From assembly GCA_002255955.1 (NCBI GenBank), contig NKIM01000037.1:1-45264 (forward strand): a stretch of DNA of 45,264 bases. The letters are read 5' to 3'. This DNA comes from Burkholderiales bacterium PBB2 (lineage in GTDB: Bacteria; Pseudomonadota; Gammaproteobacteria; Burkholderiales; Burkholderiaceae_C). The position numbers and the translations under genes are program-made. How positions within the stretch are numbered: the stretch's first letter is position 1; every line of letters starts with the position of its first letter. The notes below the pieces were generated by a model. The model was not told the origin of the DNA. It searched no databases and worked only from the letters and a program-made list of their open reading frames with translations. This document shows, piece after piece, positions 1 to 45,264 of this stretch.

Positions 1-594
1 ATCCGCGGCGCCGGCGAGATGCTGGGCGAGCACCAGAGCGGCAATATGATGGAGATCGGTTTCCAGCTCTACAACGAGATGCTGGCCGAGGCGGTGCGCT
101 CGCTCAAGGCCGGCAAGGAGCCCGATCTGCTCTCGCCCCTGGGCGCCACCACCGAGATCAATCTGCACGCCCCCGCCCTGCTGCCCGATGCCTACTGCGG
201 CGATGTGCACCAGCGCCTCTCGCTCTACAAGCGCCTGGCCACCGCCGAGAAGAGCGAGCAGATCGACAAGCTGCTGGAAGAGGTGACCGACCGCTTCGGC
301 AAGCTGCCCGCGCAAGGCCAGACCCTGTTCGACACCCACCGCCTGCGCGTGCTGGCCAAGCCTTACGGCGTGCTCAAGATCGACGCGGCACCCTCGGTGA
401 TGAACATCAACTTCCGCCCCAACCCGCCGATTGATGCCATGCGCGTGATCGAGCTGGTGCAGAAGAACAAGAGCATCAAGCTGGTCGGCAACGACAAGCT
501 GCGCATCGACAAGGCGCTGAGCGATCCCAAGGACCGCGCGCAAGCCATTCGCGAAGTGCTGAGGCTGCTCGGCCAACCCCTCAAGCAGGACTGA
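1..594 (+). CDS. mfd: Transcription-repair coupling factor Mfd, C-terminal part (5' end outside window)
   Basis: The reading frame is open from base 1 and encodes the last 197 residues of Mfd, the DNA translocase that removes RNA polymerase stalled at lesions and recruits UvrA. The first visible residues, IRGAGEMLGEHQSGNMMEIG, match the end of the translocase/helicase part. The rest, with the PDAYCGDVHQRLSLYKRLA stretch, matches the C-terminal TRCF domain that binds UvrA. The protein ends with an ordinary stop 13 bases before serB, on the same strand. The helicase motifs and RNA-polymerase-interacting domain lie outside the window. Identification rests on recognised family sequence and is firm. 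Confidence 0.93.
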   Translation: MRGAGEMLGEHQSGNMMEIGFQLYNEMLAEAVRSLKAGKEPDLLSPLGATTEINLHAPALLPDAYCGDVHQRLSLYKRLATAEKSEQIDKLLEEVTDRFGKLPAQGQTLFDTHRLRVLAKPYGVLKIDAAPSVMNINFRPNPPIDAMRVIELVQKNKSIKLVGNDKLRIDKALSDPKDRAQAIREVLRLLGQPLKQD

Positions 595-607
595 GTTTTT
601 TATTGAT

Positions 608-1300
608 ATGCATGACCTCGTGACTCAAGGCTTCACGCCCCCGCTGCGCCTGGCCGACTTCCGCCTCGCCGCTTTCGACATGGACTCGACCCTGATCAAT
701 ATCGAGTGCATCGACGAGATCGCCGCCGCCGCGGGCAAGAAAGAGGAAGTGGCCGCCATCACCGAAGCCGCCATGCGCGGCGAGATCACGGATTTCAAGG
801 ACAGCCTGCGCCGCCGCCTGGCGCTCTTGCAAGGCGTGCCGGTGAGCGCGCTGGAGCAGGTGCTGCGGGAGCGCCTGCAGTTCAACCCCGGCGCGCGCGA
901 GCTGTGCGCGGCGCTCAAGGCTGCGGGCTTGAAGCTGCTGCTGGTCTCGGGTGGCTTCACCTTCTTTACGCGTTATGTCGCCGCCGAGCTGGGCATGGAC
1001 TGGGTGCGCAGCAATGAGCTGGAAATCAAGGACGGCCAACTGGCCGGCGCGCTCGTGATGCAGCCCTGGGGCGAGATCTGCGATGGCGAGGAAAAGCGCC
1101 GCATGCTGGAGCAATGCGCGGCCGAAATCGGCGCCCTGCCCGCCCAGTGCATCGCCGTGGGCGACGGCGCCAACGACCTGCCCATGATGGGCGCGGCCGG
1201 CCTGTCGGTGGCGTTTCATGCCAAGCCGCGGGTGCGCGAGCAGGCCATGGTGGCGATCAACGCGGGCGGGCTGGATCGCCTGCTCGAGGTCTTGCGCTGA
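608..1300 (+). CDS. serB: Phosphoserine phosphatase SerB
   Basis: Catalyses the last step of serine biosynthesis, phosphoserine to serine, in the cytosol. It is a 230-residue HAD-superfamily enzyme. The nucleophile motif DMDST is at residues 24-28 (Asp24 and Asp26), the SGG of motif II at 114-116, a motif III lysine near 163, and GDGAND at 185-190. The cap domain includes the ECIDEIA segment after motif I. It lacks the N-terminal ACT domain of some longer SerB proteins. It starts with ATG 13 bases after mfd; no clear Shine-Dalgarno sequence is visible. All catalytic motifs are intact. Confidence 0.93.
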   Translation: MHDLVTQGFTPPLRLADFRLAAFDMDSTLINIECIDEIAAAAGKKEEVAAITEAAMRGEITDFKDSLRRRLALLQGVPVSALEQVLRERLQFNPGARELCAALKAAGLKLLLVSGGFTFFTRYVAAELGMDWVRSNELEIKDGQLAGALVMQPWGEICDGEEKRRMLEQCAAEIGALPAQCIAVGDGANDLPMMGAAGLSVAFHAKPRVREQAMVAINAGGLDRLLEVLR

Positions 1301-1322
1301 AGCCTGACATCGCCGCCCGACC

Positions 1323-2264
1323 TTGAAGATCTGGACCTACCACTACCCGGTTGACCTCGACGGCCAGCGCTACGCGCTGCGCTTCGAAGCCGGCTTGCGC
1401 GGCTCGCGCCTGCTCCTCAGCCATGAGGGGCAAACGCTGGAGGACCGTCAGGACTTCGGCCGTGACCCCTATCGCCTGCATCGGCTGCAACTGGACACGG
1501 CACAAGGCCCGCTGCTCTTCGAGCTGGGCCCGCGCACGGTGCTCAGCTACGGCGTCAAGGTGTCGCGCCAAGGACAGGTGCTCTACCGTTCCCACCCCGA
1601 CCCCTTCGCCTACCTGGCCCGGGTGCAGGCCATGATGGCCAAGCGCCAGCGGCAGGCTTCGGCGCCGGGCGCACCCGATTTCTCTCGCCTCAAGGGCCAG
1701 GCGCCCGCGATCGCCGTGGACATTGCGCGCGGCCTGCTTTTCTTCGTGATGGGCAAGCTCGGTGACCTGCGCACGGCCGCCCTGGTGACGGCCGCGGCGG
1801 GCCTGGCCTTGCTGCCGCTGCAATGGGCGATCAACCGCTTCGCGCCGCCTGAGCGGCGGGTCGATCTGCTCGGTGGCATGGCCTTGTTCGGCGTGGTGGT
1901 GATGTTGCTGTCGGCCGGCTTCTCCTGGTACTTCGAGTCGGAGTTTCTGGTGCAGCTCAAGGCCAGCGTGATCGGCGGCCTGGTGGCCTGCGCCTTCGGC
2001 GTTGACGCGCTGGCCGGCGGCCGCTGGCTGGGCAAGCGGGTGATGACGTACCTGGTCTACAGCGACATCGACGCGCGCCGGCTCTCGGCCGGCATGTGTG
2101 CCATGGGCCTGGCCCTGGCCGGCGTCAATGCGGCCGTGGCCAGCCTGATGTCCAAGGACGCCTGGCTTTGGTACACGCTCTGGGGCGATCTGCTGCTGGT
2201 CTTCGTGCTGTCCAATCTGGCCATCCACTGGGCGCGGCGCAAGCCCGGCCCGCGACCGGCCTGA
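1323..2264 (+). CDS. Unknown multi-pass membrane protein
   Basis: A 313-residue protein I do not recognise. The N-terminal 120 residues are soluble and strand-rich (it opens MKIWTYHYPVDLDGQRYALR). The rest contains about five hydrophobic segments between residues 155 and 305, separated by charged loops, so an inner-membrane location is likely. The frame has no early ATG; the start is taken as TTG, 22 bases after serB, because the conserved-looking N-terminus begins there. It sits downstream of serB on the same strand and may share its transcript. No enzymatic motif is visible. The coding call rests on length and membrane pattern; the exact start is uncertain. Confidence 0.7.
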   Translation: MKIWTYHYPVDLDGQRYALRFEAGLRGSRLLLSHEGQTLEDRQDFGRDPYRLHRLQLDTAQGPLLFELGPRTVLSYGVKVSRQGQVLYRSHPDPFAYLARVQAMMAKRQRQASAPGAPDFSRLKGQAPAIAVDIARGLLFFVMGKLGDLRTAALVTAAAGLALLPLQWAINRFAPPERRVDLLGGMALFGVVVMLLSAGFSWYFESEFLVQLKASVIGGLVACAFGVDALAGGRWLGKRVMTYLVYSDIDARRLSAGMCAMGLALAGVNAAVASLMSKDAWLWYTLWGDLLLVFVLSNLAIHWARRKPGPRPA

Positions 2265-2304
2265 ATCGTTCCACTCTCACCGAATTCGCCCCCGCCCCCT
2301 CGCC

Positions 2305-2871
2305 ATGCGCCACACCGTTGAACTCCGCCACGCCAGCCGCCTGCTCAACACCGGCCCCACCGTGCTGGTCAGCAGCCGCCACGGCGCGCAACAGGATGTG
2401 ATGGCCGCGGCCTGGAACATGCCGCTGGATTTCGAGCCGCCCAAGATCGCCGTGGTGATCGACAAGAACACCTTCACCCGCGGCCTGATCGAGGCCAGCG
2501 GTGAGTTCGTGATCGCCGTACCCTGCGTGGCGCAGGCGGCCATGGTCACCGGCGTGGGCCACTGCAGCGGCCGCGATGTCGACAAGTTCGAACGCTTCGG
2601 CCTGCGAACCCAGCCGGGCTCTCAGGTGGCGGCGCCCCTGATCGAGGGCTGCCTCGCCTGGCTGGAATGCCGGCGCATCCCCGAGCCCGCGCAGGAGCAG
2701 CGTTATGACCTGTTCCTGGCCGAGGTGGTGGCCGCCTGGGCCGAGGACTGGGCCTTCACCGAGGGCCACTGGATCGAGCCGAGCGATGCGAGCCGGCGCT
2801 GCCTGCACCACCTGGGCGGCGGGCGCTATTTCAGCAGCTCGGGCCTCATCGACACCCAAGCCGACTCCTGA
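2305..2871 (+). CDS. Flavin-reductase-like (FMN-binding split barrel) protein
   Basis: A 188-residue protein of the flavin reductase-like family, small cytosolic split-barrel proteins that bind FMN and often reduce flavin with NAD(P)H. The N-terminal segment with TGPTVLVSSRHGAQQDVMAAAWNMPLDF fits the flavin-contact region of the family (quoted here only in outline: a V-S-S strand followed by an AAW-M-P turn near residues 18-45). IAVVIDKNTFT and GEFVIAVP follow as expected. Substrate cannot be told from sequence. It is the last gene of the plus-strand run and converges on rraA, only 7 bases away. Confidence 0.8.
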   Translation: MRHTVELRHASRLLNTGPTVLVSSRHGAQQDVMAAAWNMPLDFEPPKIAVVIDKNTFTRGLIEASGEFVIAVPCVAQAAMVTGVGHCSGRDVDKFERFGLRTQPGSQVAAPLIEGCLAWLECRRIPEPAQEQRYDLFLAEVVAAWAEDWAFTEGHWIEPSDASRRCLHHLGGGRYFSSSGLIDTQADS

Positions 2872-2878
2872 GCCGCTC

Positions 2879-3376
2879 TCAAGCGGCGTGCAGGGCCTGC
2901 TCGCTGATCACCACCCCGTCGGCATCGGCATACAGCCACTCACCGGGCCGCACCGGCAGGCCATGCAGATGCAGGACCAGATCGCTCTGACCCTGAGCTT
3001 TGCGGTCGGTGGGCATGGGCACATGGCCGAGAGCCAGAATGCCCAGCGGCGCGGCCGCCAGCTCGGCCAGATCGCGCACGCAGCCATGAATCAGCAGGCC
3101 GGCCCAGCCATTGGCGGCGGCCGCCGCAGCCAGATTGCCGCCCAACAAGGCGCGGCGCAGCGATCCCGCGCCGTCCACCACCAGCACCTGCCCCTGGCCC
3201 GGGCTTTCCACCGCTTCCTTGACCCGGCTGTTGTCCTCGAAACACTTCACCGTGCGAACAGGCCCGGCAAAGCGGCCCAGGGCCCCATAGCTGCGGTACA
3301 CGCCCGGCAGCACACGCAGGCGGCCAGACTCGTCGGACTTGAAGCGGTCGCAAATATCGCAGGTCGAGAATTCCAT
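2879..3376 (-). CDS. rraA: RraA family protein (RNase E activity regulator / HMG aldolase-like)
   Basis: A 165-residue RraA-family protein. In E. coli RraA binds RNase E and inhibits it; close relatives are 4-hydroxy-4-methyl-2-oxoglutarate or oxaloacetate aldolases/decarboxylases. Visible hallmarks are the opening CDICDRF, the VKCFEDNSRVKEAV stretch near residue 45, GGNLAAAAAANGWAGL around residues 80-95, GCVRDLAEL just after, and YADADGVVIS near the C-terminus. The glycine-rich segment plus the R-D pair are the metal/substrate site in the aldolases, so a catalytic role cannot be excluded. It is transcribed toward the flavin-reductase-like gene. Confidence 0.85.
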   Translation of the reverse strand: MEFSTCDICDRFKSDESGRLRVLPGVYRSYGALGRFAGPVRTVKCFEDNSRVKEAVESPGQGQVLVVDGAGSLRRALLGGNLAAAAAANGWAGLLIHGCVRDLAELAAAPLGILALGHVPMPTDRKAQGQSDLVLHLHGLPVRPGEWLYADADGVVISEQALHAA

Positions 3377-3424
3377 GTCGGGGCATAGGCTCCGGGTCAG
3401 TTCACAACAGGGCCAAGAGCAAAC

Positions 3425-3646
3425 TCAGGCCGGCGGCAAGACCTTGATGCGCGCATCCTGGTACTGCACCACCTGGCCGGCGCGGATCTTGGCGGTTTTG
3501 CGCAATTCTTCGCGCCCGTCCACCTGCACATGGCCCTCGCTGATGACGACCCGGGCACGCCCGCCGCTCTCCACCAGACCGTTGGCCTTCAGCAGCTTGT
3601 CCAGCTCAATGAACTCGCCGCGCAATTCGAAATCGATGTGTTGCAT
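3425..3646 (-). CDS. Small S4-domain RNA-binding protein (YbcJ-like)
   Basis: A 73-residue protein consisting essentially of one S4 RNA-binding fold: an LDKLLKANGLVESGGRARV helix pair followed by the VQVDGREELRKTAKIRAGQVV strand pair that typify YbcJ/RlbA-like proteins. The frame is open eight codons further upstream (to 3670), but the family starts at MQHIDFELRG, so the downstream ATG is preferred. It lies 48 bases upstream of rraA on the same strand, and the two may be co-transcribed. Role in RNA or ribosome metabolism is inferred from the fold only. Confidence 0.82.
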   Translation of the reverse strand: MQHIDFELRGEFIELDKLLKANGLVESGGRARVVISEGHVQVDGREELRKTAKIRAGQVVQYQDARIKVLPPA

Positions 3647-3802
3647 GGCGGCATTGTCCCAGAGTGGCATGCGCTGCCTGTTGGGCCCAGCCGCTCACCC
3701 TCTAAACTCCGCGACGCCCACCCTTCCGGCGCTCGGCCTGCAGTTCAGAGGCCCGGGCCTTCAGATCCACAGATCCGCCCACGGCAGTTTCGCCGCTGAA
3801 CC

Positions 3803-4768
3803 ATGATTCGACCCTTTCGCCAGACCTTGGCCGGCATCCCCTTCGCCACGGATGTCACTCATGCGCACGGGCTGCAGGCCCCCAGATCCGGCCTGCTGCT
3901 CGGCCTGAGCCTGGCCCTGAGCCTGTTGGCTCCACCGTCTGCCTCGGCCGGCGAACGCAGCGAAACGGCCATTGCCCTGCAGCTCTGGACCGTCACCCAG
4001 GCCGTGGCCGAGGTGCGAGCCCTCCCCGCCCGACCCGGCACCGGTGCGGAGGCTGCGATCTGCCTCAAGGCCCTGGGCCCGGACAACTTCCGGGCTTTCG
4101 CCGGCGAGCTGGCATCGCAGGCCTACAAGCCCGAGGAATTGCGCGGCCTGGACCGCTTTCTTGGCACGACCTTGGGCCAGAGGGCGCTGCAGCTGCAGCT
4201 GGCCGAACTGCGACAAACCATGAGCCCACCCCGGCCAGGCCAGGCGGCAGCACCCGCACCCGTCATCGCTTTCACGCAAGCCGAACAGCGCGCGCTGAGC
4301 GCCTGGCCGCGCGAGCTGGTCTTGCTCAGGCACGGCCTCAATCGCCAGAAGAGCGTGCAGACCCAGCTTCAAGAGCATGTGCTCACCCGCATCCAGGCCT
4401 GCAATGCAGCGGCTCAGGCCAGCGCCCGCGATGCAGAGGCCATGCAGACGCTGCGTCAGACCCACGCACAAAGCCACCCGAACCTGCTGAACGCCTTCCA
4501 GTGCCTGGCCCGCCAGCATCGCGAGCCCGATGCGCAGCAGGCCGTGCAGGCCGCGCGCCAGGCCTATCTGGACCTGCATCAGCAGATCGAGCAGGTCAGC
4601 CAGCCGCGCCTGCTCAAGCCGGGCTTGGAGGCACTGAGCCAGGCCTACGCGCAGATCCCGCGTGGCGCCCTGAGCAGCAGCGACGCGGCCGTTTGCGAGA
4701 ACCTGGGCCTTCAGTTCGAGGCCTTGCGGCAAGACATCGAGCGGCCCTCAGACCCGACAGCCCGCTAA
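3803..4768 (+). CDS. Unknown secreted helical protein
   Basis: A 321-residue protein I cannot assign. A hydrophobic segment at about residues 29-44 (GLLLGLSLALSLLAPP) followed by SASAGE looks like a signal peptide with cleavage near residue 50, preceded by an unusually long N-region; no closer in-frame ATG exists. The mature part is rich in Ala, Gln, Leu and Arg and looks almost wholly helical, with five scattered cysteines. It is flanked by a minus-strand gene on each side (S4 protein upstream, membrane protein downstream), so it is a stand-alone transcription unit. A periplasmic location is likely. Confidence 0.65.
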   Translation: MIRPFRQTLAGIPFATDVTHAHGLQAPRSGLLLGLSLALSLLAPPSASAGERSETAIALQLWTVTQAVAEVRALPARPGTGAEAAICLKALGPDNFRAFAGELASQAYKPEELRGLDRFLGTTLGQRALQLQLAELRQTMSPPRPGQAAAPAPVIAFTQAEQRALSAWPRELVLLRHGLNRQKSVQTQLQEHVLTRIQACNAAAQASARDAEAMQTLRQTHAQSHPNLLNAFQCLARQHREPDAQQAVQAARQAYLDLHQQIEQVSQPRLLKPGLEALSQAYAQIPRGALSSSDAAVCENLGLQFEALRQDIERPSDPTAR

Positions 4769-4792
4769 AGCTCGCCAGCGCTTCGGGCCTCC

Positions 4793-5692
4793 TCAGTCAC
4801 CCGTCGCGGCATGACGACGCGGCGGCAACCCGCTCCAGCGCGGCCGCTGCCCTCGCCTGCGCCAGTCGCGATAGATGCCGCGCAGCCAGATGTGCAGGAC
4901 ACCCAGGCCGAAGAGGACGCCCATCAGAAAAACCAGGTAGGAATGGGGCTCGGAATCCAGCAGGCGGCCACTGCCATCTTGCAGCTGCCAGAGTTGAATC
5001 ACATCGCCCGGCTGGCTCCAAGACGGAAAGCGACCTCGCGCGACGGTGTAAACCCGCTCTTGCTCCCGGCCGTGCTCCAGGCCCTGCTCCAGGGCTTCAG
5101 CATCGCGCGGCAGCAAGCGCAGCTGCACATAGGCCTTGCGCCCGCTGCCATGCTCTTCGCGCGCCAGCACCCGCATGTCCAAGGCCTTGGCCTGGCTGCG
5201 AAAGCGCTCGTTCTCGCGCAACTCCCAGCAACCCACCAGGATCAGCAAGCCGGGAACGATCATGAGGATCAAGAGCGCGCGCAAGGCGCACCACCAGGTC
5301 AGCGCCTCGTCCTCGCGGCGCCCGCCACGCGCATGGCCATCGGGCAGCCAGCGGCGACCGCGGCGCCAGGGCGCCTTGGCATCCCGGCCCTCGCCGCCAC
5401 AGGCCCAGAAGCCCTGCAAACGCCGCAGCAGCTCGGCCCGGCTGAGGTCATCTCGCTCGGTGCGCAGCAGGCGCTGCTCGGCATCCGCAGCCTCATCATC
5501 CAGCAGCTCCAGCTGAAAGCCCGTCGCGGTGCAGCCGGCCGCCTGCAGGCAGCGGCCCCCGGGCGCTTCCAGCACGACAAAGCTGCCGGGTTCGCGGGCG
5601 CTCCAACTGTCCAGCGCCTGCGCCAGCTCGTCCGCGCCGTGCACCTGACGCCGGCCACCGGGCTCCAGCGCCAGCCACATCGGCGTGTTCAA
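4793..5692 (-). CDS. Two-helix membrane protein with DUF3592-like C-terminal part
   Basis: A 299-residue protein with a charged soluble N-terminal third, a transmembrane segment at about residues 136-155 and another at about 250-270. Between them lies an external strand-rich domain (VQLRLLPRDAEALEQGLEHG, VARGRFPSWSQPGDVIQLW) of the kind seen in DUF3592 proteins; that family call is tentative. The start codon is either TTG at 5692, which overlaps the TGA of the upstream ThDP gene as TTGA, or ATG at 5680. Either way it is tightly coupled to that gene. No catalytic motif is visible. Confidence 0.65.
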   Translation of the reverse strand: MNTPMWLALEPGGRRQVHGADELAQALDSWSAREPGSFVVLEAPGGRCLQAAGCTATGFQLELLDDEAADAEQRLLRTERDDLSRAELLRRLQGFWACGGEGRDAKAPWRRGRRWLPDGHARGGRREDEALTWWCALRALLILMIVPGLLILVGCWELRENERFRSQAKALDMRVLAREEHGSGRKAYVQLRLLPRDAEALEQGLEHGREQERVYTVARGRFPSWSQPGDVIQLWQLQDGSGRLLDSEPHSYLVFLMGVLFGLGVLHIWLRGIYRDWRRRGQRPRWSGLPPRRHAATGD

Positions 5693-7452
5693 GACTTAGG
5701 GGCGGCCAGGCGCTGCTCGGCGGCGGCGCGGATGGCACTCAAGCTGCTGCGGCTGGTGGAGACATCGCTGGACAGGCGCAGATGGATCAGGGTCGGCTGC
5801 TCGGGCGCGGCCATCGCGGCCTGCAGGGCGGGCTCGAAGTCCTCGGTGCGCTCCACCCGCGCCGAGCGCCAGCCATAGGCCAGGGCCAGGGCGGCGAAAT
5901 CGGGGTTGTAAAGATCGCTGCCCGAGACCCGGCCCGGGTACTCGCGCTCCTGGTGCATGCGGATGGTGCCGTAAGTGCCGTTGTCGACCACCACGCAGAT
6001 CAGCCGGCGGGCGCCATAGCCCGTGGCCGTGGCCAGCTCCTGGCCGTTCATCAGAAAGTCGCCATCACCGGCGATGTTGACGACCCAGCGGTCCTGTTGA
6101 AGCAGGCTGGCTGCCACCGCTGCCGGCAAGCCATAGCCCATGGCGCCGCTGGTCGGCGCCAGCTGGCTGCGGCCATAACGCTGCAAACCGGTGTAGCGGT
6201 GGAAGCGGTGCAGCCAGCCGCTGTAATTGCCCGCGCCATTGGTGAACACCGTGCCCTCGGGCAGGCGCCGGCCCAGGGTCTTGACGACCTCGGCCATGTC
6301 CAGGGGGCTGACCGGCTGCGGCTGCAGATTGCCTTGGTAATCGGCGTGCGCCTGCTGAGCCCATGCGCTCCACGAGACTGCCTCGGGCACCGGCAGTGAG
6401 GCCAGGGCCTGGGCGGCGCAGCTCATGCTGGCGTTGATCATCTGGTCGGCCGCGTAGACCCGGCCCAGCTCCTCGGCGCCGGCATGGATGTGGATCAAGG
6501 TCTGGGCCGGGCGCGGCGCCTGAAGCAAGGTGTAGCCACCGGTGGTCATCTCGCCCAGGCGCGGGCCCACGGCAATGACCAGATCGGCCTCCTTGATGCG
6601 CTGCGCCAGCTTGGGGTTGATGGCGATACCGACATCGCCGGCATAAAGCGGATGCGCGTTGTCAAACAGATCCTGGAAGCGAAAGGCACAGCCGACCGGC
6701 AGCTGCCAGCGCTCCGCGAACGCTTGCAGTGCAGCGCAGCTCTCGGCCGTCCAGCCGCCACCGCCGGCGATGACGATGGGGCGCTGGGCCGCCAGCAGGC
6801 GCTCGCGCAGCTCGGCCAGAGCGGCCGGGCTGGGGTAGCTTTGCGCCGCCTGCACGCGCGGCAGCACCGGCGCGGCCGTCGTCTGGGTGAGCATGTCCTC
6901 GGGCAGCACCAGCACCACCGGGCCGGGGCGGCCCTGCAAGGCGGTGTGGAAGGCGCGGGCCACGTACTCGGGCAGGCGGTCGGCGTCCTGCACCTCGCCC
7001 ACCCATTTGGCGAAACCGAGGGTGCCGGGGCCGAACATCTGCCGGTAGTCCAGCTCCTGGAAGGCCTCGCGGTCGCGCTGGTCGCTGGCCACCTGGCCGA
7101 TGAAGAGAACCATCGGCGTGCTGTCCTGGAAGGCGGTGTGCAGGCCGATGCTTGCGTTCGTCGCACCCGGGCCGCGGGTGACAAAACAGATGCCGGGGCG
7201 GCCGCTCAGCTTGCCCTGCGCCTCGGCCATGAAAGCGGCGCCGCCCTCCTGGCGGCAGGCGATGAAACGGATGCCGTGCTCGCGGTGCTCGTGGAAGCCG
7301 TCGAGCACGGCCAGGTAGGACTCGCCAGGCACACCGAAGACGGTGTCCACGCCCTGTGCGATCAGGGCTTCGACCAGGGCATGGCCGGCCAGGCGGGGCG
7401 CGCTCGCGCTGGGCGCGACTGCGGAAGATGGGAGGCTGGGGCTGGAGCTCAT
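5689..7452 (-). CDS. Thiamine-diphosphate-dependent enzyme, acetolactate synthase large-subunit type
   Basis: A 587-residue protein with the three domains of the ThDP family: N-terminal pyrimidine-binding domain (FGVPGESYLAVLDG, then the catalytic glutamate in CRQEGGAAFMAEAQ near residue 70), central domain, and C-terminal pyrophosphate-binding domain with the GDGDFLMNGQELATA motif ending in VVVDNGTYG. It resembles catalytic subunits of acetolactate synthase, but no regulatory small subunit (ilvN/ilvH) lies beside it, so benzoylformate decarboxylase-, oxalyl-CoA- or sulfoacetaldehyde-type activities are also possible. ATG 7452 is preferred over an upstream frame extension because the family similarity begins about 20 residues after it. 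It lies 106 bases downstream of the MFS transporter gene, same strand. Confidence 0.82.
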   Translation of the reverse strand: MSSSPSLPSSAVAPSASAPRLAGHALVEALIAQGVDTVFGVPGESYLAVLDGFHEHREHGIRFIACRQEGGAAFMAEAQGKLSGRPGICFVTRGPGATNASIGLHTAFQDSTPMVLFIGQVASDQRDREAFQELDYRQMFGPGTLGFAKWVGEVQDADRLPEYVARAFHTALQGRPGPVVLVLPEDMLTQTTAAPVLPRVQAAQSYPSPAALAELRERLLAAQRPIVIAGGGGWTAESCAALQAFAERWQLPVGCAFRFQDLFDNAHPLYAGDVGIAINPKLAQRIKEADLVIAVGPRLGEMTTGGYTLLQAPRPAQTLIHIHAGAEELGRVYAADQMINASMSCAAQALASLPVPEAVSWSAWAQQAHADYQGNLQPQPVSPLDMAEVVKTLGRRLPEGTVFTNGAGNYSGWLHRFHRYTGLQRYGRSQLAPTSGAMGYGLPAAVAASLLQQDRWVVNIAGDGDFLMNGQELATATGYGARRLICVVVDNGTYGTIRMHQEREYPGRVSGSDLYNPDFAALALAYGWRSARVERTEDFEPALQAAMAAPEQPTLIHLRLSSDVSTSRSSLSAIRAAAEQRLAAPKS

Positions 7453-7558
7453 GCGCCCCACTTTAAACGCCGCGCCAGGCCTCCCGCCTCTGGGCTTACC
7501 CGCCATTGCAGCGGCAAGTTCCAGCGCCTTTGTGTCAGATCAAGACCTGCGCACGGCC

Positions 7559-8830
7559 TCAATCTTTGCGCCCGCGCCGCACCAGGCTGGCCGCCGACAG
7601 GGCCGACAACAGGGCCAGGGCCGCGCCCACAAACACCGCGCCCGGGTGGCCGCCATCGAGCAGCGCGCCGAAGACGGGCGCCGCTGCGGCGAAGCCGATG
7701 TCCAGGCCCGAGTACACCGTGCCATAGACCCGGCCCGTGGCGCCCGGAGGCGCGGCGCGCTTGATCAACATATCGCGCGAGGGGCCGGCCAGACCGGTGC
7801 CGAAGCCGGCCAAAGCGACGATGAAGCCGGCCAGCGCCGGCGCCACCCAGCCAGTGGCAGCCAAGATCAGCAGGGCCGCTGCAATGCTCAAGGCGATGGC
7901 GATATTGCGCTCAAGGGATTTGCCCTTGGCCACCCAGAAGCCGCCGATCACCATGCCGATGGCACCGCAGAACATATAGCCCGTCACCACAAAGGCCGTG
8001 GCCGCCAGCGGCAGGCCGTAGAGCGCGGACAAGGCCGGGCTGGCAAAGCTCTGGATGGCGCTCAGAGAGGCGGTGGTGAACAGGAAAAAGGAGAAGCACA
8101 GCCAGACCGAAGGCAGGCGCAAAAAGGCGAGCGGATGCTCGGGCGCCAGGGTGGCTGCGCCGGCTTTCTCATGCGCCCAGCTGCCGTGGGCATCGTCAAT
8201 GGCCTCGCGCTTCCAGGCCAGCACGGCGATCACCACCAGGCCCAGCAGGGCCGTGCCCAGATAGGCGTAGCGCCAGTTGCCGCTCCAGCTGCTCAGGGCC
8301 AGCGCGAACAGCGGCGCCAGGCCCCAACCGATATTGCCCGAGATGCCATGCACCGAAAACGCATGGCCCAGGCGCGCCGGTGAGACCCGCTTGTTGAGGA
8401 TGGTGAAGTCCACCGGATGAAAAGGCGAATTGCCCAGCCCCGCCAGCGCCGCCGCCAGCAGCAGCCCGCCAAAACCCTGGGCCAGGCCGGCCGCGGCCGA
8501 GGCCGCCACAAAGCAGGCCAGCGCAGCGAACAGGATCGGGCGGGCGCCGCGACGGTCCACCACAAAGCCGGCCAGGGCCTGGCCGATGCCCGAGATCACA
8601 AAAAAGGTGGTGACCAAGAGGCCCAGCTGCGAGTAGCTCAGGCCGAAGTCGCGGATGAAGACCGGGAACAGCGGCGGCAGCAGCATGTGAAAAAAGTGCG
8701 AGGTGCCATGGGCCAGGCCGATCAGGCTGATGGTGGCAATGTCACGGCGCTTTTGCTCGGCCGCGGCCTGCTCGGGGGCCAGGCCGGCGGCGGAACTTGG
8801 AGGGGTCAGGACTGCAGAAGAGGAATTCAT
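7559..8830 (-). CDS. Major facilitator superfamily transporter (fosmidomycin-resistance-like)
   Basis: A 423-residue inner-membrane transporter with roughly twelve hydrophobic helices. The first helix region (ISLIGLAHGTSHFFHMLLPP) and the loop 2-3 segment GFVVDRRGARPILF are typical of the Fsr-like branch of MFS drug exporters. A second cytosolic-loop motif follows helix 8 near WVAKGKSLERN. The gene diverges from an AraC-type regulator 69 bases away, the usual arrangement of a regulator and the exporter it controls (NimR/NimT in E. coli is a known example of this pairing). Substrate unknown. Confidence 0.85.
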   Translation of the reverse strand: MNSSSAVLTPPSSAAGLAPEQAAAEQKRRDIATISLIGLAHGTSHFFHMLLPPLFPVFIRDFGLSYSQLGLLVTTFFVISGIGQALAGFVVDRRGARPILFAALACFVAASAAAGLAQGFGGLLLAAALAGLGNSPFHPVDFTILNKRVSPARLGHAFSVHGISGNIGWGLAPLFALALSSWSGNWRYAYLGTALLGLVVIAVLAWKREAIDDAHGSWAHEKAGAATLAPEHPLAFLRLPSVWLCFSFFLFTTASLSAIQSFASPALSALYGLPLAATAFVVTGYMFCGAIGMVIGGFWVAKGKSLERNIAIALSIAAALLILAATGWVAPALAGFIVALAGFGTGLAGPSRDMLIKRAAPPGATGRVYGTVYSGLDIGFAAAAPVFGALLDGGHPGAVFVGAALALLSALSAASLVRRGRKD

Positions 8831-8899
8831 GCCCTCAATGTAGGCGGCCCCTCCCCGGCCGGGTTACGATAGTTCGCCAAAGAGTATTGAATTTCCGCC

Positions 8900-9742
8900 A
8901 TGAGACCATCCACCCCTGCTTTGCGAGCCACCGGCCGCACCAGCCTGCCGCCGCTGGACCCGCAACGCTACGCCCCCAGCGCCGCGCGCCCGGTGCGAGC
9001 CAAGGCGCGGCAGATGGAAAGCTGGATGGACATCCACGCCCACCACCACGACTGGGGCCAGCTGGTGTTCTCTATCAGCGGCGTCGTGCGGGTGAACACG
9101 CCGGACGCCACCTTTTTGCTGCCGCCCGGGCGGGCGGTCTGGATCCCACCGCTGCGCGAGCATGCGGTCACCGCCGTCGAGCGCGCCGATCTGCGCACGC
9201 TCTACCTGCATGCCGCCCCACCCTCCAGCCGGCCCGAGGCCTGGGCCCAGGCCCGGGTCCTGGAGGTGACGCCGCTCTTGCGGGAGCTGGTGCTGCAGCT
9301 GGCCCGCGGCGGCGAGAGCCCGCCCGAGCTGGCGGCGCAGGAGGCCCAACGCGAGCACTGGATCGCCAGCCTGGTGCTGGACGAGCTGGGCCGGGCCAAG
9401 CCCTTGCGCCTGGGCGTGGACCTGCCGCAAGACCCGCGCCTGCGCCGCCTCTGCGAAGCCATTCTGCAGGCGCCGCAGCGCCACACCGCCCTGGCCGACT
9501 GGGCGGCCGAGGTGGGCGCCAGCGAGCGCACCGTCTCACGCCTGTTTCGCGAGCAGCTGGGCAGCAGCTATGCCCAATGGCGCCAGCAGGTGCTGCTGGC
9601 CCAGGCCCTGAGCCTGGCCGCCCGCAAGCGGCCCATGAGCCTGATCGCCGCCGAGCTGGGCTATGCCAGCGCCAGCGCCTTCAGCGCCATGGTCACCCGC
9701 ACCGTGGGCATGCCGCCGAGCAAGTTCTTTGCCGAGGCCTGA
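8900..9742 (+). CDS. AraC-family transcriptional regulator with N-terminal cupin
   Basis: A 280-residue regulator. Residues about 45-115 form a cupin-like sensing domain (HAHHHDWGQLVFSISG, then LLPPGRAVWIPPLREHAV). The C-terminal 100 residues hold the two helix-turn-helix motifs of AraC proteins (LADWAAEVGASERTVSRLFR and MSLIAAELGYASASAFSAM). This layout matches the NimR/YeaM type. It is divergently transcribed from the MFS transporter, so that transporter is the probable target; no operator could be defined confidently in the 69-base gap. Confidence 0.87.
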   Translation: MRPSTPALRATGRTSLPPLDPQRYAPSAARPVRAKARQMESWMDIHAHHHDWGQLVFSISGVVRVNTPDATFLLPPGRAVWIPPLREHAVTAVERADLRTLYLHAAPPSSRPEAWAQARVLEVTPLLRELVLQLARGGESPPELAAQEAQREHWIASLVLDELGRAKPLRLGVDLPQDPRLRRLCEAILQAPQRHTALADWAAEVGASERTVSRLFREQLGSSYAQWRQQVLLAQALSLAARKRPMSLIAAELGYASASAFSAMVTRTVGMPPSKFFAEA

Positions 9743-9817
9743 GCAAAGCACCCTCCGCACCGCGCCCTTCACCCTGCGCAGCCGCTGTCCATCGGGCCTG
9801 CGCTACCATTTCCGCCC

Positions 9818-10936
9818 ATGACACAGGTACTTTTCGACTACACCCGCCAGGACGCCCAGGGCGACAGCTGCACCGCCCACGCCTGGGCCAAGGTGCCCGC
9901 GCCCCTGAACCCCAGCCAAAGACAGGCACTCAAGGCCCGCGCCGCCGAGCTGCTGCGCCAGCACAACGCCGTGCTGGTGGCCCATTACTACGTCGATGGG
10001 GACCTGCAAGACCTGGCCCTGGAAACCGGCGGCATCGTCTCCGATTCGCTGGAGATGGCCCGTTTCGGCCGCGACCATGCGGCCCAAACCCTGGTGGTGG
10101 CCGGTGTTCGCTTCATGGGCGAAAGCGCCAAGATCCTGAGCCCCGAGAAGCGCGTGCTCATGCCCGATCTGGACGCCACCTGCTCGCTCGATCTGGGCTG
10201 CCCGGCCGATGAATTCGCGGCCTTTTGCGACGCCCACCCGGACCGCCAGGTCGTGGTCTATGCCAACACCAGCGCCGCCGTGAAGGCCCGCGCCGATTGG
10301 ATGGTGACCAGCTCCTGCGCGCTCGAGATCGTGACCGATCTGCATGCCAAGGGTCAGAAAATCCTCTGGGCCCCGGATCGCCACCTGGGCCGCTACATCC
10401 AGGAGCAGACCGGCGCCGACATGCTGATGTGGAACGGCGCCTGCATCGTCCACGACGAGTTCAAGGGCCTGGAGCTGGACCTGCTGCGTGAGCAGCACCC
10501 GGGCGCCATGGTGCTGGTGCACCCCGAATCGCCCAAGAGCGTGGTCGACAAGGCCGATGTGGTGGGCTCGACTTCGGCCCTGATCAAGGCCGTGGTCGAA
10601 GGCACGGCGCAGGAGTACATCGTCGCCACCGACAACGGCATCCTGCACCGCATGCGCCAACTGGCGCCGGGCAAGACCCTGATCGAAGCCCCCACCGCCG
10701 GCAACAGCGCCACCTGCAAGAGCTGCGCGCACTGCCCCTGGATGGCCATGAACGGCTTGCAGAACCTGGTCGATTGCCTGGAACAGGGCCTGGGCGAAAT
10801 CCAGATCGAGGAAGCGATCCGGGTCGAGGCCCTGGGCTGCATCGACCGCATGCTGGACTTCACCGCCGCGCTCAAGGCGCGCCAGGCCCAAGCCCAGGCC
10901 GCCGGCAGCCTCGTGCCCGGCATCGGCGCGGCCTGA
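9818..10936 (+). CDS. nadA: Quinolinate synthase NadA
   Basis: A 372-residue [4Fe-4S] enzyme that condenses iminoaspartate with dihydroxyacetone phosphate to quinolinate in NAD synthesis. Expected cluster ligands are present: Cys in CSLDLGC near residue 121, Cys in [11 protein letters not shown] near 208, and Cys in [10 protein letters not shown] near 303. Substrate-site motifs [32 protein letters not shown] and HPESP are all there. The protein is full length. Its substrate is made by NadB, encoded at 14477-16114 on the other strand; nadC is not in the window. A GC-rich dyad without a T-run follows the stop at about 10960-10985. Confidence 0.95.
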
Positions 10937-11050
10937 TTCGGCAGCGGCGGCGGCACGCAAGCGGCCGGCCACTGGGGCCAGCCGCGCTTCCAGTTCGTTG
11001 GCAGATTGCCCGCTTGGCTTGAGGGCTGAGCCGCTGGACTGCCTTATACT

Positions 11051-11073
11051 CAAATGATAATAATTCTCATTTG
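11051..11073. promoter_or_regulatory. Fur box upstream of haem-type TonB receptor
   Basis: A 23-base palindrome with perfect 7-base arms (CAAATGA / TCATTTG) around an AT-rich centre, in otherwise GC-rich DNA. The core AATGATAATAATTCTCATT closely resembles the Fur consensus built from GATAAT repeats. It ends 8 bases before the GTG start of the receptor gene, so bound Fur-Fe(II) would block transcription under iron sufficiency. Confidence 0.85.
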
Positions 11074-11080
11074 AGTTTTC

Positions 11081-13285
11081 GTGAAGTCCTTGCACCCCAC
11101 CCCCTCGCTGTCTCTTCTCCTCCCCCTGCTGCTGGCCGTCCCCGAAACCTTCGCTGCCAGCACCCCTGCCGAACTGGAGCTGCCGCCGGTCACCGTCTAC
11201 GGCGTGCGCAGCGTCAGCCCTGGCAAGACCAGCATCAGCAGCGCCGAGATCGAGCGCCAGCAGGCGCTGACGGTGCAGCAGCTGCTGGACAATCTGCCCG
11301 GCGTCGACCTGAACGGCAGCTTCCGCCCCGGTGGCCAGAGCCTCAATATCTGGGGCTTCGGCGATGTCGAGGACATCCGGGTGCAGCTGGACGGCGCCAA
11401 CAAAGGCTTCGAGAAATACCGCCAAGGCTCCATCTTCATCGAGCCCGAGCTGATCAAGCGCATCACCGTCGACAAGGGCGCGCACTCCGTGCGCTTCGGC
11501 AATGGCGGCTTCGGCGGCACCGTGCAGATCGAGAGCAAGGATGCGGCCGACCTGCTGCAACCCGGCCAGCGCCTGGGCGGTCTGGCCAAGATCGCCTGGC
11601 ACAGCAATGACGGCCAGCGCCTGGGCTCGGCCAGCGTGTTCGCGCGGGCCGAAGACGAGGCTGCCCTGCCCTGGCAGTTCCTGCTCGCCGTCACCGCCCG
11701 CGACTCGGGCAACCAGCGGCGCGCCGACGGCAGCGAGTACGAGTTCTCCAACACCCATGCGCGCTCGGCCCTGGCCAAGTTGAGCCTGCCGATCGGCGAA
11801 GCCAAGCTGACCCTGTCCGCCATCGAGGGACGCAGCAAGGCCTGGTCGCCCTTTGCCGCCAAGCGCGACGAGATGCCGGCGCCGACAGCGGCCGAGATCG
11901 CCAAATACGGCGAGCGCGAGGCCTGGCTGCGCAAGGTCCTGTGGCGCGATCAGCGCGACAGCAGCCAGACGCTGCAGTGGCAGTACGCCCCGGCGGCGCA
12001 GCCGCTGCTGGACCTGCAGCTGCGCCTGACGCGCTCGTCCAGCGTGCAGGACGACCAGCGGCCCGACAGCATCAGCAGCGATTTCGCCGCCAGCCTGGGC
12101 AAGCAAAGCCATGCCAGCTACCGCGACCAGCAGTTCGAGCTGAGCAACACCGCCCGCTTCGCCACCGGCGCGCTGGCGCACGAGCTGGCCGCCGGCCTGC
12201 AAGTGCAGCGCCACCAGCGCGACACCCTGATGCTGCTGCACACCCGCACGCAGGACGCCAGCTACAACTACGGCTGGCTGCAGCCCTACTACATGCCCAG
12301 CGGCCAGCAGCGCAGCCTCGCCGGCTGGCTGGAGGACGAGATGCGCTGGGGCCGCTTCAGCCTGAAGCCCGGCCTGCGCTACGAGCAGGTACGCACCGAG
12401 GGCCAGCCCAATCTGGCCCCGCGCTACAACGACCCCAAGGCCGGCCATGATTACAGTGCCGCCCGGCACAGCGGCTGGTCCCAGCACCTGGCTGCCAGCT
12501 GGCGGGCCAGCGCTGCGACGAGCTGGTTCGCCGATGCCGGCCGCAGCTGGCGGGCACCGGTGATCGACGAGATGTTCGAGGTCCAGTCGGCCGCGGCCAG
12601 CGCGCCGGCGACCAGCCGCGGCCTGCGCAAGGAGCGGGTCACCGCCCTGCGCGGCGGGCTGAAGTTCCAGCAGGCCGACTGGCTCAGCGATGGCGATGCT
12701 CTGGCCGCGACCTTCACCGCCTTCCGCAATCTGGTGCACGACAACATCCACAAGCGCTTCGGCGTCATGGTGGAGCCCGGCAGCGTGCGGCCCGCGCAGC
12801 TGCCCTTCTACCGCAACCTGCCCGGCTACCGCAGCGAGGGCCTGGAAGTAGAGGCCCATTACGAGCAACGCCGCTACTTCATGACGGCCTCGCTGGCCTG
12901 GATGGACGGCGAGCACCGGGGCTCGATCCGCGACCCCTGGTCGGCCAAGAACCAGCCGTTGATCGACATCGGCGCGCCCAAGGCGGTGCTGGTGCTGGGC
13001 GCCAAATGGCCGGCGCACGGCCTGGCGCTGGGCTGGCAGGGCAAGTTCGTCGGCGCCCAGACCCAGGTGCCGGATGACGAGATCGTGCCCTACGCCCTGC
13101 CTGCGGCCAAGGGCTATGCCGTGCACGGCCTGTTCGCCCAATGGCAGGGCCGGGGCCGCTGGGCCGGCAGCCGGATGCAGCTGAGTGTCGACAACCTGTT
13201 CAACCGCAGCTACCAGCCCTATCTGGCGGAGGCCGTCTATGCGCCGGGCCGCAATCTGAAGCTGAGCTTCAGCCAGCAGATCTGA
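11081..13285 (+). CDS. TonB-dependent outer-membrane receptor, haem/haemoglobin type
   Basis: A 734-residue outer-membrane receptor. It starts with GTG and a signal peptide (SLSLLLPLLLAVPETFA, cleavage near residue 26), followed by a TonB-box-like PPVTVYG at about 33-39. The plug domain runs to about residue 160 (LLDNLPGVDLNG, VQLDGANKGFEKY, FGNGGFGGTVQIESK). The beta-barrel ends in an aromatic-flanked last strand, NLKLSFSQQI. The barrel segments FRNLVHDNIHKRF, YRNLPGYRSEGLEVEA and VDNLFNRSYQPYLA resemble the haemoglobin/transferrin/lactoferrin receptor family, suggesting haem as ligand; a siderophore ligand is not excluded. A Fur box lies directly upstream. No haem ABC transporter genes are adjacent. 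Confidence 0.88.
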   Translation: MKSLHPTPSLSLLLPLLLAVPETFAASTPAELELPPVTVYGVRSVSPGKTSISSAEIERQQALTVQQLLDNLPGVDLNGSFRPGGQSLNIWGFGDVEDIRVQLDGANKGFEKYRQGSIFIEPELIKRITVDKGAHSVRFGNGGFGGTVQIESKDAADLLQPGQRLGGLAKIAWHSNDGQRLGSASVFARAEDEAALPWQFLLAVTARDSGNQRRADGSEYEFSNTHARSALAKLSLPIGEAKLTLSAIEGRSKAWSPFAAKRDEMPAPTAAEIAKYGEREAWLRKVLWRDQRDSSQTLQWQYAPAAQPLLDLQLRLTRSSSVQDDQRPDSISSDFAASLGKQSHASYRDQQFELSNTARFATGALAHELAAGLQVQRHQRDTLMLLHTRTQDASYNYGWLQPYYMPSGQQRSLAGWLEDEMRWGRFSLKPGLRYEQVRTEGQPNLAPRYNDPKAGHDYSAARHSGWSQHLAASWRASAATSWFADAGRSWRAPVIDEMFEVQSAAASAPATSRGLRKERVTALRGGLKFQQADWLSDGDALAATFTAFRNLVHDNIHKRFGVMVEPGSVRPAQLPFYRNLPGYRSEGLEVEAHYEQRRYFMTASLAWMDGEHRGSIRDPWSAKNQPLIDIGAPKAVLVLGAKWPAHGLALGWQGKFVGAQTQVPDDEIVPYALPAAKGYAVHGLFAQWQGRGRWAGSRMQLSVDNLFNRSYQPYLAEAVYAPGRNLKLSFSQQI

Positions 13286-13310
13286 GCCACGGGCAAGGAA
13301 GCGAAATAGC

Positions 13311-13328
13311 AGCCGGGCGCGGCTTTTT
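13311..13328 (+). terminator. Rho-independent terminator after the TonB receptor
   Basis: A short GC stem, AGCC-GGGCGC-GGCT, followed by TTTTTC, 25 bases after the receptor stop. An alternative larger stem pairs GCCGGGCG (13312-13319) with CGCCCGGC (13335-13342) and loops out the T-run. Confidence 0.6.
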
Positions 13329-13409
13329 CTGCCACGCCCGGCGTGTAAAAACGTTTATCGTTGCAGGGATCAAGCCGCCCTGCCGGCGAAACGCGGAGAC
13401 CCCTGCACC

Positions 13410-13700
13410 ATGAGTCAAGATTTCAGCTCGCTCTACAACCACCATGAACGCGAGGTGCTGGCGGCCGTCATGGCGCTGGCGCACAAATACCCCAGCATCG
13501 AGGCCGACGGCGACCTGCTCTGCGATGTGGCCTGCGTGGCCCTGAACCGCCTGCCGCCGCGCTACATCCGCCACGCGGTGGATTTCCTCTTCTACCTGAC
13601 CGAGAACGAGCGCCGCGAGATCGACGCCGCGATCGAAGAGGCGGTCGACTACGCCTTCAACTTCGTGCAAGCCCGCACCGCCCTGCGCCAGCAGGCCTGA
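13410..13700 (+). CDS. ComFB-family protein (late competence development family)
   Basis: A 96-residue small helical protein. The pattern of an N-terminal YNHHEREVLAAVMAL helix, then CDVACVALNRLPPRYIRH near residues 35-55, matches the ComFB family, including the paired cysteines and the LNRLPPRY core. Relatives occur in cyanobacteria, Bacillus and many motile proteobacteria, and some have been reported to bind cyclic dinucleotides. It stands alone between the receptor terminator and the convergent modA. The biological role here is unknown; competence is not implied by context. Confidence 0.82.
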   Translation: MSQDFSSLYNHHEREVLAAVMALAHKYPSIEADGDLLCDVACVALNRLPPRYIRHAVDFLFYLTENERREIDAAIEEAVDYAFNFVQARTALRQQA

Positions 13701-13718
13701 GGGGCGCGGCCTCTCCGT

Positions 13719-14468
13719 TCAGGGCTTGCGAAAGCCGTGCCGCGCCAGCACCGCCTGGCCGGCCGGTGAGAGCAGGTAGTCGATGAACTTGCGCGCCTCG
13801 CTGGCCTTGTTGCTGCCGGCGATGGCCGCGACCGGGTAGCGAATGGCCGTGTCCGTGGGCACGGCAAACAGCAGCTTGACCTTGTCTTTTTGCGCAAAGG
13901 CATCGGTGGCGTAGACAAAACCGGCATCCACCTCGCCGCGCGCCACATAGTCCAGCGCCTGCCGGACATGGATGGCGTAAATGGCTTTGGGCTCCACCAC
14001 GGCCCAGAGCTTGGCCGACTCCAAGGCCGCCTTGGCATAACGCCCTGCCGGCACGCCCTCCGGCTTGCCCAGCGCCACGCGCTTGACAGCCGGCCGCGCC
14101 AGATCGGCCAGGCTGCTCAACGCTGCCCCGCCCTCTGCGGGCGTCACCAGCACCAGCTCATTGCTGACGAAATTGAAGCGGCTGCCCGAGAGCAAGAGCT
14201 TCTGCGCCTCAGCCCGGTCCATGGTCTCCTGGTCGGCCGTGGCCAGCACATCGACCGGCGCGCCCTTGCTGATCTGGGCCAGCAAGGCATCCGAAGCGGC
14301 AAAGTTGAACAGCAGCTTGGTGCCCGGGTTCTGCGCCTCGAAAGCCGGTCCCAGCTCCTTGAAGGCATTGCTGAGGCTGGCAGCCGCCGACACCGTCACA
14401 TCGGCGGCCAGGGCCGCGCCACTCATCAGACCCAAGCCGGCCAGGGCCCATCCACGAAGGCGCTGCAT
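13719..14468 (-). CDS. modA: Molybdate ABC transporter substrate-binding protein ModA
   Basis: A 249-residue periplasmic binding protein. It has a signal peptide (MQRLRGWALAGLGLMSGAALA, cleaved before ADVTV) and the ModA signature VSAAASLSNAF, where serines contact the oxyanion, then ASDALLAQISKGAPVDVLATAD, LARPAVKRVALGKPEGVPAGRYA and VDAGFVYATDAF. The frame is open upstream, but the signal peptide fixes the start at 14468. It begins 8 bases after the nadB stop on the same strand, so it is probably co-transcribed with nadB. No modB or modC neighbours it, so the permease must be encoded elsewhere. Molybdate or tungstate binding is inferred from family. Confidence 0.9.
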   Translation of the reverse strand: MQRLRGWALAGLGLMSGAALAADVTVSAAASLSNAFKELGPAFEAQNPGTKLLFNFAASDALLAQISKGAPVDVLATADQETMDRAEAQKLLLSGSRFNFVSNELVLVTPAEGGAALSSLADLARPAVKRVALGKPEGVPAGRYAKAALESAKLWAVVEPKAIYAIHVRQALDYVARGEVDAGFVYATDAFAQKDKVKLLFAVPTDTAIRYPVAAIAGSNKASEARKFIDYLLSPAGQAVLARHGFRKP

Positions 14469-14476
14469 GATGGCGC

Positions 14477-16114
14477 TCAACGCTTGGTGGTGCGCAGGCC
14501 GCGGTCGGCCACCAGCACCGTAGGGAAGCTGACCGGCAGGGTGCGCGGGTAGTCGCGGCTGTAGTGCAGGCCGCGGCTTTCGTGGCGCAGGAGCGCCGAG
14601 CGCACGATCAGCTCGGCGCAATCGACCAGATTGCGCAGCTCCAGCAGGTCGCGGGTGACTCGGAAATTGGCGTAGTAATCGTCAATTTCAGCGCGCAGCA
14701 GATGGATGCGGTGCAGGGCCCGCTCCAGGCGCTTGGTGGTGCGCACGATGCCGACGTAGTTCCACATCAGCAGGCGGATCTCGTCCCAGTTGTGGGCGAT
14801 CACCACCTGCTCGTCGGCGTCTTCGACCTGGCTCTCGTCCCAGGCCGGCAGGGGCGCAGCCGGCAGATCGGGCAGGCCGAGGATGTGCTCGGCGCAGGTC
14901 TGGCCCAGCACCACGCATTCCAGCAGCGAGTTGCTGGCCAGGCGGTTGGCGCCGTGCAGGCCGGTGTACGCGGTTTCGCCCACGGCATAGAGCCCGGGCA
15001 GATCACAGCAGGCCTGCAGATCGGTGACGGCGCCGCCGCAGGTGAAATGCACGGCCGGGACGACCGGGATCTTCTGCCGCGCGATGTCGATGCCCAGGGC
15101 CAGGCAGCGCGCATGGACGGTGGGGAAATGTTCCTTCAAGAAGGCTTCGCCCAAATGCGTGGCGTCCAGCCACACATGATCGACGCCATGCTTTTTCATC
15201 TCGAAGTCAATCGCGCGGGCGACGATGTCGCGCGGCGCCAGCTCCATGCGCTCGTCATGCGCGGCCATGAAGCGGCCGCCGCCGACATGGTCGGGCAGCA
15301 CCAGATGGCCGCCCTCGCCGCGCAGCGCTTCCGTGATCAGGAAGCTGCGCTCTTGCGGGTGGTAGAGGCAGGTCGGGTGGAACTGGATGAACTCCATATT
15401 CGCCACCCGGCAGCCGGCGCGCCAGGCCATGGCGATGCCGTCGCCGGTGGAGGTGTCGGGGTTGGTGGTGTAGCGGTAGACCTTGCCGGCGCCGCCGGTG
15501 GCCAGCACCACGGCGCGCGCGGCCAGGGCCTCGACGCGCTGGCTGTCGATATTGAGGGCGTAGATGCCGTAGCAGCGCGGCTCTTCCTCGCGCTGCACAT
15601 GGCGCGAGGTGATCAGGTCCAGCGCCATCCAGCGCTCGCGCAGGTCGATATTGGGATGAGCCTGAGCGGCGGCCAGCAGCTGCTCATGGATGGCCTTGCC
15701 AGTGGCGTCCGCCGCGTGGGCGATGCGGCGCACGGCATGGCCGCCTTCGCGCGTGAGGTGTAGGCCCAGCGGGCCTTCTTCGTCGGCGGTGAAGGGCACG
15801 CCCTGGTTGACCAGCCACTCGACCGCCTTGGCGCTGCGCTCGGCGATGAAGCGGGCCGTGTCTTCGTCCACCAGGCCGGCGCCAGCATCGCGGGTGTCGC
15901 GCACATGGGAATCGATGCTGTCATCGCTGCCCAGCACGCCGACGATGCCGCCCTGTGCCCAGGCGGTGGCGCCCTCGCCCAGCTGGCGCTTGGCCAGCAC
16001 CACCACGGGCACGCGGTCGGCCAGGTGGAGCGCTGTGGTCAGGCCGGCCAGACCCGCGCCGACGATGACCACGGGGAGCGAAGTGTCCGGATTCGGCATA
16101 GCGGCAGTTGTCAT
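14477..16114 (-). CDS. nadB: L-aspartate oxidase NadB
   Basis: A 545-residue FAD enzyme that oxidises aspartate to iminoaspartate, the substrate of NadA. Features: FAD motif VVIVGAGLAGLTTALHLA at about residues 14-31, the AQGGI segment, EGGHAVRRIAHAADATG, the substrate-site HFTCGGAVTDLQ near 355, and a GANRLASNSLLE motif near 390. The C-terminal helical domain (LERALHRIHLLRAEIDDYY) is complete. The first ATG (16114) lacks a visible Shine-Dalgarno sequence because a terminator-like hairpin lies directly upstream. modA follows 8 bases after the stop. Confidence 0.95.
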   Translation of the reverse strand: MTTAAMPNPDTSLPVVIVGAGLAGLTTALHLADRVPVVVLAKRQLGEGATAWAQGGIVGVLGSDDSIDSHVRDTRDAGAGLVDEDTARFIAERSAKAVEWLVNQGVPFTADEEGPLGLHLTREGGHAVRRIAHAADATGKAIHEQLLAAAQAHPNIDLRERWMALDLITSRHVQREEEPRCYGIYALNIDSQRVEALAARAVVLATGGAGKVYRYTTNPDTSTGDGIAMAWRAGCRVANMEFIQFHPTCLYHPQERSFLITEALRGEGGHLVLPDHVGGGRFMAAHDERMELAPRDIVARAIDFEMKKHGVDHVWLDATHLGEAFLKEHFPTVHARCLALGIDIARQKIPVVPAVHFTCGGAVTDLQACCDLPGLYAVGETAYTGLHGANRLASNSLLECVVLGQTCAEHILGLPDLPAAPLPAWDESQVEDADEQVVIAHNWDEIRLLMWNYVGIVRTTKRLERALHRIHLLRAEIDDYYANFRVTRDLLELRNLVDCAELIVRSALLRHESRGLHYSRDYPRTLPVSFPTVLVADRGLRTTKR

Positions 16115-16120
16115 GAAATC

Positions 16121-16164
16121 GAAAGAAAAACGCCCCGTCTCGGCGGGGCGCTGAGAAATCAGCG
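16121..16164 (-). promoter_or_regulatory. Terminator-like hairpin in the nadB leader (possible attenuator)
   Basis: On the minus strand a 7-bp stem CGCCCCG/CGGGGCG (16131-16150, 6-base loop) is followed by TTTTTCTTTC (16121-16130), the form of an intrinsic terminator, just 6 bases before the nadB ATG. A second small stem, CGCTGA/TCAGCG (16149-16164), lies immediately upstream and shares two bases with the first, so the two cannot both form fully. A -10-like TAGAAT is at 16171-16176 on the minus strand. The next gene upstream is divergent, so the hairpin does not end a neighbouring gene. Attenuation of nadB-modA, or termination of a short leader RNA, is inferred. Confidence 0.5.
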
Positions 16165-16255
16165 TGGGCCATTCTAGGAGGCGCAGGGGAGACCGCTGTG
16201 CGGCAGGGGCGGAAGCCGGGCCGAGCCTGCAGTCAATTGCGCCGCGTCAAACATT

Positions 16256-16276
16256 AAATGCGAATTGTTCTCATTT
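16256..16276. promoter_or_regulatory. Fur box upstream of siderophore-type TonB receptor
   Basis: A 21-base imperfect palindrome with AAATG / CATTT ends and the half-site GTTCTCATT also seen in the box at 11051. It overlaps the upstream part of a likely promoter whose -10-like TACAAT is at 16284-16289. Predicted to control the receptor-PepSY unit. Together with the nadB leader it occupies the 300-base gap 16115-16414; the remaining roughly 125 bases before the receptor start form an untranslated leader with nothing else I can identify. Confidence 0.75.
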
Positions 16277-16414
16277 ATGAATCTACAATGCACGGCAACG
16301 CTGGTCGGGCCACCTGGGCACCGACCGAGCCCAGGCCTCAAACGTCAGGCCCGCAGTTCGCGGGTCTTGGCGGCTCCTCTTTTTCTTCTCGTTCGCGCTT
16401 TTTCTCCCCTCTTC

Positions 16415-18592
16415 ATGTCACGCCCTCCCCGCTCCGCCCGCCTGCCCCGCGCCCTTCCTTTCACCCCTCACGCCCTCGCCCTCGCCACCAGCCTGTGCAG
16501 CGCTGCCGCCGCCAGCCAGGCGCAAACGCTGCCCGAGGTTGCGCCCACCAGCTCGGTGCAGCAGCTGGAACGCACCGTCGTCACCGCGACGCGCAGCAGC
16601 AAGGCGCTGGAAAAAATCCCCGGCGCGGTCAGCGTGATCGGCCGCCAGGACATCGAAAGCCAGAGCCTGATCAGCGAAGACCCGAGCCAGCTGCTGACCC
16701 TGCAGATCCCCGGTTATGCGCCGGCGCGGCAGAAGATGAGCAACTTCGGCGAGGGCCTGCGCGGCCGCACCGCCCTGCTTTTGCTGGACGGCATTCCGCA
16801 GACCAACCCGCTGCGCTTCGGCGGCCGCGAGGGCTATTTCGCCGACCCGATGATCGTGGAGCGCATCGAGGTGGTCAGCGGCGCTTCGGCGGCCCAGGGC
16901 ATGGGCGCCACCGGCGGCATCATCAACACCATCACCCGCGGCCCGCGCCGGGTCGGCACCCAACACCTGCTGGAGCTGAAATTCGGCAGCCAAGGCCACA
17001 GCGACAGCAGCAGCTGGAAAACCGGCTACCGCCTGGAACACCTGAGCGAAGGCCCCGATCCCTGGAGTGCCCTGGTCTACCTCGGCCAGCGTTCGCAAGA
17101 TGTGGGCGTGGACGGCGAGGGCCGCATGCTGGCCACCGAATCTCTGCATAAGGCCAACGACGCCTTCATCAAGCTGGGCCAGCGCCTTGGTGATCAAGAG
17201 CTGCAGCTGATGTTCAACCAGTTCACCGCCCATGGCTTCGAGGACTGGGTCGATGTGCCGGGGGACCGCGCCCGCGAGCTGCCCGCTTCCTCCAAGCCGG
17301 GCCGGCTGGACTACCAGCCGCTCTACAACCGCAGCCGCTCGGCCAGCCTGAGCTGGAGCCACGCCGATCTGGCCCAGGGCCAGGCACAGCTGCAGCTGTT
17401 CGCCCAGCGCTTTGCCGCGCGCTACAGCGGCGGCGTGATCGCCACCTTCCAGGACGCAGCCATTGCGCCGCTGAACACCCTGGTCGACCAGAGCCAGATC
17501 GAAGCCCGCAAATGGGGCCTGCGCGCCAGCTGGGTGCGCCAGGACTTGTGGACCCCGGGCCTGGAGCTGACCCTGGGCCTGGATGTGCTGGACGATGTCT
17601 CGCAGCAAGACCTGACCCTGACCGGCCGCGCCTGGGTGCCGCCGCTCAAATTCCGCAGCACCGCGCCTTTTGCCCAGCTGGAGTACGAGCTCGGCGACTT
17701 GACCGTCCGCGGCGGCCTGCGCGATGAGCACACCCAGCTGCAGGTGGACAGCTACAACACCCTGGCGTTTTACGGCAAGCCGCGCGTGCAAGGCGGCGAA
17801 CGACGCGCCAGCGAGATGGTCAAGAGCCTGGGCGCGGTCTGGCGCTTCGGCCGCAGCGGCTGGTCCAGCTTTGTGTCCTACAACGAGGGCTTTGGCCCGC
17901 CGGATGTGGGCCTGATCCTGCGTGCCGTCAAGGCCGCCAACAGCTCAGTCTCGGACCTGGTGGACCTGCAACCCATCGTCACCCAGAACCGCGAGCTGGG
18001 CCTGGCCTGGCGCGGCCGGCAGGCCAGCGTGTCGGCCTCGGTCTACGAATCGCGCTCCGACCTGGGCAGCCAGCTGATCGTCAGCAATGGCATCGGCACC
18101 GTGCAGCGCGTGCCCATCACCGTGCGCGGCGTGGAAGTGAGCGGCGAATGGCGGCCGAGCGAGCAGCTCAAGCTCAGCAGCAGCTATGCCCGCACCCGCG
18201 GCCGCACGTCCAGCACCAGCAATGGCGGCGGGCTCGACCTGGACCTGGGCGCCCGCTCGCAAGGGCCGGACAAATGGGTGGCCGCCGCCACCTGGCAGTT
18301 CGCCCCGCAATGGAGCAGCCAGCTGAGCCTGCAGCGGCAGCTGCCGCGCCATGCCAATGTGGGCAAGTTCTCGGGCAAGACCTCGCTGGAAGAGCACTTC
18401 AAGGGCGTCACCTTGGTCGATGCCTCGCTGAGCTGGAACACGGCACAAGGCCAGTGGAGCGCCGGCGTCGAGAACCTGTTCAACCGCCAGTACATCACCT
18501 ACTACAGCCAGGCCCACTACGCCGGCACGGGCGAAGACTTCTACGCCGGCCGCGGCCGCGGCCTGAGCCTGAGCTGGCGCCGCCCCTTCTGA
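16415..18592 (+). CDS. TonB-dependent outer-membrane receptor, ferric-siderophore type
   Basis: A 725-residue receptor. ATG 16415 is chosen because it gives a signal peptide (hydrophobic segment HALALATSLCSAAAASQA); an in-frame extension upstream runs across the predicted promoter. A TonB-box-like ERTVVTAT is at about residues 52-59. The plug domain follows (IPGAVSVIGRQDIESQS, LLLDGIPQTNPLRFGGREG, VVSGASAAQGMGATGGIIN). The barrel ends in GRGLSLSWRRPF with a terminal phenylalanine, as expected for barrel insertion. The Fur box upstream and the PepSY protein 20 bases downstream indicate ferric-siderophore uptake. Ligand unknown. Confidence 0.88.
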   Translation: MSRPPRSARLPRALPFTPHALALATSLCSAAAASQAQTLPEVAPTSSVQQLERTVVTATRSSKALEKIPGAVSVIGRQDIESQSLISEDPSQLLTLQIPGYAPARQKMSNFGEGLRGRTALLLLDGIPQTNPLRFGGREGYFADPMIVERIEVVSGASAAQGMGATGGIINTITRGPRRVGTQHLLELKFGSQGHSDSSSWKTGYRLEHLSEGPDPWSALVYLGQRSQDVGVDGEGRMLATESLHKANDAFIKLGQRLGDQELQLMFNQFTAHGFEDWVDVPGDRARELPASSKPGRLDYQPLYNRSRSASLSWSHADLAQGQAQLQLFAQRFAARYSGGVIATFQDAAIAPLNTLVDQSQIEARKWGLRASWVRQDLWTPGLELTLGLDVLDDVSQQDLTLTGRAWVPPLKFRSTAPFAQLEYELGDLTVRGGLRDEHTQLQVDSYNTLAFYGKPRVQGGERRASEMVKSLGAVWRFGRSGWSSFVSYNEGFGPPDVGLILRAVKAANSSVSDLVDLQPIVTQNRELGLAWRGRQASVSASVYESRSDLGSQLIVSNGIGTVQRVPITVRGVEVSGEWRPSEQLKLSSSYARTRGRTSSTSNGGGLDLDLGARSQGPDKWVAAATWQFAPQWSSQLSLQRQLPRHANVGKFSGKTSLEEHFKGVTLVDASLSWNTAQGQWSAGVENLFNRQYITYYSQAHYAGTGEDFYAGRGRGLSLSWRRPF

Positions 18593-18612
18593 ACGTGGAG
18601 ACGCTGCACATC

Positions 18613-19788
18613 ATGCAAAACCCGGCCCGGGCCCGGCGCTGGAACGCTCGCAAGCTCTGGGTCTGGCTGCACCGCTGGGTGTCGCTGGCGGCCGGCCTCT
18701 TGCTGGTGCTGCTGGGCCTGAGCGGCAGCGCCCTGGTCTGGCGCGCCGAGCTGGATGCAATGCTCAACCCGGCCTGGTTGCAGGCGCGGCCGGCCTGCGC
18801 CGCGGCCGAAACCGCCCAAGAAGCGGAGCCCATCCGCCGCGTACTGCAGCTGCTGGCCGAGCAGGCGCCCGGCCGCAAGCCGGCCCTGATCGTGGCACCT
18901 GCCCAGCCGGGCGCCGCCTACCAGGTGTGGGAGCGTCGCGATCCGCAGACCGGCTGGCGCCGCGAGCATTTCATCGATGCCCGCTGCGGGCACTACCTCG
19001 GCCACCGCGATCGCGGCGCCGTGCGCTGGGACGCCGCCCATTTGATGCCCACGCTGTTCGAGCTGCACCGCTACCTGCTCAGCGGCGACCGTGGCGAGAC
19101 GGTGGTCGGCATCGGCGGCCTGGTGCTGCTGGGCCTGGGCCTCTCGGGCATCTGGCTGGCCTGGCCGGCGCGCCCCAGCTGGCGCAGCTGGCGGCAGGCG
19201 CTGAGCATCAAGACAGGCTCCTCGACCGCTCGCACCTGGTTCGATGTCCACCGCGCCGTGGGCCTGTGGATGGCGCCGGTGCTGATCGTGCTGAGCCTCA
19301 CCGGTGCGGCCCTGGCCTTTGGTGACAGCACGCGCGCCCTGGTCGGCAGCGTGCTGCCGGTGCAGAGCTGGCCCAAGCTCAAGCCATCAGCGCAGCCTGC
19401 GGCAGCAAGCGCCGACTGGGACTACGACGCCCTGACCCGCGCCGCCGAAGCGCAGTTCCCCGCGGGCCAGGCACGCTGGACGCGCATCACCCTGGCCAAA
19501 GCCTCCGAAGGCCAGGCGGAGCTGCGCCTGCTGCAGCAGGGCGAGTGGCGCAAGGACACCGGCAGCACCCGGCTGCGACTGAATCTTCAAGGTGAGCCCC
19601 AGGCCCTGCACGACCCGCTGCACACCGCGGCGGGCAATCAGGTGCTGGATTTCATCTACCCCCTGCACAAGGGCGAAGCCTTGGGCCTGGGCGCGCGCCT
19701 GCTGTGGACGCTGTTCGGGCTGGTGCCAGCAATTCTGCTGGGCAGCGGAGTTTTCTTGTGGCTGCGGCGCCGGGCGGCGCGCGCCTGA
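18613..19788 (+). CDS. PepSY-associated membrane protein (putative ferrisiderophore reductase)
   Basis: A 391-residue inner-membrane protein of the PepSY_TM family. The N-terminus has the characteristic LWVWLHRWVSLAAGLLLVLLG helix with a paired histidine motif. Further helices lie near residues 160-185 (GIGGLVLLGLGLSGIWLAWP), 215-240 (WFDVHRAVGLWMAPVLIVLS) and 360-385, with PepSY periplasmic loops between. Relatives such as FoxB/PiuB-type proteins are implicated in reducing siderophore iron in the periplasm. It lies 20 bases after the TonB receptor in the same Fur-controlled unit, supporting that role. The frame is open far upstream inside the receptor gene; ATG 18613 begins the family similarity. 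Confidence 0.87.
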   Translation: MQNPARARRWNARKLWVWLHRWVSLAAGLLLVLLGLSGSALVWRAELDAMLNPAWLQARPACAAAETAQEAEPIRRVLQLLAEQAPGRKPALIVAPAQPGAAYQVWERRDPQTGWRREHFIDARCGHYLGHRDRGAVRWDAAHLMPTLFELHRYLLSGDRGETVVGIGGLVLLGLGLSGIWLAWPARPSWRSWRQALSIKTGSSTARTWFDVHRAVGLWMAPVLIVLSLTGAALAFGDSTRALVGSVLPVQSWPKLKPSAQPAAASADWDYDALTRAAEAQFPAGQARWTRITLAKASEGQAELRLLQQGEWRKDTGSTRLRLNLQGEPQALHDPLHTAAGNQVLDFIYPLHKGEALGLGARLLWTLFGLVPAILLGSGVFLWLRRRAARA

Positions 19789-19806
19789 GCCCGCAGCGGC
19801 GGCAAC

Positions 19807-20697
19807 TCAGCGCGCATCGGCCCCGTCGCTGAGCCGCCGCCATTCCGGCGGCGCCCAGAGATGCTTGAGGGCCAGCCACAGGCTGCGTTCACGCCGCATG
19901 TCCGCGAACATGGCCGCCCATTCGTGGGCATTGAGCCAGAACAGATTGTGGGTTTCGACTGGGTGCTGCAGGCCATAGTCCACCGGTTCGTCCTCCGGCA
20001 CAAACGTGCCAAAAAGCCGATCGAACACGATCAACATGCCGCCGAAGTTGCGGTCGATATAGACCGGGTTGCGGCCATGATGGGCGCGGTGGTGCGAGGG
20101 CGTGTTGAACACCCACTCGAACCAGGCCGGCATGCGATCGACCCACTGGGTGTGGACAAAGAACTGGTAGCCCAGATTGAGCGAGAGCGCGAACAGCACC
20201 CAGCGTGGCTCGAAACCCAGCCAAACCATGGGCGTGTAGAACAACCAGTTGCCGGCGATGGGGTAGAACCAGCTCTGCCGCATCGCCGTGGTGAAGTTCA
20301 TCTGCTCCGAGCCATGGTGCACCACATGGGCGCACCAGAACCAGCGGATGCGATGGCTGGCGCGATGGAACCAGTAGTAGAGGAACTCCACCGCCAGAAA
20401 CAGGCCGATGAAGTTCAGCGGCGTCACCTCGATGGTGAACAGCCGGTGCTGGTAGATCCAGCCCATGGCCGGCAGCACCCACACGGCCAGCAGGACCAGA
20501 TCGACGAGCAAATAGCTGCCCCCGCTGTTCATGCTGTCCAGGGTATCGCGCCAGCGGTAGACGCGGCGCTGACGCAAGCGCCAGGCCTCCAGGGCGATGA
20601 AGACCATGAAGAGGGGCGAGAGCAGCAGCAGGGTCAGGTCGCGCCAGTCGCCATGGCGCAGGTAGAGCTGCTGGAAGAAGTCGTTCAGGGCGTCCAT
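19807..20697 (-). CDS. Sterol desaturase / fatty acid hydroxylase family membrane protein
   Basis: A 296-residue di-iron membrane oxygenase. The histidine clusters are intact: HRASH near residue 107, HVVHHGSEQMN near 119, and SHHRAHHG near 198. Hydrophobic helices precede and separate them. A single-domain member of this length could hydroxylate or desaturate a lipid; the substrate cannot be inferred. ATG 20697 is chosen as the first start that gives the usual N-terminus; the frame is open further upstream. It diverges from an AraC regulator; the 200-base gap between them shows no operator I can name. Confidence 0.85.
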   Translation of the reverse strand: MDALNDFFQQLYLRHGDWRDLTLLLLSPLFMVFIALEAWRLRQRRVYRWRDTLDSMNSGGSYLLVDLVLLAVWVLPAMGWIYQHRLFTIEVTPLNFIGLFLAVEFLYYWFHRASHRIRWFWCAHVVHHGSEQMNFTTAMRQSWFYPIAGNWLFYTPMVWLGFEPRWVLFALSLNLGYQFFVHTQWVDRMPAWFEWVFNTPSHHRAHHGRNPVYIDRNFGGMLIVFDRLFGTFVPEDEPVDYGLQHPVETHNLFWLNAHEWAAMFADMRRERSLWLALKHLWAPPEWRRLSDGADAR

Positions 20698-20898
20698 GGT
20701 GGGTGCGCAAGAGGGAAGAAGCCGCGGCAGCCGACATGATGCGCCGCCGTGCGCGCTGCTGCTTGACGCAGCGGGCCAATCGCTTGACGGATCACGCCAA
20801 ATCGATGCCGCCCTGGCGTTTATCCCGACCGCAGAGAAACACTGCTCGGGCATCATCGCGGCCTGTTTTCCCATGACTTGCCGCTCATCACCTCGCCC

Positions 20899-21909
20899 AT
20901 GACCGAAGCCCGTGTTGCCGCCAGCTATGTGCAGCTGCTCTACGAGCATGTCGCCGAGCTCGGGCTTGACGCCCCCGCCCTGCTGGGCTCAGGCCCGGCC
21001 GCGGGCGAACATTTCGTGTCGCTGAGGCGCTGGCAAGCCTTGCTTCAACAGGCGCAAACCATGGACCCCGGCCCGCCGGCCACCTTCGGCCTGCGTTTGG
21101 GCCGGGGCATCAGTCCGCGACATTTCGGCGTGATCGGCTACGCCGCCCTGGCCTGCGGCACCCTGGCGCAAGCCTTGCAGCGCCTGGAGCGCCACCACCG
21201 CTCGGTCTACGACGTCAACCAGGCTCAGGTCGAGCTGCGGCCGGAAGGCCTGCGCATCGTCTGGGGCGTGGAGCGCGGCCGGCCAGGTGCTCTGGTGGAC
21301 GAAACCGCCCTGGCCGCCCTGATGCAGCTGACGCGAGATTTGAGCGGACGGCCGCTGCGCGCGCTCGGCGTGGATTTCGTCAATCCCCGGCCGGCCGATG
21401 TGAGACCCTACGAGGCCTTCTTTGGCGGCCCGGTTCGCTTCGCCCAGCCGCTCACAAGCCTGACCCTGGCCCACGAAGACCTGGCCCTGCCCTTGCGTGC
21501 CTCCGACAGCGCTCTGCTGGCCCTCTTGGACGAGCAGGCCGAACGCCTGCTGCGCGAGCTGGGCACGGCGCTCAGTGAGCCCGTGGCCTTGTGGCGCCAC
21601 ACCTTGATCGGTCTGATCCGCTCCGGCCGCACCGCCCTGGCCGATCTGGCGCAAGCCCTGCACCTGAGCCCGCGCAGCTTGCAACGCCGCCTGAGCGAGC
21701 AAGGCAGCAGCTTCCAGGCCCTGCTGGATCAGACCCGCCAACAACTGGCCGAAGCCTATTTGCGCGACCCCGAGCTAGAGCTCAGCGAGGTGGCCGGCCT
21801 GCTGGGCTACTCAGAGCACAGCGCCCTGAGCCGCGCCTTCCGGCAGTGGACGGGGCAGACGCCGCAAGAATGGCGGCGCGCGCAGAATCTGAAGGTGCAC
21901 AGCTCGTGA
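20899..21909 (+). CDS. AraC-family regulator with arabinose-binding-like N-terminal domain
   Basis: A 336-residue regulator. The first 190 residues match the AraC_binding domain found in OruR/ArgR-like and virulence AraC proteins (LRLGRGISPRHFGVIGYAAL, then a long effector domain). The C-terminal 100 residues hold two helix-turn-helix units (LADLAQALHLSPRSLQRRLS and LSEVAGLLGYSEHSALSRAF). ATG 20899 is preferred over TTG 20878. Its last codon overlaps the GTG of the DUF2804 gene as GTGA, so the two are translationally coupled. Likely targets are that gene and the divergent hydroxylase. Confidence 0.86.
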   Translation: MTEARVAASYVQLLYEHVAELGLDAPALLGSGPAAGEHFVSLRRWQALLQQAQTMDPGPPATFGLRLGRGISPRHFGVIGYAALACGTLAQALQRLERHHRSVYDVNQAQVELRPEGLRIVWGVERGRPGALVDETALAALMQLTRDLSGRPLRALGVDFVNPRPADVRPYEAFFGGPVRFAQPLTSLTLAHEDLALPLRASDSALLALLDEQAERLLRELGTALSEPVALWRHTLIGLIRSGRTALADLAQALHLSPRSLQRRLSEQGSSFQALLDQTRQQLAEAYLRDPELELSEVAGLLGYSEHSALSRAFRQWTGQTPQEWRRAQNLKVHSS

Positions 21910-22928
21910 AACTCGAACACTTGCCCAAGCCGCCGGCCCGCCTGGTGCTGAACGGCGAGCCCGCCAACGGCCGTTTTGCCGGCCGCCTCGAAGCCGGTTT
22001 CGACTGGCGCGGATTGCAAGCCCCGCACACACGCAGCTGGCTGTGGCGGCGCCTGCATCACAAGCGCTGGCTCTACCTGGGCCTCGGTGATGAGCGCCTG
22101 TTCATCGGCCTGGCTATCGTCGATGTGGGCTGGACCAGCACCGCTTTTGCCTATCTGTTCGACCGGCGCGAGCGGGTCATGCGGGCGGACTGGAGCCAAG
22201 ACGGCCTGCCGGGCTTGCAGGCGCAGGTGTCCGACGACCCGTTTGCAGCAGGCAGCTCCACCTGGTTTCGCGGCATGCGCGCTCGACTCGCCTTGAGCAG
22301 CGGGAATGACCAGCGCATGCAGATTCAGGTGGACACGCCGCAGCTGCAGATCGAGGCCGAACTGGACCTGGCGGCCATGGCGCCGCCCCTGCTGGCCATC
22401 GGCCCCATCGACGGCGGCGTCGCTCATGCCACGCAAAAAACCAGCGCCCTGCCCTTGCGCGGCCAGGCCCGGCTGCGCGGCGCTGCCGGCCACGAAGACC
22501 TGGACCTGGCCCAAGCTTGGGGCGCGCTCGACGCCTCCAACGGCCTGCTCGCCCGCCACACCGCCTGGCGCTGGGCCAGTGCCCATGGCCCGGGTCTGGG
22601 CTTCAATCTGCAGCAGGGCTATTTCGGAGGCCAGGAGAACGCGCTCTGGCTTGATGGCGAGCTCATCCCGCTCGGCGCGGCACACTTCGCCTTCAATGCG
22701 GCCCAGCCGCTGCAGCCCTGGCATGTGAGCACAGACGACGGGCTGCTCGACCTGCAATTCCAACCCGAAGGCGCGCGCCAGGATGCCCGCAACCTCGGCT
22801 TTGCCGCCAGCCACTATGTGCAGCCAGTCGGCACCTTCAAGGGCTGGGTGCGTGCTGCACCGGACGCGCCCCGGCACCCGGTGGATCACTTGCTGGGCGT
22901 GACCGAAGACCATCGGTCGGTGTGGTGA
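21906..22928 (+). CDS. DUF2804 family protein
   Basis: A 340-residue protein matching my recollection of the DUF2804 family, soluble beta-rich proteins of unknown function. Recognisable segments are HHKRWLYLGLGDERLFIGLA near residue 50, a central LAIGPIDGGVAHATQK, and the tryptophan-rich HTAWRWASAHG followed by GYFGGQENALWLDGEL. The GTG start overlaps the stop of the preceding AraC regulator (GTGA). Products of this family often sit beside lipid-metabolism genes, which would fit the nearby hydroxylase, but no catalytic residues can be named. Confidence 0.78.
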   Translation: MKLEHLPKPPARLVLNGEPANGRFAGRLEAGFDWRGLQAPHTRSWLWRRLHHKRWLYLGLGDERLFIGLAIVDVGWTSTAFAYLFDRRERVMRADWSQDGLPGLQAQVSDDPFAAGSSTWFRGMRARLALSSGNDQRMQIQVDTPQLQIEAELDLAAMAPPLLAIGPIDGGVAHATQKTSALPLRGQARLRGAAGHEDLDLAQAWGALDASNGLLARHTAWRWASAHGPGLGFNLQQGYFGGQENALWLDGELIPLGAAHFAFNAAQPLQPWHVSTDDGLLDLQFQPEGARQDARNLGFAASHYVQPVGTFKGWVRAAPDAPRHPVDHLLGVTEDHRSVW

Positions 22929-22959
22929 GCAGTCTCACGAGAGTAAGCTGGGATGACAG

Positions 22960-23484
22960 AGAACGGCACAAAGCAGCCTTCATATTCGCCCTCGTGAGGC
23001 CCTGCAGTCCGGACCACCGCCGGGCTCATGGTTCCGGGGTCGGCCCTGGCGGGCCGACTGCCTTGCGCTGCTCTCGCCTCGGGGCTGGCGCATAACTCAT
23101 TTCACTCACTGCGCTCGTTCCGTTCAGACAGACGCGCCAAGTCAGTTCTTGAAGCGCGCGGGTACGCGCGCGCCCCGAGCCGCTGCGCTGCTCAGCCTTT
23201 CACAAATCGCCCAGCGGCGGCCCGAACTGCAGGGCGCTTGCATCGCGATCGATGTGCGCCTCGGCGATGGAACATGCCACATTCGGAGGTGGCTCGGCCC
23301 GACGACGGGCGATTTGTGCGCGGCCGAGAGCGCAGCGAACTGAGGGAGTTTGGCGCCGCTGAGCCGCGAAGTTAACACCGAGGGGAGTCGGCTCGCAGAG
23401 CCGACCCGGGCACCATGAGCACGGCGGCGGGCCGAGTCACCGCAGCGCGGGAACCCGGCCATCAAGTTTCCACTTTATGCCGCT
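22960..23484. repeat. Non-coding element with long inverted terminal repeats
   Basis: This fills most of the 593-base gap between DUF2804 and clpB. Ends are inverted repeats: CGGCACAAAG (left) against CTTTATGCCG (right), then a stronger block at 23018-23063 against 23384-23425. Each arm carries a perfect 8-bp hairpin: GTCGGCCC/GGGCCGAC at 23039-23058 and GTCGGCTC/GAGCCGAC at 23387-23405, each followed by a CCATGAGC strand on its own reading strand. Inner parts also pair, including a perfect 12-base repeat at 23201-23212 and 23307-23318. No transposase and no plausible gene. It resembles a MITE or a large structured RNA; boundaries are approximate. Confidence 0.65.
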
Positions 23485-23485
23485 C

Positions 23486-23514
23486 GCGGCCCCTCGCAAA
23501 ACGAGAAGGGCCGC
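23486..23514 (-). terminator. Hairpin directly downstream of clpB
   Basis: GCGGCCC pairs with GGGCCGC, with an inner CTCG/CGAG stem and a CAAAA loop, starting 8 bases after the clpB stop. No T-run follows on the minus strand, so it may protect the mRNA 3' end or act with Rho rather than being a classic intrinsic terminator. Confidence 0.4.
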
Positions 23515-23521
23515 CACGCAC

Positions 23522-26128
<2,607 letters not shown>

Positions 26129-26153
26129 GGGATGAATCCTCCGTTGCTCGGAC

Positions 26154-26181
26154 AGCTGAGGCCATAGACCCGGCTTTCAAG
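26154..26181 (-). promoter_or_regulatory. Candidate sigma-32 promoter of clpB
   Basis: On the minus strand CTTGAAA (26175-26181) exactly matches the heat-shock -35 core, followed after 13 bases by CCTCAGCT (26154-26161), a partial match to CCCCATNT. It lies 26-53 bases upstream of the clpB ATG. A heat-shock promoter is expected for clpB from known biology. Confidence 0.5.
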
Positions 26182-26318
26182 AGGCCCGCGGCGCAGAGCG
26201 CGGCTTCTAGGGGGAGTGCTCCAGCGATTCGCGTGCCACCGACGGCACGCGGCGAGCGGCACAATCGCCGCCGCAAACCTGTCACCCGCTCACCGACTGC
26301 CAGCCAGCCTTCCACACC

Positions 26319-26837
26319 ATGAACCCGCCCCAGCTCTACACCGCCAGCGTGCCCGTGTTCCAACGCTACCTCAGGCAGCTGGGCCTGATGCTTGATGCAG
26401 CTCAAGCCGAAGTCACGATGGGCCGCGTCGACGAAGCGCAGTTGCTGGAAGCGCGCCTGGCACCGGACATGCTGCCCCTGCAGCTGCAGGTACAGATCGC
26501 CTCGGGCTTTGTCCTGCGCGCCTGCGCCCCGCTGCAAGGACTGCCCGCGCCGCCACTGGGCAGCCCGGCGCCCGGTCTGGCCGGCCTGCAAGCCCTGCTG
26601 CGTGAGCGTCAAAGCTACCTCGACGCCCTGCCTGCCGAGGCCTTCCGCAACGCCGAAGCACGGGTGATCGACAGTGACGCCGGCCGAGCGCAGTTGCAAC
26701 TGCCCGCCACCGAGTTTCTGCAGCACTTTGCCCTGCCCAATTTCTTCTTCCATCTGAGCTGCGCCTACGCCTTGCTGCGCCAGAGCGGCGTGCCCTTGGG
26801 CAAGCAGGACTTTGACGGTTTGCATCGCTACCGTTAG
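26319..26837 (+). CDS. DUF1993 family protein
   Basis: A 172-residue cytosolic protein of the DUF1993 family, recognisable by the N-terminal LYTASVPVFQRYLRQLGLML, a PDMLPLQLQVQIAS segment near residue 50, and the C-terminal FALPNFFFHLSCAYALLRQSGVPLGKQDF. The family is helical, related in fold to DinB-like four-helix bundles, and its function is unknown. The gene diverges from clpB and starts with ATG. The 292 bases downstream, before the PEP-CTERM gene, contain no gene or structure I can identify. Confidence 0.87.
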   Translation: MNPPQLYTASVPVFQRYLRQLGLMLDAAQAEVTMGRVDEAQLLEARLAPDMLPLQLQVQIASGFVLRACAPLQGLPAPPLGSPAPGLAGLQALLRERQSYLDALPAEAFRNAEARVIDSDAGRAQLQLPATEFLQHFALPNFFFHLSCAYALLRQSGVPLGKQDFDGLHRYR

Positions 26838-27129
26838 CCCCTGAACCAGCACGCCCGATGTCCGGGGCAACGCTGCCAGTCCTTCGCGTGAGCGACGACA
26901 CCCAAGGCTTGTCCGCGAGCCCCCTAACTTGAAGTTCATCCGGCCCTGACGACCTTGGGGCGTGCCCGTCTCTGAGGGGTCCGTGCGCACAAGGCGCTGG
27001 CGACGGGACGACCAGCCGTTTCACTGGCTCAGCCTCGTTCGCCTGATCAGGCCCATGAAGCCCGGCACCCCATCGTCATTCGCTCCGTCCAGTTGCCCAC
27101 GTCCGCACCACTTCACCACAGGGATCCAC

Positions 27130-28383
27130 ATGAAAAACGCACCGCGTATTCCATCTCGCCGCCCATCGAAGAAGCCGATGCCCATGCGCATGAGCCCCCT
27201 ACTCCTGGCCAGCTTGCTGGCACTGGGCGCCGGTCCAGCCCAGGCGCTGGACTACGTCTGGCTGGGCGGAACTGGTAGTTGGACCGACACGAGCAAGTGG
27301 TCCCTGCTGGGCCTGCCCGGCTCCGGGGACACGGCAAGCCTCAACTCCGGCAGCGCCATTCTGGACAGCGACCGACTGCTGGGCCGCTTGATCCTGGCCG
27401 GCGGCAACCGCGGCGGCAGTGGCCTGCTCACCAGCGGCGCCCTGACCTTCGTCTCCGGCTCTCTCTTCGGCCCTGGCGCCACCACCATCACCGGTGCCGC
27501 CAGCTTCACCGGCACCAACAACCAAACCGTCGACGCCACCCACACCCTCAACCTCAACGGCGGCGCCACGTGGTCGGTCGGCAACGGCACCATCTCCACC
27601 GGCACCGATGCCCGCATCAACGTCGCCGCCGGCACCACCTTCGTCGATGCCGGTGCGCTGAGCCCCTCCGGCAGCCGCTCCCTGGGCTACTACGGCAACG
27701 GCAGCTTCAACAACGCCGGCAGCTACGAGCGCAATGGCCTGGGCACCACCAACGCCTACGGCTTCAACAACAGCGGCCGGATCAACATCAACTCGGGCAC
27801 CTTCTTGCTGCGAAGCGCGTGGAGCAACACCGGCATCGCCCGCATTGCCGCAGGCGCGAACCTGGCCTCCTCTGAGGCCAGCTTCAACAACCAGGGGCGA
27901 CTGGAAGGCGACGGCACGGTCCGGACTGCGGGTCTGAACTATGCGTTGCTGAACCTGGGCGAAATCGCCCCGGGAACCTTGTCCACTGTCGGTCACCTGG
28001 CCATCGATGGCGATCTGACCCTGGGCAGCGGCTCGGTACTGGACATTGATCTGGCCAGCTTGAGCAGCTTTGATTCCATCAGCATCAGCAGTGACCTGCG
28101 CGTCGCCGGCGTGCTGAAGGTGGAAAGCCTGGACGGATTCGCCCCTCAGGTGGGAGACAGTTTCAAGATCGCCAGCTTCAGCCAGATGATCGGCGGGGGG
28201 AGCTTCAGCCAGGTGCAATGGCTGGGCAACCCGGGCTTGACGCTGAGCATTGAATACAACGCGAGCGACATCACCTTGCGGGTGGCAGCCGTACCCGAGC
28301 CCTCGAGCTGGGCACTGATGTTCTCCGGGTTGGCCTTGTTCGGCTGGTTGTCGTCGCGCCGCCGCCGCATGGCTGAGCAATAA
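27130..28383 (+). CDS. PEP-CTERM surface/exopolysaccharide-associated protein
   Basis: A 417-residue exported protein. An N-terminal signal peptide (SPLLLASLLALGAGPAQA, cleavage near residue 37) is followed by a low-complexity, Gly/Asn/Ser/Thr-rich region of repeated short beta motifs that suggests a beta-helix. The C-terminus carries a textbook PEP-CTERM sorting signal: VPEPSSW, then a hydrophobic helix, then RRRR. Such proteins are processed by exosortase and are linked to exopolysaccharide and floc formation. No exosortase gene is in the window. ATG 27130 is preceded by CAGGGATCC, a weak ribosome site. Ligand or role unknown. Confidence 0.88.
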   Translation: MKNAPRIPSRRPSKKPMPMRMSPLLLASLLALGAGPAQALDYVWLGGTGSWTDTSKWSLLGLPGSGDTASLNSGSAILDSDRLLGRLILAGGNRGGSGLLTSGALTFVSGSLFGPGATTITGAASFTGTNNQTVDATHTLNLNGGATWSVGNGTISTGTDARINVAAGTTFVDAGALSPSGSRSLGYYGNGSFNNAGSYERNGLGTTNAYGFNNSGRININSGTFLLRSAWSNTGIARIAAGANLASSEASFNNQGRLEGDGTVRTAGLNYALLNLGEIAPGTLSTVGHLAIDGDLTLGSGSVLDIDLASLSSFDSISISSDLRVAGVLKVESLDGFAPQVGDSFKIASFSQMIGGGSFSQVQWLGNPGLTLSIEYNASDITLRVAAVPEPSSWALMFSGLALFGWLSSRRRRMAEQ

Positions 28384-28462
28384 GCCGGCACCTGGCTGGC
28401 TCTGGGCGCCGTCGAGTTAGCGACTCATGAACTCGGTCGCCGCCCCAGCCCTGCTGGTGACA

Positions 28463-28867
28463 TCAAGCGCCCATCGCCAGCCAGTGCCGCGTCAGCTTCA
28501 TGCCCAGCGCCGCGCACGCCAGCGAGCCCAGCACATGGGCCGCGGCGTGCAGCAAGGCCATCCCCATCTCGCCCCGCTGCAGCAGCCCCAGCGATTCACC
28601 CGAGAAGGCCGAGAAGGTGGTCAAGCCACCGAGAAAGCCGGTGACCAGCAGCAGGCGCAGGAACTCATCCGGCGTGCGGCCGAACCATTCCAGCGCCATG
28701 CCGATGAGCAGGCCGCCGACCAGATTGACCAGCAAGGTGCCGAGCGGGAAACCGGCGTAGCTGCTGTTGAGGTAGACGCCGGCCATCCAGCGGCAGAGCG
28801 CCCCCAGAGCGGCACCGCCTGCAACGGCTACCCCCTGGACGAGCCAGACCGAGGATGCGCTGCTCAT
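28463..28867 (-). CDS. crcB: Fluoride exporter CrcB/Fluc
   Basis: A 134-residue four-helix membrane protein that forms dimeric fluoride channels. Signature segments are GAALGALCRWMAG near residue 20, GTLLVNLVGGLLIGM near 45, and GFLGGLTTFSAFSGE near 80 (family TTFS motif). Its ATG overlaps the moaE stop as ATGA, so it is translated with moaE; no fluoride-responsive riboswitch can lie directly upstream of it. The pairing with a molybdopterin gene has no obvious functional link. Confidence 0.92.
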   Translation of the reverse strand: MSSASSVWLVQGVAVAGGAALGALCRWMAGVYLNSSYAGFPLGTLLVNLVGGLLIGMALEWFGRTPDEFLRLLLVTGFLGGLTTFSAFSGESLGLLQRGEMGMALLHAAAHVLGSLACAALGMKLTRHWLAMGA

Positions 28868-29364
28868 GCGGCCGCTCCAGCATTGCCGGCCGCATCAATA
28901 CCCCAGCGTGCCAAGGCCGTGTCGTCCGATTCGCGTGCATCGACCCACTGCCCGCCCTCGGCCGTGTATTCCTTCTTCCAGAACGGTGCCTGGGTCTTGA
29001 GGTAATCCATCAAGAATTCGCAGGCTTGAAAGGCCTGGCCGCGGTGACGCGATGTCACCAGCACCAGCACGATCTGGTCCAGCGCGGCTAGGCGGCCGAC
29101 GCGGTGAATCACTCGCGCGCCGTGGATGTCGAAGCGTTGCATGGCGGCGTCGATCATGGCTTCGATGCTGGCCTCGGTCATGCCGGGGTAATGCTCCAGC
29201 TCCCTCGCCTCGATGGCGGGCGCCTCGCCGCCCACATCGCGCACCGTGCCCAAAAAACTGACTACAGCACCTGTGCGACCATCGCCCGCGCGCAAGGCGG
29301 CCGCTTCCTGGCTCAAGTCAAAATCTTCCGTCTGGATGCGGACGCGGGTAGGGCTGGCTGTCAT
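28864..29364 (-). CDS. moaE: Molybdopterin synthase catalytic subunit MoaE
   Basis: A 166-residue large subunit that, with thiocarboxylated MoaD, inserts sulfur into precursor Z to make molybdopterin. Family motifs: GAVVSFLGTVRD near residue 35, ALELEHYPGM-type segment (here ARELEHYPGMTEA), HRVGRLAALDQIVLVLVTSRHR near 100, and the catalytic lysine segment APFWKKEY near 130. ATG 29364 is chosen over a long upstream extension that has no family similarity. It is coupled to crcB by ATGA. moaD lies 12 kb away at 41390, an unusual separation. Confidence 0.93.
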   Translation of the reverse strand: MTASPTRVRIQTEDFDLSQEAAALRAGDGRTGAVVSFLGTVRDVGGEAPAIEARELEHYPGMTEASIEAMIDAAMQRFDIHGARVIHRVGRLAALDQIVLVLVTSRHRGQAFQACEFLMDYLKTQAPFWKKEYTAEGGQWVDARESDDTALARWGIDAAGNAGAAA

Positions 29365-29588
29365 GGCGCGAATTGTGTCATCGGCGGTCGGAGGTATCAC
29401 ATCCAGCTTGGGGAGCGACGGTGAATTTGACCCGGGCTGCCGACCGGCAGCTTTGGTACTTTGTCGCATACTGCCCGCCAAGCGCTGTCGGTTCGGGTCG
29501 AAGTATGGGCTTCGATGCTTGTTCATGATCAATTTCATCAACAAGTGCCAGCAGCATGTGAACGGAGTGACAACAAGGAGACGCGGCC

Positions 29589-30644
29589 ATGGGCCTGATG
29601 GATTTCATCAAGAAGCAGTTCATAGACATCCTCCAATGGACCGAGGATGGAGACGGCACGCTGGCCTGGCGCTTCCCCATGGCCGACATGGAAATCCAGT
29701 ACGGCGCCTCGCTGACGGTGCGCGAGTCGCAGCTGGCCGTGTTCGTCAACGAGGGCAAGGTGGCCGATGTCTTTGGACCCGGCACGCACACGCTGAACAC
29801 TCAGACCCTGCCGGTGCTGACCTACCTGAAGAACTGGGACAAGCTCTTCGAATCGCCCTTCAAGAGCGATGTCTACTTCTTCAGCACCCGCCAACAGGTG
29901 GACCAACGCTGGGGCACGCAGCAGCCGGTGACCATCCGCGACAAGGACTTTGGTGCCGTGCGCCTGCGCGCCTTCGGCAATTTCGTCTACCGCGTGGCCG
30001 ATGCCAAGCTCTTCCACACCGAGATCTCCGGCACGCGCGAGCGTTACACCGTGCAGGATCTGGACGGCCAGCTGCGCGGCCTGATGCTGCAACACATCAG
30101 CGACGCGGTGGCCCAGAGCGGCATCCCCTTCCTGGACCTGGCGGCCAACCAGATCGAATTTGCGCGCCAGCTGCAAACCGCCACCGCGCCCGAGTTTGAA
30201 AAGATCGGCCTGAAGCTGGAAGGCGTGACGCTGCAAAACGTCTCCCTGCCGGAAGAGCTGCAGAAGATCCTGGACCAGAAGATCGGCATGGGCATGATCG
30301 GCCAGAACATGGGCCAGTTCATGCAGTACCAGACCGCGCAAGCCATCCCCAAGCTGGCCGAAGGCGTGGGCCAGGGCGGAGGCGGCGGTGTCGCGGGCGA
30401 CGCCATGGGCCTGGGCGCTGGCCTGGCCATGGGTCAGGTCTTGGCCCAGCAGCTGCAAGGCGGACTGGCAGCTGCAGCGTCACCCGTGGCCGCGGCCGCT
30501 GTGGCTGCTGCGGCACCCGCGGTGCAAAGCGCCGAGGACATCATGCAGCTCTTGGAAAAACTCGGCGACTTGAAGACCAAGGGCATCCTGACCGACGAAG
30601 AGTTCGCCGCCAAGAAGGCCGACCTGCTCAAGAAACTGGGCTGA
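29589..30644 (+). CDS. SPFH/Band-7 domain protein with C-terminal SHOCT domain
   Basis: A 351-residue protein of the YdjI/virion-core-like SPFH group. The SPFH domain spans about residues 35-215 (MEIQYGASLTVRESQLAVFV, then NTQTLPVLTYLKNWDKLFES). A helical stretch and a long Ala/Gly-rich linker follow (about 240-305). The last 35 residues are a SHOCT domain (LEKLGDLKTKGILTDEEFAAKKADLL). There is no signal peptide or clear transmembrane segment; such proteins associate with membranes peripherally. A strong AAGGAG sits 8 bases before the ATG. It heads a plus-strand run with the DUF4178 and DUF350 genes, a context reported for membrane-stress or polyamine-linked modules. Confidence 0.88.
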   Translation: MGLMDFIKKQFIDILQWTEDGDGTLAWRFPMADMEIQYGASLTVRESQLAVFVNEGKVADVFGPGTHTLNTQTLPVLTYLKNWDKLFESPFKSDVYFFSTRQQVDQRWGTQQPVTIRDKDFGAVRLRAFGNFVYRVADAKLFHTEISGTRERYTVQDLDGQLRGLMLQHISDAVAQSGIPFLDLAANQIEFARQLQTATAPEFEKIGLKLEGVTLQNVSLPEELQKILDQKIGMGMIGQNMGQFMQYQTAQAIPKLAEGVGQGGGGGVAGDAMGLGAGLAMGQVLAQQLQGGLAAAASPVAAAAVAAAAPAVQSAEDIMQLLEKLGDLKTKGILTDEEFAAKKADLLKKLG

Positions 30645-30660
30645 GGAAACAGCGCGCGCC

Positions 30661-32325
30661 TTGGCATCTGACACCACGCCTTCCTCCGGTTCGTCCCCCG
30701 CCGGCGGGGCCCAGCGCCGCTGGCAAGCGGCCTGCCCCAACTGCGGTGCCACGGTGGAGTTCGCTTCGGCGGCTTCCGCCAGCGCCGTGTGCAGCTATTG
30801 CCGCAGCAGTCTGCTGCGCGAGGGCGATGCCCTGCGCAAAATCGGCATCAGCGCCGAGCTGATCGAGGACTATTCACCGCTGCAGATCGGCGCCAGCGGC
30901 CGCTATGCCGGCGCGCCCTTCACCGTGGTCGGCCGCCAGCAGATCGCCTATGCCGAGGGCAGCTGGAACGAATGGCATGTGCTGTTCGATGGCGGACCGG
31001 CCGGCCCTCGCTCGGGCTGGCTGGCCGAGGACAATGGCAGTTATGTCATGGCCTTCGAGGCGCCTCTGCCGGAAGCCGCCCCCAAGGCACAGGAACTGAT
31101 TCTTGACCGCAGCTTGCAGCTGGCCGGCCAGCGCTGGACGGTGGCGGCCGTCACCCAATGTCATCTGCGTGCGGCCCAGGGTGAGCTGCCACGCCCGCCC
31201 CAGCTCGGGCCGGAGCGCCAATACCTGGTGGCCGAACTGCGCGGCCCTGGCAACGAGGTCGGCAGCCTGGATTTCAGCTCAGGCCTCGCATCGAGCAGCG
31301 CGGCGCCGATCTGGTCGCTGGGTCGCTCGATCCGGCTGGACGCCATGGCCATGCAAGGCCTGCGCGACGATGTCAACAGCAAAGACCTGAAATCGCGCAG
31401 CCTGGAATGCCCGAGCTGCGGCGCCGCCCTGACGCCCAGCCTCAGCAGCACCCGCTCCATCGTCTGCGGCCAATGCCATGCCGTGGTGGACATCTCGCAA
31501 GGTGCCGGAGCCGATCTCGAACACTATGCCCAGAACAACGGCATGGAGCCGCAGCTGCGCCTGGGTAGCACCGGCATGCTGCAGACCGAGACCGGCCAGG
31601 CCATCACCTGGCAGGTGGTGGGCTACCAGGAGCGCTGCGACCTGCCCGAGAGCAGCGAGGACGAGCAGACCTTCTGGCGCGAGTACTTGCTCTACAACAA
31701 GATCGAGGGCTTTGCCTTTCTGGTCGACACCGAAGAGGGCTGGAGCCTGGTGCGGCCCCTGACTGGCGCGCCCGTCAGCAGCCGCGGGGATCGCATCGAT
31801 TGGGGTGGCAAGAGCTACAAGAAGCGCTGGACCTATCAGGCCAAGGTCACCTATGTGCTGGGTGAGTTCTATTGGCAGGTCAGCCGCGACCAACGCACCC
31901 TGGTCAGCGACTACGAAGGCCAGGGCGAAGCCCGGCAGATGCTGCTCAGCCGCGAACAGACCGACAACGAAGTGGTCTGGAGCCTCGGGCGCAAGCTTGA
32001 TGCCGCCGTGGTGGCGCGGGCCTTCAAGCTGGCGCCGGAACGCGCGGCCGCCCTGGGCCGCGATGCCAGCAGCCTCAGCGATGGCGGCGGCCTCTTGCGC
32101 AAGATCGTCATCGCCTTTTTCATCCTGCTGATCCTGGTCTTGCTGCTGCGTACCTGCAGCAGCGACGATTGCCAGGCCTACAAAGACAGTTACGGCGAGG
32201 CCAGCAGCGAATACCAGCAGTGCCGCCGCGGCAGCGGCCGTTTCAGCTCAGGCGGAGGTTCCTACGGGGGCTCGTCCGGCGGCTCTTACGGCGGTTACAG
32301 CAGCGGTGGCGGCGGCCACAAGTAA
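30661..32325 (+). CDS. DUF4178 zinc-ribbon membrane-anchored protein
   Basis: A 554-residue protein. It begins with a zinc ribbon (CPNCGATVEF ... CSYC, about residues 25-44), a first DUF4178 domain, a second zinc ribbon near 251 (CPSCG ... CGQCHAVVD), then a second DUF4178 domain (ITWQVVGYQERCD, EYLLYNKIEGFAFLVDTEEG). One transmembrane helix follows at about 481-497 (VIAFFILLILVLLLR), and a Cys/Gly/Ser/Tyr-rich tail. No ATG is well placed; TTG 30661 is taken, 12 bases after GAGGAA. It lies 16 bases after the SPFH gene and 43 before DUF350, so an operon is likely. Function unknown. Confidence 0.83.
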   Translation: MASDTTPSSGSSPAGGAQRRWQAACPNCGATVEFASAASASAVCSYCRSSLLREGDALRKIGISAELIEDYSPLQIGASGRYAGAPFTVVGRQQIAYAEGSWNEWHVLFDGGPAGPRSGWLAEDNGSYVMAFEAPLPEAAPKAQELILDRSLQLAGQRWTVAAVTQCHLRAAQGELPRPPQLGPERQYLVAELRGPGNEVGSLDFSSGLASSSAAPIWSLGRSIRLDAMAMQGLRDDVNSKDLKSRSLECPSCGAALTPSLSSTRSIVCGQCHAVVDISQGAGADLEHYAQNNGMEPQLRLGSTGMLQTETGQAITWQVVGYQERCDLPESSEDEQTFWREYLLYNKIEGFAFLVDTEEGWSLVRPLTGAPVSSRGDRIDWGGKSYKKRWTYQAKVTYVLGEFYWQVSRDQRTLVSDYEGQGEARQMLLSREQTDNEVVWSLGRKLDAAVVARAFKLAPERAAALGRDASSLSDGGGLLRKIVIAFFILLILVLLLRTCSSDDCQAYKDSYGEASSEYQQCRRGSGRFSSGGGSYGGSSGGSYGGYSSGGGGHK

Positions 32326-32368
32326 AACCGGGGCGCATGCGCAGCCCCACACTCTGGAGATTCAAGAC

Positions 32369-32599
32369 ATGGACCACAGCGCTTTCGAATGGCTCAAGCC
32401 CGGCATCGTGCTGGGCTCCATCCTCTACGCCCTGATCGGCGTGCTGGTGTTCTGGATCAGCTTCGTCATCATCGACAAGCTCACCCCGTACAAGCTTTGG
32501 GAAGAAATCGTCGAGCACAAGAACATCGCCCTGGCCATTGTGGTGGGCGCCATGTGCATCTCGATCGGTCAGATCGTCGCGGCGGCGATCCACGGCTGA
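32369..32599 (+). CDS. DUF350 family small membrane protein
   Basis: A 76-residue protein with two transmembrane helices (GIVLGSILYALIGVLVFWIS and IALAIVVGAMCISIGQIVAA), joined by the charged loop VIIDKLTPYKLWEEIVEHKN, which is diagnostic of DUF350 (YjfL-like) proteins. DUF350 members are proposed by others to form small membrane channels or assemblies; that is not shown. GGAG precedes the ATG by 10 bases. It ends the first plus-strand block of the SPFH-DUF4178-DUF350 module. Confidence 0.88.
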   Translation: MDHSAFEWLKPGIVLGSILYALIGVLVFWISFVIIDKLTPYKLWEEIVEHKNIALAIVVGAMCISIGQIVAAAIHG

Positions 32600-32619
32600 G
32601 CGCTAGCGCGCCAAGCGGC

Positions 32620-33015
32620 TCACGCGGAAGCCCCACATCCACTCCAAGGTGGCAAACCGTGAGCGGCGCGGGCCCGCTGACATTTGTCATCGCCCGCCTG
32701 CACTTCGCGGCAGGGGCTGGGACGCTGGGCATAAATGCCACAGGCCACCTCTCGGCCCAGTTCGCCCGCCAGCGCTTCACAGCGCGGTGACTTTCGGTTG
32801 GTGCCCGCCATGCAGCTCAGATGCGGCGTGAGCGGCTCCACCCAACGCGACGCCAAATCGGCGGCCTCGGCCCAGTAGAAGGACACTCGAAACGAAGCGC
32901 AGCAAGCGCCGCAAGCCTGACAGGGGCTGGGGCCCTGCGACGATTCGAGTTCAACAGGCGTGGGCGTAGAAGCGACATTGCTGGAAGTGAGGCTGCTGGA
33001 GAAGACCTGGCTCAT
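32620..33015 (-). CDS. YkgJ family cysteine-cluster protein
   Basis: A 131-residue protein with the CxxCGxCC motif (CQACGACC near residue 34) plus further cysteines near 70, 80, 93 and 103, the pattern of the YkgJ/Fli-B-type family of predicted Fe-S or zinc-binding proteins. ATG 33015 is chosen; an in-frame extension to 33042 has no support. It is inserted on the opposite strand between the DUF350 and spermidine-synthase genes. Function unknown. Confidence 0.86.
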   Translation of the reverse strand: MSQVFSSSLTSSNVASTPTPVELESSQGPSPCQACGACCASFRVSFYWAEAADLASRWVEPLTPHLSCMAGTNRKSPRCEALAGELGREVACGIYAQRPSPCREVQAGDDKCQRARAAHGLPPWSGCGASA

Positions 33016-33112
33016 CGCAATCAAGATACAGGAACCGAACAATCGGCCCGTATTTTTGCAAACTCTGCAGCAGGCCCTCTCCTCATCAACGCCGATGCGG
33101 CAAGGCGCGAGC

Positions 33113-33769
33113 TCAGGCGCCGCGGCGGCGGCGCATCAAGCCCAGCGCGGCCAAGGCCGTCAGCGCCAGGGCCAAGGATTGCGGCTCGGGCACCTGGCTG
33201 GCGGTCGCTTGCACACCGTTGATGAAACTGGTGCGGTCGTAGTTGCCGAGGTTCAAGCTGCGGAATTCCAGCAGACCCGAGCCTTGGGCGGTGAATCTGA
33301 GCTGGTGCTGGCTCCAGGCCTGGCCGGCCTGGGTCGAGTAGGTGCCGAGCTCGTGGCCGGCAAAGTACACGCTGTAGCTTTGCAAACCCGACCAGTTGCT
33401 GCGGCCGGCATCCAACCAGCTCAGCTCCACCAGGCTGGCCGTGGCCAGGTTCAAGGTCTGCGAGATATGGGCACCATTGCCTTGCAGGCCGAGCACAAAG
33501 CTGCCCAGCGTGCCGCCTGCGTTGCCCAAACTGCTGGGGGTGCCCCAGGCGCTGCTGTTGGCGCCGATCACCACGGTGCCGTTGCCCGTGCTGGTCCAGC
33601 CCGCAAAGGCGCAGCCTGCAGCAAAGGTGTAGCAATAGCCGTTGGCATTGCTGCCCGTCTGGTTTTCGAAACCACCGTTGCTGACGATGCCGGCTTGCGC
33701 AGCGCCTGCGCCCAGCAAGGTCAGGAAGGCAGCGGCGCGGGTCCAAGCATTCAAGGTCTGTGTCTTCAT
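33113..33769 (-). CDS. PEP-CTERM secreted protein with DUF642-like N-terminus
   Basis: A 218-residue exported protein. It has a signal peptide (AAAFLTLLGAGAAQA, cleaved before GIVSNGGFE); the NGGFE start of the mature chain is typical of DUF642/carbohydrate-binding-like modules. A single beta-sandwich domain follows (about 27-185), then the sorting tail VPEPQSLALALTALAALGLM with RRRR. It diverges from the spermidine-synthase-like gene across 214 bases. It is predicted to be an exosortase substrate; exosortase is not encoded here. Confidence 0.88.
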   Translation of the reverse strand: MKTQTLNAWTRAAAFLTLLGAGAAQAGIVSNGGFENQTGSNANGYCYTFAAGCAFAGWTSTGNGTVVIGANSSAWGTPSSLGNAGGTLGSFVLGLQGNGAHISQTLNLATASLVELSWLDAGRSNWSGLQSYSVYFAGHELGTYSTQAGQAWSQHQLRFTAQGSGLLEFRSLNLGNYDRTSFINGVQATASQVPEPQSLALALTALAALGLMRRRRGA

Positions 33770-33983
33770 CGAGAGGTCCAGGCGGGGTGGCTGTGGGATG
33801 AATCCAGTGTCAGCGCAAAGCCGGGGCCCTAGGGATGGGCACAGTGACGCAGTTCACGCTCGGGCTGGACATCGACGCCCAGCCCCCTCAAACCAAGGGC
33901 GGCACCGCTTCCTACGCCGCCCGCCCCTGCAGCCACGACACAACAGCCACAATGCAGCACCCGAAAAAGAAGACCTGGACTCC

Positions 33984-35594
33984 ATGAGCCACACGCCGAC
34001 CCTGCCACCCGACACGCCGACCGAAACCGTGCCTCCTGACACGGCCGAAGCCGGACGCATCTCGCTGCACGAAATCCTGCTGCTGGTCAGCGTCTTCGTG
34101 GTGGCGGCCTGCGGCCTGGTCTACGAGCTGGCTGCCGGAGCGCTGGCCAGTTATCTGCTCGGTGATTCGGTGCTGCAGTTCTCCACCATCATCGGCACCT
34201 ACCTCTTCGCCATGGGTCTGGGCTCCTGGTTGAGCCGCTATGTCGAGCGCCAGTTGGTGGCACAGTTCCTCAAGATCGAGCTGCTGGTGGGCTTGATCGG
34301 AGGCCTGATGCCGGCTGCCCTCTTCCTGGCTCACAGCCTGCTGCCCCCCGGCCAGCAGGCGGCCTTCCGGGTGCTGCTGTACGGCCTGGTACTGCTGGTC
34401 GGCGCCCTGGTGGGCCTGGAGATCCCGCTGGTGATGCGCATCCTCAAGAAGCAGTTCCGCCACCGCTATGCCTTGCGCGATCTGGTGTCCCAGGTGCTGA
34501 CCTTCGACTACCTCGGCGCCCTGGTCGTGGCCCTGGCCTTCCCGCTGCTGCTGGTACCGCATCTGGGCCTGGTGCGCACGGGCTTGTTCTTCGGCCTGCT
34601 CAATGTGGGCGTGGCGGTCTGGGCGCTGTTTCTCTTTCGCAGCGAGCTGCGGGCCTGGCGCAGCCACGCCCTGGCCTGCGGGCTGAGCGTGCTGGTCCTG
34701 ATGCTGGCCATGCTGATGGCCGAGCGGCTCAACACCTGGGCGGAGGACCGTTTCTACGGCGAGCACATCATCGTGCGCGAGAGCAGTGACTACCAGCGCG
34801 TGGTGGTGACCTCGGGCCAGGCCGGCACGCGCTTGTTCCTGAACGGCAATCTGCAGTTCCATTCGCGCGACGAGTACCGTTACCACGAAGCCCTGGTCCA
34901 CCCTGCCATGGCCGGCCACGGTGCGCCCAAGCGTGTGCTGGTGCTGGGCGGCGGTGATGGCATGGCGGTGCGCGAGGTGCTGCGCTACCCCAGCGTAGAG
35001 CAGGTGACCCTGGTCGAGCTGGACCCGCACATGACCCGGCTCTTCTCCACCCTGCCCCTGCTGCGCCAACTCAACCATGGCGCCCTGCTCAGCCCCAAGC
35101 TGCAGATCGTCAACGCCGATGCCTTCGGCTGGCTGGAACAGCAAGCGCCCGACGCGCGCTTCGATGTGATCGTGATCGACTTCCCCGACCCCAGCAACTT
35201 CTCGCTGGGCAAGCTCTACAGCAGCAGCTTCTACCGCCTGATCGACCAGAGGCTCAACGCGGGTGGCTATGCCGTGGTGCAAACCACCTCGCCCCTGATC
35301 GCACGGCGCAGCTTCTGGACCGTGGTCGGCACCCTGGAATCGGCCGGCCTGAGCACCACGCCCTACCACGCGCATGTGCCCAGCTTTGGCGAATGGGGCT
35401 TTGTGCTGGCCGGCCGCCGGCCCTGGGCGATGCCACGCCAGCTGCCCGAGGGCCTGCGCTTTTTGAGCCTCAGCGGCCTGCCGGCCCTGTTGGACTTTCC
35501 GCCCGATATGGCCCGCGTGCCGACCGAGGTGAACCGCCTGTCCAACCAGGTGCTGGTGCATGAGTTCGAGGCCGAGTGGGGCAAGGTGCATTGA
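33984..35594 (+). CDS. Membrane-bound spermidine-synthase-like protein
   Basis: A 536-residue fusion. Seven predicted transmembrane helices fill residues 27-250 (from LHEILLLVSVFVVAACGLVYEL to ALACGLSVLVLMLAMLMAE). The C-terminal 280 residues are a spermidine-synthase-type methyltransferase fold, with VLVLGGGDGMAVREVL near residue 318, LVELDPHM near 345 and the active-site-like VIVIDFPDPSN near 397. Propylamine transfer from decarboxylated SAM is inferred; membrane proteins of this type may act on unknown acceptors. speD, the source of that donor, lies at 41003. Its stop overlaps the start of the FAD protein gene. Confidence 0.85.
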   Translation: MSHTPTLPPDTPTETVPPDTAEAGRISLHEILLLVSVFVVAACGLVYELAAGALASYLLGDSVLQFSTIIGTYLFAMGLGSWLSRYVERQLVAQFLKIELLVGLIGGLMPAALFLAHSLLPPGQQAAFRVLLYGLVLLVGALVGLEIPLVMRILKKQFRHRYALRDLVSQVLTFDYLGALVVALAFPLLLVPHLGLVRTGLFFGLLNVGVAVWALFLFRSELRAWRSHALACGLSVLVLMLAMLMAERLNTWAEDRFYGEHIIVRESSDYQRVVVTSGQAGTRLFLNGNLQFHSRDEYRYHEALVHPAMAGHGAPKRVLVLGGGDGMAVREVLRYPSVEQVTLVELDPHMTRLFSTLPLLRQLNHGALLSPKLQIVNADAFGWLEQQAPDARFDVIVIDFPDPSNFSLGKLYSSSFYRLIDQRLNAGGYAVVQTTSPLIARRSFWTVVGTLESAGLSTTPYHAHVPSFGEWGFVLAGRRPWAMPRQLPEGLRFLSLSGLPALLDFPPDMARVPTEVNRLSNQVLVHEFEAEWGKVH

Positions 35595-37228
35595 TGCATG
35601 AGGCCTGGGATCGACGTTCCTTCCTGCGCGCGGCCGCTGGCACCGGCGCGGCCTCGTTCGGGCTGGCGGCCTGCCTGGCCCCGCCCGCCGACCTGAGCCG
35701 CCTGCCCGGCGGATGGCTGGGCGCAAGCGCCGAGCGCGGCCACCGCCTGCGCTCACCTCTGCCTGCGGCTCAAAGCGCGCCGGCCTTGCCGCTGGAGCGC
35801 CGCCAGGTGCTCATCGTCGGCGGCGGCATCGCGGGCCTGGCCTGCGCACGCGGCCTGAGCCAGGCGGGCCTCGACGACTTCGCCCTCTTGGAGCTGGAAG
35901 ACCAGGTCGGCGGTAACAGCCGAGGCCATCGCATGGGCGGCATGGCCTGCCCCATGGGTGCGCACTACCTGCCGCTGCCGGGGCCGCAGTCGCGTGAGGT
36001 CCACCAGCTGCTCGAAGAGCTGGGCCTGGTACGGCAAGAGCTGGGTCGTGCCGTCTGGGATGAACGTTACCTCTGTCACAGCCCGCAGGAGCGGCTGTTC
36101 TTCGAAGGCCAGTGGCACGAAGGCTTGCTGCCTCCCGCGCCCCATGCTGCCGCACAAGCCCAGCAGCGCCGCTTTGAACAGGCGGTGGACCGCGCGCAGC
36201 GCGAGCTGGGCTTCGCCATGCCCAGCCACCGCGCGCCCTGGACGGCGGCCCACGCCGCACTGGATGGCCAGAGCTTCGCATCCTGGCTCGATGCGCAGGG
36301 CCTCAACGAGCCCACGCTGCGCTGGTATCTCGACTACTGCTGCCGCGACGACTACGGCGCGCCCAGCCAGGAGGTGTCGGCCTGGGCCGGCATTCACTAC
36401 TTTGCCAGCCGCCACGGTTTTCATCCGCCTGGCGCTGAAAGCGCCGAGCGCGAACCGGTGCTGACCTGGCCACAAGGCAATGCCTTCCTCAGCGAGGCCA
36501 TGGCGGCACCCTTGCGTGATCGCATCCACGCAGGCCGCACGGTGCTGCACATCGAAGCCGGCAAGCACGACATCACCCTGCGGGTCTGGAATGAAGCGCG
36601 GCAGCGCGAGGAACGCTGGCAATGCCAGCAGCTGGTGCTGGCCACGCCCTTGTTCATTGCCCAGCGCCTGCTGGGCCCGGGATTTGCCGCGCTCGACGAA
36701 GCGCTTGCCCAGCAGGCGCACGCGCCCTGGCTGGTGGCCAATCTGCAACTCAAGCAGCCGCTGCTGCAGCGCCTGGGCGCGCCACCGTCCTGGGACAACG
36801 TGATCTACGGCAGCCAGGCACTCGGCTATGTGGACGCCATGCACCAGAGCCTTCACCCGGTGAGCGGCCCGACGGTGCTGAGCGCGTACTGGGCCCTGCC
36901 CCAATCACGCCGCGAGGAGCTGCTGCGCGCGGACTGGCGCCCCTGGCTCACCCAGGTATTGGCGGAGTTGAGCGCTGTTCACCCCGATCTGCCAGCCCAG
37001 CTGGAGCGGGCCGACCTGGTGCGCTGGGGCCATGCCATGAGCATTCCGCGCCCGGGCCTGCGCGGCTCGCCGGCCTTGCGTGCGCTGCGGCATGTGCCGG
37101 GACGCATTCACTTCGCGCACAGCGATCTGGCCGCCTACTCGGTGTTTGAAGAGGCCTACACCTTGGGCTGTGAAACCGCTGCGACAGTCGCGAAATTCAC
37201 CACCAACATCCAGAAACAATCGACCTAA
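35594..37228 (+). CDS. Tat-exported FAD-dependent amine-oxidase-like lipoprotein
   Basis: A 544-residue flavoprotein. The N-terminus is a twin-arginine signal (DRRSFLRAAAGTGAASFG) ending in the lipobox LAAC, so the protein is probably folded with FAD in the cytosol, exported and anchored. The FAD motif VLIVGGGIAGLACARGL is at about residues 72-88, with GGNSRGH following. The C-terminal HFAHSDLAAYSVFEEAYTLG is the second FAD contact seen in amine oxidases. A polyamine-oxidase-like role fits its neighbour, but substrate is unproven. ATG overlaps the stop of the spermidine-synthase-like gene (TGATG), so the two are coupled. Confidence 0.83.
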   Translation: MHEAWDRRSFLRAAAGTGAASFGLAACLAPPADLSRLPGGWLGASAERGHRLRSPLPAAQSAPALPLERRQVLIVGGGIAGLACARGLSQAGLDDFALLELEDQVGGNSRGHRMGGMACPMGAHYLPLPGPQSREVHQLLEELGLVRQELGRAVWDERYLCHSPQERLFFEGQWHEGLLPPAPHAAAQAQQRRFEQAVDRAQRELGFAMPSHRAPWTAAHAALDGQSFASWLDAQGLNEPTLRWYLDYCCRDDYGAPSQEVSAWAGIHYFASRHGFHPPGAESAEREPVLTWPQGNAFLSEAMAAPLRDRIHAGRTVLHIEAGKHDITLRVWNEARQREERWQCQQLVLATPLFIAQRLLGPGFAALDEALAQQAHAPWLVANLQLKQPLLQRLGAPPSWDNVIYGSQALGYVDAMHQSLHPVSGPTVLSAYWALPQSRREELLRADWRPWLTQVLAELSAVHPDLPAQLERADLVRWGHAMSIPRPGLRGSPALRALRHVPGRIHFAHSDLAAYSVFEEAYTLGCETAATVAKFTTNIQKQST

Positions 37229-37374
37229 GTAGCAATTTACAGCACCAAGCGGCAGCAGGGCGGCACTTGAGTGTGCGGACGAGACACCCAGGGAAGCGGT
37301 GGTTAGAGTGCGAAGCATCTCCCGAGGGGGAGCTTGATTTCAACCGCAACTTTTCCTTGAAAGCAGTCCACACC

Positions 37375-37914
37375 ATGAACAAATTTATCGCCGCCGCCGC
37401 CCTGACCCTGATCGCTGGCGCCGCATCCGCCGCTCCCGCTACCGAGAGCAACTTCTACATCGGTGGTGACATCGGCTCCAGCAAGTTCAAGGCCGAAGGC
37501 GACTCCGCGTCCAAGACCGGCTTCGGTGCCACCCTGGGCTACACCCTGAACCCGAACGTCGCCTTCGAACTGAGCGCACGCCGCCTGGGCTCCTGGAAGG
37601 AAGACGGCATCAAGGTCAAGGCCAACGCACTGCAAGCCTCGGTGCTGGGCATCGCCCCGATCACCAACGAGTTCTCGCTCTACGGCCGCCTGGGCCTGAG
37701 CCGCAACGCCGTGGACGCCACCGAAGGCAATGTCACTGCCTCCGCACACAAGACCAAGGCCCTGTTCGGTGTGGGCGCCAGCTATCAACTGGCCAAGAAC
37801 GTCAGCCTGCGCGGCGAGTACATGAACCTGGGCAGCAACAAGCTGGGCTCGGGCGCCGACACCATCACGGTCAAGATGCACCAGTTCAATGTCGGCGTGA
37901 ACTACGCCTTCTGA
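37375..37914 (+). CDS. Small outer-membrane beta-barrel protein (OmpW/OmpA-barrel-like), copy 1
   Basis: A 179-residue exported protein with a signal peptide (MNKFIAAAALTLIAGAASA) and an eight-strand barrel ending in FNVGVNYAF. It is a paralogue of the protein at 40053: they share YxGGDIGSxKFK, TGFGAT, AFExSARRLGSWK, LGIAPI, SLxGRLGLSRN-like and MHQFN-GxNYAF segments. Function (porin-like, adhesive or structural) unknown. The leader contains a CTCCC-GAG-GGGGAG hairpin and GAAAGCAGT just before the ATG, also seen in copy 2. An intrinsic terminator follows. Confidence 0.88.
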   Translation: MNKFIAAAALTLIAGAASAAPATESNFYIGGDIGSSKFKAEGDSASKTGFGATLGYTLNPNVAFELSARRLGSWKEDGIKVKANALQASVLGIAPITNEFSLYGRLGLSRNAVDATEGNVTASAHKTKALFGVGASYQLAKNVSLRGEYMNLGSNKLGSGADTITVKMHQFNVGVNYAF

Positions 37915-37970
37915 TGTGACTGAGGGCAAGGGCAGTCTGGAACTGCCTCTCGCTCCCTAGCACCGAACTG

Positions 37971-37995
37971 AAGCCCCGCCAGTGCGGGGCTTTTT
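37971..37995 (+). terminator. Rho-independent terminator of barrel-protein copy 1
   Basis: AAGCCCCGC and GCGGGGC form a 7-bp GC stem with a CAGT loop, followed by TTTTT. It lies about 56 bases after the stop. Confidence 0.9.
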
Positions 37996-38032
37996 GTCTT
38001 CTAACGCTCTGCGCCTGGAATCCTCGCTCGGC

Positions 38033-39139
38033 TCACCCTTCGCGCAAGACCAGGGCCGCCGCCTGCAGATAGCGCGTATCGCCGTAGACCGCCATCTCAT
38101 CGCCACAAGCATGGACCAGCTTGATCGCGTGGTCATCACGGGACCGGCAGGCAGCCGCTGCCAAGGCGGGCCACGGCAGGCCGGGCGGCGTCTTGCCTGG
38201 CGGCGGCCGTGGCTGCACCCGTCCGGCCAGGTAGGCGGCCACAAAGGCCTCGTCAAGCAGCCGCTGCAGGGCGGGATCCGCGTACAGGGTTTTCGGCAGC
38301 CAGGGCAGCAACACCCGCAAGGCACGCAGACCCGTGATCATGTGCAAGACGGTGAAGTTGCCACTGTCCAGGTAGTAACTCAAGGCCAGATTCGCCAGTT
38401 GTGCCACGCGCTGAGCGATTCCTGCTTCGGGCTTCAGGCGATGAGCCAGTTCCGCATACACAGGCGTGGCACTGGCGGCCTGCATGCGCAAAAAGATCAG
38501 CGGCGCTTCGCTGCGCCAGCCGCGCGCACCGTCGACCAGGGCGCGTGACCACGCCGCCAAACCCATGGCTAGCTCCGGCGCTGATGCCGGTGGCGAAGGT
38601 GGCGGCGGCGGCAAGGTCTGCCAGCGGCAGGCCCAATACGCGAGCGCCGAGGCCAGCTCGCCTTCATGACCGCCCTCGACCGCATGAGCGGTACGAATCA
38701 AGCCATGAAAAGCCACGGCCGACACACCCGGCAGCAGCACCTGAAGAGCCTGGGCCAACACGGCATCGCGCCCGGCACGCGCCAACTCAGCCGCAAAGCT
38801 GAGGCGCAGATCGGCAAAGGCATCGAACTGCCCCAAGGCCTGGCGCCATTCACTCAACACCTGCCCGCGCTGGGCCTGCCCTTGCCCCTGGAAGCGCGTG
38901 CAGTAGCCCGCGACGAACTCGCGAACCTGCGCTTCGCTCGCGCCCAGCTGGTGCAAGGCATGCAGGGCCATGGGCAGATGGCTGCTCAACTGCTGGCCGT
39001 ACTCAGGCGGCCAGTCTTTGATTTGATCCAGATCCGCATGGAGCGCGGAGCGCGCCCGCGTCGGTGTTGCTGCGAGCAGGTGCTTTGGCGCGGCAGCAAG
39101 CGTGTCTGTCGAGATCGCGAGAACGTGGTCTGGGTTCAT
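38033..39139 (-). CDS. Questin-oxidase-like protein
   Basis: A 368-residue protein of the questin oxidase (DUF4243-like) family; the fungal member opens the anthraquinone ring of questin in a Baeyer-Villiger-like step. Segments fitting the family: HLPMALHALHQLGASEAQVREF near residue 53, GVSAVAFHGLIRTAHAVEGGHEGELASALAYW near 138-170 (quoted in parts), FTVLHMITGLRAL near 265 and the C-terminal DDHAIKLVHACGDEM near 333. The conserved histidines may bind metal or substrate. The SoxR box lies in its promoter, 45-62 bases upstream of the start, suggesting induction by redox-active compounds such as quinones. It diverges from soxR. Confidence 0.8.
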   Translation of the reverse strand: MNPDHVLAISTDTLAAAPKHLLAATPTRARSALHADLDQIKDWPPEYGQQLSSHLPMALHALHQLGASEAQVREFVAGYCTRFQGQGQAQRGQVLSEWRQALGQFDAFADLRLSFAAELARAGRDAVLAQALQVLLPGVSAVAFHGLIRTAHAVEGGHEGELASALAYWACRWQTLPPPPPSPPASAPELAMGLAAWSRALVDGARGWRSEAPLIFLRMQAASATPVYAELAHRLKPEAGIAQRVAQLANLALSYYLDSGNFTVLHMITGLRALRVLLPWLPKTLYADPALQRLLDEAFVAAYLAGRVQPRPPPGKTPPGLPWPALAAAACRSRDDHAIKLVHACGDEMAVYGDTRYLQAAALVLREG

Positions 39140-39183
39140 GGTGTGACTCCTCGGCTTGAGTGATTGAGGTCTCTATACTTGAA

Positions 39184-39201
39184 GTTCAAGTGAACTTGAA
39201 G
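39184..39201. promoter_or_regulatory. SoxR box in the questin-oxidase promoter
   Basis: GTTCAAGTGAACTTGAAG matches the E. coli soxS site CCTCAAGTTAACTTGAGG at 14 of 18 positions by my count. It is the centre of a 26-base near-palindrome at 39177-39202. On the minus strand it lies between TTGACT (39200-39205) and TATAGA (39172-39177); the spacer is 20-22 bases depending on the -10 chosen, longer than 17 as expected for a MerR-type activated promoter. Confidence 0.88.
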
Positions 39202-39262
39202 TCAAGAACTTTCTCCCACTTCGCCCTGCACAATCTGCGGGCTTTGCTGAAAAGAGGCCCCC

Positions 39263-39841
39263 ATGAGCAAGCGGCAGCCCCAACCCACTTCCACCTCGCG
39301 CAGCGCCAAGGCAGCACCAGCCGCGTCAGCGGGCGACCGACTGCCTATCGGCGAACTGGTGCGGCGCAGCGGTGTGGCGGCCAGCGCACTGCGTTTTTAC
39401 GAAGAGGCGGGATTGATGCAGAGCACACGCAGCGAAAGTGGCCGGCGCCAGTACGCCCGCAGCGATCTGCGCCGCCTGGCCTTTGTGCGCGCGGCACAAA
39501 CCGTCGGCCTGAGCCTGGATCAAATTCGCGCGGCCTTGGCCGAACTGCCTGAGGGCCGCACGCCCACCGTGGCCGACTGGACCCGCCTGTCGGCGGCCTG
39601 GCGCCCTTTGCTGGACCAAAAGGTCGCCGAGCTGATCCGGCTGCGCGACACGCTCAGCGCCTGCATTGGCTGCGGCTGCCTGTCGCTCAGCAAATGCGCG
39701 CTCTACAACCCCGGTGACCAGGCAGCACGCCACGGCGCCGGTGCGCGTTATTTGCTCGGGGATGCTGCGCCAGCGCAAGCGGCTGCAGGTGAGAAGAAGC
39801 CTGCGCGCCGCCGCAGCAGCCGCAGCGCCGCAACCCGCTGA
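39263..39841 (+). CDS. soxR: Redox-sensitive transcriptional activator SoxR
   Basis: A 192-residue MerR-family protein with an N-terminal extension of about 25 residues, then the DNA-binding wing-helix (IGELVRRSGVAASALRFYEEAGLM, given in part), a dimerisation helix and the diagnostic [2Fe-2S] cluster CIGCGCLSLSKC at residues 134-145 (Cys134, 137, 139, 145). The cluster is oxidised by redox-cycling compounds, switching promoters on. A basic Ala/Arg-rich tail ends the protein. It diverges from the questin-oxidase-like gene, whose promoter holds the SoxR box, so that gene is the immediate target. No soxS is present, as is normal outside enterics. Confidence 0.93.
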   Translation: MSKRQPQPTSTSRSAKAAPAASAGDRLPIGELVRRSGVAASALRFYEEAGLMQSTRSESGRRQYARSDLRRLAFVRAAQTVGLSLDQIRAALAELPEGRTPTVADWTRLSAAWRPLLDQKVAELIRLRDTLSACIGCGCLSLSKCALYNPGDQAARHGAGARYLLGDAAPAQAAAGEKKPARRRSSRSAATR

Positions 39842-40052
39842 AGCTTTGCGTCAGGTGGTGGGCGAATTTGCACGAACCACCCATGTCACCGACATGAAGT
39901 TGCACTGGGTAATCTTCCCGTCATGCCCTGAGGGGTGATTACAACGCCGGCCAAAAATACTGGAAAACCCTTGATAGGATGCGCGCCTTCTCTCCAGAGG
40001 GGGAGAGAGTTGTGAACCGATCCTCGAGATCAAGATAGAAAGCAGTATCCCA

Positions 40053-40583
40053 ATGAAGAAGATTTTTGCCCTGGCCGCCCTGGCCTTCGCCGCCGCCACC
40101 GCTTCCGCCGCTGACAACAGCTGGTACGTGGGTGGCGACATCGGCTCCACCAAGTTCAAGCTCCTGGGCACGTCCTCGACCCGCACTGGCTTCGGCGCCA
40201 CCGCGGGTTACCAGCTGAACACCAATGTGGCCTTCGAAGCCTCGGCACGCCGCCTGGGCTCCTGGAAGGTGAACGGTGACGAACTGTCGGCCAACGCCCT
40301 GCAGATTTCCGCCCTGGGCATCGCCCCGATCAACAACCAGTTCTCGCTGTTCGCCCGCCTGGGCGTGAGCCGCAACTCGCTGGACCTGGACGAAGGCAAG
40401 GTGACCTACTCCATCCACAAGACCAAGGCCTTCTTCGGTCTGGGCGGCGCTTTCCAGATCGACAAGGCCCTGAGCCTGCGTGCTGAGTACGTGAACCTCG
40501 GCAACAACAAGATCAGCGACGGCAGCGACAGCATCGAGGTCAAGATGCACCAGTTCAACCTGGGCCTGAACTACGCTTTCTGA
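40053..40583 (+). CDS. Small outer-membrane beta-barrel protein, copy 2
   Basis: A 176-residue exported barrel protein, paralogous to the one at 37375. Signal peptide MKKIFALAALAFAAATASA; mature barrel from ADNSWYVGGDIGSTKFK to FNLGLNYAF. The two copies share the whole barrel with scattered substitutions, so this is an older duplication. Upstream leader carries CTCTCCAGAGGGGGAGAG-type hairpin (about 39991-40009) and GAAAGCAGT before ATG, as in copy 1. They flank the questin-oxidase/soxR pair in the same orientation. A terminator follows at 40612. Function unknown. Confidence 0.88.
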   Translation: MKKIFALAALAFAAATASAADNSWYVGGDIGSTKFKLLGTSSTRTGFGATAGYQLNTNVAFEASARRLGSWKVNGDELSANALQISALGIAPINNQFSLFARLGVSRNSLDLDEGKVTYSIHKTKAFFGLGGAFQIDKALSLRAEYVNLGNNKISDGSDSIEVKMHQFNLGLNYAF

Positions 40584-40611
40584 TCCTCACCGATCTGAAT
40601 GCACTCCTCAA

Positions 40612-40637
40612 AAGCCCCGCAGCCGCGGGGCTTTTTT
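40612..40637 (+). terminator. Rho-independent terminator of barrel-protein copy 2
   Basis: AAGCCCCGC pairs with GCGGGGCTT around AGCC and is followed by TTTTTT. The stem is nearly identical to the terminator of copy 1. The structured repeat begins about 40 bases further on. Confidence 0.9.
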
Positions 40638-40677
40638 GTTGGCGAGTTGCGTTGTGAAGGGCCGAATGCGGCAAAGA

Positions 40678-40977
40678 GCAGCCCTTGCAGGTTGGGCTTG
40701 TGCCAAGGGGCATCGGGCGAGTGCTTCCGCTCATGTCCCCCGGCCCGCGCCTTGCGCGGACCTCCTCCTTGACTTCGCTTCAGCACTCACCCGACACCCC
40801 TTGGCAGTGCGACCGCTCGGCGTTTTCGCCGAAGGAGCAAGGCCTCCCTGGATCGGGTCGGCTGGGTGCTCTGCGAAGTGAAGTCAAGGAGGAGACCCCA
40901 GCCGCAGGCTGGGGTCGGGGGACATGAACGGAGCAGAGCGCCCAGTCGGCCCGATCAACAAGCAACCCAAGGGCTGC
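40678..40977. repeat. 300-base inverted pair of structured units
   Basis: Occupies the gap between barrel copy 2 and speD (40584-41002). Ends are GCAGCCCTTG and its reverse complement. Two units face opposite ways: the left on the minus strand (40701-40806), the right on the plus strand (40851-40956). Each has an outer stem of 24-25 bp, then GAAGTCAAGGAGGAG or a close form, a 9-10 bp hairpin, then CGGGGGACATGA, then the stem's other arm. Outer stems and hairpins differ in sequence but remain paired. No gene is present; short frames here are chance. It could be a MITE-like repeat or a structured RNA. Confidence 0.75.
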
Positions 40978-41002
40978 TTCGTGCCGATAACAGCCAACCG
41001 AT

Positions 41003-41374
41003 TCAACCTCGCAACAGACGCTGCTCTCGCCGCTCGCGCGGCGCGAAGGCGTCGCACAGCAGTTGCATCAGGCGCTTCGCTGAAGCGCTGTTGTCGCCCA
41101 CGAGGTTGCAGACGTACACATCGAGCGTCACGCCCCCCAACTCGGGCCAGGTGTGGATGGCCAGATGAGATTCGGCCAGCAAGACGACGCCCGTGATGCC
41201 GCTCTGCTCACAGCCAGGCGCGACCTCAAAGCGATGGAACAACTCGGCCACGGCGCCCAAACCTGCCGCCTGCACGGCATCGCGGCACAGGCGGCCGAGA
41301 GCCTCTGGGTCCAGCATCAGAGGCGACTGCGGGTCGCAGCCACGCAGATCAGCAGTCAGGTGCAAGCCCTGCAC
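41003..41374 (-). CDS. speD: S-adenosylmethionine decarboxylase proenzyme (prokaryotic class 1B type)
   Basis: A 123-residue self-cleaving enzyme that makes decarboxylated SAM, the propylamine donor for spermidine synthesis. Cleavage at Glu68-Ser69 (AESHLAIHTWPE) generates the pyruvoyl group. His74 and Cys89 (VYVCN) keep the 5- and 20-residue offsets from the serine found in the Thermotoga-type enzyme. The start is GTG, 15 bases after the moaD stop, with GAGG upstream, so it is probably co-transcribed with moeA-moaD. The spermidine-synthase-like gene is 5.4 kb away on the other strand. Confidence 0.92.
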   Translation of the reverse strand: MQGLHLTADLRGCDPQSPLMLDPEALGRLCRDAVQAAGLGAVAELFHRFEVAPGCEQSGITGVVLLAESHLAIHTWPELGGVTLDVYVCNLVGDNSASAKRLMQLLCDAFAPRERREQRLLRG

Positions 41375-41389
41375 AGCAGCCTCAGCGAC

Positions 41390-41647
41390 TCAACCGCCAG
41401 TGACTGGCGGGAAAAAAGCCAACTCGGCATCGGCAGGGATGAGGGTCAGATCGCTGGCCACCATCTGCTGGTTCAGCGCGCAGCGCACGGCACGCCCGGG
41501 CGCCAAGGCTTCGGCATGCACGGCAGAGCGGGCGCAGAGCTGGGCCCGGAGCGCCGCCACGCTGGTTCCCGCGGGTATCTCCAGCCGCTCGCCCGAACCC
41601 AGTTGCTCACGCAGCGAGGCGAAGAATTTCAGCTGCACCTGAATCAT
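41390..41647 (-). CDS. moaD: Molybdopterin synthase sulfur-carrier subunit MoaD
   Basis: An 85-residue ubiquitin-fold sulfur carrier. It starts MIQVQLKFFASLREQLG as in the family and ends FFPPVTGG with the required terminal Gly-Gly, which is activated to a thiocarboxylate. ATG 41647 is chosen because it follows GAGGG and matches family length; an in-frame ATG at 41665 overlaps the moeA stop and could also be used. Partner subunit MoaE is encoded at 28864, not next door. speD follows 15 bases later. Confidence 0.93.
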   Translation of the reverse strand: MIQVQLKFFASLREQLGSGERLEIPAGTSVAALRAQLCARSAVHAEALAPGRAVRCALNQQMVASDLTLIPADAELAFFPPVTGG

Positions 41648-41661
41648 GGCCACGCCCTCGC

Positions 41662-42921
41662 TCATGACAGCAACTCGCTGAACGGCAGAAAGCGCACCGT
41701 GTCGCCGGGCGCGATGCTGCGACCCGAGGGGTTGTCGACCAAACCATCGCCCCAGACCGCCGAGCTGAGGACGCCCGAGCTTTGGTTGGCAAACAGATCC
41801 AGCCCACCCGCCTCATTGAGGCGGGCACGCAGAAACTCCTGGCGGCGGTCGGCCCGGGGCCAGTTGAAATCGGCCCGCAAGGCGTAGGCACGCGGCTGCA
41901 AGCGGGTGGCGCCCTGCAAACGCAAGATCACCGGCCGCACCAGCAGGCAAAAAGTGACCAGGCTCGCCACCGGATTGCCGGGCAGACCGATGAACCACGC
42001 TGAACCGCCATCGTTATCCCGGCGCACCGAACCGAAGGCCAAAGGCTTGCCCGGCTTGATGGCGATCTGCCAGAGCTCCAGCTGGCCTTCCGCTTGCACG
42101 GCCGGCCGCAGGTGATCTTCCTCGCCGACGGAAACGCCGCCCGAGGTGATGATGAGGTCGGCCTGCGCTGCAGCGTCGCGCAAAGCGGCACGGGTGGCAT
42201 CCAGACGGTCGGGCACGATACCCAGATCCAGCACCTCGCAACCCAGGCCTTGCAGCAGGCCACGCAGAGTGAAACGGTTGGAGTTGTAGATGGCGCCGGG
42301 GCGCAGCGGCTCGCCGGGCATGACCAGCTCATCGCCGGTAGAAAACAGCGCCACGCGCGGACGCCGCGCCACTTTCAGCTGTGCTGCGCCGACCGAAGCG
42401 GCCAGGCCCAGGCCTGCCGGATCCAGACGACTGCCCACCGAGAGCACGGTGGCGCCACGCTCCACATCCTCGCCGCGGCGGCGGATGGCATTGCCTAACT
42501 CGGGCACGCTCAAGAAACGCACAGCGCCCAGGCCCTCGCCCGGCACGGCCTCGCACTGCTCCTGCATCAACACGGTGTCGGCGCCCACCGGCACTTGCGC
42601 GCCGGTGAAGATGCGCGCGGCCGTGCCCGGCAAGTGTGCGGCACCAACCACGCCGGCGGGCACACGCTGCGCCACCGGCAACACTGTGCCCGGCTCACGC
42701 ACATCGGCCGCGCAAAAGGCATAGCCGTCCATGGCCGAGTTGTCGGCGGGCGGCACATCAAGCAAGGACACCACGTCCTGGCTCAGCACTCGGCCCAGGG
42801 CCTCGGCCGTGGGCAGCATTTCGCTCACGCCCAGGGGCTGAGCGGCGGACAGCAAACGAGCCAGGGCTTCGCCCAGCGGCAACATGGCCGGCTTGGCCTT
42901 GGAAGCAAGAGGTTCAGACAT
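41662..42921 (-). CDS. moeA: Molybdopterin molybdenumtransferase MoeA
   Basis: A 419-residue enzyme that inserts molybdate into adenylylated molybdopterin. Domains: N-terminal domain with the conserved VPPADNSAMDGYAF near residue 57, central MoCF-binding domain with VALFSTGDELVMPGE near 190 and ITSGGVSVGEEDHL near 255, and PGKPLAFG near 288, GLPGNPVASLVTF near 310, then domain IV. ATG 42921 is preferred over an upstream ATG at 42954 and overlaps the thrC stop by eight bases. moaD follows directly. Confidence 0.95.
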   Translation of the reverse strand: MSEPLASKAKPAMLPLGEALARLLSAAQPLGVSEMLPTAEALGRVLSQDVVSLLDVPPADNSAMDGYAFCAADVREPGTVLPVAQRVPAGVVGAAHLPGTAARIFTGAQVPVGADTVLMQEQCEAVPGEGLGAVRFLSVPELGNAIRRRGEDVERGATVLSVGSRLDPAGLGLAASVGAAQLKVARRPRVALFSTGDELVMPGEPLRPGAIYNSNRFTLRGLLQGLGCEVLDLGIVPDRLDATRAALRDAAAQADLIITSGGVSVGEEDHLRPAVQAEGQLELWQIAIKPGKPLAFGSVRRDNDGGSAWFIGLPGNPVASLVTFCLLVRPVILRLQGATRLQPRAYALRADFNWPRADRRQEFLRARLNEAGGLDLFANQSSGVLSSAVWGDGLVDNPSGRSIAPGDTVRFLPFSELLS

Positions 42922-44320
42922 GGGCTTCGATGAAACGCTGAACGGCAGCCACATCGACCGGCATCACCACCACCCGTTTGGGCAGGGACTCGATGTGCTC
43001 CAGGCCGGCCGGCCGCGGCGGCGCCACGCCCAGCGCTTCCTCGATGGTGCCCGCGAACTTGACCGGCAAGGCCGTCTCCAGCACCAGCATGGTCACGCCA
43101 GGCTGGCGGCGCTCTTGTGCCACCTTGAGGCCATCGGCCGTGTGGGTGTCCACCACCACGCCGTAGCGTGCGTGGGTGCCGCGGATGGTGGCCAGGCGGT
43201 CGGCATGGCTGCTGCGACCGGACTGAAAGCCGTAACGCGCAATGTCCGCATGCTCCTGCTCGCTGAGCTGGAAACGGCCTTCGCGAGCAATCGCATCGCC
43301 GAACAAGGCCTTGGTGCGCGCACCATCGCGACCCAGCAGATCGAACACAAAGCGCTCGAAATTGCTGGCCTTGGAAATGTCCATGGACGGGCTCGAGGTC
43401 TCGTGCGTCTCGGCGCTGCCGCGCACGCGGTAGACGCCGGTGCGGAAGAACTCGTCCAGCACATCGTTCTCGTTCGTGGCCACCACCAGCTGCGCAATCG
43501 GCAGGCCCATCATGCGCGCCACATGGCCGGCGCAGACATTGCCGAAATTACCCGAGGGCACGGTGAAGCTGACCCGCTCGGTGTTGCTCGTCGTGGCCTG
43601 GAAGTAGCCGGCGAAGTAGTACACCACCTGAGCCAGCAGACGTGCCCAGTTGATCGAGTTGACGGTACCGATCTGGTACTTGCGCTTGAACTCGAGGTCA
43701 TTGCTGACCGCCTTGACGATGTCCTGGCAGTCGTCGAACACGCCCTCGATAGCGATGTTGTGGATGTTGGCGTCCTGCAGGCTGAACATCTGCGCCTGCT
43801 GGAAAGGGCTCATGCGGCCATGGGGGCTGAGCATGAAGACATTGACGCCAGCCTTGCCACGCATGGCGTACTCGGCCGCGCTGCCGGTGTCGCCCGAGGT
43901 GGCGCCCAGGATGTTGAGCGTCTGGCCGCGCCGGCCCAGCTCGTACTCGAAGAGCTGGCCCAGCAGCTGCATGGCCATGTCTTTGAAGGCCAGGGTCGGG
44001 CCATTGGACAGGGCTTGCAGGGCCAGGCCAGGCTCCAGGTTCTTGAGCGGCGTGATCTCGGGCGTGCCGAACACGGCCTCGGTGTAAGTGCGGCGGGTGA
44101 TGGCACGCAGGTCTTCGGCCGGGATGTCGTCGATGTAAAGCGACAGGATCTCAAAGGCCAGATCGGCATAAGCCAGGCCGCGCCAGCGCGTCAGGGTCGC
44201 ATCGTCCACCTGCGGATAGTGGGTCGGCAGGTAGAGGCCGCCATCGGGCGCCAGGCCCTCCAGCAGGATGTCGCAGAAGCGGCGCTCAGTCTGGTCGCCG
44301 CGGGTGCTGATGTATCGCAT
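42914..44320 (-). CDS. thrC: Threonine synthase
   Basis: A 468-residue PLP enzyme converting O-phosphohomoserine to threonine. The start MRYISTRGDQ is chosen (ATG 44320) because it matches relatives; a TTG at 44329 overlapping the hom stop is possible. The PLP lysine lies in TLAFKDMAMQLLG near residue 110, the ILGATSGDTGSAAEYAMRGK phosphate/PLP loop near 140, and IHNIAIEG and TVNSINWARLLAQ follow. It is the middle gene of the hom-thrC-moeA series. Confidence 0.95.
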   Translation of the reverse strand: MRYISTRGDQTERRFCDILLEGLAPDGGLYLPTHYPQVDDATLTRWRGLAYADLAFEILSLYIDDIPAEDLRAITRRTYTEAVFGTPEITPLKNLEPGLALQALSNGPTLAFKDMAMQLLGQLFEYELGRRGQTLNILGATSGDTGSAAEYAMRGKAGVNVFMLSPHGRMSPFQQAQMFSLQDANIHNIAIEGVFDDCQDIVKAVSNDLEFKRKYQIGTVNSINWARLLAQVVYYFAGYFQATTSNTERVSFTVPSGNFGNVCAGHVARMMGLPIAQLVVATNENDVLDEFFRTGVYRVRGSAETHETSSPSMDISKASNFERFVFDLLGRDGARTKALFGDAIAREGRFQLSEQEHADIARYGFQSGRSSHADRLATIRGTHARYGVVVDTHTADGLKVAQERRQPGVTMLVLETALPVKFAGTIEEALGVAPPRPAGLEHIESLPKRVVVMPVDVAAVQRFIEAHV

Positions 44321-44325
44321 GCTCG

Positions 44326-45264
44326 TCAAGCCAATTCTTCCTTGCGCAGGCGCACGATGGGCGCCAGCACGGTGTTCAGACCTTGCATCTGAGCCAGGGC
44401 CAGGTTCATGCGGCCTTCCTGGGTCTCGTGGGTCAGGATGATCAGGTCGGTCTGGCGCTCGCCCTCATTGGATTCGCGCTGCAGCACGGCGTCGATCGAG
44501 ATGTCGTGCTCGGCCAGGATGGTGGTGATGCGCGAGAGCACGCCGGCCTCGTCGGCCACGCGCAGACGCAGGTAATAGCTGGTCAACACCTCGGCCATGG
44601 GCAAGATGGCGGTGTCGCTCATGGCGTCGGGCTGGAAGGCCAGATGCGGCACCCGGTGGTCGGGGTCGGCGGTGTGCAAGCGAGTGATATCCACCAGATC
44701 GGCGATCACCGCCGAAGCGGTCGGCTCGGCGCCCGCACCCTTGCCGTAGTAGAGCGTGGTGCCGACGGCATCGCCCTGCACCACCACGGCGTTCATCGCG
44801 CCTTCGACATTGGCAATCAGGCGGCTCATGGGCACCAGGGTCGGGTGCACGCGCAGCTCGATGCCGCTGTCCCGGCGGCGGGTCAAGCCCAGGAGCTTGA
44901 TGCGGTAGCCCAGCTGCTCGGCGTACTTGATGTCGGCCGCTTGCAACTGGCTGATGCCTTCCACATGGGCTTTGTCGAACTGCACCGGCACGCCGAATGC
45001 GATGGCGCTCATCAGCGTCAGCTTATGGGCGGCATCCACGCCTTCGACGTCAAAGGTCGGGTCGGCCTCGGCATAGCCCAGGCGCTGCGCCTCCTTCAGC
45101 ACGGTGGCGAAGTCCAGGCCCTTGCTGCGCATCTCGGACAGGATGAAATTGGTGGTGCCGTTGATGATGCCGGCGATCCACTCGATGCGGTTGGCGGTCA
45201 GGCCCTCGCGCAAGGCCTTGATGATGGGGATGCCACCGGCCACGGCGGCCTCAAACGCCACCAT
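44326..45264 (-). CDS. hom: Homoserine dehydrogenase, C-terminal part (5' end outside window)
   Basis: The frame is open to the window end and encodes the last 312 residues. Homoserine dehydrogenase reduces aspartate semialdehyde to homoserine. Visible are the catalytic-domain signatures GIINGTTNFILSEM and DPTFDVEGVDAAHKLTLMSAIAFG, with the expected Asp and Lys. A C-terminal ACT domain follows (about the last 85 residues, YYLRLRVADEAGVLSRITTILAEHDISIDAVLQ, given in part), which mediates feedback by threonine. The NAD(P)-binding N-terminus is outside the window. It ends 5 bases before the preferred thrC start. Confidence 0.94.
   Translation of the reverse strand: MVAFEAAVAGGIPIIKALREGLTANRIEWIAGIINGTTNFILSEMRSKGLDFATVLKEAQRLGYAEADPTFDVEGVDAAHKLTLMSAIAFGVPVQFDKAHVEGISQLQAADIKYAEQLGYRIKLLGLTRRRDSGIELRVHPTLVPMSRLIANVEGAMNAVVVQGDAVGTTLYYGKGAGAEPTASAVIADLVDITRLHTADPDHRVPHLAFQPDAMSDTAILPMAEVLTSYYLRLRVADEAGVLSRITTILAEHDISIDAVLQRESNEGERQTDLIILTHETQEGRMNLALAQMQGLNTVLAPIVRLRKEELA

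Follow-up and report, generated by a model that had tools for sequence, protein, structure and literature searches.

The window, that is, the whole stretch of 45,264 nucleotides analysed here, contains an inverted pair of folded units between an outer-membrane beta-barrel gene and a convergent S-adenosylmethionine decarboxylase gene. The first-pass annotation had proposed that the pair carries the traces of selection on two divergently transcribed RNAs. The question raised by this locus is what kind of element the pair represents, on which strand of each unit selection would act, and whether the fold matters for movement, for the genes at which the element is found, or for both.

The element in the window

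The copies found in the genome of the window align from GGC.G....CGGCA to the inverse of the same sequence, and the element so delimited is 336 bp long (approximately 40660-40995), its ends lying slightly beyond the span 40678-40977 considered earlier. The two outward-pointing units, their stems and hairpins and the single strands that they share were all found where the first-pass annotation had placed them. The features of the element and its neighbours are as follows.

40660..40995, no strand: whole mobile element; conserved extent among copies of the same genome
40660..40684, no strand: left end, GGCCGAATGCGGCAAAGAGCAGCCC; alignment of copies
40701..40806, minus: left folded unit, minus-strand reading; covariance-model match of 116 bits, four G-U pairs
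40782..40806, minus: left unit, 5' arm of the outer stem, partner 40701-40725; base-by-base pairing
40762..40781, minus: left unit, conserved loop strand 1, GAAGCGAAGTCAAGGAGGAG; unit comparison
40743..40761, minus: left unit, inner hairpin, variable; unit comparison and pairing
40726..40742, minus: left unit, conserved loop strand 2, CGGGGGACATGAGCGGA; unit comparison
40701..40725, minus: left unit, 3' arm of the outer stem; base-by-base pairing
40807..40849, no strand: spacer of 43 bp separating the units; sequence
40850..40957, plus: right folded unit, plus-strand reading; covariance-model match of 114.8 bits, three G-U pairs
40850..40874, plus: right unit, 5' arm of the outer stem, partner 40933-40957; base-by-base pairing
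40875..40894, plus: right unit, conserved loop strand 1, GAAGTGAAGTCAAGGAGGAG; unit comparison
40895..40915, plus: right unit, inner hairpin, variable; unit comparison and pairing
40916..40932, plus: right unit, conserved loop strand 2, CGGGGGACATGAACGGA; unit comparison
40933..40957, plus: right unit, 3' arm of the outer stem; base-by-base pairing
40971..40995, no strand: right end, the left end inverted (GGCTGTTATCGGCACGAAGCAGCCC on the minus strand); alignment of copies
40053..40583, plus: upstream neighbour, outer-membrane beta-barrel gene; Pfam PF13505
41003..41374, minus: convergent neighbour, S-adenosylmethionine decarboxylase gene; Pfam PF02675

The stop codon of the S-adenosylmethionine decarboxylase gene lies 7 bases from the right side of the element. 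Between the beta-barrel gene and the element, a hairpin followed by a T run (approximately 40610-40637) was read by eye as a terminator; the terminator scan of the window listed none in this stretch. The window contains two paralogous beta-barrel genes, at 37267-37914 and 40053-40583, which are 2.1 kb apart and 75% identical in DNA sequence over approximately 500 bases; the second directly precedes the element.

A base-by-base recount of the non-Watson-Crick positions gave seven, the number originally claimed: the left unit has three in its stem and one in its hairpin, and the right unit three in its stem and none in its hairpin. As the first-pass annotation had stated, the four mismatches of the left unit are G-U when read on the minus strand (40711/40796, 40712/40795, 40718/40789 and, in the hairpin, 40744/40760), the plus strand showing C-A, A-C and C-A in the stem and C-A in the hairpin, and the three of the right unit are G-U on the plus strand (40858/40949 U-G, 40861/40946 G-U and 40867/40940 U-G). 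In every one of the seven cases, the strand on which the pair becomes G-U is the one that carries AAGGAGGAG/CGGGGGACATGA. Seven out of seven is weak evidence by itself (two-sided sign test, p = 0.016), and relatives of the unit were therefore sought.

Size and distribution of the family

The count of copies proposed at the outset was performed with a covariance model built from 20 units of the window's own genome, a draft of 5.48 Mb in 90 contigs, and returned 34 unit matches in this genome, arranged as 14 doublets and six lone units, three of which are located at contig ends. Identity to the copy of the window is 84-92% among the longer copies, with one exception at 72%, a pair at C23:63.6 kb whose stems are rewritten; the lone unit at C82:714-821 also has new stems. 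In another copy (L011, C23:122112), a further palindrome is found inside the loop of the right unit, between GGGGGA and CATGA.

A pattern scan of named genomes detected at least 119 stretches. The carriers among the stretches listed include Rubrivivax, Hydrogenophaga, Rhizobacter, Methylibium, Variovorax, Paucibacter and others, and further Sulfurisoma, a Rhodocyclales bin, Luteimonas, Pseudoxanthomonas and Lysobacter, genera whose placement in orders and families we in part presume. With strict filters, and with the own genome counted, units were present in at least 95 of 200 genomes in a sample of the window's family and in at least 5 of 369 genomes in a sample of the class; five genomes searched individually contained 12, 3, 12, 18 and 20 units. 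The window element had no match in plasmid or phage collections, and the loop pattern was found near the end of one viral contig. No description of this repeat family was found in the literature covered, which excludes most subscription journals; papers in which letters of the motif occur appear, judging by their titles, to concern other subjects.

Covariation and strand of the fold

The 300-nt region folds with an energy 11.6 and 12.0 standard deviations below that of shuffled sequences on the two strands; some of this stability comes from the fact that either unit is an inverted copy of the other. Each unit is predicted to consist, on its own strand only, of a 24-bp stem, a purine-rich internal loop and a terminal hairpin. 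The covariation that the first-pass annotation had expected in homologues was observed: two-sided changes occurred in 25 of the 34 pairs among 20 units of the own genome and in 33 of the 34 among 147 distinct units of other genomes, and in neither comparison did any of 500 shuffles reach as high a value. In the 147 distinct units, 95.9% of the pair cells were standard pairs, as against 37.5-43.5% when the partners were slid by 1-3 columns.

The mismatches add information on the strand. In alignments fitted to the model, which may favour standard pairs and in which the strand is set mainly by the loops, the outer stems of 340 distinct units contained 635 G-U and 80 A-C mismatches (346 aligned rows, one contributing alignment comprising the best 150 of 177 matches), so that the parity of G-U and A-C considered in the first-pass annotation as contrary evidence was not observed; among 180 representatives with stems less than 80% alike, the corresponding numbers were 312 and 51. 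The remaining 291 outer-stem mismatches are skewed too, with 169 G-A/A-G and 18 C-U/U-C. Moreover, of 390 units, 379 were predicted to be more stable on the unit strand than on the complement, and 10 to be less stable. The covariation establishes the predicted fold and strand of each unit, and these counts support the view that selection acts on one strand per unit, namely that bearing AAGGAGGAG/CGGGGGACATGA. It is important to mention that the G-T mismatch is well tolerated in single-stranded DNA hairpins, and for this reason the G-U pattern identifies the strand and does not distinguish RNA from single-stranded DNA.

An Rfam scan of the window and eight loci gave no match at the gathering threshold. 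Among 22 sub-threshold matches, the best, to microRNA models, were far under the thresholds, and the matches to microRNA models were taken as artefacts of long hairpins.

The internal loop

A similarity filter retained 305 of 356 distinct units, and the loop was analysed in these. In these units strand 1 reads GNAGYGAAGTMAAGGRGGAG and strand 2 CGGRGGACATGARCGGA, and 24 of the 37 loop positions have one letter in more than 95% of units, a proportion which, owing to the filter, overstates the invariance of the family as a whole. Positions 30/79 covary as C-G/T-A and positions 33/76 as A-T/G-C, positions 41/70 show a reciprocal A-G/G-A exchange (AG 250, GA 45, AA 5, GG 0), and in 12-15 units positions 34, 77 and 78 switch jointly from GCGAAGT/ACATGAGC to GCGAAAT/ACATTCGC, which would replace tandem G-A pairs by Watson-Crick pairs. 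Since its positions covary, the loop itself is structured. In four GG doublets, every G (eight in all) is retained in at least 303 of the 305 filtered units, and a two-layer G-quadruplex core of the loop is possible.

The suggestion that AAGGAGG in each unit resembles a ribosome-binding sequence did not hold on comparison of the units: AAGGGGG is found in 46 of the 305, and because 45 of these have a reciprocal change on the opposite loop strand, the motif looks structural. A start codon with a ribosome-binding site was rejected as well, as AAGGAGG varies and the ATG of loop strand 2 has a T that changes in concert with a position of strand 1 (A-T 265, G-C 24, others 16; n = 305).

Arrangement of the units and genomic context

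The usual arrangement is the outward doublet (minus unit followed by plus unit), which accounts for 135 of 216 clusters. The gap between the units of 132 distinct doublets has a median of 45 bp and a range of 16-309 bp, and the spacers differ in length and sequence among the 26 pairs compared. Alternating arrays of four or five units, similar to BIMEs, were also found (+-+-+ at L224, -+-+ at L340 and L341). Lone units between co-directional genes were sense in seven cases and antisense in nine.

According to our own ORF heuristic, on which all statements on gene context are based, 161 of 245 distinct clusters could be classified: 76 between convergent, 83 between co-directional and two between divergent genes; 11 others are located within a predicted ORF and 73 were left unclassified. 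The other intergenic regions of more than 100 bp in the same loci (n = 151) comprised 16 convergent, 95 co-directional and 40 divergent ones (divergent versus the rest, clusters against background, Fisher p = 6e-12). In the non-divergent classes, the median distance to the neighbouring genes was approximately 45-78 bases. The element is thus placed at the 3' ends of genes. Among the sites common to several genera are some flanked by acyl-CoA carboxylase genes, some flanked by maltose-type permease genes and some that follow an aldehyde dehydrogenase gene.

A role as a substitute for terminators was rejected. Of 235 gene ends next to the element, 39 have a terminator-like hairpin on the side facing it, compared with 31 of 353 gene ends without the element; the proportions do not differ for convergent genes (29 of 152 with the element, 20 of 118 without), and for co-directional genes they are 10 of 83 with the element and 11 of 235 in the background, which includes short operon gaps. 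A recurrent partner gene was not recognised either: of the ten recurrent neighbours that were looked up, two had no Pfam match and eight belong to ordinary families (acyl-CoA carboxylase subunits, transport permeases, a solute receptor, an aldehyde dehydrogenase and a sensor kinase).

Mobility and ends

In genome G172, the sister of G060, the sites of two G060 elements are empty, the flanks being 89-96% identical. A possible repeat of 5 bp, ACCGC, can be read at one border, and the other is unreadable. The spread to many sites and this presence or absence between sister species show that the element is mobile. A RAYT/Y1 transposase was tried as the mover and rejected, as no unit was found within 33 Y1 loci (30 of 35 matches and three of the own genome) and 7 of 30 genomes, chosen mostly for their many units, had no Y1_Tnp match, those seven carrying from at least 12 to at least 19 units each. 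A small pre-existing palindrome was likewise discarded as the target, its exact pattern occurring in none of 18 genomes of the genus. The own genome has three genes for Y1 transposases of the IS200/RAYT type (L030, L031 and L032). Either flank of L030 carries AATTGGGGTCAGATCCCAATTA-like sequences, which bear no relation to the twin units.

In the window's genus, the ends GGCNG...TCGGCACA and their inverse are common to the element and to a second non-coding family of approximately 605 bp. This second family is palindromic, with two large inverted halves and CATGAGCC loops (L253:1497-2101, from C13:169112 of the own genome onward; also L252, L256, L262, L264, L267 and L275), and five of its loci gave no Rfam match at the gathering score. 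With up to two mismatches, the end pattern matched 126 times in the own genome and its reversed form 13 times. Thirty of the 126 matches were inspected, over approximately 110 bases each: eight had units, one a unit remnant, seven belonged to the second family and 14 looked like ordinary sequence, so the total of 126 is inflated by chance matches. Among these 30, no gene-bearing copy or autonomous relative with matching ends was recognised. The terminal ends were not seen in the copies of genus g60 that were inspected.

Both flanks of six element sites were found in the relative G207. The units are kept there at L011, L018 and L391 (one unit detected at the last), and at the sites of the window, L002 and L007 they are absent and other palindromes stand instead (L436, L437 and L212), of 130 bp (AACCACAGAGGCACGGAGG) at the window site and of 164 bp (GCAGAGGACCGCAGAGG) at the L007 site. 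The alignment of the G207 flanks extends to CGGCA and GTGCCG; this is clear at L007 and less so at the window and L002. In G208, two sites were compared: the doublet is kept at L002 (versus L248) and is flipped relative to the flanking genes at L009 (versus L247). Members of the 605-bp family were also seen beside the flanks of L008, L007 and L003, one flank only in each case (L439 in G207; L441 and L443 in G208). Two further G207 loci, L438 and L440, join the flanks of different own-genome copies (L003, L013, L006 and L008), as would result from inversions or translocations that broke at the elements, or from an assembly error in one of the drafts.

Possible conservation of the fold after insertion

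Compensatory changes at sites shared between genera were considered as proof of selection in situ. This argument was weakened by two facts, namely that copies resemble each other more within one genome than across genera at a common site, and that the element was replaced or flipped at some sites; close species pairs were relied on instead (G000/G207/G208 and G060/G172, with only those units whose stems are at least 70% alike). At these shared sites, the states involved in single changes comprised 30 G-U, 3 A-C and 14 other mismatches (p = 1.4e-6 for 30 versus 3). As neutral decay should give G-U and A-C in similar numbers, the skew suggests that the fold is selected at fixed sites, with RNA as the simplest object of that selection. 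The constraint is not strict, since 27 single-change cells stay paired and 15 cross between paired and unpaired; five of the pairs changed on both sides remain paired and one does not. Gene conversion or re-insertion may mimic selection in situ, because replacement or flipping of the element is seen at some of the shared sites, and we consider the preservation of the fold at fixed sites to be supported but not proven.

Possible explanations

Our preferred reading, to which we assign a probability of approximately 0.48, is that of a non-autonomous doublet mobilised in trans, which would behave like a REPIN or BIME and would be kept as a folded RNA at the 3' ends of genes. The mobile entity would usually be the doublet of two outward-pointing units, and a putative enzyme would recognise the loop in its single-stranded form and move the doublet in trans. 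After insertion, the transcripts running off the neighbouring genes would include one sense unit from either side by virtue of the symmetry of the doublet. The folded unit in the 3' region of the mRNA might serve as a structural barrier or a protein-binding site, a role for which the fold would be kept. Two observations count against the part played by RNA: the lone units show no preference of orientation, which a signal acting in cis in the mRNA does not predict, and in the window a terminator-like hairpin precedes the element on the side of the plus-strand gene. The chief rival, possible though in our judgement unlikely, dispenses with that part and regards the unit as a signal for single-stranded DNA transposition, in which an HUH or other single-strand transposase recognises the loop, the fold is of consequence only while replication exposes the strand, and the inserted copies have no function. 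The missing orientation bias of the lone units fits this rival, as do the identity among the longer own-genome copies, which indicates a fairly recent spread, and the strand-specific pairing, doublets and gain or loss of copies, which match the REPIN model (PMC3116915). Against it stand the 30 to 3 skew at the fixed sites of close species pairs, the genomes rich in units that have no Y1 match and the absence of units from the 33 Y1 loci. A reading that concerns the ends and is compatible with the preferred one holds that, in the window's genus, a transposase or recombinase acting at CGGCAC...GTGCCG moves or exchanges unrelated palindromic cassettes. The identical ends of the 605-bp family, the other palindromes at three G207 sites and the excess of end matches over the reversed pattern would all follow from it; it nevertheless seems doubtful, given that nearly half of the inspected matches (14 of 30) are ordinary sequence, that the copies of genus g60 lack these ends, that no gene-bearing copy was among the 30 of 126 matches inspected and that a possible target-site repeat was read at a single border.

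The proposal of two independent genes for small RNAs, both read outward from the spacer, corresponds to the original idea of divergent RNAs, of which the selection on one strand of each unit was supported and the two divergently transcribed RNAs were not. RNA-like covariation, the G-U pattern and the outward orientation of the usual doublet are what such genes would display. A scan of 40560-41060 for promoters of the sigma-70-like type, however, found none, the spacer is variable in both length and sequence, and alternating arrays and lone units without an orientation rule occur in the family, so we regard this proposal as very unlikely. Equally hard to credit is a site in double-stranded DNA, whether a BIME-like site bound by gyrase or by some nucleoid protein, or else a cruciform: although the arrays resemble BIMEs, and the scarcity in divergent and abundance in convergent intergenic regions, where transcription supercoils meet, would suit such a site, it provides no reason for G-U over A-C on one strand. 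The first-pass annotation had rightly argued that a DNA cruciform would leave no such bias. A bolder extension, which we find improbable, is a new class of mobile structured RNA in which a two-layer G-quadruplex or tandem-purine core binds one conserved host protein, the doublets at 3' ends are symmetric, and the sites in the window's genus are exchangeable cassette sites where a new kind of recombination swaps unrelated palindromes between identical ends; if it were true, the mRNA of either neighbouring gene would end in a sense unit.

Comparison with known systems

MITEs are short, non-coding elements with inverted ends, present at many sites and without a transposase. The element described here is similarly short, non-coding and present at many sites, and has inverted ends in the window's genus. 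It differs in that the conserved part is an interior single-strand fold and the inspected g60 copies lack ends. No parent transposon was recognised in 30 of the 126 end matches, and a possible 5-bp target-site repeat was read at one empty site. The first-pass annotation had allowed for a known MITE or REP with a matching transposase; no Rfam match at the gathering thresholds and no RAYT link were found.

In Escherichia coli, intrastrand triplex motifs of approximately 36 nt with the consensus CCCTCNCCC...GAGGG have been described (Holder et al. 2015, PMC4666352). They are, like the present units, purine-rich folding repeats of intergenic regions linked to variable loci; the consensus given there is unlike the sequence of the unit. 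A resemblance is also found to BIMEs and the REP-RAYT system, in which, according to Nunvar et al. 2010 (PMC2817692), REPs whose GT(A/G)G head precedes a GC-rich palindrome flank their RAYT gene. The alternating inverted units, short spacers, extragenic position and G-containing head 5' of a hairpin are shared with it, whereas in the present units loop strand 1 ends in GGAGGAG, a conserved 3' strand and an outer stem are added, and no RAYT was found beside any unit examined.

REPINs are doublets of REPs that form hairpins (Bertels and Rainey 2011, PMC3116915). They share with the element a mobile, extragenic inverted doublet with compensatory changes, gain or loss and clusters, and in both cases there is no gene within the element. 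In contrast to REPINs, the unit here is approximately 106 nt long, with its own variable stem, a nearly invariant internal loop and a hairpin, and the two units of the window have unrelated stems, so each unit would fold alone. Between 3 and 34 units were present in the six genomes searched individually, and because the link to a RAYT, which defines REPINs, was tested and not found, the element is not filed as a REPIN. The family is widespread in common environmental bacteria, without a link to the usual transposase, and its distribution and shared ends make both the putative mover and the putative binding partner searchable. For REP-like repeats, a fold needed for movement is hard to separate from a fold needed after insertion. 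In the family described here, the free stems, the near-fixed loops and the strand mark left by G-U mean that genome sequences suffice to read selection on a single strand, and this selection appears to go on after insertion where sites are shared.
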